Both the position numbers and the translations under genes were made by a program. Shown here piece after piece: positions 1 through 43,010 of a stretch of DNA of 43,010 bases (within the stretch, counting starts at the first letter, position 1; the number at the start of each line of letters is the position of its first letter). The notes under the pieces were generated by a model. The model had not been told where the DNA came from. It did not search any database and saw nothing but the letters and a program-made list of their open reading frames with translations. Source of the stretch: Holophagae bacterium (GTDB lineage Bacteria > Acidobacteriota > Holophagae > Acanthopleuribacterales > Acanthopleuribacteraceae); contig JAJCXM010000029.1 of the NCBI GenBank assembly GCA_029263455.1, forward strand, positions 1-43,010, in the 5' to 3' direction.

Positions 1-136
1 GCTCGGGACGCACCCTTTAATAACAGCTTTGGTCGACTAACCTCTCGCTCCACCATCTGATCCAACATGGGACACCTCCATGCCGATCAGCTTGCCCCAT
101 CTCCAAACCAACCGCCAGATGCACTTCCTCTCCCGC

Positions 137-1018
137 TTACAGCTCTTGTATCAGAAACTGTGCTGAAACCCGCCTAACAATGGATGAACGGTCTTCAGAT
201 GATCTTTTCAACAAGACGAGCAGCGGGATTCTGGTTTCCTGATCTCTTTGAGCAACGATAGGCGCAAGCTTGCTTTCACAATGTCGAATATCAGTCCACC
301 CCCACTTCCGACCTTCAATCCATACAATTCGGCCTTCAAATAAGCTACGGTATGCTTTAGCTCGAACTGAAGGCTGAACAGCTAAACTAGCGATTTCATC
401 TATTTTCCCATCAAGAATCGGTGTGCGACCTAGCTGAGAAAAGAGGGATGACATAGGCCCAGAAGCCGATGAAATCAGCTTAGTCCTAAGCGACTCTGCT
501 ATTTCCTTTTCACAAATGATTTGCAGAAGAATCTCTTTATCACCTTCTTCGATCCTGCCCCATGAGGTCCAATTGGAAAGCGTAATACACAGCGCTTCAG
601 CTACGTACTTTGGATCAGTCGATTTTGCTATCTCAGGTAGCTTTGCCCTTGCAGCCCCACGCACTTGAGGTACCCAATCATTAAACCTGCGAATAGCCAG
701 GTAAAAAAGGAATGTATTTGGTGCCGGTCCTGACAGGACGCGCAGTGCTTTCTCGCGCCGGTAACCATCCCAGCTAATCAGGTCAAGCCATGTTATCAAT
801 TCCTTAGGTTTTGACGATACCTTCCTCTTCGGAGGAGCCGATTCCCTTAGTGCCGAAAAATACTCAGTACGAATCAAACACGCCCAGTAGTCAAAACGCG
901 AATGAGACAACTTAGTTGTCACCTCAACCAGTTCAGACATATCGGCTACGACCTTGCTTCCCGAATTAATCGAGTTAGCGAAATTCTTCACTGCTGAAAT
1001 AATTCTATCTTTCATCAT
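137..1018 (-). CDS. HEAT-like helical protein, function unknown
   Basis: A predicted soluble protein of about 293 residues with no signal peptide or membrane segment. It is almost entirely helical by composition, and the stretch near residues 114-126 (DWVPQVRGAARAK) has the conserved pattern of a HEAT-repeat turn and second helix. Similar patterns recur downstream, so I read it as a HEAT/armadillo-type scaffold. No catalytic motif is visible. I placed the start at the ATG at 1018; a GTG at 1033 is also possible and neither has a clear ribosome binding site. It is the last of a run of minus-strand orphan genes. Proteins of this look are common as unassigned accessory genes; the fold is an inference and the function unknown. 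Confidence 0.6.
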   Translation of the reverse strand: MMKDRIISAVKNFANSINSGSKVVADMSELVEVTTKLSHSRFDYWACLIRTEYFSALRESAPPKRKVSSKPKELITWLDLISWDGYRREKALRVLSGPAPNTFLFYLAIRRFNDWVPQVRGAARAKLPEIAKSTDPKYVAEALCITLSNWTSWGRIEEGDKEILLQIICEKEIAESLRTKLISSASGPMSSLFSQLGRTPILDGKIDEIASLAVQPSVRAKAYRSLFEGRIVWIEGRKWGWTDIRHCESKLAPIVAQRDQETRIPLLVLLKRSSEDRSSIVRRVSAQFLIQEL

Positions 1019-1161
1019 TCGCGATTGCTGCACTTGTTACTCGGCTACAGATTTTATGAATTCATCCAATATCATGGCCATACCACAATGTTAATTCAGC
1101 GGCCAGAGCGTGTGCGAAGCGCGCCGATTGATCCGCTGCAATGTTTGGTATGGCACGGTGC

Positions 1162-1557
1162 TCAATATTTCGACAAATATCTCATGTTATCTGACATGTT
1201 GCTGACTGGTTTAACGTCCACTTCCTTGAGCAGTTTCTTCCACAATTTCTTGTAGTACTTCTTCTCGATTTTTTGTACCTTTCGAACCGTGAGGCCGTTT
1301 GCTTTTGTCCCGGAAGCGAGGAGAACCACTCCACCTTCTTTTACGAATCGCATCAGTATTGAATTCTCCGTATTATCGACCTGAAAAACAAGCCTCAAGA
1401 CGCCGTCCGACGAGTTTGTTTTGTCTATCGTACAATCGAATGTCGAAGCAACTTCCTCTGCCACCTCCAAGCACTTTGCGATGTCGGCATCGGTTTGGGA
1501 GTAGGAGAATAGACAGCATGACATTGCCAGCAGAATTGTCGGACGAAAATGGCTCAT
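1162..1557 (-). CDS. small secreted protein, unknown
   Basis: 131 residues. The N-terminus is a clear Sec signal peptide (hydrophobic core TILLAMSCCLFSYSQ, cleavage probably after SYS or SYSQ). The mature part is about 110 residues, charged, with a lysine-rich amphipathic stretch near residues 95-112 (KKYYKKLWKKLLKEV), and two cysteines that could pair. The ATG at 1557 follows AAGGA at good spacing. It starts 28 bases after the stop of the upstream 155-residue gene, so the two are probably cotranscribed. I do not recognise a family; periplasmic or exported location is inferred from the signal peptide only. Confidence 0.6.
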   Translation of the reverse strand: MSHFRPTILLAMSCCLFSYSQTDADIAKCLEVAEEVASTFDCTIDKTNSSDGVLRLVFQVDNTENSILMRFVKEGGVVLLASGTKANGLTVRKVQKIEKKYYKKLWKKLLKEVDVKPVSNMSDNMRYLSKY

Positions 1558-1585
1558 GATTTCATCCTTCGAACGGATTTGGCTA

Positions 1586-2053
1586 CTAATAACGTTGAGG
1601 TTGGGTGCTACCTGATTTTATTCTGATGTAGGTATCCATCGGAAAAGGATGCCGCCAGCGTTCTTCATACTCTTTAGCGCCATACCTTACTAAAATTCTG
1701 TCGGCCTCATTGAGATATTGTGATTTTAGCCGTAATATTCGAGTTTTGAAACTGTGAACACACTTGCCTTTGTCCCAAGGTTCATCCCTAAGCTCATTGT
1801 CGAACTCATACACCCGAATAAGAACTTCCTGCCCTTCGACGGTAAATCGTAGCTTTGTTCTTCCCGGTTCATGGTCAAATGCACAATCTGACTCAGGTAT
1901 TCTATTGAGCAAATCGAGAACAGCTTGAGAAAGCTCTGCGAAAGCATCCGATAGATAAGAGATCGGATCGATTGCATAGCTTTCTCCATCGCACTGCAAC
2001 GTGGAGGCTGCCCATCCGTGATCGTCAATGTTGTACGAAAGTGTGAATTTCAT
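1586..2053 (-). CDS. hypothetical cytoplasmic protein (immunity-like size)
   Basis: 155 residues, acidic, no signal peptide or membrane segment. The pattern (short beta strands, an internal SYLSDAFAELSQAVLDLLNR helix, then strands with many aromatic residues) resembles the small alpha/beta proteins often annotated as immunity or DUF proteins in polymorphic-toxin neighbourhoods, but there is no toxin next to it and I cannot name a family. The gene is followed after 28 bases by the secreted 131-residue gene, suggesting a two-gene unit. The ATG at 2053 has only a weak ribosome binding site. Another reading frame in the same span is a shadow. Confidence 0.55.
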   Translation of the reverse strand: MKFTLSYNIDDHGWAASTLQCDGESYAIDPISYLSDAFAELSQAVLDLLNRIPESDCAFDHEPGRTKLRFTVEGQEVLIRVYEFDNELRDEPWDKGKCVHSFKTRILRLKSQYLNEADRILVRYGAKEYEERWRHPFPMDTYIRIKSGSTQPQRY

Positions 2054-2290
2054 ATGCAGTAAACGTTACTTGCCCATGCCGCAACTAGTAGCTAGGTTGA
2101 AGTCCAAATTACCATGAAACGTGGAATCTGGCTGAACAAATTGGCGACCGCGGAAAGGTTCTGCGTTTACCGACCGGTTGTGCCTATCACGACCGTGGAA
2201 TAATGGACTGAAAACGTACTTTCATTTTGAAAACGATCCATCCTTTGTTGACCCCAAAAGGCATCAAGGTGTTCCTTTCAATTAAAGCGC

Positions 2291-3133
2291 TCATCTCCTC
2301 TGGTCAAAATACTTAGCCATCTGCTGGGCAGCAATTTCTTCGCCAAGAGAAGCTGCTAACTTCCAATCCTCGAGGGCACCGTCTAGATCTTTCAGGTTGA
2401 ATTTGCTGTTGCCTCGATTCAATAATGCATTTGCGGTATCAGGCTCAGCCTCTAGTACGTGATCATAATCCGCGATAGCGCCACGATGATCCCCCATGTC
2501 ATCCTTTAATGCGCCTCGGTTTGTCCAGGCCGACAGAAAATCCGGTGCCAATTCAATGACTGTATCGTAGTCTGCCAGCGCTTCCTTTGAGAGGAAGAGC
2601 TCATCTTTAAGAATGGCTATGGAATACAATGCATCCATATTTTCTGGGTTAACCATGAGCACACGCCTGAAATCTAAGTACGCGCCAAACTTAAAGCCTT
2701 TTTCGTAGTTGACCATCGCTGCGCCAAAGTATTCATTCTCTTTTGCTGGCTCGAAGACCTCAATATCATCATTTTTCTGAAGTGCACCCCAATCCGTAAA
2801 CAAACAATCAAACGAGAAGCCCAGACGAGCCATGTCCATAGTCCAGTATTTAAACGACTCTGAATCGAAGAAGAATCTTGCTGCCTGTCCACCCAGTTCC
2901 CAAATATCGTCTTTTGATTGGATTCCCGTGACTTGATACCCATAAATATCTGTTAATGATGATTTTAGTTTTTCGAGATGTGCACGCGAATTCGACTCAA
3001 AGAAATAATCGAAATTCAGTCTTCCAAATTCCTTCTGCCCTTTCGATTTAAGTCTGTCGCAAAACTGCGCACCCACTGAAAGCTGATACGAAAGGCATTC
3101 ATTCATTTCCTTGGAAGACAGAAATTGAGACAT
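2291..3133 (-). CDS. tetratricopeptide-repeat protein
   Basis: 280 residues. The C-terminal half (about 140-270) contains three to four consecutive TPR units, recognisable by motifs such as YDTVIELAPDFLSAWTNRGA and YDHVLEAEPDTANALLNRG followed by a shorter final unit. The N-terminal 130 residues are not TPR and carry no recognised domain. No signal peptide, so it is probably cytosolic and mediates protein-protein contacts. The ATG at 3133 has an AAGGAG site nine bases upstream. A GCATAACG element lies about 22 bases upstream of the start (see the cassette finding). The partner is unknown. Confidence 0.8.
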   Translation of the reverse strand: MSQFLSSKEMNECLSYQLSVGAQFCDRLKSKGQKEFGRLNFDYFFESNSRAHLEKLKSSLTDIYGYQVTGIQSKDDIWELGGQAARFFFDSESFKYWTMDMARLGFSFDCLFTDWGALQKNDDIEVFEPAKENEYFGAAMVNYEKGFKFGAYLDFRRVLMVNPENMDALYSIAILKDELFLSKEALADYDTVIELAPDFLSAWTNRGALKDDMGDHRGAIADYDHVLEAEPDTANALLNRGNSKFNLKDLDGALEDWKLAASLGEEIAAQQMAKYFDQRR

Positions 3134-3460
3134 GGATCAAATCTCCTTCATCAATATCGTGGCATAACGGACGGAAACTAACTGGCGCAAGCCTTCGCTA
3201 GACCCAACACCGCCGCGCCAAGTTGAATGATGTGAGTCTTTGGCAAGCAAATTTGAAGGCTGCCGCATTCGCATTGACTTCAAAATGGCTTCTTGACAAC
3301 GACATTGCAAATTACCCGGCTCTCGCTGTGATGACAAGCTTATACCAGCTTTCAAGCAGAAAAGGGAATGACGGGGGCAGGAACGCGCAATCCATGCTGC
3401 CCCAGTCACATTGTTGCTGATGCCACCTCGTGCATCAATACCTCACATTTGTTGCCCAAA
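3134..3460. other. long spacer with attC-like sequence
   Basis: No convincing gene. Near 3155-3221 there is a GCATAACG core, an inner pair of complementary arms (TGGCGC and GCGCC) and a GTTGAAT core, which together look somewhat like an integron attC site on the minus strand. The two outer cores do not pair well, so this is weak. Short frames on both strands here lack ribosome sites and protein-like composition. Confidence 0.3.
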
Positions 3461-4063
3461 TCAGGCCTCATTTCGGCCAACGTACTGCACCACTGACGCC
3501 ATGCCAGAATGAGCTTCGCCTTCGCTAACCTTACGGTCCGTCTCTATTAATAATTGATGATTGAGGCTAGGAAATTCTTTTTTAATCTTTTCAATGCTCA
3601 TAAGCATATCAATGTCTTTTGGCCCACCGGTATGCCTTGACAATTGAGCTTCAGAATAAGCCTCAAGCAGAACAATACCACCAGGTTTAAGTGATTCTTC
3701 AATAAGGGGGTACAACCTGTAGCGGATGGAACTGGGAAGATGTGCGGAGATAGAGATCACTGTATTGTAGCGTTGTTCTTTAGGCTGAAATTCAGCTAGG
3801 TCGACAACCTCTGTCTCGATAACAACGCCTCTAGATTTTGCAAGTGCATGTGCTTTTTCTAAAGCCACTTCTGAACAATCTACACCCAAGACACTCAGCC
3901 CACGTGACGCCACAAACACAGCGTTACGGCCTTCTCCTTCAGATAGAGAGAGGACCGGTCCACGTAGCAATTCTGCATTTTCAATAAGAAAAGTGTTTGC
4001 GTCTGTACCGTAGAGATACGCTTCATTTGTGTATCGTTGATTCCAGTATTTTTGGTCGTACAT
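3461..4063 (-). CDS. class I SAM-dependent methyltransferase
   Basis: 200 residues, close to the usual length of the small TehB-like methyltransferase group. Motif I is visible as LSLSEGEGRNAVFVASRG (about residues 38-55), followed by the acidic residue of motif II at GVDCSEVAL, and the later EVVDLAEF and GGIVLLEAYS segments match the adenine-binding and beta-4/5 parts of the fold. The N-terminus (YDQKYWNQRY...) is typical for this group. It would transfer a methyl group from S-adenosylmethionine to a small molecule or metalloid; the substrate cannot be read from sequence. It has no signal peptide. It stands alone between long spacers in the accessory gene run. Confidence 0.85.
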   Translation of the reverse strand: MYDQKYWNQRYTNEAYLYGTDANTFLIENAELLRGPVLSLSEGEGRNAVFVASRGLSVLGVDCSEVALEKAHALAKSRGVVIETEVVDLAEFQPKEQRYNTVISISAHLPSSIRYRLYPLIEESLKPGGIVLLEAYSEAQLSRHTGGPKDIDMLMSIEKIKKEFPSLNHQLLIETDRKVSEGEAHSGMASVVQYVGRNEA

Positions 4064-4505
4064 TGTTCAGTCCCAGCGATGTATTTATCTCAAAGTTGGC
4101 TCATGGACCAGCTTCACGACTATATGTCCCCATAAAACGCTGCCCACATATACTGATTGGAGAGTGACTTTGCCCGCATAACGACTGCGATCTCGCTGAG
4201 GTCCGGCGCCTAGGTTCGCTATTTCCCACAATTTCTATCCTGCTCACCGACGGAATCCAGATAATCACTAACTTTGATGTTGATTTGACCCAATCTTTCG
4301 TTTTTATCTAAGAATCAACCAATAGTGGTTTGATTTGTTATCAAATCTAAGGTCGGAACTTGGTGCGGTCAATAAAAATACGCGGATTTTAGAAAAAGTT
4401 CAGGAAACAGGCATGCGAAATCACGATTCCATCAATACAGAAAGCAGTAAGGGTGACTGGATTCCCCGCAATTGGCTGTTGGGCGGCACCGTTTCGCTTA
4501 CCACC
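4064..4505. other. long spacer, no convincing gene
   Basis: About 440 bases with only low-quality frames. A second GCATAACG core sits at about 4169-4176, similar to the one at 3155, and is followed by a GC-rich stretch with partial inverted symmetry (GGCGCC). A plus-strand frame starting at 4335 overlaps the DUF7660-like gene on the other strand and has no ribosome site, so I did not call it. Confidence 0.3.
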
Positions 4506-4811
4506 CTACTCATAGATTTTGCCGCAATAGAGAAAGGTAGCAAAACGCTTCCATGGAGATACATCATGAAGAGCGTGATCAGGCGCGAGCTTTCTTCCAA
4601 AGTCGCTATCTACCGCCCATGCTCGAGCTGATTCGAGGTAATCTTCAATGGTAGTGCATTCCCAGCCGCCAGCATCTGACGCATACGGATTGGACGGATT
4701 TGCAGCCTCTAATCGGGCCGCGGTACGTCGGTCCTGTTCCAAGGCTTTAACGAATGCAAGAAAGCTAACTTCGTCTGTCACTCCATCGAGTAGTTCAGTG
4801 AGCTGGGACAT
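4506..4811 (-). CDS. DUF7660-like small protein
   Basis: 101 residues, cytosolic. It has the layout I know from the DUF7660 family: an N-terminal helix pair (SFLAFVKALEQDRR), a central GGWECTTIEDYLESARAWA segment and a C-terminal PWKRFATFLYCGKIYE block. These blocks are the conserved signature; the function of the family is unknown. The gene is 53 bases downstream of the Rid-like gene on the same strand. The short gap contains a hairpin (GCGCC-CAA-GGCGC), which could be a weak terminator or attenuation structure. The start at 4811 is the only reasonable one. Confidence 0.65.
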   Translation of the reverse strand: MSQLTELLDGVTDEVSFLAFVKALEQDRRTAARLEAANPSNPYASDAGGWECTTIEDYLESARAWAVDSDFGRKLAPDHALHDVSPWKRFATFLYCGKIYE

Positions 4812-4864
4812 GACGCTCTATACTCCGATCACGGCACTGCGCCTTGGGCGCGTTTCGTGCTGTT

Positions 4865-5260
4865 TCACATGTTATCTGCATTTTTAACGACTGTTGCATC
4901 AATCTCTACCAGCTGCCCTTCATAGCCAAGCATCGACACGCCAATCAGAGTTGCTGGCGGGACATCATTCTCAAAATCCTCCATTACTGCCTTCCAAGCA
5001 GTCGTAAGATTATCGCGAGGCCCTACTACGTAGATGGTGAGATGCTGTATGTCTTGTGCAGAGAAGTCGTAACACGACATCAGGACCTTGAGATTTGCTA
5101 TGCATTGTACGGCTTGGGCATAAGGGTCGTCGACTCCTACAGTTCTTGCGGATGAATCTTGAGGAACTTGGCCGGCAACATATAGTTGATTGCCCGTCAA
5201 TTTTGCATAGCGGTACCCCGGTGTTGACGCCAATCCAGCTTTAGTCTCGATTTCATTCAT
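4865..5260 (-). CDS. Rid (YjgF/YER057c) family protein, probably lacking the catalytic Arg
   Basis: 131 residues from the ATG at 5260, the normal Rid size; a longer frame begins at 5359 but its extra 33 residues do not look like the family. Family hallmarks are YVAGQVPQD near residue 25, a central ANLKVLMSCYDFSAQDI helix and a C-terminal LVEIDATVV strand. RidA deaminases use an arginine in a PARS-type motif; here the corresponding stretch reads PPATLIGV, so the arginine seems absent, as in Rid subgroups that probably do not hydrolyse 2-aminoacrylate. It would form a trimer in the cytosol. Its precise role is unclear. Confidence 0.8.
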   Translation of the reverse strand: MNEIETKAGLASTPGYRYAKLTGNQLYVAGQVPQDSSARTVGVDDPYAQAVQCIANLKVLMSCYDFSAQDIQHLTIYVVGPRDNLTTAWKAVMEDFENDVPPATLIGVSMLGYEGQLVEIDATVVKNADNM

Positions 5261-5661
5261 ACAAACCGCCAAACGGATTGGTGTTAACCGGCTGGCAACA
5301 GCGCTGACCGGCCCCGATTCTGCCGCTTGATTATGACGCCTGACGGAACCCATGGTCAATCGAACCGAACTGTTGAGCAGTCCGGTTCAACGGCTGGGTG
5401 GGCAGTGAGCGAATCGAGGTCAGCGTACTCCATGGGAACGTCGTCTCTGTGCTCGTAGGTCGGCTCGAGCGTGTCGATTAGTGCGTTTAGATGGGCATAG
5501 AGTTCGGGACGCGTTTACTAAAAATGTAGCTAGGTGCATGGGAGGATGCGGGATCAAATTGAATCCACTTCCACGGGTGTCTTGAACCACATATCAAGCG
5601 AATGCAAACTCGCGTAGGCTGGTAGTACCTGCACCCTTCAGCATCTGTCATTGGCAAGCCG
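5261..5661. other. spacer with a possible coding remnant
   Basis: On the minus strand between about 5515 and 5355 an open stretch of roughly 50 codons reads like the tail of a protein (RPELYAHLNALIDTLEP ...), ending in TGA. It is preceded in frame by TAG and TAA and has no start codon context. It may be the decayed 3' end of a lost gene, family unknown. The rest of the spacer shows nothing recognisable. Confidence 0.25.
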
Positions 5662-6675
5662 CTATGGGAATTGGAAGCAAGAATTCACTGCTTCGATGAA
5701 TTCGTTAATGCCGTGCAATTCGAATTGCTCCCAAAGAATCTCGACACAGTCCGTCGCCATAAAAATCAAGCCCTCGTCATGGATGGAGGTCAAACGATCC
5801 TCTCTCCAGATTGGTAAATCGGCGGTTTGATGTCCGATATCACTGGCGGGTCTAGGTAAAAAAACTTCGGAACAATTTGGGAAGAGAGTCGTTCCCTCAC
5901 CCAACCCGTTACCACCTACCGCGAAACCATCTACGTAGCGAAAAACATCGAATCCGGTTGGGCAATCAGTAAACCAAACAAGTTGATCCAAGGTAAAGGT
6001 ATTGAACTCATCTGCCCCTTGAATGATATCTTGTTCTGTCCTTTTGGCTGACCGCAGAAACGGGTCTGCCAATTGGATATCGGCCGCAGTCAACGCCAGA
6101 ATATTTGCCTGCGACTGCTCATGAACGAATGAAAAGTTCATCAAACTTTCGTCGAGGCGACCCACACTTCCTGTTGTGCCGACAAAGATGACGTCACCTG
6201 AAATGTGCTGCTGCATAGCGAGAACCGAGCCCGTAGGCGCGACCAAGCCCAGACATGCTGCCCCCGATCTGTCGCAGCGGCCAATGATAGGGAACTGGCT
6301 ATCAGGAATGCCGTACCAAATGCGGTTTGGGGTTAAGAGAATCGGAGTAATGGCCGTATTGGGGAAATCCATCACCTGGCTCCAATCCAACCCATCCCAG
6401 TGAAGGACGACCTCTTGACCAGACGCCACCACATCCGTAGAACTGAGTCCGTGTACGTCGTAGAGATTCTGAGATGTGTGGCTGTCAACGGGTGACCAAT
6501 CGCTACCATCCCAATGAAGAATAGTGCCAGCCGCGCCCACAATCACACCAAAATCTCCGCCTTCGTCCATCCAAATGCTTGTCAGGTTTTCCGTTATGCC
6601 TGAGGGAACGGAAACGAATTGGCATATTCCGCGACTACCCAGCAGTATGAACAAGAATAGGGATATATGTTTCAT
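5662..6675 (-). CDS. secreted beta-propeller-like protein
   Basis: 337 residues from the ATG at 6675, chosen because AAAGGA lies upstream at good spacing and the protein then begins with a signal peptide (MKHISLFLFILLGSRGICQ). The longer frame to 6801 adds non-signal sequence. The mature part has short repeats of the type GTILHWDGSDWSPV and EVVLHWDGLDWSQV, each preceded by an IW/VHGLSSTDV strand, as in proteins describing event-driven WD/BNR-like propellers that repeat 'LHWDG..W'. Several cysteines could form disulphides. Probably exported to the periplasm or cell surface. No catalytic motif is visible; function unknown. Confidence 0.7.
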   Translation of the reverse strand: MKHISLFLFILLGSRGICQFVSVPSGITENLTSIWMDEGGDFGVIVGAAGTILHWDGSDWSPVDSHTSQNLYDVHGLSSTDVVASGQEVVLHWDGLDWSQVMDFPNTAITPILLTPNRIWYGIPDSQFPIIGRCDRSGAACLGLVAPTGSVLAMQQHISGDVIFVGTTGSVGRLDESLMNFSFVHEQSQANILALTAADIQLADPFLRSAKRTEQDIIQGADEFNTFTLDQLVWFTDCPTGFDVFRYVDGFAVGGNGLGEGTTLFPNCSEVFLPRPASDIGHQTADLPIWREDRLTSIHDEGLIFMATDCVEILWEQFELHGINEFIEAVNSCFQFP

Positions 6676-7046
6676 GGCGACGTCCTTTCGAAAACTTGCT
6701 ACCAATATGAGCATTTTATCTCCAAAAAAGCTCCTGATCTCTCTTGACTTTTTCTGATCAAGCGCTAAATGAATGCCATTAGATGAATAGACGTTGGTCA
6801 ATATGGTCAGCCAAGTCGATCGATTTGGGTTTTGATTACATCAATTATGTAGCCAAGCCTCAACGCCAACGTATTCCCGTAAACAGGATCTATATCCCGA
6901 CCACTTGCGTCGTAGATATGAATGGAATTCACCGCTGTGGCAAAGAACAAGACCTTTTTAACCAGCTCCTAAAAACACCCGTAACGCTTAGGAAAAAGTA
7001 GTCGCAATCGTCACCATTTCAAGATAAACGAGCGTAGTTTGATCTC
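6676..7046. other. divergent intergenic region
   Basis: About 370 bases between a minus-strand and a plus-strand gene, so it should hold both promoters. A plus-strand frame at 6783-7001 has no ribosome binding site and an unconvincing translation, and I did not call it. I see no clear operator. Confidence 0.4.
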
Positions 7047-7493
7047 ATGAGAACAATTTTTAGCGCCTATTTCTTGTGGATTATGATTATCTGCTTCGCA
7101 TGGGTTCAATGGTCTTCCTGCCAAGGCTTTGTATTCGACCATTCAAACCATTCCAGGTTGCGCCTACCGGTTGTAGACCACGATCTCGCTGTGTGGCCAC
7201 CACAGCAAACGATTTGGATTTGCAATGACGGCGTGCTTAAGTTTGGGTCTCGTCTCATCGAACCGCGTCTCATCAACAAAGACGACATTGGAAACGCTAT
7301 CAATGCCAGTCGGCAGCAACTATTTGCCAGGCATGATCCTACCTGGAAGGATTCGGTTTGGTTAATCGCTGACCGAGACACTTCCTACGGCATCATTGAG
7401 GACGCTCTGGATCAAATCCGTCTCTTCCGCTCCCCATGCCGCGTCTACTTTGTCGGTGATCGTCGGCCAGCGCCTGTGCCAGCTCGCAATTAG
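7047..7493 (+). CDS. ExbD/TolR-like periplasmic domain protein
   Basis: 148 residues. It begins with one hydrophobic segment (IFSAYFLWIMIICFAWVQW) that could be a membrane anchor or signal, followed by about 115 periplasmic residues. The segment around 104-137 (VWLIADRDTSYGIIEDALDQIRLF ... VYFVGDRR) matches the ExbD C-terminal pattern in which a strand ending in AD is followed by Y-G-x(3)-D and a helix. It lacks the usual aspartate in the membrane segment and has no ExbB or TonB partner nearby, so it is unlikely to be a working proton-driven motor part. The last dozen codons lie inside a dispersed repeat (7459-7528), so the C-terminus may have been replaced. Confidence 0.5.
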   Translation: MRTIFSAYFLWIMIICFAWVQWSSCQGFVFDHSNHSRLRLPVVDHDLAVWPPQQTIWICNDGVLKFGSRLIEPRLINKDDIGNAINASRQQLFARHDPTWKDSVWLIADRDTSYGIIEDALDQIRLFRSPCRVYFVGDRRPAPVPARN

Positions 7494-7528
7494 GATCAGT
7501 CGGCCGCCGATCGAATCGTCGGCTATGG
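7459..7528 (+). repeat. dispersed repeat, copy A (composite)
   Basis: The left part (7459-7507) aligns without gaps to 8167-8215 with about 40 of 49 bases identical, including two exact blocks (ATCGTCGGCCAGC and GCTCGCAATTAGGATC) at the same spacing. The right part (7499-7528) aligns to 8671-8700 with 27 of 30 identical, including ATCGTCGGCTATGG. Copy A is therefore the sum of copies B and C. It contains the stop codon of the ExbD-like gene. Confidence 0.75.
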
Positions 7529-7748
7529 CGTTTCAGTGCCTAATTCTAAGGGGAGGCCAAGAACTTGTTCACTTGTTTGACAAGCGTAATTTTGCTTTCA
7601 AATCGCGACAAGCTGAACCTGACAACCAAAGCAATTTATGATTTCAAATTTGGCTCAAAGACTCGCTTCGCGATAGCATATCCCCAAAAACTGTACCAGT
7701 TTGTCGCGTGTATAAAGAACCAATTATTCGCATTTATCGCTTTGGCAG

Positions 7749-8222
7749 TCAATTTGTTAGCGATAGCCTATATTCGATCTTATCTCCCTGGCCATTCGTG
7801 ACAACATCATACATTCGATTTGGATCACTGATCTCATGAAAAGTCCCGACTTTGTTCTTCTTGTCCGAATTGAAATATACACGTGGATTATTATCGAAAA
7901 CATGGTCTTCAATTACAACGTCTTCTCGAAATTTGACAATCCGCACCTGACCTTCTTGTATCCCTCTTTGTTTTATTGCGCCACTTGTCGCTTTTTCAAG
8001 ATCTTCGCTTAGCGAAGGCCCGTATGTCATGTAGAGTAGGTCCCAATTTGTGCCGAACAATTGGTCGGCTCTTACTTTACAATTCCTGCGATCCTGGCAA
8101 TGCTTGTCTATAGTTTTCGCCAACTGAGATTTGCCGCACGAGACCTGACAAATAGCTAAAACAAGCATCGTCGGCCAGCCAACATACCTGCTCGCAATTA
8201 GGATCTGTTGGCCGCTTGTCAT
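7749..8222 (-). CDS. hypothetical exported or lipid-anchored protein
   Basis: 157 residues from the ATG at 8222 or 139 from the ATG at 8168. The first 30 residues include a hydrophobic run ending in QVSCGKS, which could be a signal peptide, possibly with the cysteine lipidated, although the lipobox is not ideal. The N-terminal 18 codons of the long form lie in repeat copy B, so the shorter start deserves consideration; AAGGAG lies rather close to the long start. The mature part has a cysteine pair (CQDRRNC) and a strand-rich C-terminus. No family recognised; the size and composition resemble small secreted orphan proteins elsewhere in the window. Confidence 0.5.
   Translation of the reverse strand: MTSGQQILIASRYVGWPTMLVLAICQVSCGKSQLAKTIDKHCQDRRNCKVRADQLFGTNWDLLYMTYGPSLSEDLEKATSGAIKQRGIQEGQVRIVKFREDVVIEDHVFDNNPRVYFNSDKKNKVGTFHEISDPNRMYDVVTNGQGDKIEYRLSLTN
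8167..8215 (+). repeat. dispersed repeat, copy B
   Basis: Shares two exact blocks of 13 and 16 bases with copy A at identical spacing (about 40 of 49 bases overall). It lies over the 5' end of the preceding minus-strand gene. Confidence 0.75.
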
Positions 8223-8270
8223 GACTCCTTCACTCGACTTGTGCTCGAAACTGAATTAGATATAGGCGAT

Positions 8271-8597
8271 TCATTCATGGATTTTATTGATGAGATATTC
8301 GACATATTCTGGGTTATCAGTCGGTTTTTCTTGAATAATTTGAACGAATAGTTTGACGTATTGGCGCCCCAACGCCACCAATTCAGCATATTTGGGCTCG
8401 TTCAAATTTGACGCCATACACTCATAGGCTCGCTTCACAAAGAGCAATGAATTCTTGTCGTCTCCAACATGGCATAGATTGAAAGCGAGATTGGTACAAA
8501 TTACAAAATCATATAGGGCATGGTTACGGCGGTAGAGCCCGTCGACCCTAACTTCATTGATTTGCTTTAAGATGGCACCGAGTTCACCAGAATACAA
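8271..8597 (-). CDS. small helical hypothetical protein
   Basis: 108 residues, all-helical by composition, cytosolic, with no recognised domain. The start is a TTG at 8597 with GGGAG nine bases upstream, which supports translation. An in-frame TGA lies just before it, so this is either a complete small protein or the surviving part of a longer helical (TPR-like) one. The 53-residue core around YAELVALGRQYVKLFVQII is amphipathic. It sits between two copies of a dispersed repeat and between unrelated secreted genes. Confidence 0.45.
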   Translation of the reverse strand: MYSGELGAILKQINEVRVDGLYRRNHALYDFVICTNLAFNLCHVGDDKNSLLFVKRAYECMASNLNEPKYAELVALGRQYVKLFVQIIQEKPTDNPEYVEYLINKIHE

Positions 8598-8670
8598 ATG
8601 TCTGATCTCCCTTAATCATCACCCTTGGTCTGATCAAAGCCAGAATTGCTGTCTGTCACAGTTTACAGGA

Positions 8671-8700
8671 GTCGGTCGCCGAGCAAATCGTCGGCTATGG
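8671..8700 (+). repeat. dispersed repeat, copy C
   Basis: 27 of 30 bases match the right half of copy A (7499-7528). It contains the stop codon of the PQQ-repeat gene on the minus strand, just as copy A contains the stop of the ExbD-like gene. Confidence 0.7.
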
Positions 8701-9921
8701 CTTTAGGGGGGCTAAATCGAGGGCAATTAACTTTTCCGTGTCTCGCATGTAGAGTTGCGTTCCCACCAGCGTGGGCACGGTCCAGGATCGGGGTTTAAGC
8801 AACACTTGCTGGGCCTTTAGTTCGAAGCCATTGGCGTCCATATGTGCCAACGTCAGTTTGCCCGACTCGTCCAAAATGAGGAATTTGCCATCGACCGCAA
8901 TCAACTGAGCGACTGGGTAACCGCGTTCTCGCCATAAAACCTCGCCGCTACGTATGTTTAGTGCGGTCAACAAATCGCCGTTACTTCCATAAGCGATCTC
9001 ACCTATACGCACCACATTACCGTGCAGAATATTGAACTGCCGGGTATGCATAACTTCTTCTACAGCGATGTTCTCGCCCTGCCGCTTAAGCCGCAGGGTG
9101 AGGCTGCCGCCATCCCTTTGTGAGGGTACAAACAGCAGACAGTCGTCGCCCATCAGGGGTCGCGCGGCATGGGTATCATGTTGGTTCACTTGCGGATGAC
9201 GCCAACGGATTTTTCCCGTCACAGCCGCAATGCCGATGACTTCCCTCTTTGAAAGAAACGCCCATTGTTGCTCGCCGTCGACGTCGATCAAGGTTGGGGC
9301 GCCATAGCTGACTTCGGCCCGTTCGCTTTTCCATAACAACTCGCCCGTGGCAAGGTCAAAGCCAACCATGGCGTGGTGTTTTCCGCCAACCATGGCTACC
9401 AACATGCCGTTGTAGGTGACCATGGCATTGCTGTTGCCCGAGATATGGGCCTTACCTTGCCATTCGTCGATCAGATTGTGCTTCCAGATTAGTCGACCGT
9501 TGTTTTTGTCCAAACAATGTAAGGTCGAATCGAAACTCATGGTGTAGAGCCGGTCCCCGTCCAGATGGGGCGGTGCGTTGGGACCGCGGCCGAAATCGGC
9601 GTTCTGACCCGCGCGAATGGTGGTGACGTATCGAAAGGCCCACAGCTGCTCGCCGTTTTGTGCATCCAACGCGACTACCACATCGGATTCGCCGTCGCGG
9701 TACAGAGTGTAGAGCTTGCCCCCTTGCGCGAGGATCGCTGCATATCCTTCACCTAAGGGGCGCTGCCACAAAAGCGTTGGCCCGTCTGGCGGCCAGCTTT
9801 CGGCCAAACCGGATGTGGAGATCTTAAAATCTCCATTGGGTCCACCCCAGCGGGTCCAGTCATCACCGGCCTGGCTATGACTGGCCAAGAGCGTGCAAAA
9901 TAACCAGCTTGCAAATGACAT
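8695..9921 (-). CDS. secreted PQQ-type beta-propeller protein
   Basis: 408 residues from the ATG at 9921, which has GGAG seven bases upstream and gives a signal peptide (MSFASWLFCTLLASHSQAG). The longer frame to 10101 adds a basic, unlikely N-terminus. The mature protein begins WTRWGGPNGDF, a start typical of PQQ-like repeat proteins, and contains repeated strands with the tryptophan-docking pattern (VVALDAQNGEQLWAF, LHCLDKNNGRLIWKH, MVGFDLATGELLWKS, LTALNIRSGEVLWRE). These make an eight-bladed quinoprotein-like or BamB-like propeller. No haem or metal-ligand motif for an active quinoprotein dehydrogenase is visible, so a structural or binding role in the periplasm is more likely. Confidence 0.85.
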   Translation of the reverse strand: MSFASWLFCTLLASHSQAGDDWTRWGGPNGDFKISTSGLAESWPPDGPTLLWQRPLGEGYAAILAQGGKLYTLYRDGESDVVVALDAQNGEQLWAFRYVTTIRAGQNADFGRGPNAPPHLDGDRLYTMSFDSTLHCLDKNNGRLIWKHNLIDEWQGKAHISGNSNAMVTYNGMLVAMVGGKHHAMVGFDLATGELLWKSERAEVSYGAPTLIDVDGEQQWAFLSKREVIGIAAVTGKIRWRHPQVNQHDTHAARPLMGDDCLLFVPSQRDGGSLTLRLKRQGENIAVEEVMHTRQFNILHGNVVRIGEIAYGSNGDLLTALNIRSGEVLWRERGYPVAQLIAVDGKFLILDESGKLTLAHMDANGFELKAQQVLLKPRSWTVPTLVGTQLYMRDTEKLIALDLAPLKP

Positions 9922-10236
9922 AACAGCGCTCCGTTTTTTAGGTTTACGTCCCCTGAGACTATAAGTTGTTCTGAATGCTACCGCAAAGATGCCAAGCCGT
10001 CCTTTTTTCATTAGCACTTGGCGCTCGCGACCATGGTCGGGAATTCGAAAGATGCGCGCCTTTATGCACAGCCAGGGCCACATTTTAACTAATTTACTCA
10101 CCTATTTACACAGGGACAAGTCGTTCAGTAAACTTGTCTAAGTTATATCTGAACGGCGATCTCTGCGTGTATTATTCTGCCGAGGATCAACACCGCACCA
10201 GCGCCTCCTCAAATCCCGCACGATGTAAGGATTTCA

Positions 10237-10707
10237 ATGACAATAATTGTACTAGCGTGCCTCTCTATTTTTTATCAGGAACAAGGCAAAACGCCGCAAC
10301 TACATTTTAATGAAAGCGGCTTTTCCATTAGTCCACTTGAGAGGAAGTCTGACAATGACATCAATCAAGTGTTAATGATGTTCCTACCAACGACCGATGG
10401 ATTTGCTCCCAATGTAGGCGTGCAAATTCAGAAATTTGACGGATCACTCGATGAATACATTAAGCTTACACGGAAACAATTCGAAAGCGCTGACATCGTT
10501 GTTTTGTCCGAAATAATTAACAAAACAAATGTAATTTGGGAATATACCGGCCCGCTCGGTGGAAACAAACTACACTGGTTAGCAATCGCCAAAAAGGGAG
10601 ACAAACGAGTATTTCTAGCGACAGCGACAGCTCTTGATTCCCAGTGGAACGCAGTGTCTGCTGAACTCAAACGCTGTCTGAATAGCTTCACGATCACGAA
10701 AGATTAG
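10237..10707 (+). CDS. small secreted protein with PsbP/DUF1795-like fold
   Basis: 156 residues. A short hydrophobic N-terminus (MTIIVLACLSIFYQEQG) acts as a signal peptide. The mature part has the strand-helix layout seen in PsbP/DUF1795-like proteins: FNESGFSISPLE, then a strand pair, a LDEYIKLTRKQFES helix, a central strand set and a last helix followed by LNSFTITKD. ATG at 10237 has AAGGA at good spacing. It is a single gene between minus-strand units. Fold assignment rests on pattern only; I know of no specific function. Confidence 0.55.
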   Translation: MTIIVLACLSIFYQEQGKTPQLHFNESGFSISPLERKSDNDINQVLMMFLPTTDGFAPNVGVQIQKFDGSLDEYIKLTRKQFESADIVVLSEIINKTNVIWEYTGPLGGNKLHWLAIAKKGDKRVFLATATALDSQWNAVSAELKRCLNSFTITKD

Positions 10708-10835
10708 CTACCGATGTTGTCACATTTTTTCTTATGCTGGCAACATACTATTATTGATGGTGAGCCAAGGCTGACACATCAGCCTTCATGAATCGCTGCT
10801 CATCAAATTGAAGTCTGCTTGGACTTTATTGCATC

Positions 10836-11104
10836 TCATATTGCGTATTTCCTCTGGATATCGACAAGTCGCACCGCTTCCAATTTGCCGCGTCGAGCTT
10901 CTTTCATGGCATTGATGGTGGCTTCGTTTGGCACAAGCGGTTCAAACGGAAGCGCTTTCTCGTAAGCGACACGTGTTAGTAAGATACGAATTAGTAAGAT
11001 ACGAAAGCGGCAGACACAGTGAGCCCCATGGCTGCTAATACAACTGTAGCTTCTTCTTTGATATGTTCATCGATTCGAGCTCGTACTACGGCGTTTACGG
11101 CCAT
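10836..11104 (-). pseudogene. RelB/DinJ-family antitoxin, broken
   Basis: Starting at an ATG at 11104 with GGAG upstream, the frame reads MAVNAVVRARIDEHIKEEA, the ribbon-helix-helix start of RelB/DinJ antitoxins, then LAAMGLTVSAAF. After 37 codons it hits TAA. The family sequence resumes in another frame as LTRVAYEKALPFEPLVPN and continues to a TGA at 10836. The break is caused by a 15-base unit (TTAGTAAGATACGAA on the plus strand) present twice in tandem at 10976-11005, together with a one-base loss. No RelE/YafQ-type toxin follows, so this is an inactivated orphan antitoxin remnant. Confidence 0.8.
10976..11005 (+). repeat. 15-bp perfect tandem duplication
   Basis: Two adjoining identical copies of TTAGTAAGATACGAA (10976-10990 and 10991-11005). 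They interrupt the antitoxin frame and create its stop codon, so the duplication is likely the inactivating event. Confidence 0.95.
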
Positions 11105-11191
11105 TTTTTTGATCTCCACTTATTTGAGCTACATTGCAGCTAAATTGGCTGACAAACAGAAGTACTTTGCAGTTACAGGGCTAGACACTTG

Positions 11192-12169
11192 TTATTGAGT
11201 GATACGCAGGACGACCGTGCCCAGGCGCTGTTCGGTTTCTACGTGGACATGTGCCTCACGTACCTGCTGCATCTCAAAAACGCGGCCGATGACGGGTCTT
11301 ATCTCGCCCGCTTCGATCATTTTCTTGAGGTCCATTAGTTCGTCTTCGCGCTCGGCTGCTAATGCGAATATCGCGGTTTTGTCGCTTAACTTACTTGTCC
11401 AAAGCGAGCGCAGCATTTTGTACACCGTTGGATTGGCGGTTAGATAGCGACCCTTTGGCTTCAACGACTTGATGCACTTGGTATAGGAGCTAGCCGCCAC
11501 CATATCAAAAATGACGTCGTAAGCCTGATCGTTCTCAGCAAAATCCTGCTTTTGATAATCGACGAAATGATCGGCTCCTTGCTGTCGCAACATATCCTCT
11601 TTGATACCACTATCAACGGCCGTGACTATGGCGCCCATTTGTTTGGCAAGCTGAACGGCAAAGGTGCCGATACTGCCACCGGCACCGTTGATCACCACGG
11701 TCTCACCCTTTTGAATGTTGGCTCTGCGCATGAAATGCAGGGCGTTCAACCCACCTAATGGGACTGCGGCCGCTTCTTCATAGGTCAAATTGTTGGGTTT
11801 CTTGACCAAGGTCGCCGTGGCCGAAACACATAGATACTCTCCATAGGCACCCATGGATAATCCCGTACAGCCAAATATGGCGTCGCCAACCGTAAAGCGC
11901 GACACGTCTTTGCCAACCGCCACCACTTCACCGGCAAAATAGCTTCCAAGAATCGGTCTCCTCGGTTTGCGGATACCCATCGCCAGACGCAAGGGCAACC
12001 AGAACCAAGCAACTGGGAACCTAAAACTGCGCAACTCGCAGTCACTCTTAGTTGCTTCAGCAGCATGAATCCTAATCAAGATTTCGTCGCTCTTTGGAAT
12101 GGGCTTCGCGACATCTTCAAGCTTCAAGACATCTACGGATCCATATTGTCTATACACGATTGCTTTCAA
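11192..12169 (-). CDS. MDR-family NAD(P)H:quinone oxidoreductase-like protein
   Basis: 325 residues if translation begins at the TTG at 12169, which has GGAAGGA at ideal spacing and gives the family start (L/M)KAIVYRQYGS; the in-frame start at 12208 adds 13 residues. The GroES-like half is followed by the nucleotide-binding motif GAGGSIGTFAVQLAKQMGA (about 155-173). The cysteines and histidines that bind zinc in true alcohol dehydrogenases are missing, so this is a zinc-independent quinone or enone reductase. It would use NADPH to reduce small carbonyl or quinone compounds in the cytosol. The next minus-strand gene upstream is the DJ-1-like gene, about 100 bases away. Confidence 0.9.
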   Translation of the reverse strand: MKAIVYRQYGSVDVLKLEDVAKPIPKSDEILIRIHAAEATKSDCELRSFRFPVAWFWLPLRLAMGIRKPRRPILGSYFAGEVVAVGKDVSRFTVGDAIFGCTGLSMGAYGEYLCVSATATLVKKPNNLTYEEAAAVPLGGLNALHFMRRANIQKGETVVINGAGGSIGTFAVQLAKQMGAIVTAVDSGIKEDMLRQQGADHFVDYQKQDFAENDQAYDVIFDMVAASSYTKCIKSLKPKGRYLTANPTVYKMLRSLWTSKLSDKTAIFALAAEREDELMDLKKMIEAGEIRPVIGRVFEMQQVREAHVHVETEQRLGTVVLRITQ

Positions 12170-12269
12170 ATGTCGTCCTTCCACCCTTTCAACTCGACCC
12201 CTTTGCACTCGCGGCGGTTTTCACAATCGAGTCCGTATTCGCAAAGCCAAATATGTGCTTGATATACGA

Positions 12270-12935
12270 TCAGTTAGTTGTTTTCGGGACATCCATAAAC
12301 GACTCCAGCTGATCCCACGGCCTCAGGCGATCGCTATTCAAAGTTTTATACACCTGCCGCGCTAAATCTTTGCCCGCCAACTGTGCCAATAGTACAAAGG
12401 CGGCGTCGTAACTCACCAAGCCGCCGTTGGACGTCAGTCGTTTACCATCCATGACAAACGAGACACCCGTCTGCACCTCAACTTCAGGAAAGGCTTTCTG
12501 TAAGTCGGCTTCGCCTCCTGGCCAGGTGGTGGCCTTTTTACCATCAAGGATGCCTGCTTGTCCTAAGATAAAGGCACCGCTGCAGTTGCTGGCAATCCAG
12601 CCTTTCTGCGCGCGTATGTAAGCAATAAGCGCTTCATGTTTACGCAGGTTATCGGTGTCATAAGCGCCCGGAACAATTAAGGCGTCCACAGACGGAGCAT
12701 CAGTTAGCAGGACATCGGCGCGAATCTGTAATCCTTCGGCTGTACGTATATTCAACGACGAGGAAGCCGAAATAAGGTGCATCTTCCATTGGCTGAATCT
12801 GGAGTCATGAATAGCCATGCCAAAAACTTCGGCGGGCGCCGTGACTTCACTTGTAAGTACATCGTCAAACACAATGATGCCAATGGTTGGCGGGTTGCCT
12901 AGCAAAATCGACATGAATAGCAAGTTTACGAGCAT
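12270..12935 (-). CDS. DJ-1/PfpI-family glutamine-amidotransferase-like protein
   Basis: 221 residues from the ATG at 12935, supported by AAGGG seven bases upstream. The first 16 residues (MLVNLLFMSILLGNPP) are hydrophobic and may be a signal peptide, which would place the protein in the periplasm. The DJ-1/PfpI fold is clear: IGIIVFDDVLTSEVTAPAEVFG at the start, VDALIVPGAYD in the middle and the nucleophile elbow ASNCSGAFILGQAG with the cysteine near residue 117. It ends without an AraC helix-turn-helix, so it is not a GlxA-type regulator. Members include chaperones, glyoxalases and isonitrile hydratases; the exact reaction is unknown. Confidence 0.85.
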   Translation of the reverse strand: MLVNLLFMSILLGNPPTIGIIVFDDVLTSEVTAPAEVFGMAIHDSRFSQWKMHLISASSSLNIRTAEGLQIRADVLLTDAPSVDALIVPGAYDTDNLRKHEALIAYIRAQKGWIASNCSGAFILGQAGILDGKKATTWPGGEADLQKAFPEVEVQTGVSFVMDGKRLTSNGGLVSYDAAFVLLAQLAGKDLARQVYKTLNSDRLRPWDQLESFMDVPKTTN

Positions 12936-13289
12936 AGATTTCCCTTTCAAAAAAACGCCCAAGCTTAGCATTTCTTGAGCACCAGGTAGATGCTGGAAAT
13001 TTGGGAACCTTCGTACCTCAGCACTCACAGCCTACTGAGGCTATCGCATAAGTCGCTTCAATCGTCTTCAATGTGAGTCCGAGCTTCTAGCCGGAGGTTC
13101 GAAGTCTTTTGTTTTTATGTACTTAGCAATGATCCAATTGAACTAACAAGCTGTTTCGAGCAAATTAGAAGAACCATGAGACAGCCTCTGGAAGCCAGAC
13201 TCACATTCTTGAGCCTTGAAACGAGTTATACGACAGCCTCTACTGGCCGTTGTTTTATGTTAATTTGCCTAGGCGAGGGCTTAGTGCAA

Positions 13290-13751
13290 ATGAAAACCAT
13301 TAGACAGCAGATCGAAATTGAATGCAGCCAGGAAGTGGTTTTTGACCTCAGCCAGAACTATTCGAAACGCTTAGAGTGGGATCCTTATCTCACTGAAGCG
13401 TATTTACTTGATGGCGCCGATCGCGCAGACATACGCGTAGAAGCCTATTGCAAGAACCGGTCAGGCGCGGCGATGGTCACTAAATACATATCATTCGATA
13501 GACCTCAGGTTGCCGCTGTGAAGATGGTTAAAGGACCGTTCTTGTTGCGCCGGTTCAGCGGTGCATGGAATTTTAAGCGTTTAAGCGATTGTCGAAGTCA
13601 GCTCACATTCAATTACCATTTTGAGTTAAGAGGCGGTTTATTTGGGCGTATGCTCCTGCCGATTGCAACCTATCTATTTTCAATCGACATGAACAAACGT
13701 TTAGAGGCCATCAAGCATTATCTTGAATCGCAAAACGCTAATTTGCATTGA
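13290..13751 (+). CDS. SRPBCC (polyketide cyclase/START-like) protein
   Basis: 153 residues from the ATG at 13290, preceded by GAGGG; an upstream start at 13176 adds 38 residues that do not fit the family. It begins with the usual IRQQIEIECSQEVVFDLSQNY, a strand then helix, followed by the antiparallel strands that form the ligand-binding groove (WNFKRLSDCRSQLTFNYHFEL) and a long C-terminal helix (MNKRLEAIKHYLES). Such proteins bind hydrophobic ligands; no catalytic residues can be assigned. It is cytosolic and stands alone. Confidence 0.75.
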   Translation: MKTIRQQIEIECSQEVVFDLSQNYSKRLEWDPYLTEAYLLDGADRADIRVEAYCKNRSGAAMVTKYISFDRPQVAAVKMVKGPFLLRRFSGAWNFKRLSDCRSQLTFNYHFELRGGLFGRMLLPIATYLFSIDMNKRLEAIKHYLESQNANLH

Positions 13752-13786
13752 AATCTAATCGGCTTGCGTTCTCGGTGTGGGTGAAG

Positions 13787-16700
13787 TCACGGACATGACA
13801 ACGTGGTTAGGTAAGTCTCCTGCGTGACATCGTTAACCCATTTCATCAAACGGTTGGGCACTACTCTCCATTGCGGCAGTTCACCGTTGAATGACGAAAA
13901 GTTGCCTTGCGGGTTATAGCTGAATACAGCACCGCTCGCATCTGCTCGCTGTTGTAAATCAACGATGTTCGCGCAGTCTCCTGCGTCCAAATTATTGCGA
14001 TCCAAGACCAGCACATGATGGCTGTAATTCAATAAATCGACCAAAGCATTGAGTGAACTGATGTCCAGTAGCCGGTTGTGTTGTAGATGCAGAATTTCCA
14101 AATCCAGGCAAAAGCTTAAGGGTGAAAGATCAGTCAACTTATTATCGTTGGCACTAAAGAACTTCAAACCAGCGGGCAGAAACGGGGGCAATGAGGTCAT
14201 GTGGTTGTGATTTATGGACAATGATTCAAGAACGGGGATTTGGCCTACGGTGAATGGCAGGATTTGCTGGTGCGTGTCGTCCAGGACAAGGGTCCTCAGA
14301 TTTGTCAGATTATCGAAGGCATCCCAAAGTGGAATTAAGCGGTTGCCTGACAAGTCTAGATATTCCAAATTCTGCAACAAGAACAATTCAAAAGGCACAT
14401 CCTGTAGGCGATTATGAGCCAAGCTTAGGAAAAACAGGCCACTAGGAAACACAAATTGGCCTGCATCCTCAAGACTGGCTAACTCACCGTCATCCAAGAA
14501 GAAGGAGTTCAGACTCGCCATGCCCTGCATATTGGGCAGGCCAATAATTGGATTCCCATTTGCCGAGATCCATTGTATTGCAGGGAACATTTCTAGACCT
14601 GAAAGATCGGTTACGCCCAGAAACGAGCAATCAAGGCCCTGAACGAATTGGGCTTCGTAGGGACTGATTTCGTCGTCGTCATAGGTGTCAATGCTCGGAT
14701 CTAATGTAAACACAGCTTTAAGTGCAGTGTCAGGAATGAATAAGTAGGGATCAACAGACCACGTCCAGGAACTGGTGTCATCTTCGTTGGCAGCAGCTCC
14801 GTTGTTGGGGGTGGAATCGGCGTCAGCTTCGCTGCAAGCAACCACTTCAAAATTGAGGGTTTGGGCGACATCCTGAGTTAAATAGCCAGCCAGGTCCAGT
14901 TGAGCGCTAGAAAAAGCGGCAAGACTGGCCAGGCTCCAAATGCCGCTGACAGCGCTGTAGCTTCCTTGTGCGGGTGTGACAGATGAAATATTCAACTCAG
15001 ACGTTGACGTCACTTTTATCTGAATACCGGTCGCGCCCTGAGCACTGGTGTTCTCCACCCATAAACTGATATTGCCCGTTTGTCCGACAGATAAACTGGT
15101 TTGCGACGAAATGGATGTCAATTGCAGATCAACACTGGCGGGAGCTGCGTAGGTCAATACCACATCATCCGTACTCGCGCTGCATGGACTATTGGTGATC
15201 GTCCATCGAAGCGTATAGGTGCCGGAAGCAATAGCGGGCGTAAAGGTTGACGACGGCCAACCTGGACTACCGAATTGGGTAGGGTTAGTACTCGGCCCAG
15301 ACACGATCGACCAAAGACCACTGCCGATCGCCGGGGTGTTAGCTTGGATGTTGGCGACTTGTCCCGCAGCAAGGTTCTGATCGGGCCCAGCGTTTGCATT
15401 CGTTGGCGGCGCTGACACCGAAACGGCAGTTGCGCTGGTCCCTGAACTACCACAACCGTTCATGGCCGTGACACTCACGTTCCCACTTTGCGACGCGAAT
15501 AGGACACTCACCGAAGTGCTACCTTGCCCGGATTGAATGACCGACCCAGCGGGAACCGTCCACAAATACGACGCTGCCCCACTCACCGCATTCACACTAT
15601 AAGTTGCACTCGTATTGGCACACATTTGTGCAGGTCCCGACGGATTCGCGGTTTGGGCTGGCACGCCTGATGCTGGGTTAACAGCAAGGGATTTGACCGC
15701 GGACAAGAAACAAGCATTTTGAGCTTGTACTTGAACGCTACCACTGGAAGCAGCGACCTGCACGACAATGGCGGGCGTACCCTGCCCACTTACGATGGAG
15801 AAACCCAGTGGTACCTGCCAAGTATATGTATCTGCGTTTGCAACCGGCTGAATCGAATAGGTAGCTTGCGTCCCCGAACAGGGTACGCTAGGTCCTGTGA
15901 TATCACCTGGCTGAGGTAGAGCAGGCACGATAGGGATGTCAAAGGTTTTCATCGAGGATTGGCCGTTGCGAGTGACGGTTAATTGAAGTTGAACGTTGCC
16001 TGAAACGCCTGCCGTGAACAGGATGGAAGACGTTCCCTGCCCAGCATTAATGACCGCGTTACTAGCCGTCCACGCATAGGTCGTTCCTGTGGCCCCATCA
16101 ACCGTACAAGCTGTGTAATTACTAGTGCTAGGACAGACATAGTTGGGAGCCCAAATCGCCGCATTTGGACGTAATTCAAGGGCGAATAACTCGTCATTTG
16201 ACCTCACAGTCATGGCACCATAAATCAGTTTCTGATTCAATTGCGCAAAACCCGAATAAAAACCGCTGCCAACGCCAGGATTCAGATCCGCGACACGCAT
16301 CGTGCCGCTAGTCGTGCCGTCGGAAGTCCAGAGTTCCACACCTGTATCATGGCTCCATCCGCCAAAGAAAATACGATCGCCAATTCGTCTAATCCCGGTT
16401 CGCAGGCCACTAACGACGCCAGGATAAGTGTCTTTGACCAGCTGAGTTACGCCGGAATTGACATCTGTTGACCACAGTTCCCGGCCCGCAGCTCCACTTT
16501 GAGCACTATAGAATAGGTGGTCCTTTAGCTTAAGGGCAGTTCCCGCATTGAACGGCAAGTCGGTTAACTTTGTGGTCCCCATTTCGGTGCCATCACTGCG
16601 CCACAACTCATAGTCACCATTAACCTTTTGAACGTGCATGTAGAGGACATTGTCGATCACGTTCAAGAATTGAGGTGTCAGCATCGTCGATCCCTCCCAG

Positions 16701-18673
16701 ATCTCCTTTACCAAGGTCACGTTCACCCCATCAGTCTTGTAGAGCGCATAATCCGAGTTACCCGTAAACGATGTTCCCGAAAAGTAGGCATTGCCATTCA
16801 TGCTGGCAAAACCCTCCCATAAATCGGTTGACCCAATCGTTGAACTGCCAGCGGCTGTTCCGTCTGACGCCCAAATATCGCCGGTCGTTGAGTTATGCAT
16901 CAAAAGCAGATTATTAAATACGCTAATCGAGTCTATGTTGATAGGACCAGCGACCGTGCCCGTGCCAGCGGCCGTGCCATCACTCTTCCAAAGCGCATAA
17001 GATGAGAAAGTGACTTCATCGACGGCAACGTAATAGGCATGGTTATTCATGACTACCAGATTGCTAATCGAAGGACCCAAATTCATAACGTGGGTACGTG
17101 CCAAAGTTGTACCAGCCGCCGTGCCGTTACTGAACCACAGCTCATTGTGTAAGGCTCCGGTCGAATCAGCCACGACAAAAAAATTGTTGCCGGCAGGTGC
17201 CAATGCCGAAGGGTGTTTCAAGGCGGGGACATTTAATATGTTGGTGCCTGCAGAAGTTCCATCGGTCACGGCTAACTGTCTACCGCTCGACAGAAAATCG
17301 ACTAGAAAGAACAAGTTACTGCCGACATTGGCGAAGTAATTCGGGTTAGAACCAAGGGGCACGCTCGAGGTTGGCCCAGCGTAAGTGCCAGCGGCCGTGC
17401 CATCCGTTGACCATAAACTGCGATTATCGTGTTCAGCTGAGAAATACAGTCGATTATTGAGCACGACGCCACCACTTGCCCCATCAAGCACACCAGGATT
17501 TAAGTCGACTACGATTTGTGTGCCGGCCGTTGTGCCATCACTGGTCCAGTATTCCCGGCCTTCGCTACTGGTTACGGCCGAAAAAACTAGCTTGTTACCC
17601 AGTGAGAAAAAGGAGCTTGGGCTGGATCCCATTGCGCCCGGTTCGATGTCGCGTACCAAGCTGGTTCCTGCAGCTGTGCCGTTTGATTTGTATAACTCGA
17701 TGCTGGTGCTTGCGTCGCCGCCCGCAATATAGAGCGTTCCGCTATGTCCATAGGCTCTCGTAAACCCGTGACCCGCTCCGTTATCTATGTCTACTACTAG
17801 AGATGTCCCCGCAATCGTGCCATTGGTTTTCCATAGTTCGTATCCATGGGTTCCGTCATCACAACCGAAGTAGAGTTCATTCTGGAATTCCAAAAAACGA
17901 GCTGGCCCAGAATCTCCACTACCAGGTTTCAAATCCATGAACAACGATGTGGTGGTTAAGTTACTGCGCCACAACTCAATGCCGTTGCTGCCATCATCGG
18001 CCGCAAAATATAAATACCCGTCATACACGATCAAATGGGAAGGGTTTCCGGATGAACTACCGATGCGGATATCTTTCACCATGGTCGTGCCAGCCAAGCT
18101 CCCATCACTGACCCAAAGTTCTTCGCCATGCATGCCATCATCTGCGCGAAACAGCAGCTTGTTTTGATACTGGGCGAAATTCTTGGGACTTGACCAAGCG
18201 AACCCACTATTAATATCCCTGACCAATTGAGTATTGGCGGTTGTACCATCGGTTTTCCACAATTCTTTTCCCACACCATCGTAGTTGGCCGTAAAGAATA
18301 GGGTCGACCCCACCACCAGCATTTCACCGATACTGGTCAATTTGCTATCCGCATAAATCAGACTCGTGCCAGCCGGTGTGCCATCGCTAACCCACAGATT
18401 GTATTCACTATCGAATATCACCAGTTGGTTTCCTAATACACTTAGCTCGGCAACCGAGTCCTCCATGAACAAGTTCAGGCTTGTGCCATTGCTTTTGAAC
18501 AGACCCACTTTCCCAGCATGCAAACCCGTAAAGAACAACGAAGCGTTGAAACTGGTCAGCCGAAATACGTTTTGCGGAGCGGATGGCCCCACGCCGGTGT
18601 TGAGTTCCTTAATCAAGGTCGGGGTTTGGCCCCAAAGATAACTGGCTAAAAATAAAAACGAGATGACGCGCAT
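13787..18673 (-). CDS. giant secreted ELW-DGT repeat protein with Ig-like and leucine-rich domains
   Basis: 1628 residues from the ATG at 18673, chosen for its AAGGAG site and a good signal peptide (MRVISFLFLASYLWGQ). Residues ~20-880 hold about 16-17 units ending in variations of ELWxSDGTxAGT, each with an alternating strand pattern, likely forming propellers. Next come three or four PKD/Ig-like beta-sandwich units (residues ~880-1180, rich in VSGQGTP.. and SVSV strands), a DUF11-like domain (~1185-1290, SLSVGQTGNISLWVENTS) and then a leucine-rich region of about ten units (~1330-1590, LEYLDLSGNRL, LEILHLQHNRL). No membrane anchor or sorting motif is visible at the C-terminus. It is probably cell-surface or released; binding or adhesion is an inference. 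Confidence 0.85.
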   Translation of the reverse strand: MRVISFLFLASYLWGQTPTLIKELNTGVGPSAPQNVFRLTSFNASLFFTGLHAGKVGLFKSNGTSLNLFMEDSVAELSVLGNQLVIFDSEYNLWVSDGTPAGTSLIYADSKLTSIGEMLVVGSTLFFTANYDGVGKELWKTDGTTANTQLVRDINSGFAWSSPKNFAQYQNKLLFRADDGMHGEELWVSDGSLAGTTMVKDIRIGSSSGNPSHLIVYDGYLYFAADDGSNGIELWRSNLTTTSLFMDLKPGSGDSGPARFLEFQNELYFGCDDGTHGYELWKTNGTIAGTSLVVDIDNGAGHGFTRAYGHSGTLYIAGGDASTSIELYKSNGTAAGTSLVRDIEPGAMGSSPSSFFSLGNKLVFSAVTSSEGREYWTSDGTTAGTQIVVDLNPGVLDGASGGVVLNNRLYFSAEHDNRSLWSTDGTAAGTYAGPTSSVPLGSNPNYFANVGSNLFFLVDFLSSGRQLAVTDGTSAGTNILNVPALKHPSALAPAGNNFFVVADSTGALHNELWFSNGTAAGTTLARTHVMNLGPSISNLVVMNNHAYYVAVDEVTFSSYALWKSDGTAAGTGTVAGPINIDSISVFNNLLLMHNSTTGDIWASDGTAAGSSTIGSTDLWEGFASMNGNAYFSGTSFTGNSDYALYKTDGVNVTLVKEIWEGSTMLTPQFLNVIDNVLYMHVQKVNGDYELWRSDGTEMGTTKLTDLPFNAGTALKLKDHLFYSAQSGAAGRELWSTDVNSGVTQLVKDTYPGVVSGLRTGIRRIGDRIFFGGWSHDTGVELWTSDGTTSGTMRVADLNPGVGSGFYSGFAQLNQKLIYGAMTVRSNDELFALELRPNAAIWAPNYVCPSTSNYTACTVDGATGTTYAWTASNAVINAGQGTSSILFTAGVSGNVQLQLTVTRNGQSSMKTFDIPIVPALPQPGDITGPSVPCSGTQATYSIQPVANADTYTWQVPLGFSIVSGQGTPAIVVQVAASSGSVQVQAQNACFLSAVKSLAVNPASGVPAQTANPSGPAQMCANTSATYSVNAVSGAASYLWTVPAGSVIQSGQGSTSVSVLFASQSGNVSVTAMNGCGSSGTSATAVSVSAPPTNANAGPDQNLAAGQVANIQANTPAIGSGLWSIVSGPSTNPTQFGSPGWPSSTFTPAIASGTYTLRWTITNSPCSASTDDVVLTYAAPASVDLQLTSISSQTSLSVGQTGNISLWVENTSAQGATGIQIKVTSTSELNISSVTPAQGSYSAVSGIWSLASLAAFSSAQLDLAGYLTQDVAQTLNFEVVACSEADADSTPNNGAAANEDDTSSWTWSVDPYLFIPDTALKAVFTLDPSIDTYDDDEISPYEAQFVQGLDCSFLGVTDLSGLEMFPAIQWISANGNPIIGLPNMQGMASLNSFFLDDGELASLEDAGQFVFPSGLFFLSLAHNRLQDVPFELFLLQNLEYLDLSGNRLIPLWDAFDNLTNLRTLVLDDTHQQILPFTVGQIPVLESLSINHNHMTSLPPFLPAGLKFFSANDNKLTDLSPLSFCLDLEILHLQHNRLLDISSLNALVDLLNYSHHVLVLDRNNLDAGDCANIVDLQQRADASGAVFSYNPQGNFSSFNGELPQWRVVPNRLMKWVNDVTQETYLTTLSCP

Positions 18674-18868
18674 TTTTTTGACTCCTTCAGTGGCTCCTGA
18701 AGGTAAGGCGTCAAGCACCCTCATTAGGGGACAAACTATTTATGGCGTCAGCTCGGCATAAATTAGCACAATAATCATAACATTAACTGAAACGCTGGCT
18801 TTTGACCAACTCAACCACTAGGATTGTAGGGAGACCTCTCGAAGGTTAAACCACGTTAGGTTGCCGGA

Positions 18869-20869
18869 TTGAATGACAAGAGATTGGCGTATGTCTGCGA
18901 ACGTTCAATCGAGCGCCGACTCCTAAAAGTCGATGGCGAATTCTCTGCCACCCTGCCCAAGGTGCACGAATACTTGGGCGATTGGATTGCCGAACCATAC
19001 AAGTCGCATGCAGCGACGGTTATCAGCCGATCCATCGCACAAGGCATTCCTTATGCCTTGTGTTACGAGAGCCATGAGCGTAAGACTTGGTGGCTGGATC
19101 ATGGATGGCCGCAAGGCGACACCTTTAAGGGTGTTATTCAAGTGGCCGGCGAAAACGCAATCGATGATGAGCGTCTAAATCCTGAAGACATATTTGGTCA
19201 AGGCGTTCTTGACCTTGCCAAAACCAACTGGCTGTCCATGTCGAACCTTGGTGAATGTATTGCCCATATCACCGAGACTGCGGCGCAAATGGTCGCCGTT
19301 GAACGCGCAAGTGTTTGGTTCTACGACGAGACCCGATCCCACATTGAATGCAGCGATCTTTTCTTGGCTTCCCAGTCAATCCACCAGAAACCGGGCATTC
19401 TGAAGGCCAAGGATTTTCCAGAATATTTTGAGGCGATGAGACAAGCACGCATCATCGATGCGGTGGACGCGCACAAGGACGCCAGAACGGCCGAGTTCTC
19501 GGGCAGCTATCTCTTGCAGCACCATATTGGCGCCATGCTTGACGCACCTATCCGCTTTCGAGGCGAAACGTGCGGCGTTATTTGTCTGGAACACGTCGGA
19601 GACACTCGGGACTGGACAAGAAACGAAAAGGCATTCATATCAACCTTAACCGACGTCTTGGCGCTTGCCATGGAACAGTGGCAGCACCAGCATTCGTTGC
19701 AAGAGCACGCGCGTCTTGAACTCAAGATGCTGGAATCACAAAAATTAGAGAGCTTGGGTGTGCTTGCGGGAGGAATTGCTCACGATCTCAATAATATGTT
19801 GACCCCGATTCTTAGTCGCGCTTCATTGGCCGCTTTAAAGTTAGGCTCTAATCACCCTGCCATCGGCGATGTCGTAGCCATTGAGCAGGCCGCCATACGA
19901 GCTGGCGATATCATCAAGCAACTGCTCGCCTATGCGGGGCGCACACCTAATCAAAAGCGACCGGTTAATATTAATCGCGTCGTTCGAGAAATGACCGAGC
20001 TACTCAAACACACGATATCAAGTCACGCCGAAATCAAATACGAATTGAGCCGCCACAAACTTGTCGCGTTGGCCGATCCGGGCCAGATCCAGCAGGTTGT
20101 TTTGAATCTAATCACCAACGCCAGTGACGCCGTGGCCAGCAAAAGGGGCACGATTCTTTTGCGTACCAAATTGATTGATCAAGGTAGAAGCATCTCACTT
20201 GAGGTCATTGATAATGGCTGCGGCATGGACCAAAAAACACAGGCAAGTATTTTTGACCCCTTTTTCACCACCAAAGCAGACGGCCACGGGCTTGGCCTTG
20301 CCGCGGTAATGGGCATTGTTGAAGGCCACGGCGGTAGCTTGCATGTCACGAGCGAACCAAATGTCGGAACCGAGATTAGACTTGTTCTTCCGCTGGTTAC
20401 CGAATCAGAGCAAATTGAGGTGAAGGACAGTCATGGCGTGATTGTGGATTCAGAAAAAGGGACGATTCTTATTATCGACGACGATGCATTAATCCGAGAA
20501 TGTGCCCTTGTGTCTTTGGAATACTTTGGCTATCAAGCGTTGGAAGCCGAAAGCGGTAGTAAGGGCTTGCAATTATTCAATGAACATCTTGACGAAATCT
20601 TATGCGTCATTGTGGATCAGAGTATGCCAGATATGGACGGACCCGATGTCATCAAATCATTGCGACTGATTTCTCCAAATATCCCAATTCTCGGCATTAG
20701 CGGACATGCGCGATTCCCCTTGCCGAAAGAGATTGATTTGACTTATACGCGCTTCCTGCAAAAACCCTTCAAGCCCCAAGAAATCATTGAACGCGTTGAA
20801 ACGCTCGTTGCTCGGGCAAAGGTTGACCAAGCAGGCACAAACCAAAATAAACAGGAGCCGTTAGCCTAA
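18869..20869 (+). CDS. hybrid sensor histidine kinase with GAF and receiver domains
   Basis: 666 residues from a TTG at 18869; upstream in-frame TAG codons bar a longer form. Residues 1-100 look like a PAS fold, 120-265 form a GAF domain, then a coiled linker (EHARLELKMLESQKLESLG) leads into the HisKA box GGIAHDLNNML with the phospho-accepting His305. The ATPase part has the N box NLITNASDAV, DNGCGMD and GLGLAAVMGIV. The C-terminal receiver has the acidic pair IIDDD, phospho-acceptor Asp583 in VDQSMPDMDG and Lys in QKP. With no membrane segment it senses a cytosolic signal. It is transcribed divergently from the giant surface protein gene and may regulate it; no output partner is encoded here. 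Confidence 0.9.
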   Translation: MNDKRLAYVCERSIERRLLKVDGEFSATLPKVHEYLGDWIAEPYKSHAATVISRSIAQGIPYALCYESHERKTWWLDHGWPQGDTFKGVIQVAGENAIDDERLNPEDIFGQGVLDLAKTNWLSMSNLGECIAHITETAAQMVAVERASVWFYDETRSHIECSDLFLASQSIHQKPGILKAKDFPEYFEAMRQARIIDAVDAHKDARTAEFSGSYLLQHHIGAMLDAPIRFRGETCGVICLEHVGDTRDWTRNEKAFISTLTDVLALAMEQWQHQHSLQEHARLELKMLESQKLESLGVLAGGIAHDLNNMLTPILSRASLAALKLGSNHPAIGDVVAIEQAAIRAGDIIKQLLAYAGRTPNQKRPVNINRVVREMTELLKHTISSHAEIKYELSRHKLVALADPGQIQQVVLNLITNASDAVASKRGTILLRTKLIDQGRSISLEVIDNGCGMDQKTQASIFDPFFTTKADGHGLGLAAVMGIVEGHGGSLHVTSEPNVGTEIRLVLPLVTESEQIEVKDSHGVIVDSEKGTILIIDDDALIRECALVSLEYFGYQALEAESGSKGLQLFNEHLDEILCVIVDQSMPDMDGPDVIKSLRLISPNIPILGISGHARFPLPKEIDLTYTRFLQKPFKPQEIIERVETLVARAKVDQAGTNQNKQEPLA

Positions 20870-21040
20870 TCTCACCAAACAATCTGATTTTGGCGTTGCT
20901 TTCAGCTTTACTCGAGGCGGCTCGGCAAGCTTCTATAGGTGTGTTTGTGTGAATAGACGTTATCTCATTATATACACAAAGTCCCAGCACCCTTACACTC
21001 ATTATGATTGTGATGGTCTCTTGGGAAACGGGGGATCGTC

Positions 21041-21535
21041 TTGAAGTTCATATTGCCCTTTGTTCTTTTTGCACTCACTTATGGCCAGAACGATCGAGCC
21101 TACCTACCTCACTACACCTTTGTTGGCGGCCACTGGAAAACCGAGTTCACCATCGCCAACATGAACTCCGTACCTACGTTCCTAACCATCACGGCTTGGT
21201 CTGATCAGGGCACGGCGTTAGGTGAACTGCGATGGGAGCTGGATGGCTTCGAGTCACGAACCCAACTCGTTTCAGAAGCTTTCCCCAACTTACTGGAGCA
21301 GCGCGGTTGGTTACAGCTATCGGGTGACTTGGCCAACGTACGTGGAACGATGACCTTTGAGTTCAGACAAACGGGCGGTGCCACAAGTTTACCTTTAGTT
21401 CTTTCTACCAGCTCCGATCAAGTACTGGTGGGGCTGGACCACCGGCCAGGCCAAAACAGCGGATTCGCCATCGTGAACCCGACCGCTACAGATCTTCAGA
21501 TCGAGATGCAATTAGTGGGAACCGATGGCAGCTAA
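21041..21535 (+). CDS. N-terminal part of a secreted serine hydrolase gene, cut by an in-frame TAA
   Basis: 164 residues from a TTG with GGGGGA at good spacing. A signal peptide (MKFILPFVLFALTYGQ) is followed by an all-beta domain of the type HYTFVGGHWKTEFTIANMNS... that seems to start again at ATDLQIEMQLVGTDGS. The frame then meets a TAA at 21533, but the same frame stays open for another 412 codons, right through the serine hydrolase annotated next. There is no shift of frame and no new ribosome site. I read both as one gene of about 576 codons broken by one nonsense codon, or read through it. The domain itself would be a periplasmic accessory module. Confidence 0.7.
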   Translation: MKFILPFVLFALTYGQNDRAYLPHYTFVGGHWKTEFTIANMNSVPTFLTITAWSDQGTALGELRWELDGFESRTQLVSEAFPNLLEQRGWLQLSGDLANVRGTMTFEFRQTGGATSLPLVLSTSSDQVLVGLDHRPGQNSGFAIVNPTATDLQIEMQLVGTDGS

Positions 21536-21700
21536 ATAGGACGAAGCCTGAGCTTAGCGCCGCGCCAAAAGAGGGTCGGACTTATCGAGGATTTCTTCTC
21601 AACACCGCTTCCTGATTTATCGCGGCTCGAACTGTCTGGATCAGGTGAATTTGTCGCCTTCGGTCTCACCTTCAAGCATGGCAACCAACAAATCATCGCC

Positions 21701-22771
21701 GTGCCAGCCGCACATTTTGCACCTGGCTCAAGACCCTTTTGGCAAAAACAGCTCGACGCCATCACTACCGCTGGTCGAGGCGGCGTAGTGATTGGGTTAC
21801 GCGTGGGCAATGAGAAGTCGTTCGTGTTGGCCTCAGGTATGGCAGATGAAGGGGCAGTACTGCCGATGACGGTCAATCATGCTTCAGAAATTGGCAGTAT
21901 CACTAAGACCTTGGTTGCCTGTCTCACGCTAATGCTTCGTGAAGACGGCCAATTGGATCTTGATGAAAGGCTGCAAAACTGGTTTCCAAACTTGAGGCAT
22001 AGCTCAGAAATCAGCCTCAAGATGCTATTACAACACACCTCTGGTATTCCCGATTACGCCAACGAATCTTACAGTCGCGACATATTCGAACGGGGCAATC
22101 GACATGTCTGGAATCCAGAGGACCTATTAGGATATGCGCTGTCTGAGCCCCATTGGTTTGAACCCGGTTCAAATTCGCGATATTCCAATACCAACTATCT
22201 GCTTTTGGGCATGGTGATTGAGAAGGTGGGCAGTGCCTCACTGGCTAGTCAGATTCGGGCAAGGATTCTCAATCCATTGGGCATGTCGCATACCCACATG
22301 CGTGACGTCGAAAGCCCCAAAGGTCTGGTGGCTCGGGGTTACCTTTGGGACCCTCATCATTTTCTTCTCGATCAAGATTTTAGCGATGTAACTGATTCCG
22401 TGCATGGCTCGGCCCAATTTGGAGACGGTGGATTGGTCTCAAGCGCCAATGACCTGATGATCTTCAGCAATGCTCTGTTTGGGGGAAAGCTACTTTCCGA
22501 TGCATCCTTAATAGAAATGCTTACGCCCAGGGCGGTTGGCAGCCCAGATTATGGCTATGGTGTCGAATTGGGCAGTAAAGAAATCGGACATAGCGGGTCA
22601 TTTATTTGGGGAGGTGCCCTACTCTCCTACTATCCCGAATTCGATACCACGGTTGCAGCCTTAAGGAATGTTTTCGTGCTCGACGACGTCGACCCGACCG
22701 AATCCGAAATCTTAGCTTTGATAGACGACATACTTTCACAAGAGGTCTTCGAAACCGAAAAAGAGCGTTGA
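21701..22771 (+). CDS. serine beta-lactamase-like hydrolase domain (class C/ D-aminopeptidase type), 3' part of the broken gene
   Basis: The coordinates follow the GTG at 21701, but the homologous reading frame is open back to the TAA at 21533, so this start is probably not the natural one. Counting from 21701, the nucleophile motif is S66-I-T-K69 (SEIGSITKT), the second motif is Y161-S-N163 and the third is H297-S-G299 (in place of KTG). This is the catalytic set of penicillin-binding-protein-like serine hydrolases. Substrates range from peptidoglycan stems to esters; without the N-terminal signal it would not be exported. Full catalytic motifs argue that inactivation, if real, is recent. 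Confidence 0.85.
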   Translation: MPAAHFAPGSRPFWQKQLDAITTAGRGGVVIGLRVGNEKSFVLASGMADEGAVLPMTVNHASEIGSITKTLVACLTLMLREDGQLDLDERLQNWFPNLRHSSEISLKMLLQHTSGIPDYANESYSRDIFERGNRHVWNPEDLLGYALSEPHWFEPGSNSRYSNTNYLLLGMVIEKVGSASLASQIRARILNPLGMSHTHMRDVESPKGLVARGYLWDPHHFLLDQDFSDVTDSVHGSAQFGDGGLVSSANDLMIFSNALFGGKLLSDASLIEMLTPRAVGSPDYGYGVELGSKEIGHSGSFIWGGALLSYYPEFDTTVAALRNVFVLDDVDPTESEILALIDDILSQEVFETEKER

Positions 22772-22843
22772 TAACGAATGGGTTTCAGTTTGACGACAGA
22801 CTCATACTTGATATTAACCTTACGAGCTCACCAAGAAAGGTGC

Positions 22844-23533
22844 TTACGTGAGAGCTGGTATCCGTTGGTAGACAATAGCGTTGCCGCTTTTCCCGGTGGG
22901 CACCAATTGCTCCATGCGGCGCAAACAGTAGGCCATTTTTTGGGCTGTGCGTCGCGAGACGCCAAGCGCCTTGGCCAAATGGCCCGTCGTGAATCCATCT
23001 GGCAGATCATTTGGAATTAGGCTGGCCACATCCTCCGGTACCTCAAACAGTGCCTCGCTCACGACCTTCAACAATCTTCGTTCATGGCTGACCCAACCCT
23101 TTCGGCGCCAACTCTTGTTGCCATCGTATCTTCTAACTTCTTCTTCCTCGATCAGCACCACAAGCAACGTGAAATTGGGATGGCAGATCAACTCAGGGAA
23201 ACTCACCCATTCGTCAAATACATGAACCAGCTTGCCTTGTTTGGGCGATTTGCGACGCTGGGGCAGCGAATGACCATCCTTTGGCTCCTTCACAATCCAT
23301 TTCTGTTGTGCGATGGGGTAAATCAGGCGCACGGGATTATCAGCCAATAGGCAGCGTAGTTTTGATTTGATAGCAGAGAAATTACGTGTTTGGACCTCGA
23401 TCAGCTCAGTTCCACGAACCAGATCGATCACGTAGCCCTGCTTAGGCACTTCAGTAAGATCTCCTACCTGCTCGTAGCGTGCTTTCAAGGCCGCGTGCAA
23501 GGGCTTTTCGTTGAGGGTCCCAATGGCATTCAT
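22844..23533 (-). CDS. nuclease-like protein with C-terminal helix-turn-helix
   Basis: 229 residues from the ATG at 23533; a start at 23560 adds nine less typical residues. It begins IGTLNEKPLHAALKARYE and then has VIDLVRGTELIEVQTRNFSAIKSKL, which fits the D-x(n)-E-x-Q/K core of the PD-(D/E)XK nuclease fold. The last 60 residues (FTTGHLAKALGVSRRTAQKMAYCLRRM) form a clear helix-turn-helix. I know this two-part layout from conserved uncharacterised bacterial proteins but no function has been assigned to it in my knowledge. The D, E and Q residues are compatible with metal binding. Alone on its strand, with no methyltransferase or other defence partner nearby. Confidence 0.6.
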   Translation of the reverse strand: MNAIGTLNEKPLHAALKARYEQVGDLTEVPKQGYVIDLVRGTELIEVQTRNFSAIKSKLRCLLADNPVRLIYPIAQQKWIVKEPKDGHSLPQRRKSPKQGKLVHVFDEWVSFPELICHPNFTLLVVLIEEEEVRRYDGNKSWRRKGWVSHERRLLKVVSEALFEVPEDVASLIPNDLPDGFTTGHLAKALGVSRRTAQKMAYCLRRMEQLVPTGKSGNAIVYQRIPALT

Positions 23534-23711
23534 GCACGTCAGTCTAATGCATATAGGCATTCAACGACATTAGGATGGCGATCATGGTTCACGCTTAATC
23601 GTGAACATTGGGCTAAGAAACTTACTGTTTATTCATCCGGTAGAATGGTTCTAGCTATGACTTCCTCGTTTCGCTAAGTTAAAAGCAATCACCTATGTAC
23701 GGAGGCCCACT

Positions 23712-24095
23712 TTGGATTTAGCACGCATCATCCCCGTTCTCAGAAGTTTTGACGAGCTCAAAGCCAAGGAATTCTATGTCGAGTTCCTCGAGTTCAAAAT
23801 CGACTGGGAGCATCGATTCGAGGCCGATTTCCCTCTCTACATGCAGATATCCAAACAAGGGTGGGTCATACACATAAGTGAACATCATGGTGATGCTAGT
23901 CCGGGCTCAACCATCATGTTAGAAATGCCTAACGTCGAAGTTTTTCAAAAACACCTGCTCACCAAGAAATACAAAAACTCACGTCCTGGCTGCGAAAGAA
24001 CTGAATGGGACACCATCGAAATGACGATCGCCGACCCGTTTGGAAACCGCCTCACCTTCTTCGAAAACGTACCCCAACCTGAAAAGAAAAAATGA
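23712..24095 (+). CDS. glyoxalase/bleomycin-resistance-like protein
   Basis: 127 residues from a TTG at 23712 preceded by GGAGG six bases upstream. It has one vicinal-oxygen-chelate unit pair: IIPVLRSFDELKAKEFYVEFLEFKIDWEHRF (first half) and IEMTIADPFGNRLTFFE (end of second half), the familiar ending of the BLMT-like glyoxalase superfamily. His and Glu residues in HISEHHGD and LTFFE may be metal or ligand contacts. It would act as a dimer in the cytosol, binding a hydrophobic drug or performing an unknown dioxygenase/isomerase reaction. Drug sequestration is one possibility, not shown by sequence. Confidence 0.8.
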   Translation: MDLARIIPVLRSFDELKAKEFYVEFLEFKIDWEHRFEADFPLYMQISKQGWVIHISEHHGDASPGSTIMLEMPNVEVFQKHLLTKKYKNSRPGCERTEWDTIEMTIADPFGNRLTFFENVPQPEKKK

Positions 24096-24201
24096 GGTGC
24101 TGCCAACCAGTTGAGTTGAACAGCAATGCTTCAAACCTCTTGAAAGTCAGACGCACGTCAGGAGCGCCGTCTAAACGTCGGGCAAGCGGATGATTAGGCG
24201 G

Positions 24202-24777
24202 TTATTTGACTAGAATGCGTTCAGCCATAACTTTCATGCGATCGATGTACTGCTGATTTGACCAACCACATTCGAAAATGAGGTTCTCCCAATTCCCTAC
24301 CTGCAATAACGTCCACAATGTATCGGTGGCGCTTTGCGCGGTCCAACCCTCGGACAAGTCGCCATCGGCAATCAATGCCTCGACGGCAGCACGACAACCG
24401 TCACGCATAGCTGCCATGCGGTCGTGCCAAGCAGCCGCGGCCGCCTTGTCCTTCGCGAGCAAAAGTGCTTTGGCAACATCGTATATATCAGGAATGTAAT
24501 CGCCCCAGAACTCGATATAGCGAGCTAGGCGCTCGCTGCCAGAACGCGCCGCCCGCGACTGAGTAAGTCGCGCATTGAGATCGAGTTTCTCATCCACGAA
24601 TCGGGTGGCGGCCACCAGTAAATCGGTGCGAGACGTGAAGTGAAGGTAAACCGCTTGCCGGGAGATGCCAGTCTCTTTCGCAATGTCACCCATACGCACA
24701 AGGCCCCCATGCTGGTCGAGCAAACGAACCGTCGCTTCAAGAATCCGAGACCGTGTATCAACATTCTCACTTGACAT
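24202..24777 (-). CDS. TetR-family repressor
   Basis: 191 residues. The N-terminal 50 residues are the TetR helix-turn-helix domain (RSRILEATVRLLDQHGG... GDIAKETGISRQAVYLHFTSRTDLL). The C-terminal ligand-binding domain is all helical. It is divergent from the NmrA/DUF1772 pair, and the 70-base gap holds two abutting 15-base palindromes (TTGACACNGTGTCAA), the likely operator for both its own gene and the pair. The likely inducer is a small molecule handled by the reductase. Start ATG at 24777 is the only sensible one. Confidence 0.9.
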   Translation of the reverse strand: MSSENVDTRSRILEATVRLLDQHGGLVRMGDIAKETGISRQAVYLHFTSRTDLLVAATRFVDEKLDLNARLTQSRAARSGSERLARYIEFWGDYIPDIYDVAKALLLAKDKAAAAAWHDRMAAMRDGCRAAVEALIADGDLSEGWTAQSATDTLWTLLQVGNWENLIFECGWSNQQYIDRMKVMAERILVK

Positions 24778-24798
24778 AGTGTAAAGTGTGCCCTACAT

Positions 24799-24828
24799 TT
24801 GACACTGTGTCAATTGACACTGTGTCAA
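24799..24828. promoter_or_regulatory. tandem palindromic operator of the TetR gene pair
   Basis: Two exact copies of the palindrome TTGACACTGTGTCAA, at 24799-24813 and 24814-24828, with no base between them. They lie 22 bases upstream of the TetR start and 19 bases upstream of the NmrA-like start, where bound repressor would block both promoters. Each copy also contains a TTGACA hexamer that could serve as a -35 element. Confidence 0.85.
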
Positions 24829-24847
24829 GTTAACCAAGGAGAGCAAC

Positions 24848-25699
24848 ATGAAAAGCCGTAAAGCCAAATCGCCTCAGCGTATTACGTTGGTGTTAGGAGG
24901 AACCGGTAAGACCGGTCGACGCATAGCGGAACGCTTGCAGGCACGCGCAGTAAAGACGCGAATCGTTGGACGTTCCACCACGCCTCCATTCGATTGGAAC
25001 GACCGCGATACCTGGGACACCGCCCTCGCAGGCGTAAACACGGCCTATATTTCCTACGCGCCTGATCTCGCCATTCCCGGCGCCACCAACGCCATCCGCT
25101 CTTTTGTTGGAAGGGCCGTTAAACTGGGTGTCCAACGGTTCGTCTTGCTATCCGGTCGAGGCGAAGATGAAGCGCAGCGCTGCGAACGAATTGTGCAGGA
25201 TGCAGGCGTTGAATGGACGGTGGTTCGAGCTAGTTGGTTCAATCAGAATTTCTCCGAAGGCGAATTCCTCGTTATGGTGTTAAACGGAGCGATCACGTTG
25301 CCAGCAGCTAACGTTGCCGAGCCATTTGTTGACGCGGATGACATTGCCGATGTGGCCGTTGCCGCGCTAACCGAAAGCGGCCACAACGGCGAGATATATG
25401 AAGTAACAGGCCCACGAATGATGACGTTTGCTGAGTTGGCGAAGGAGATTAGCCACGCTGCTAACCGCGAAATCAAGTTTATCCAAATTCCTAAGGCAGA
25501 CTTCGCCGCAGGCATCGCCCAGTCCGGCGCGCCACCCGAAATTGCCTGGCTACTCAACTATCTCTTCGACACTGTGCTCGACGGTCGCAACGCCTACCTT
25601 ACCGACGGTGTCCAACGTGCACTAGGTCGCGAACCAAAGGATTTTGGCGATTATGCACGTGACATCGCCGCTTCGGGCATCTGGCAGGTGCCAGCATGA
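24848..25699 (+). CDS. NmrA-family NAD(P)-binding protein / azoreductase-like
   Basis: 283 residues with an AAGGAG site before the ATG. The N-terminal Rossmann motif reads TLVLGGTGKTGRRIAERL (about residues 13-30), followed by RFVLLSGRGEDE and WTVVRASWFNQNFSE, the pattern of atypical short-chain dehydrogenases of the NmrA/QorB type, including the NAD(P)H azoreductase-like group. The catalytic Tyr-x3-Lys of classical SDRs is not evident, as usual for the group. It overlaps the DUF1772 gene by four bases (ATGA), so the two are translationally coupled, and is probably repressed by the divergent TetR protein. Confidence 0.9.
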   Translation: MKSRKAKSPQRITLVLGGTGKTGRRIAERLQARAVKTRIVGRSTTPPFDWNDRDTWDTALAGVNTAYISYAPDLAIPGATNAIRSFVGRAVKLGVQRFVLLSGRGEDEAQRCERIVQDAGVEWTVVRASWFNQNFSEGEFLVMVLNGAITLPAANVAEPFVDADDIADVAVAALTESGHNGEIYEVTGPRMMTFAELAKEISHAANREIKFIQIPKADFAAGIAQSGAPPEIAWLLNYLFDTVLDGRNAYLTDGVQRALGREPKDFGDYARDIAASGIWQVPA

Positions 25700-26187
25700 A
25701 TCTGTTTGTTCCCTTAGTTGGCACAATGGCATTGATCGGCTCGGCCTTGGTGGCGGGCGTCTTTTTTGCCTTCTCCAGCTTCGTAATAAAGGCACTTGCA
25801 CGCTTACCCACAGCCGATGGCATGGCAGCTATGCAATCGATCAACGTGGTTGTGATCAATCGTTCATTCTTGGGTACGTTCATGGGTACAGCTGTGTTGT
25901 CTTTACTGGTGGCAGGTCTCGCCGTTTCGGGATGGGACCACCCATCAGCGATATTGCAGTTGAGTGGCGCGATTCTTTATCTCGTGGGTACAGTTCTGGT
26001 TACCGTTAGCGGCAATGTGCCGCTCAACGACGAGCTTGCGGGCACATCTCCCACAGATCCCTCCGCCGCCGCAATCTGGAAGCACTTTCTGGCCAGGCGG
26101 TTGATGTGGAATCACGTCAGGACGGCGGCCGCAACGGTTGCAGCTTTGTTTTTCGCCTTGGGCCTGATGCAGCACGGCACCGCGTGA
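25696..26187 (+). CDS. DUF1772 (anthrone-oxygenase-like) membrane protein
   Basis: 163 residues with four predicted membrane helices (residues ~7-29, 55-77, 83-104 and 138-158). The pattern MALIGSALVAGVFFAFSSFV and INVVVINRSFLGTFMGT is the DUF1772 signature; some members are annotated as anthrone oxygenases. The NVPLNDELA segment after the third helix is also conserved. The four-base overlap with the NmrA-like gene points to a shared job, perhaps detoxifying a quinone or dye-like compound. It ends in TGA shortly before a sigma-54-like promoter for the next unit. Confidence 0.9.
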   Translation: MNLFVPLVGTMALIGSALVAGVFFAFSSFVIKALARLPTADGMAAMQSINVVVINRSFLGTFMGTAVLSLLVAGLAVSGWDHPSAILQLSGAILYLVGTVLVTVSGNVPLNDELAGTSPTDPSAAAIWKHFLARRLMWNHVRTAAATVAALFFALGLMQHGTA

Positions 26188-26335
26188 TGATGGATGATTT
26201 CCGTCAGTCGTGTTTCCATTTGCCCAAAGAGAAGAGTTGCTGAACTGGCTTCAAAATGAAAAGCGCGATTACCAGTTCCGCTAATGTCCAACAAATAGGG
26301 ATCAAAACGTGGGGAAAGTTCTCAACAGCAAGACA

Positions 26336-26351
26336 TGGCGCAGGGCTTGCT
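26336..26351 (+). promoter_or_regulatory. sigma-54 promoter candidate (TTGCT class)
   Basis: TGGCGCAGGGCTTGCT matches the -24/-12 consensus TGGCACG-N4-TTGCW, with GG and GC separated by ten bases. It is about 97 bases upstream of the YqjD-like gene. No copy of the GGCCATATATGRCC operator is present upstream. Confidence 0.7.
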
Positions 26352-26447
26352 CATATAGGCTGCAAGTAGTCAGCGCGGACCTTCTCACTGAGCCAGGTCT
26401 CCGCTTCTGAAATATCCCGGAAATAAATGATTTAGGAGACTTACAAC

Positions 26448-26744
26448 ATGCCAAAAAAACGCGAAAAAATCGGTACTATGAGCGAAGAAATGCAAAACAT
26501 CATTGAACATGCCCGAGCTCTGGTAAACGCCACATCAGATGAAGTGGACGAGCGAGTCAAGACCGCCAGAGAAGCGCTAAAAGAACGTCTTGATTCATCC
26601 AATATGATCTACCGAGATATTGAAGAGCAGTTCCTCGAAAAAGTAAGGGTCGCCGATGAATTCGTCCACGTGAAACCCTACTATGTGATAGGCGGAACCT
26701 TCATCGGTGGTCTTCTTTTGGGTTGGTCCATGTCAAGGAAATAG
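26448..26744 (+). CDS. DUF883 / YqjD-ElaB-like membrane-anchored protein
   Basis: 98 residues. A helical, charged N-terminal region of about 70 residues is followed by a single C-terminal membrane helix (YYVIGGTFIGGLLLGWSMSRK) with a glycine-rich face, the DUF883 signature. In Escherichia coli the relatives YqjD and ElaB anchor ribosomes to the membrane in stationary phase and stress; the same role here is inference. The ATG follows TAGGAGACTTAC. The stop is one base before the start of the next gene, so it begins an operon similar to E. coli yqjD-yqjE-yqjK. Confidence 0.85.
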   Translation: MPKKREKIGTMSEEMQNIIEHARALVNATSDEVDERVKTAREALKERLDSSNMIYRDIEEQFLEKVRVADEFVHVKPYYVIGGTFIGGLLLGWSMSRK

Positions 26745-26745
26745 A

Positions 26746-27135
26746 ATGAGCAGACTGCCGCTGTTCATTTCAGGCCTCACAGAGACGACTGGCCGCCTTA
26801 GTGGCTTAGCAGGCCAAATTCTCCAAGATCGCTTGGAACTACTGGCATTGGAGCTTCGCGAAGCCAAGATACGTCTGATTCAGGCATGGCTCCTTGCCTG
26901 CATGGCGATGGTATTTTCACTGATTGGTATCCTACTGCTGGTTGTGTCCGGGATGTATGTCTTACCGCCAGAATGGAGAATATACGGACTGCTGGCCGTC
27001 GCATTAGTCAGTCTGATGGCGGGATTGGTCATCTTCATGGCACTCAGCCGGCACCTGAGCCAAAAACCGCGGGCCTTTGACCAGAGCATCGCTGAACTAA
27101 AAAAGGACATGTCATGTTTCTCGACCAAGAAATAA
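26746..27135 (+). CDS. YqjE-like phage-holin-family (DUF1469) membrane protein
   Basis: 129 residues from the ATG at 26746 (AAGGAA upstream); a longer frame from 26707 overlaps the preceding gene and is wrong. N-terminal amphipathic part LSGLAGQILQDRLELLALELREAKIRL, then two membrane helices (AWLLACMAMVFSLIGILLLV and YGLLAVALVSLMAGLVIFMAL). This is the putative Actinobacterial Holin-X/YqjE layout. It follows the YqjD-like gene immediately, as in enterobacteria. Its 3' end overlaps the start of the next small gene by 22 bases. The molecular role is unknown; membrane association in stress is inferred. Confidence 0.85.
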   Translation: MSRLPLFISGLTETTGRLSGLAGQILQDRLELLALELREAKIRLIQAWLLACMAMVFSLIGILLLVVSGMYVLPPEWRIYGLLAVALVSLMAGLVIFMALSRHLSQKPRAFDQSIAELKKDMSCFSTKK

Positions 27136-27323
27136 GAAGGATTCAAAAGGCCAAGAAATGCCACACCATTTGTTGTGATCTGCGGCGTCAACTTGTTCAT
27201 ATCGAGGTCCTTGGCATCAAGCGCAGTGTGTTTAATCCCGTTACAAATCTTAGCCTAGGCCTGGCTGTAATCGAACGTGTTCTTGAAATTCTACGTGAGC
27301 GCAAAAGTAAAGGTTCGCCGTGA
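27114..27323 (+). CDS. small protein in YqjK position
   Basis: 69 residues, basic, no membrane segment. The ATG at 27114 lies within the YqjE-like gene's last codons and has AAGGACATGTC before it, so it is likely translated by coupling. The N-terminal EIRRIQKAKKCHTICCDLRRQLVHIEVLG contains three cysteines, and the remainder is a helix ending in a lysine-rich tail. Its position and size match yqjK in the E. coli cluster but sequence similarity is not obvious, so the link is positional. Confidence 0.55.
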   Translation: MFLDQEIRRIQKAKKCHTICCDLRRQLVHIEVLGIKRSVFNPVTNLSLGLAVIERVLEILRERKSKGSP

Positions 27324-27537
27324 AAGGCCGATCGAAAATGGCCGAGGGCAAGGACAAATTTCTATTCGATGGAAGCGCTTGCTAACTGCCCATTATCGCA
27401 ACCATCAACTTCAGAATAAGCCGTGATAACAGTCGGCTTTGTTTCGCAAACACATGGACACAGAAAGCCTACCGATCTCAGAGCACTTTACGAGTCCATA
27501 AAAGTCTAATTATCACAGCGATACATAGGAGCGACTC

Positions 27538-28758
27538 ATGATCAACAAACCCACTGGTGAGAAGAAATCTCATTCGATTTCTTTTTATATCGTGATGACT
27601 GCGGCGCTCTTTATTTTCATCCATACTTTTTCGCTGCTCGCGCCAATCTTTTTGTCATTCTTACTTGTGCTGTTGATCTCTCTGGCAGTCAATCCAGTGA
27701 TCAACTGGATGAGGGACAGGAAAGGCGGCAGAAACCTTCCCACGGGGTTACTTGCTGTGGGACTAGTCCTGGTTCTTGGCTTAACAAGCTGGGCCTTCTT
27801 CGGTCCCATGAAGTCGTCGGTAGTGAGCATATCAAAGACCTTACCCGAATACTGGCAACGTCTGCAAAAGCCTTTGATAAAAATTGAGCAACAATCCGTC
27901 ATCTTCGAGGAGAAACTTCAGGCGGAAGTCAGCTCCGAAATCGCTAAAGACGAGTCCGATCTGGAAATCCAGCAAGTAAAGCCCAAGAAGAAGAAAAAAG
28001 AGCCAGTGCCACCAACACCTCCCAAAGAGGTAGACACGCTACGAACCAATCTACGCACCATGATTATGGGCGCCCTCGGCAGCTTCACGGAGGTTGCTTT
28101 CAACGGTGCTCAAATACTGCTGGTTCTGGTTACGGTCTTCTTTGGAGTGATCTTTATGCTCATGAATCCGCGCCCCATTTTTGCATCCATACTTACCCTT
28201 TTTCCTGAATACCACCACGACAAAGTAGTGACCATTCTGCGGCGTATAGGGAAATTTGTCCCTACCTGGGCTGGCGCCACCATGATGGGAATGATTGCCA
28301 TTGGCGTACTCGTTTTCCTGCTTATGTGGCCAATCTTTGGGTTTAAGGACGCGTTGGTGCTAGGCCTAATCGCCTTGGTTCTTGAAGCTATTCCCTTCAT
28401 GGGGCCGTTACTCAGCGCTGTACCGGCACTGTTACTGGCTTTCGGCAAGGGTGGATTGACTCCGCTGTGGGTCGTGCTCATTTATTTAGCCATACAAGCC
28501 TTCGAAAACAATGTGATCACCCCTTACATTATGGCGCGACGTATGAAATTGCACGCGGTTGCGGTCATATTTTCCATGTTGTTGTGTATCGCTGCATTCG
28601 GCGTCCTTGGGGTTTTACTCGCAGCGCCCATGGTCGCTGTGGTAACCATCCTGCATGACGAACTTTACCGAAAGCAATTTCTTCCCACGACCACGGACGC
28701 CGATCTGGATCATCTGGCCGCAGTCGCCTTGCATGAAGTAGAGGTTGTGATCAAGTAA
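27538..28758 (+). CDS. AI-2E/PerM-family membrane transporter
   Basis: 406 residues. The N-terminus has three membrane helices (about 17-35, 38-56, 71-91), followed by a cytoplasmic or periplasmic stretch of about 90 residues that contains a lysine/proline-rich insertion (VKPKKKKKEPVPPTPPKEV), then five more helices with the family motif VLEAIPFMGPLLSAVPALLLAF (about 281-301) and the terminal VLGVLLAAPMVAVV. The family includes the putative AI-2 exporter YdiK/TqsA and the Na+/H+ antiporter-type PerM proteins; the substrate here is not readable. It lies between the YqjD-like operon and a sigma-54-like promoter. Confidence 0.9.
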   Translation: MINKPTGEKKSHSISFYIVMTAALFIFIHTFSLLAPIFLSFLLVLLISLAVNPVINWMRDRKGGRNLPTGLLAVGLVLVLGLTSWAFFGPMKSSVVSISKTLPEYWQRLQKPLIKIEQQSVIFEEKLQAEVSSEIAKDESDLEIQQVKPKKKKKEPVPPTPPKEVDTLRTNLRTMIMGALGSFTEVAFNGAQILLVLVTVFFGVIFMLMNPRPIFASILTLFPEYHHDKVVTILRRIGKFVPTWAGATMMGMIAIGVLVFLLMWPIFGFKDALVLGLIALVLEAIPFMGPLLSAVPALLLAFGKGGLTPLWVVLIYLAIQAFENNVITPYIMARRMKLHAVAVIFSMLLCIAAFGVLGVLLAAPMVAVVTILHDELYRKQFLPTTTDADLDHLAAVALHEVEVVIK

Positions 28759-29072
28759 CACAACCTATCCATCATCCTGATTTACGAATCAAATCATTTT
28801 GATCGACTTCTAGACCGATTGCTGTGATTGAAATCAAAAAGGAGCAGAGGAATATCGGCTGCCCTTTTGCTGCTTTAGAGATGAACAGATCAATAGCTTT
28901 CTGTTTACGCCATGAATTGCCATTAACAAGCCCTGTGAATGCTCGGCTCATTCTCTATGCTTGTTATTTGCTAGTGAGAGGGCCGACATGGCAGGAACCT
29001 TGCTCCTTTGACCATTTACACAGGCAATTTCGACCATGTGTGCCGACCCAATTCAGCTAGCGGAGATTCAGC
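28759..29072. other. intergenic region with sigma-54-like promoter
   Basis: About 310 bases. It contains ATCATTTTGAT (28793-28803), an 11-base core shared on the opposite strand with the palindrome at 35545, and a strong sigma-54-like element at 28989. A frame starting at 28824 is not protein-like and was left out. Confidence 0.5.
28989..29004 (+). promoter_or_regulatory. sigma-54 promoter candidate (TTGCT class)
   Basis: TGGCAGGAACCTTGCT is a near-consensus -24/-12 element with correct ten-base GG-GC spacing, 68 bases upstream of the ATG of the secreted 272-residue protein. Confidence 0.8.
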
Positions 29073-29891
29073 ATGAAAACAATGTTTCTGATCATGAGCA
29101 TGATGAGTATTGCTGGCGCCACAGGCATCCTCGAGAATCGCATCACAACGGACATGATTTTGACAGCCCACACTTTTGGCGCTACGGCTGAAACAATTCT
29201 GATGCAAATAAACACGCCGGAAAATACAGTGGAGCCGATCACTCCTTTCGATCGAGAGCGATTACGCAATGCAGGTGTGCCGTCAGCAGTGATTGACGCC
29301 CTCCTATATAAAGCAGGCCAAGCAACGGAACCTCAAATTGACCTGCAACCCGACAATGCTGGCCTGCTGGATGTGGTGAAGCTCGTGCAGTCAGGAATAT
29401 CCGAGCAAATCATCGCCGAGCAGATCCATGGCAATACGTTGTCGAGCCGACCTTCGGTAGCAGATCTGCTGTACCTCAAGCAAAACAATGTCTCAGAATT
29501 GATCATCTCAGAATTAATGATCGCGCCGGTGTCAAAAAATATCGAGACCAGCGAGGTGACGTTTGATGGCCTGGTCATTCGCAAGTTCTTCAAGGACCGA
29601 TCTGGGGCACTTGTGATCAGCGATGACAAGCTCACCTGGCGTGATTCCTCCAATGCGACCAAAGGCTTTGACCTCTTCATCAATGGCGTGTCCCGCATCA
29701 ATCTTTTCTACCGCGTTCGTGACAATGGCAATTTCTGCTACAAGGTTCAATTTGAGTTTACTAAAGGCAACAATTACGCGTTTGAAGACATCCAAAAAGA
29801 TACGGGCGGCAACGAAAACCTCACACGGATGGTGGATTACCTGAAGCACAAGTTTGCCGACATTCCTTTTGTCGACAAGGAAAAAGGCTGA
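29073..29891 (+). CDS. secreted protein with repeated helical units
   Basis: 272 residues. A signal peptide (MKTMFLIMSMMSIAGATG) is followed by two or three similar helical units: ITTDMILTAHTFGATAETI, then LDVVKLVQSGISEQIIAEQI and VADLLYLKQNNVSELIISEL, which share a pattern of aliphatic residues with a Val/Ile-x(3)-Ile ending. Residues ~170-265 form a separate strand-rich domain ending in YLKHKFADIPF. The first half looks like small sensor- or linker-type repeats seen in uncharacterised Acidobacteria proteins. Preceded by a near-consensus sigma-54 element. Periplasmic; function unknown, likely part of the envelope-stress set. Confidence 0.7.
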   Translation: MKTMFLIMSMMSIAGATGILENRITTDMILTAHTFGATAETILMQINTPENTVEPITPFDRERLRNAGVPSAVIDALLYKAGQATEPQIDLQPDNAGLLDVVKLVQSGISEQIIAEQIHGNTLSSRPSVADLLYLKQNNVSELIISELMIAPVSKNIETSEVTFDGLVIRKFFKDRSGALVISDDKLTWRDSSNATKGFDLFINGVSRINLFYRVRDNGNFCYKVQFEFTKGNNYAFEDIQKDTGGNENLTRMVDYLKHKFADIPFVDKEKG

Positions 29892-30035
29892 AGCGTAACC
29901 AGCCGCCAGACAATCATTCCCTTAGCAGGACAAAAAGCAAAAAACGAACACAATAACCCATAGATCAAAGCCGCTGCATTAAGCCTTTTGTCTCTGGTTT
30001 CTGCCCTTCCGGGCCTAATCGAAAGGAAATTCTTT

Positions 30036-30197
30036 ATGACTATCAACCTTGGTTCTTTTCCTCTATACGCCGGTCCAGTGATTGCTATCGCCGCCGGAAT
30101 ATTGATTCTCGTCAAACCCAAACTACTAAATTACGTAGTCGCTTTTTATCTGATCATCACTGGCGTCCTAGGCCTACTCCCCTTTATCCAGAGCTGA
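30036..30197 (+). CDS. DUF3096 small membrane protein
   Basis: 53 residues from the ATG at 30036, which has GAAAGGAAAT upstream; the longer frame at 29988 is not likely. Two membrane helices (YAGPVIAIAAGILILV and LLNYVVAFYLIITGVLGLL) joined by a KPK turn, the DUF3096 pattern. Members are common in stress-induced envelope clusters of Proteobacteria; the biochemical role is unknown. It probably shares a transcript with the LapA-like gene 76 bases downstream. Confidence 0.85.
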   Translation: MTINLGSFPLYAGPVIAIAAGILILVKPKLLNYVVAFYLIITGVLGLLPFIQS

Positions 30198-30273
30198 GAT
30201 CCTTAGCGATCTACCTCGGGTGGTCTGTTGGCAGCTTGCCACCTGAGTGCAATAACAAACATATTGAGGACTT

Positions 30274-30579
30274 ATGACCGCAAAAAGAATAAGAATGATC
30301 CTGGCGTTGCTGCTTACCGGCCTTGCCATCGTATTTGTTGTCCAGAATACGGTTCCAGTAGATATCAAATTTCTGTTTTGGACGCTTTCGATGTCCGGCG
30401 CTTTGCTCTTCATTCTTCTCATTGTTTCGGGCGTAGTTATGGGATGGTTCCTGCGAAGTTCTTACGTACGCAGGACACGCCAAGACAAGAAAAAGGCTAC
30501 GGATGCAAAAATCGAAGCTGAGATTATGAATCGTATCCATACCGCTCCTTCAGTCAAAGACGCCCAATCGGGCCAATAA
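30274..30579 (+). CDS. LapA-family (DUF1049) membrane protein
   Basis: 101 residues. Two membrane helices (about 8-26 and 40-62), with the family motif VVQNTVPVDIKFLFWTLSMSGALL between and within them, followed by a basic, charged cytoplasmic tail. This is the DUF1049/LapA layout; in E. coli LapA takes part in balancing lipopolysaccharide synthesis through LapB. LapB is not encoded here, so the role is inferred from the family only. It lies among other envelope genes, upstream of the cardiolipin synthase-like gene. Confidence 0.85.
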   Translation: MTAKRIRMILALLLTGLAIVFVVQNTVPVDIKFLFWTLSMSGALLFILLIVSGVVMGWFLRSSYVRRTRQDKKKATDAKIEAEIMNRIHTAPSVKDAQSGQ

Positions 30580-30758
30580 GATGTCTGTTGAACTTAATTA
30601 ATGTGCAGGTGAGTTTTTTTGGGACACATTCAAGAAATAGGCAGAAAGGCCACGATTAGACAAGGATGCGCCACTACTATTAAATCCGAAACGCACAGCC
30701 AAATTTCTTGTATTGACATCCTCGAACAGTCAGTTGTCTGCCAAGAGGAAAAGAGTCG

Positions 30759-31943
30759 ATGAATCCGGATTCGCTACGCCTTAAGTTAGAAACCCACCAA
30801 CAGCCTGTCTCGTCTGCGCAGGAATCGGTCGCCCTACTAGATGGTGGCGATCAGGCCTACCCTCGGATGCTGCTAGCTATTGAACAGGCTATAAAGAATG
30901 TGCATCTCGAGGTTTACTCCTTTTCACTCTCGGGCGTTGGCAGCCAATTCATAGACGCCTTGTCAGATGCCGCAAGTCGCGGGGTTCGCGTAAGCGTTAT
31001 GATCGATGGCTGGGGTTCGGCTTGGAGTGGAAGGACCATTGCAGCTACATTGCGTCAATCAGGATGTAAAGTCCGTATTTATAATCGCCTGCTTACTGCC
31101 TTGATCGGACGGATTGGCCGAAATCATCGCAAGATACTGCTCGTTGACGACGAAGTTGCCTTCCTGGGTGGCATCAACATCGGCGATGAGAATATGGATA
31201 AGGGCGTACAGGTTAGTTGGGCCGACCTTGCCATCGAAATTCGCGGCCCGCAATGTGCGCGTTTGCGCAAAATGTTCTATCGACGCATTCAGCTTCCCAA
31301 CATCGAAAGTTCGTTACGCATTTATTTATGCGGGCTAGGGGGCGGAAGGCGCATGCGCCGTCGATACCTGAGCGCCTTTTCACGAGCGCAAGAAAGCATC
31401 ATGGTAGCCCATGGTTACTTCTTGCCTGACCCCACGGTGGTGCGTACGCTCATTGCCGCGGCGCGTCGGGGGGTTAAGGTCTGCCTTTTGCTCGCAGGCC
31501 GCAGCGATATTCCTTTTACACGTCTGGCAACACGCAGTTTATACGGGCGTTTACTAGCTGCAGGTGTCGTCATCCACGAATGGCAAGCCTCTGTGCTACA
31601 TGCAAAAGTGGCGACCACCGATGGGTCCTTGTTGCTGGTTGGCAGTTTCAATCTCGATCCGTTCTCACTTGCTAACCTAGAGACATTGGTCGAAGTGAAA
31701 AACGAAAAAGTCGTGGGTGAGGCGGAATCTTGGATCCACACCCACCTCAGCGATTCTCGATTGATCACGTCCCTAGAAACCGGATCGAGATTGCAACGTT
31801 GGCTACTGGACCCCTTTGGTGGGATTATCTCGCGCATGGTGGATGCATTTAGTCGCATCCTTGCAGACCGCAAACGCCGTCGTATGCCATCGGAACTAAG
31901 CGTATCTAAACCTACAATCCCTTTGCGGGCCTCCAAAAAATAG
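30759..31943 (+). CDS. cardiolipin synthase-like phospholipase D-family protein
   Basis: 394 residues with two HKD motifs: H122-R-K124...D130 in NHRKILLVDD and H281-A-K283...D288 in HAKVATTDG, each followed by the usual GGxN/GSFN strand. This is the bacterial cardiolipin synthase/PLD fold and the two motifs form one active site. It lacks the N-terminal membrane helices of ClsA and so resembles ClsB. It would make cardiolipin from phosphatidylglycerol (or PG plus PE) at the inner membrane. Its position among envelope-stress genes fits lipid remodelling. Starts 180 bases after the LapA-like gene. Confidence 0.9.
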   Translation: MNPDSLRLKLETHQQPVSSAQESVALLDGGDQAYPRMLLAIEQAIKNVHLEVYSFSLSGVGSQFIDALSDAASRGVRVSVMIDGWGSAWSGRTIAATLRQSGCKVRIYNRLLTALIGRIGRNHRKILLVDDEVAFLGGINIGDENMDKGVQVSWADLAIEIRGPQCARLRKMFYRRIQLPNIESSLRIYLCGLGGGRRMRRRYLSAFSRAQESIMVAHGYFLPDPTVVRTLIAAARRGVKVCLLLAGRSDIPFTRLATRSLYGRLLAAGVVIHEWQASVLHAKVATTDGSLLLVGSFNLDPFSLANLETLVEVKNEKVVGEAESWIHTHLSDSRLITSLETGSRLQRWLLDPFGGIISRMVDAFSRILADRKRRRMPSELSVSKPTIPLRASKK

Positions 31944-32035
31944 AGCCATTTGCGTTTGTACTAAGACCAGACGGGAACGCGCGTAAGCCCGATAGCCCCC
32001 AGAAACCTCCATTTCCAAAAACGCGAAAGAGTCCT

Positions 32036-32067
32036 GGCCATATATGACCCTTTGTTGATATTTGACC
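32036..32067 (+). promoter_or_regulatory. two-part operator, copy 1 (activator site candidate)
   Basis: GGCCATATATGACC followed after six bases by TGATATTTGACC. The same arrangement, with the same six-base gap, occurs at 38210-38241. Here it ends 86 bases before the sigma-54-like element at 32154, as expected for an enhancer bound by a sigma-54 activator. Confidence 0.75.
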
Positions 32068-32153
32068 GTATCAACAGTCGCTCGCCATCACACCTATTAT
32101 AGTAACTATATATATCACAACTATTTACGAAATAACGAGCGCGCAAGTATTAG

Positions 32154-32169
32154 TGGCACGGACCTTGAT
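32154..32169 (+). promoter_or_regulatory. sigma-54 promoter candidate (TTGAT class)
   Basis: TGGCACGGACCTTGAT fits the consensus TGGCACG-N4-TTGCW except that the usual C in the -12 block is A. The same change occurs in the other element that has the two-part operator. It is 129 bases upstream of the coiled-coil gene. Confidence 0.65.
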
Positions 32170-32298
32170 AGTAATACATTAGACACGGTCTCCGAGATAC
32201 ACGTTGTCGGAGCAAATCAGCGTATTGCAAATTGCCACAATATGTCATTGCCTGTCATTTTTTATTAGGCATGGACCATAGGAACAAGCGGAGGTCGT

Positions 32299-32595
32299 AT
32301 GACGACAGTTCAATTAGAAAAAACAAAAGACGAAATCGTCTCAGAATATGAAGAAAAGGGCCGAAAAATTGGTGCTCAACTCGACGAGATGGTCGCCAAG
32401 GCGGGTGATAAAAAACAGGATGCTCAATCCGAGTACCACAAACGAATCGCGAAACTGAAAATAAAATACGAGGCAGCCCAAAAAAAGCTGGCCGAATTAC
32501 GCGATTCCGGTGCGGGTAAATGGCATCACTTCAAGGTCGACTTGAAGACTGTTTGGCAGGACGTTGAAACAACGATCAAGGGTCTAACTCACTAA
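32299..32595 (+). CDS. small coiled-coil protein
   Basis: 98 residues, soluble, almost all helix with heptad spacing (KIGAQLDEMVAKAGDKK, IAKLKIKYEAAQKKLAEL). Charged, with few cysteines or aromatics until the C-terminal WHHFKVDLKTVWQDVETTIKGL. It resembles the small helical proteins that accompany BON/OsmY-type genes in stress clusters. Preceded by the two-part operator and a sigma-54-like element. Likely cotranscribed with the BON protein gene 130 bases downstream. A periplasmic or cytosolic location cannot be decided; no signal peptide is seen. Confidence 0.7.
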   Translation: MTTVQLEKTKDEIVSEYEEKGRKIGAQLDEMVAKAGDKKQDAQSEYHKRIAKLKIKYEAAQKKLAELRDSGAGKWHHFKVDLKTVWQDVETTIKGLTH

Positions 32596-32725
32596 CCAAT
32601 AGTCCCTCAACAAGTCGGCCACAAGAATCACCGCGTTAGCTTTTTTCGAATGAGGTATACAAGCGCAAAACGCGGCTTAAACAAACAAAAAGGTCCATTA
32701 TCAGTGATCAAAAGGGAGAATTTGA

Positions 32726-33484
32726 ATGAAAATTATTTTAGTAATGATGTCCATATGTGCATCGGCCTTCGCCAACATCACCGTAGCTACACCAGATACT
32801 GACCGGGCTATCGAAAAGACCATCAGCCAAATGTATGTATTCAAGGTGTTATTGATTGAAGATGATATCAAAGTTGAAGCCAAAGACGGCGTTGTCACTT
32901 TGACCGGGACAGTTATGGATGAGCCCCATAAAGCTTTAGCCGAAGAAGCTGTCTCCAGTTTGCCTACCGTAAAATCAGTCAACAACAACCTTAATTCAAC
33001 CGCCGGAATAACGGCTGACAAGGCAGACGAGCGTTTGTCCAGGAAAGTCAAAATTGTGCTCATCATGCACCGCAGCGTCAATGGTTTCAACACGACTGTT
33101 TCCTCCAAGGAAGGCAAAGTTACTCTTACAGGGGAAGCCATCAACGCCGCTCAAAAACAACTCACCACCGAGTATGCTAAAGACGTTGAAGGCGTCACCA
33201 AGGTGAACAACGAAATGACGGTAGCCAAGAAGTCCCCTGAAAAAGAGACGGTTGGCGAAAAGATCGATGACGCATCCATTACCGCTCAGATCAAAGTTTC
33301 GCTATTGTTTCACCGTTCAACCAGTGTTTTAAAAACCCAAGTGAAAACCGAATCCGGTGTCGTGACACTGAGTGGCATGGCCAAAAATGCCGCTGAAATT
33401 GAATTGGTAACCAAACTTGTCAAGGACATCAACGGTGTTACCGATGTGGATAACCAAATGACTCTAGTCAAAGCCGCATCTTAA
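32726..33484 (+). CDS. triple BON-domain periplasmic protein (OsmY-like)
   Basis: 252 residues. A signal peptide (MKIILVMMSICASAFA) is followed by three BON domains at about residues 27-95, 98-165 and 178-250. Each has a helix pair, then VKVEAKDGVVTLTGTV-like strands and the closing helix with VxxVxxVxN pattern. BON domains bind phospholipid and stabilise the periplasm-facing membrane under osmotic or other stress; OsmY has two. Three are not rare in related proteins. AGGGAG lies before the ATG, and a strong terminator follows, closing the transcript that starts at the sigma-54-like element. Confidence 0.9.
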   Translation: MKIILVMMSICASAFANITVATPDTDRAIEKTISQMYVFKVLLIEDDIKVEAKDGVVTLTGTVMDEPHKALAEEAVSSLPTVKSVNNNLNSTAGITADKADERLSRKVKIVLIMHRSVNGFNTTVSSKEGKVTLTGEAINAAQKQLTTEYAKDVEGVTKVNNEMTVAKKSPEKETVGEKIDDASITAQIKVSLLFHRSTSVLKTQVKTESGVVTLSGMAKNAAEIELVTKLVKDINGVTDVDNQMTLVKAAS

Positions 33485-33513
33485 TAGAAGATAGCTAAAG
33501 CTTGAATCGTTCT

Positions 33514-33555
33514 GCAGGGCATTGTCGTAACCGATAATGCCCTGCTGCATTTTTG
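33514..33555 (+). terminator. Rho-independent terminator of the BON gene unit
   Basis: A stem of 14 base pairs (one G-T pair), GCAGGGCATTGTCG and CGATAATGCCCTGC, with a TAAC loop at 33514-33545, followed by TGCATTTTT. Confidence 0.9.
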
Positions 33556-33872
33556 GGTCTGAATAATATCCACCTTCGTATTAGATTCCAAATCTCCAAC
33601 AAATATCGAATTGAAAACCATTGGCCAATAAAACTGTGGTGGTCGATCATCTAACATAGCCATCGCGCTCGATCGGACAGATCATGGACAACAGATTTTT
33701 TAAATGTTCAGAAAATACTGACCAAAATGTGTGAAGAAGGGGATCCGCACTTCCTTGCCCATCAAGAAGAAACTGGTACATCTTCAAATACGAGCGGTAA
33801 ACCCTATGTAGAGACATTGTATTAAAGTAAAAATCCAGCCCACCAGAATCAGCCTCCCTTAAGGCAATAAGG
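33556..33872. other. intergenic between convergent genes
   Basis: About 315 bases between the BON terminator and the end of the minus-strand sigma-54 activator. A minus-strand frame at 33647-33895 overlaps that gene by a few codons. It has no ribosome site or family signal and I could not support it. Confidence 0.4.
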
Positions 33873-35183
33873 TCAACTGGGATTACGGTCGGCAATGAGC
33901 CCGTAAGATTTGAGCTTGCGATATAGCGTTGCCGATCCGATGCCTAAGTGATCCGCGGTCTGAGATTGATTGCCATTATTCTGTTCCAAAACCGAAAGGA
34001 TATATTCCTTTTCAACCTCACGTAGAGCTTTAGGGTGGATGGAAGCTGCGATTTGCAGAGGAGGTGCTTGGCGTAATTCTTCTGGGAGATCGTCTACTTC
34101 CACCTGACTACCCTGCGAAAGCGCGACCGCCCGTTCCATCGCGTTTTCCAATTCCCGAACATTTCCAGGCCATTGATAGCGAAGCAACAAATCAGCTACG
34201 CGCGGCGAGAAACCAACCAATTTTCGAGCCATGCGGACAAGAGAACTCGCAAAAAGGATTCGGGCCAAGGGTAAAATGTCATCTTTGCGTTCGCGCAAGG
34301 GAGGTACGTGTAGCTCAACTACTTTGAGCCTGTAATAAAGGTCTTGGCGAAATGCACCATCACCAACATCGTCAATCAGGTCGCGGTTGGTGGCAGCAAC
34401 TACCCGCACATCGATGGGCCGACTCCTGTTTTCGCCGACGCGCCTGATTTCTCGTTCCTGGAGGACGCGCAACAATTTGACCTGCATATTGGGGGAGACT
34501 TCCCCAATTTCGTCCAGCAGCAGAGTTCCGCGATTGGCGGCTTCAAATAAGCCAGGCCGATCTGAAACGGCGCCGGTAAAGGCACCACGGACGTGTCCGA
34601 AGAGTTCGCTTTCCAAAAGGGTTTCCGAAATGGCACCGCAGTTAACAGCGATAAAAGGGCCAAGTGATCGGGTAGATTCGTCATGTACAAGTCGGGCAAT
34701 ACGTTCTTTACCCACCCCACTTTCCCCGGTAATAAGGACGGTTGCATCGACCCCGGCAACCCTTCGTGCAAGATCCACAACCTTCTTCATCTTCGAGCTG
34801 CGAGCGACTAAACCATTTGGCTGCTCGTCGGTTTTAGCGACCTCAACCAAGACTTTTCGGTGCAATCGCAACTTTTCCTCTGCAGCCTTGAGGGATTCCG
34901 TGACACGGCTCAAGGAGACATCCAAACTCTCTTTCAGATTCTTTGAGTTGAAATAGGCTAACTCGCCTTGGTGCTCCTCGCCCCATTCTTCCCGCGTACG
35001 TCCAACCAATTGGCATGCGGCATGACCGACACCAAGGCAACGGTGTTCCAAGAAATATATTTCTTTTCCTGTGGAATGACATGCATAACCACTCATAAGA
35101 CCACAAATGGTCCAGCACACGACAGAATCGGATCGCCCGAAGTGTAAGAGGTGCTGTTCCGCTTCGTAGGACGCGAGCAACAT
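33873..35183 (-). CDS. sigma-54 activator: V4R, AAA+ and HTH part of a XylR-type gene
   Basis: 436 residues from 35183. It starts with the end of a V4R-type sensor (YFLEHRCLGVGHAACQLVGRTREEWG), then a coiled linker, the AAA+ domain with Walker A GESGVGKE (152-159) and the sigma-54 loop GAFTGA (about 200-205), and a C-terminal Fis-type HTH (QSQTADHLGIGSATLYRKLKSYGL). It is one gene with the 93-residue fragment upstream: the frame continues unbroken through a single TAA at 35238. Without the N-terminal part the sensor half is incomplete, so the product could be constitutively active, inactive, or made full-length by readthrough. Confidence 0.9.
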   Translation of the reverse strand: MLLASYEAEQHLLHFGRSDSVVCWTICGLMSGYACHSTGKEIYFLEHRCLGVGHAACQLVGRTREEWGEEHQGELAYFNSKNLKESLDVSLSRVTESLKAAEEKLRLHRKVLVEVAKTDEQPNGLVARSSKMKKVVDLARRVAGVDATVLITGESGVGKERIARLVHDESTRSLGPFIAVNCGAISETLLESELFGHVRGAFTGAVSDRPGLFEAANRGTLLLDEIGEVSPNMQVKLLRVLQEREIRRVGENRSRPIDVRVVAATNRDLIDDVGDGAFRQDLYYRLKVVELHVPPLRERKDDILPLARILFASSLVRMARKLVGFSPRVADLLLRYQWPGNVRELENAMERAVALSQGSQVEVDDLPEELRQAPPLQIAASIHPKALREVEKEYILSVLEQNNGNQSQTADHLGIGSATLYRKLKSYGLIADRNPS

Positions 35184-35237
35184 GGTGCCATCATCCGTTA
35201 ACAGATCTCCACCTCCGGCTTGAGGTCTGAACAGACC

Positions 35238-35519
35238 TTAAAGTGAGTAAAGATAAGGTCCAGCCTGACGCCATTCATCGTCATTGGTCCATTGGAATTC
35301 CTTGCGCATCGCTTTCGCCATGCGCCATCCATGGGCGAAGCCAAATTGGGTCAGCACGGTTCGGGCGGCATTAATTCCAAAATTATTGACCAAATATTGA
35401 CGCAGAAGTCCCATGGCTACGGCATCGATCAATAGCGCACGTTGCCCCGCAAAGCGGATCATGCCTCCTTCAGGGTCGAGCTCTAGTAGTTCATTGTGCT
35501 GTAAATCCTGGACGCGCAA
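35238..35519 (-). CDS. N-terminal XylR-type sensor fragment, cut by an in-frame TAA
   Basis: 93 residues from a TTG at 35519 with GGAG seven bases upstream. The sequence (MRVQDLQHNELLELDPEGG, then MGLLRQYLVNNFGINAARTVL, FAHGWRMAKAMRKEF) is the XylR_N domain found at the start of XylR/DmpR-like aromatic-responsive activators. The frame stops at TAA and then continues for 18 codons (GLFRPQAGG...) into the AAA+ half with no shift. Family sequences have a residue such as Gln before GLF, so a CAA to TAA change is likely. A perfect palindrome at 35545 lies just upstream. Confidence 0.85.
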   Translation of the reverse strand: MRVQDLQHNELLELDPEGGMIRFAGQRALLIDAVAMGLLRQYLVNNFGINAARTVLTQFGFAHGWRMAKAMRKEFQWTNDDEWRQAGPYLYSL

Positions 35520-35952
35520 ATTTAATCTCCAGTCGATATACAGAATACCATCAAAATGATGGTATCGCCCCTTGTATTGCAGGCATTTTTCTGAGTATTC
35601 ATTCGATAATACGGCTTCCCTAAATGGCTGCAGGCCTATGGCTCAATAGTTGCTTCTTTACGGTTAGGATCCTAGGCAAAGCCATCCGCATTAGGTGGTT
35701 TGGCCTCCAATTCGCAGCGGCCATTCCACTGGCGATTCGGATCGCAGACCGACCACCAAAGCGCGTTGAGCAGTGGAGTGATTTCATGCCAAAGAGCCGG
35801 ATGAACAATGTCCCACGATCGTCGTTGCCGTCTGAATATCGACAAACCAGCACATCGCTAGATTTATGCCCGACCAATCCATTAGCAGGCCAACGACCAA
35901 AACACTTATGCCTTGTCGTCGGCGTGTCCAATCTGAAAGTTCCAAGATTGCC
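35520..35952. other. divergent regulatory region between the activator and pirin genes
   Basis: 433 bases. It holds a near-gene palindrome (35545-35565) and otherwise only poor frames on both strands that run into the pirin gene. I see no clear promoter for the pirin unit. Confidence 0.45.
35545..35565. promoter_or_regulatory. perfect palindrome upstream of the XylR-type gene
   Basis: Nine-base arms ATACCATCA and TGATGGTAT separated by AAA, 26 bases upstream of the TTG start of the activator gene. It probably is an operator for autoregulation. The inner core ATCAAAATGAT recurs at 28793-28803. Confidence 0.7.
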
Positions 35953-36660
35953 ATGATTACGCTCCGTACATCCGACCAGCGGCGCCTTAACCAAAATCCG
36001 CATTATCGAACCCGGCTTACATTCGATCCTCGAGAACTTGCAGATCCTTTGGCCAACGGCTTTGAATCCCTTGAGATACTCAATGAACACTGGCTTTCTC
36101 CTGGCGATAATCTGCCACCCTATCCACATTATCACCCGGCCGAAATACTCATTTATGTCTGCCAAGGTGGCTTAGCGTTTGAGGATACGCTGGGTCAAAC
36201 AGGGGTGATTCGTGTTGGGGAATTTTCGCTCATTACCGTCGAGGACGGTATTCGGCATGCGGAAATGAACGCGATTGGTGCCCACTGGGCACATGTCTTT
36301 GAAATCGGCATTCGCCTCAACAAAAACCTCAATGAGCCTAACCACAGCCAGCGGCGATTCAATGTTGCCGAAAGAACGGGCTTTCTGCGTGTCGTGGCGT
36401 CGCAGAACGGTCGTGGCAATTCCTTGCGACTTAAACAAAAAATCGTCATTTACTCGGCCTTCTTAGATCCGGGTAAACATGTGATTCTTGAGCTCTTACC
36501 GGGTCAGAGTGGCTGGTTACATCTCATAAAGGGTGAAGCAGTGTTTTGTGGTCAAGTCTTGAAAAGTGGCGACGGTGTTGGTGTGAACAAGGAACACGCG
36601 CTCTCCTTTACCGCAAAGACGTCAACAGAAATTATCTTGGTCTCGTTCAATAAGTCCTAA
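35953..36660 (+). CDS. pirin-family bicupin
   Basis: 235 residues from the ATG at 35953; the longer frame from 35866 is unlikely. Two cupin domains are visible. The first has the pirin pattern PYPHYHPAEILIYVCQGGLAFEDTLGQ with the metal-ligand histidines (about 56-61) and Glu in AEILIY, then GIRHAEMN; the second (about 130-230) is the metal-free C-terminal cupin (VILELLPGQSGWLHLIKGEAVF). Pirins include quercetinases and redox-sensitive regulators. It is 45 bases before the PAS-type sigma-54 activator gene and probably shares its transcript, suggesting a sensing or signalling link. Confidence 0.9.
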   Translation: MITLRTSDQRRLNQNPHYRTRLTFDPRELADPLANGFESLEILNEHWLSPGDNLPPYPHYHPAEILIYVCQGGLAFEDTLGQTGVIRVGEFSLITVEDGIRHAEMNAIGAHWAHVFEIGIRLNKNLNEPNHSQRRFNVAERTGFLRVVASQNGRGNSLRLKQKIVIYSAFLDPGKHVILELLPGQSGWLHLIKGEAVFCGQVLKSGDGVGVNKEHALSFTAKTSTEIILVSFNKS

Positions 36661-36704
36661 CCTCTACTGCTTAGCATCCAGGGAGATCAAACGAAAGGCA
36701 TTTT

Positions 36705-38195
36705 ATGCTTCAGGAATTCATCCAAATCTGCGAAAACATCCTGGGCTCAGTTCGAGAACCATTACTCGTTCTGAACGCAGAATTAGAGGTAGTCCAGGCT
36801 AACAAGCCGTTCTATGTTGCCTTTGATCTTCAAGCCAATGAAACCGAAGGCCTATCCATTTATCAAATTGGAAATGGCACGTGGAATATCCCCGAACTTA
36901 AGGTGCTGCTTGAAAAAATACTGCCCAAGAATTCTTTCATGAACGATTTTGCGGTTGAACATGATTTCCCGAAGGTCGGACGCAAGCAATTACATTTAAA
37001 CGCCCGCAGAATATATGACGAATCCCGCCAAGCCCATCTAATTCTATTGGCCATAGAGGATGTGACGTTGCGAGAGAATCTGAGTCGTAACCTTGAGGAT
37101 CTTGTTAAGGCCAGAACGTTTGAGGTCACCGAAGCCAAAGAACATGCAGAGCAGGAACGAATGGTGGCAGAAGCGGCTTTGACTGAAATAAGGAATTTAA
37201 GAAAGCAACTCGAAGCAGAACGCGCCTACCTTCAGGATGAAATTAGGTTGGACAATAATCACGAAAGCATTATCGGGCATAGTGATGTGCTTAATTCGGT
37301 TCTAGTGAAGGTACAACAAATAGCCAAGGGTGATACCACGGTATTGGTTTTAGGTGAGACTGGCACGGGAAAAGAATTGGTTGCGCGCGCCGTCCATGCG
37401 ATGAGCCTTCGTAAGGATCGACCTCTGGTGAAGATGAACTGTGCCGCATTGCCTTCGAATCTCATTGAAAGTGAACTCTTTGGTCACGAAAAAGGAGCAT
37501 TTACTGGCGCCGACTGTAAAAGGTTAGGTCGCTTTGAAATTGCCCATCGCTCCACCCTCTTCCTGGACGAGATCGGGGAACTGCCTCTCGAATTGCAACC
37601 CAAATTGCTTCGCGTCATCCAGGAAGGTGAGTTTGAGCGGCTGGGTAGCTCTCAAACCCTTAAGGTGGATGTGCGCTTGATAGCCGCCACCAACCGCGAT
37701 CTTGCACAAGAAGTTAGTAATGAGCGTTTTCGTAGTGATCTTTGGTATCGCCTGAACGTTTTTCCTATCACCATGCCGCCCCTGCGGGATCGAGCCGAGG
37801 ACATTCCCGAACTGGTTGAGTTCTATGTCAAAAAGATATGCAAAAGAATGGGCAAAAACATTGAAGTTATCCCTACGCATGTGATGGAGTCATTGCAGAA
37901 TTATCAGTGGCCTGGCAATGTGCGCGAATTGGAGAATGTACTCGAACGAGGGGTTATCAATTCATCGGGTCCCAAATTGCGTCTAATGGATGAAATCAAG
38001 AGTCTGCCCAAGAGTCCAACCCTAACCTACCAAAAAATGGAGTCGGTTGAACGCGACCATATCCTAAAGGTGCTGCAACAGACTCATTGGCAAGTGAGCG
38101 GTGTCAACGGTGCTTCCGAAATTTTGGGCTTGCACCGTAGTACGCTGCGTGCCCGTATGCGGAAGTTAGGTATTCAGAAACCCAGGTTTTCATGA
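36705..38195 (+). CDS. PAS-type sigma-54-dependent activator
   Basis: 496 residues. Residues 1-125 form a PAS domain of the type found in CheR/PAS hybrids (REPLLVLNAELEVVQANKPF and GLSIYQIGNGTWNIPELK). A coiled coil (125-180) leads to the AAA+ domain with Walker A GETGTGKE (217-224), GAFTGA (264-269) and Walker B LFLDEIGEL. The C-terminus is a Fis-like HTH (VNGASEILGLHRSTLRARM). Both PAS and output parts are complete. Its gene is just before copy 2 of the two-part operator, so it is the best candidate for the protein that binds that operator. The sensed signal is unknown; a cofactor-binding residue is not identifiable. Confidence 0.95.
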   Translation: MLQEFIQICENILGSVREPLLVLNAELEVVQANKPFYVAFDLQANETEGLSIYQIGNGTWNIPELKVLLEKILPKNSFMNDFAVEHDFPKVGRKQLHLNARRIYDESRQAHLILLAIEDVTLRENLSRNLEDLVKARTFEVTEAKEHAEQERMVAEAALTEIRNLRKQLEAERAYLQDEIRLDNNHESIIGHSDVLNSVLVKVQQIAKGDTTVLVLGETGTGKELVARAVHAMSLRKDRPLVKMNCAALPSNLIESELFGHEKGAFTGADCKRLGRFEIAHRSTLFLDEIGELPLELQPKLLRVIQEGEFERLGSSQTLKVDVRLIAATNRDLAQEVSNERFRSDLWYRLNVFPITMPPLRDRAEDIPELVEFYVKKICKRMGKNIEVIPTHVMESLQNYQWPGNVRELENVLERGVINSSGPKLRLMDEIKSLPKSPTLTYQKMESVERDHILKVLQQTHWQVSGVNGASEILGLHRSTLRARMRKLGIQKPRFS

Positions 38196-38209
38196 GCTAC
38201 GGGCTAAAG

Positions 38210-38241
38210 GGCCATATATGGCCATGTGGTGATATATGACC
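38210..38241 (+). promoter_or_regulatory. two-part operator, copy 2 (activator site candidate)
   Basis: GGCCATATATGGCC, six bases, then TGATATATGACC. The first half is a perfect palindrome. It ends 87 bases before the sigma-54-like element at 38329, one base different from the distance of copy 1. Confidence 0.8.
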
Positions 38242-38328
38242 TCTCGAAGGGCTTTAAACGCCGACAAGAATCACCACTATATCCATATTTAACAATGGTT
38301 TACGCTAAATGCCAAAACAGACAAAAAA

Positions 38329-38344
38329 TGGCATAGAGCTTGAT
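38329..38344 (+). promoter_or_regulatory. sigma-54 promoter candidate (TTGAT class)
   Basis: TGGCATAGAGCTTGAT keeps TGGCA and TTG at the right spacing, with A in place of C in the -12 block as in the element at 32154. It lies 60 bases upstream of the lmo0937-like gene. Confidence 0.6.
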
Positions 38345-38404
38345 ACTCAAAGCCTTTTGTAGCTGACAGCTACTGGATAACTTCATACAAGAAAAGAGGA
38401 ATCA

Positions 38405-38554
38405 ATGTTGGGATTTATAGCAGTCGTACTAGTCGTTCTTTGGGCCTTAGGCATGGTTTCTAGTTACACCATGAGTGGGCTAATTCACATATTGTTGGTC
38501 GCGGCCGTGGTGATGATTCTGGTTCGGCTTATTCAAGGACGCCGGGCAATCTAG
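38405..38554 (+). CDS. lmo0937-family small membrane protein
   Basis: 49 residues. The sequence MLGFIAVVLVVLWALGMVSS, then YTMSGLIHILLVAAVVMIL and VRLIQGRRAI, is the lmo0937 family pattern: two short membrane helices and a basic end. GAGGAA lies before the ATG. It is the first gene after copy 2 of the operator and begins a unit of three very small membrane genes. Family function is unknown, although members are strongly stress-induced in several bacteria. Confidence 0.9.
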   Translation: MLGFIAVVLVVLWALGMVSSYTMSGLIHILLVAAVVMILVRLIQGRRAI

Positions 38555-38629
38555 TCCCGCATCGTTTCCATAGACTTACACAGGTACCTGTCACTTAGCA
38601 GTGATTGAGTACACAAAAAGGAGCCCGTC

Positions 38630-38785
38630 ATGGGATTAATTTTAATCATTGTTTTAGTCATTTTACTCGTCGGTGGATTGCCACGATGGAACTACAGCAG
38701 AAACTGGGGTTATCGACCCACTCACGTTGTGAGCACCCTGCTACTCGTGCTGCTTGTTCTCTTTTTATTGGGCTACATCCGGTGA
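38630..38785 (+). CDS. DUF3309 small membrane protein
   Basis: 51 residues. Pattern MGLILIIVLVILLVGGLPRW, then NYSRNWGYRPTHVVS and a second helix LLLVLLVLFLLGYI, the DUF3309 layout (the short loop W-x-YSRxWGY is its signature). AAAGGAG precedes the ATG at 38630. It lies 75 bases after the lmo0937-like gene. The role is unknown; these proteins are common in envelope-stress gene sets. Confidence 0.9.
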   Translation: MGLILIIVLVILLVGGLPRWNYSRNWGYRPTHVVSTLLLVLLVLFLLGYIR

Positions 38786-38913
38786 TCTAATTTGTTCGTC
38801 AAGAAATAGTTAACAGGCATTTCGATGCCAAAGAAATCTTCATCCTCAAAACTTCAAACTCAAAAAATATCGTTTGGCTTCATACGACGCGAATTAATTG
38901 GTAAGGAAAAAAC

Positions 38914-39135
38914 ATGAACACAAAAATCATAGGAATCATATTAGCTGTCTTGGGAGCCTTAGCTCTAGCATATGGGAGTTTCACTTATGTGAAATCCGTA
39001 GACAAAGCCAAGGTTGGACCCTTTGAATTTTCGATTAAGAATAAGGAAACGGTAAATGTTCCGGTATGGGCTGGAGTGGGTGCCTTGTTGGTAGGCGGTA
39101 TTCTTCTAGTCGTCGATCGTAAGAAGCTCGCCTAA
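38914..39135 (+). CDS. two-helix membrane protein, possibly DUF3185-like
   Basis: 73 residues with two membrane helices (IIGIILAVLGALALAYGSF and VPVWAGVGALLVGGILLVV) separated by a 27-residue hydrophilic loop (VDKAKVGPFEFSIKNKETVN). The first helix resembles the DUF3185 start, but the loop differs, so the family is not certain. GGTAAGGAAAA precedes the ATG. Last of the three-gene set of small membrane proteins; a weak hairpin (CGCCTAA ... TTAGGCG) overlaps its stop codon. Confidence 0.75.
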   Translation: MNTKIIGIILAVLGALALAYGSFTYVKSVDKAKVGPFEFSIKNKETVNVPVWAGVGALLVGGILLVVDRKKLA

Positions 39136-39511
39136 AGCTAGGCAACGACCTTAGGCGACCAATAGGCTGTTCGGGTCAATAGCCATTCTCACATTTACGG
39201 CAAGATCCGTCGACAGCCCTGCTTACAGGAGGGTCTATGAAGCGAAATTGACTAGACAACACATTTCCCCCCAAGAATCCTCACTTACGTCGACGAGTAC
39301 GAGCTGAAAATGAAAGACAGATCATGTACAGATCCAAATGAGGGTTTATGATTTACATAGTATGACGATGTGGCGCATCGAGTATTCACAAGATTATCGG
39401 CAAACACCTCTCAGTTTATGGGTGCATAGGCATTTGGACCATGAGGTGTGGCACCAGGCATAGGTATTTGAACCGCCATTGCCAAAGGCGGTGCCTGGTG
39501 AAGGATATCCA
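39136..39511. other. intergenic region with a hairpin
   Basis: 376 bases, no gene seen. Just before the next ORF there is a bipartite hairpin: CACCAGGCA (39452-39460) pairs with TGCCTGGTG (39492-39500), and CCGCC with GGCGG inside it. Confidence 0.5.
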
Positions 39512-39766
39512 ATGCTCATTGTTAAAACGCTTGGAATTGAGTTGCGGTTTGCGTCAGTGGCGGAGGTTGAGCATTTCTTAGCCGTGATCCGGCAAAAAAA
39601 TATGCCAACCACGCAACGGCTTTCGCAAGAACGCTCCGACACGTGCGGGCCCAATAGACATTGGCTAAGCCGACTGCCTTCAAGCATCAAAGCCTGGAGC
39701 AAGAGAGAAAAGTTGATTGTCATTGTCGAAAACGCACTAGCTGAATTTAGGCAAATCGCGACCTAG
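39512..39766 (+). CDS. conserved small orphan protein
   Basis: 84 residues from the ATG at 39512 (AAGGA upstream). The sequence LIVKTLGIELRFASVAEVEHFLAVI and GPNRHWLSRLPSSIKAWSKREK is a pattern I recognise from a set of short uncharacterised proteins with WLSRLP...KPW, but I know of no assigned function. It is soluble, with an N-terminal strand-helix pair. A bipartite hairpin covers the region just before the ribosome site, suggesting translational or transcriptional control. Confidence 0.6.
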   Translation: MLIVKTLGIELRFASVAEVEHFLAVIRQKNMPTTQRLSQERSDTCGPNRHWLSRLPSSIKAWSKREKLIVIVENALAEFRQIAT

Positions 39767-39957
39767 TTCGTAACCTCAGACAGCGGCCAAATGGCCATAA
39801 GCTAATAGCGACCGTAAGCTTCGCAATGAAGACGCAGAGTTAGTTTTAGGGGGGTCGGTTTTACATCAGTTTCGAGGGAAGGGAGTGTCATCGCTATCTT
39901 GCCTGAATATCATCTGACCCCGTAGAATGCTATTTATCAATCAACAGGAACTAGCAC

Positions 39958-40575
39958 TTGTTTAGCAAACTGTTTCGGAAAAAAGACCCAAAACCATCAC
40001 TGTCCAAAATGGAACAGGAATTGGTCGTGGAATTAGGTTACGAACCCTCCGTTTTGGCGTGTGTACGATCGAACGGCGAGTCTTTTGAACGACTGGAAGG
40101 ACTGACACCTGAATTCGATTCCTATCTGGCAAATGGAATTGTGCTCCTCACAAAGCAAAAAAAAGGGCTAGCCGTTTTAGGTAAAACACGAGAATGCCTG
40201 CGTGGGACAAATTATTCAGCCTATCTCCACGTCAACGCACACGGGTACCGACCAGATAAGATAGCCGTAGTGAATTCTCGAGACGAATACGAATTCCTTG
40301 CCATTGTGCGAACAAGTGGCGTCAATCACGACCTGGAGCACGATGATGTGATAGCTCGCTATCGTAAATGGGATCAAAGGTACAATCTTTCACTAACCGG
40401 TGCTGGCCAGGACTGGCTAGAGGCGACTTTTGGCGTTGCTCCCGACGACTGGTTGGTTTTTGCGCAGGAAGTGTACGAATTTTGTCCCGATGTCGTCGAT
40501 CAAGGCGCTGGAGACTTGGTCTCTTTGTCTGAAGAAATGCGCCGAAGGAACGTCGTTTACCTGTGGTGGGACTAG
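39958..40575 (+). CDS. DUF4253 protein
   Basis: 205 residues from a TTG with AGGA upstream. The last 100 residues (FLAIVRTSGVNHDLEHDDVIARYRKWDQRYNLSL, then DWLVFAQEVYEFCPDVVDQG and RRRNVVYLWWD) are the DUF4253 signature. The first 100 residues form a separate alpha/beta domain. DUF4253 is related to small proteins often found as immunity or accessory genes; the function is unknown. It is 43 bases before the broken small membrane protein gene. Confidence 0.85.
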   Translation: MFSKLFRKKDPKPSLSKMEQELVVELGYEPSVLACVRSNGESFERLEGLTPEFDSYLANGIVLLTKQKKGLAVLGKTRECLRGTNYSAYLHVNAHGYRPDKIAVVNSRDEYEFLAIVRTSGVNHDLEHDDVIARYRKWDQRYNLSLTGAGQDWLEATFGVAPDDWLVFAQEVYEFCPDVVDQGAGDLVSLSEEMRRRNVVYLWWD

Positions 40576-40618
40576 GCCAAAAGCGCTGAACTAACGTTAC
40601 CGTCACCAATGAGGCATA

Positions 40619-41014
40619 ATGGATTTTCGGCCCGGCTTTCGTCTCTCGCTCTTGAATATAGCCATTCTTTTGGTGGGAGGAATTGGGGCCTTGGGTGCCT
40701 TCACGACTGAGGCCGCAATCTGGTTTGCCATCGCCTTCGTGGTGGGTCACTTCTTCCTGTTCTGCAATGTGATTCGCATGGCTCGGCCGTCGGAGTTGAT
40801 TTGGGCGACGGTTTTTTGCCTGTTATAGGGGTCTCGATTGGTGTCGGGCTCACCTTCGCTTGGCGTTGTCGTGGCTTGCTCCTTAATTGTCACCGTAATC
40901 GTGATTGCGATAGAGACTCGCAAGCCTTCGTATCATGGTGTTTTGTGGTCAAAGATCAACCCAAACCTAAGGGCATGGTTTGATGAACAGGTTACCGATA
41001 ACCGCTTGAGTTAA
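40619..41014 (+). pseudogene. small membrane protein gene interrupted by in-frame TAG
   Basis: ATG at 40619 has GAGG before it. The frame gives MDFRPGFRLSLLNIAILLVG, then VGHFFLFCNVIRMARPSELIWA, and stops at TAG (40826). The same frame continues with GSRLVSGSPSLGVVVACSLI and RKPSYHGVLWSKINPNLRAWF to TAA at 41014. The FLFCNV and KPSYHG motifs belong together in a family of ~130-residue small membrane proteins that I recall, with no function assigned. So a single nonsense codon breaks a 131-codon gene. A frame at 40801 that looks like a different solution is a shadow of it. Confidence 0.7.
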
Positions 41015-41156
41015 AGAACTCAAGCGCAGCTGCTCCAATTCGTTCTGAACTGAGTTCTGCTGGAACCGTGACTCAAGGTCTTCGTGTAAGGCATCCTCAA
41101 TTACTTTCGGTATGATGTTTGCTTTCGTTCAGATCAAACACACGAAGGACGAAGTC

Positions 41157-41792
41157 ATGAACATCATCGTCTTTGGTTTATTTACATTTTCAACGCCCTT
41201 CATTGTCGGTCAACAGGCGGAGCTAACTCTGTTGCAAGAGATTGTCTCGTACAGCGAAAAAGCGAATAACGCGCATGACGATAACCCGACCACGACTCTG
41301 TTTAATTTTGTGGCCCAGATGCAGTCAAAAACAGGATACCGAACCATCGAACGGCTATTAGCCGAGGGTGCCGATCTCACGGCTACGAATGCAAGCGGTG
41401 AAACGCCTTTACTCATCGCTGCGTCATCAGGCACGGTGAATGGTGTGACTCAGATGCTGATGTTTCCAGCCGACATCAACGCTCAGGACCACCTGGGAAG
41501 AACAGCCCTGCACTGGACCCTTAGTCCCGAAATCAATCCTCAATGGTATTTGGATCGTCACGTGACTCCAGGTCGATATATGTTGGCTACCGTCTTATTG
41601 AATGCCGGGGCTGATCCAACGATTAAAGATGAAAATGGACGTACCGCCGAAGATTATCTCGCTAGTCTTTGCTCGAAGAAGGAAGAGCAGGATAATTTGT
41701 TAGATGAGGACTACAAGATCAGCACATCGGACACTATAAGATCATTAATGCAACGGTCTGAGGCCTTATCTGAAGATGAACGATCGATGTAA
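41157..41792 (+). CDS. secreted ankyrin-repeat protein
   Basis: 211 residues from the ATG at 41157 (AAGGA upstream); the start at 41112 is too long. Signal peptide MNIIVFGLFTFSTPFIVGQ. Ankyrin units are visible at about 61-93 (IERLLAEGADLTATNASGETPLLIAASSG), 94-140 (DINAQDHLGRTALHWTLS) and 141-175 (VLLNAGADPTIKDENGRTAEDYL). The C-terminal 30 residues are charged. It is exported, with a protein-binding scaffold; the partner is unknown. Confidence 0.85.
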   Translation: MNIIVFGLFTFSTPFIVGQQAELTLLQEIVSYSEKANNAHDDNPTTTLFNFVAQMQSKTGYRTIERLLAEGADLTATNASGETPLLIAASSGTVNGVTQMLMFPADINAQDHLGRTALHWTLSPEINPQWYLDRHVTPGRYMLATVLLNAGADPTIKDENGRTAEDYLASLCSKKEEQDNLLDEDYKISTSDTIRSLMQRSEALSEDERSM

Positions 41793-41867
41793 GCGGGAGG
41801 GGAACCGCACCTATTCAGAACGTGAGCATTCGGCCACAATCGCGGGATGGTTATAAAGTATGCGTAT

Positions 41868-43010
41868 TTAGGCCGTGTCAGGTGGCTGATTGGGCATAAG
41901 CGCTCGGTAGTCCGATGGGCTGTGGGCGCTGACCAGGCCGCCCAGCAAGAACCGGAGGTAGGTGCGAGGTTCCCAGCCGTTGGCTTTGGCGGTTTCGATC
42001 AGCGTATAGATAACGGCGCTGGCCTTGGCACCCTTTGGGTTCCCACTAAAGAGCCAGTTTTTCCTACCCAGCACAAATGGACGGATGGCGTTTTCGACGA
42101 GATTGTTATCAAGGCGCAGGTCGGCGTGTTTCAAGAAGACGCGCAGGTTAGGCCAGAGCTTGCGTGTGTAGGCCAAAGCCTTTCCCAGCTTGCTCTTGGG
42201 TGGCACCTTGTGAATGACCTTCTCAATGCGTTTGTGGATCGCATCCAGGATCGCTTTCGATTGCTCGTTTCTCAAACTGATCAGCCGATCACCGGTGATG
42301 CCTGCCTCCAATGCATGGGTTTCCACGTCGTAGAGGTCACGGATCTTGTCGAGCATCTCTTGGGCGATCCCCGACACCGCACGATCACCCTGCAGCGCTT
42401 TAATTACATCCACAAATTTGCGACGCACATGCGCCCAGCAGGCGGCATGGCTCACGCCTTCCTGTCCATCGAGATAGGTGTAGGCCGCGTAGCCGTCGCT
42501 CTGCACCACACCCTGATAGGCACCAATGCAGGCGCGCGCCTTCGACTGCGACCTGGCCGGGTCGTAATCGAAGAAGACAACAGGGTTTTGGGGATTTCCA
42601 CCTCGCATGATCCACATATAGGACTTGCTGGTAGCTTTGCGGTTGGGTTCTTTCAAGACTTGCAACACGGTTTCATCAATACCGAGCACAGGACCCGCCC
42701 GGCATTCGTCCAACAAGGCGTCGACGATCGGCCCGGCCCGCGAAGCGACTTTACGCGTCCAATCGCACATCGTGGTGCGTTGCAAGTTCACGCCGTCCCG
42801 CGCAAACTGTTTCTCCTGCCGATAGTAGGGAATGGCATCCGCATACTTACCGATCAAGAGTTCGGTCAGCAGCGAGATGGTGGCGTAACTTTTAGGAATC
42901 AGTTGGGCCGGTGGAGGGGCGATCTTCACCGTCTGCGCGTCTCCGTCTTCCACCCCTTCACAAGCCTTACAGGTGTATTTCGGTCGCACATCGACGATCA
43001 CTTTGAACTG
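41868..43010 (-). mobile_element. IS66-family transposase, 3' part, 5' end outside the window
   Basis: At least 380 residues; the frame is still open at the right edge, upstream of the GTG at 43001. It has the IS66 zinc-like CKAC motif near the left end, then the catalytic acids in GIDETVL and SDGYAAY and the final E in NNLVENAIRP, and the C-terminal block (FLLGGLVSAHSPSDYRALMP). This is the complete C-terminal half of an IS66 transposase. The inverted repeat that should end the element near 41840 is not clear. It implies a mobile insertion at this side of the island. Confidence 0.9.

Follow-up and report, generated by a model that had tools for sequence, protein, structure and literature searches.

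Serine hydrolases of the S12 type carry three motifs in a fixed order, S-x-x-K, Y-x-N, and H-x-G. The solved structures nearest by sequence to the gene described here are D-Ala-D-Ala carboxypeptidase/D-peptidase chains (9s7k, 4y7p, 1sde, and 1cef; phmmer E = 3.2e-35 against 4y7p), and those nearest by fold are the D-amino acid amidase 2drw, the R61 DD-peptidase, and 4y7p. In-frame stop codons in bacterial genes are a described phenomenon; in the passages of Belinky et al. (2021; PMC7918605) drawn on here, many such stops were concluded from dN/dS not to mark pseudogenes, and the same stop was demanded in at least two genomes as a protection against errors. The gene presented here, found in a stretch of 43,010 nucleotides from a Holophagae bacterium (hereafter the window), encodes a probably secreted S12-type hydrolase and contains one in-frame TAA. 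Literature searches returned nothing on this gene in the titles and abstracts of the papers listed, a result that carries no claim of absence from print.

The initial annotation reported an in-frame TAA in this gene, with no shift of frame, and both statements hold. On the forward strand, the frame that begins at TTG 21041 runs for 164 codons and then reaches the TAA, which is also in frame with 411 open codons that extend to a TGA at 22769–22771 (Table 1). Between positions 21536 and 21700, frame 0 contains no stops, whereas the remaining two frames contain three and two, which rules out a frame shift as the cause. No sigma-70-like promoters were found in the region from 20700 to 23000, as compared to a mean of 1.9 in shuffled sequences, an uninformative outcome, and no Rfam family matched the window at its gathering score.

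Table 1. Features of the interrupted hydrolase gene (positions are those of the window).
Feature	Position	Strand	Basis
First part of the interrupted gene: 164 codons, TTG to TAA	21041..21535	+	ORF reading
Probable signal peptide	21041..21088	+	By eye: basic residue 2, hydrophobic core, then Y-G-Q
First beta-sandwich repeat, residues 17–122	21089..21406	+	Predicted strands; hhalign
Second beta-sandwich repeat, residues 123–228, broken by the TAA	21407..21724	+	Predicted strands; hhalign
In-frame TAA, codon 165	21533..21535	+	ORF reading, homologue alignment, predicted structure
Open remainder of the gene, 411 codons plus stop	21536..22771	+	ORF reading
First ATG/GTG/TTG after the TAA (GTG), without Shine-Dalgarno match	21701..21703	+	Codon scan
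Serine hydrolase domain PF00144 (D-peptidase/DD-peptidase/class C beta-lactamase fold)	21770..22687	+	Pfam, phmmer, Foldseek
S-x-x-K motif (SITK)	21896..21907	+	S286 and K289 invariant in 25 aligned sequences
Y-S-N motif	22181..22189	+	Y381 invariant, N383 nearly invariant in 25 aligned sequences
H-S-G motif	22589..22597	+	H517 and G519 invariant in 25 aligned sequences

A search with the read-through gene (X at the stop) against seven genomes of the bacterial family Acanthopleuribacteraceae (Acidobacteriota), its own genome included, gave 48 matches at E ≤ 1e-10; a stop falls within the match only in that of the window (one TAA), while the 47 others contain none. Fifteen of the 48 matches, including the window's, span both parts of the gene, and these 15 were aligned. 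All 14 other both-part copies are open at the column of the TAA and have their N-terminal region in frame with the rest, with R (six copies), V (two copies), or G, A, T, L, P, or M (one copy each) at this column; as these copies are single frames in every case, the presence of two adjacent separate genes could be ruled out. Identity of the window gene to the 14 homologues is 25–35% in the pre-stop part, 25–44% in the 55 codons that follow the stop, and 21–42% in the hydrolase. Because identity in these 55 codons is similar to that in the segments on either side, they are coding by descent and not by chance, which agrees with their initial description as open and protein-like. The alignment supports a single ancestral gene, probably for a secreted serine hydrolase, that was broken by one in-frame TAA. 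The initial annotation had proposed to check homologues for the N-terminal domain and had named, as evidence against its reading, homologues that start near 21701 with a ribosome site of their own; the domain is present in one open frame in each of the 14, and no homologue of the latter kind is among them. Nothing in the alignment suggests an ancestral start at GTG 21701, since the intact copies have the N-terminal region in frame.

In the genome that contains the window (6.25 Mb in 40 contigs, with the window as the entire contig C29), the post-stop part has 18 matches, its own included; the two best of the others lie in unbroken, full-length frames of 610 and 619 codons. The nearest homologue among the sequences searched shows 38% identity over residues 17–549. 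No close orthologues were found in a first scan of genome contigs, and in a second contig scan (alignment A1, one hydrolase-domain pattern), the best 80 of 583 confirmed matches included a match before residue 211 only in Sulfidibacter corallicola. No synteny was seen when eight pieces of the window (a PKD/LRR protein, a hybrid kinase, both parts of the gene, and four downstream genes) were compared by tblastn with loci L041–L044 (15–19 kb each); besides the gene itself, only weak kinase matches were obtained (22–37% identity). Elsewhere in the window, a 1,645-residue protein encoded at positions 13787–18724 combines PKD-like, DUF11, and leucine-rich repeats and may be a surface protein; an IS66-type transposase at the right edge of the contig (41868–43001) is a likely reason for the assembly break. 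Genome G003 has two longer relatives (L040:1314–3974 and L045:1155–3908; 886 and 917 codons) that are extended at the C-terminus; as judged by eye from the alignment, the extension of one looks like an alpha/beta hydrolase (GHSLGG), while the other seemingly has a second such domain in which S-x-x-K is present, its first domain being without the motif. In genome G006 (contig 27), two adjoining full-length copies are present at L037:1314–5226, with frames of 632 and 650 codons.

The N-terminal part of the gene begins with a probable signal peptide, a region in which the aligned homologues also have hydrophobic stretches. The two beta units that follow are taken as tandem repeats because a profile comparison by hhalign matches the two halves to each other (probability 98.0, E = 1.9e-13). 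An AlphaFold2 model of the read-through protein (mean pLDDT 81.5, with lower values for the N-terminal part) likewise contains two successive beta units; the alignment used for this model had 25 sequences, with both N-terminal repeats covered by the window gene and L091 only. The model places the TAA in a predicted turn between strands 152–160 and 165–172 of the second repeat, and among the homologues the residue at this column is variable and length differences occur beside it. The TAA had initially been placed between a beta domain and the hydrolase, which is inexact, as it lies inside the second of two beta repeats and the PF00144 match begins only at about 21770. A weak match to DUF5719 (PF18986) extends across the stop (residues 123–181; E = 0.0045; 16.6 bits versus a cut-off of 26.2), and this family is listed for six of eight aligned members at E ≤ 0.1 (best E = 1.2e-12). 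A separate model of the N-terminal domain, built from two sequences, reached a mean pLDDT of 72.3; a fold search with it gave four matches at E ≤ 0.001 (factor XIII chains and one beta-galactosidase) with an rmsd near 18 Å, and the sole compact match was TM1070 of Thermotoga (1nc7_A; 111 columns, 2.7 Å, E = 2.9e-3, probability 1.00). This low-confidence model may provide a lead to a TM1070-like domain. The beta-repeat domain (window 21089–21724) also occurs, apart from the three hydrolases, in other frames of the same genome that range from 405 to 1,238 codons (L029 and L032–L036); in some of them the match is weak (E = 4.5e-4 to 6.1e-4).

The post-stop part contains a hydrolase domain (PF00144, E = 7.8e-53), with a score of 180.2 bits versus a Pfam cut-off of 27, and the three motifs that the initial annotation had described as complete are indeed present, in the order S-x-x-K, Y-x-N, and H-x-G, at residues 286, 381, and 517. 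The score against the class C beta-lactamase model falls far below its threshold (NCBIfam NF033085; 52.5 bits versus a curated cut-off of 415). Our best guess is that the product would be an exported hydrolase for D-amino-acid peptides or esters.

The frame is disrupted relative to intact homologues, as expected for a pseudogene; further lesions or relaxed constraint were not seen, as the gene has no second lesion and, of 54 positions at which the nine other clade members are invariant, retains 49 (15 of 16 in the pre-stop part and 34 of 38 in the post-stop part). In a pseudogene, this state would fit a recent loss only. The conservation was observed at the protein level, the nearest homologue (38% identity) being too distant for a dN/dS estimate. 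This count was made in a ten-member clade, with the five more distant rows of the fifteen left out; the same kind of count without the window gave 54/60 for each of its two nearest relatives and 54/60 to 54/54 for the other seven members, so that conservation of the window gene is at the low end of the clade range but within it. In the tree, the end branch of the window gene is 1.2, no longer than those of the intact pair of copies in the same genome (1.47 and 1.31); the two nearest relatives have end branches of 0.62 and 0.84, and an inner branch of 0.35 leads to their pair. The gene is not visibly decaying by these measures, a pattern equally compatible with a recent stop, an erroneous one, and one that is bypassed.

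We consider it probable that a recent nonsense mutation has interrupted one of the three full-length copies that this genome contains. A single gene of the PF00144/S12 type, with a leader, two tandem beta-sandwich repeats, and a D-peptidase-like domain, would recently have gained one nonsense codon; as this codon lies inside the second repeat, translation from 21041 would halt at 21533 and leave a 164-residue fragment that comprises the first repeat in full and the second in half. In this simplest outcome, the truncated fragment would be the product, with hardly any active enzyme formed, or none, a loss that would likely be tolerated because the genome keeps two other full-length copies. The lone lesion speaks against a recent mutation, as the gene may be functional somehow or the base may be wrong. 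An error of one base in sequencing or assembly, which would mean that the gene is intact in the organism, is unlikely, with a minor but appreciable chance of being correct: such an error would produce one lesion of the substitution type and leave the rest of the gene undamaged, as is seen here in a 40-contig draft, but the assembly is without the signs of being error-rich, with no stops in 95 matches to the response-regulator domain (PF00072; matched domains of about 110 residues, not whole genes) and none in 17 other matches to the post-stop part (two of which cover just the tail of the beta domain). A second near-identical copy was also not found in the assembly, where a collapsed copy would not show, and deep short-read sequencing seldom yields substitution errors. 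The same matched stretches contain no TAA used as a sense codon, which bears on the scarcely credible explanation that TAA is decoded as an amino acid in this bacterium, one that has nothing in its favor beyond the single codon 165. The genome encodes a release factor prfA with a score above the cut-off (492.7 versus 423.25 bits), and a second, weaker match in the same search (260.4 bits) is probably prfB; the neighboring kinase gene upstream ends at a TAA (20867–20869); and a UUA anticodon was present in none of the 40 tRNA loci detected with the Rfam tRNA model and read by ARAGORN. These loci come from 150 of 270 first-look candidates that were scored, and the list, which includes none labelled Ile and no tRNA-Ala(UGC), may be incomplete. 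Genetic recoding was rejected as unlikely on the combined evidence of the release factors, the anticodons, and the 95 response-regulator matches.

It is improbable that the gene is now split, with translation restarting at CTG 21548, GTG 21701, or GTG 21788 to yield a leaderless cytosolic hydrolase. A start at GTG 21701 would keep the whole PF00144 match, and the two other candidates are the only ones among the 10 in-frame NTG codons between the TAA and the catalytic serine to have a Shine-Dalgarno match, defined as four bases at a spacing of 4–10 bases (AGGA 6 bases upstream of CTG 21548 and GAGG 7 bases upstream of GTG 21788); however, two matches against about 0.5 expected are too few to count, and GTG 21788 falls inside the PF00144 match. 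CTG starts are rare. Across the window, 304 of 5,978 NTG codons have a Shine-Dalgarno match, and only seven of 22 presumed starts of Pfam-matched frames have one, with TTG 21041 itself among those without, which makes this test weak in either direction. Against a restart also stand the in-frame N-terminal region of the 14 both-part copies and the N-termini inspected in five relatives from the genome that match the hydrolase part only (L004–L008); a hydrophobic leader was recognized by eye in all five, an argument for export of this type of enzyme. The initial proposal of a hydrolase that is produced and then retained in the cytosol is not supported, as it needs initiation after the stop and GTG 21701 is without a Shine-Dalgarno match; its reading of the locus as an interrupted single gene for a probably secreted hydrolase, N-terminal region included, stands. 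TAA is usually the least leaky stop codon, and low-frequency readthrough that gives some full-length secreted enzyme is quite improbable. Such readthrough would agree with the conserved post-stop sequence, with the position of the stop in a predicted turn where homologues have eight different residues, and with the dN/dS result of Belinky et al. (PMC7918605) mentioned above, but a recent loss predicts the same conservation and the stop was found in one genome only. A further, very improbable reading is that the nonsense codon is a fixed and used switch, by which the gene would produce mainly a short exported beta-repeat protein and, through rare readthrough or restart, a small amount of a hydrolase that is either full-length and exported or leaderless and cytosolic.

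With a recent nonsense mutation as the probable explanation, the significance of the locus as it stands is little, as it is one interrupted copy beside two intact ones in the same genome; an ordinary, recent inactivating mutation, or an erroneous base in the sequence, appears to account for it, and no new mechanism is indicated. If the stop were common to independent isolates and the downstream part were translated, readthrough or gene splitting would be indicated, and either of these, if true, could shift an exported enzyme into the cytosol. For annotation, the value lies in treating the two open frames as one gene, with an N-terminal region that is a two-repeat domain also found elsewhere in the genome.

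In comparison with known systems, the window gene resembles the cases of Belinky et al. (PMC7918605), as described in the passages drawn on here, in that an in-frame stop is located in an otherwise conserved frame; it differs from them in that those stops are shared by at least two genomes, whereas this one was found in a single match of the 48 in seven genomes. Its hydrolase fold and motifs are like those of the D-amino acid amidase of Ochrobactrum anthropi (2drw; Foldseek E = 1.5e-28 for 2drw_D), the Streptomyces R61 DD-peptidase (1ikg and 3pte; E = 2.8e-27 for 1ikg), and the alkaline D-peptidase of Bacillus cereus (4y7p; E = 4.7e-27). These chains have about 340–360 residues, with about 350 columns aligned, which fits the hydrolase domain alone; the two N-terminal repeats of the window gene seem to be absent from them. 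The nearest match, with 38% identity over residues 17–549, from Sulfidibacter corallicola M133 (NZ_CP071793.1; L091, the same place as L009/L041), is, unlike the window gene, a 629-codon open frame without a stop, and it has a leader, two beta repeats, and PF00144 in the same order.
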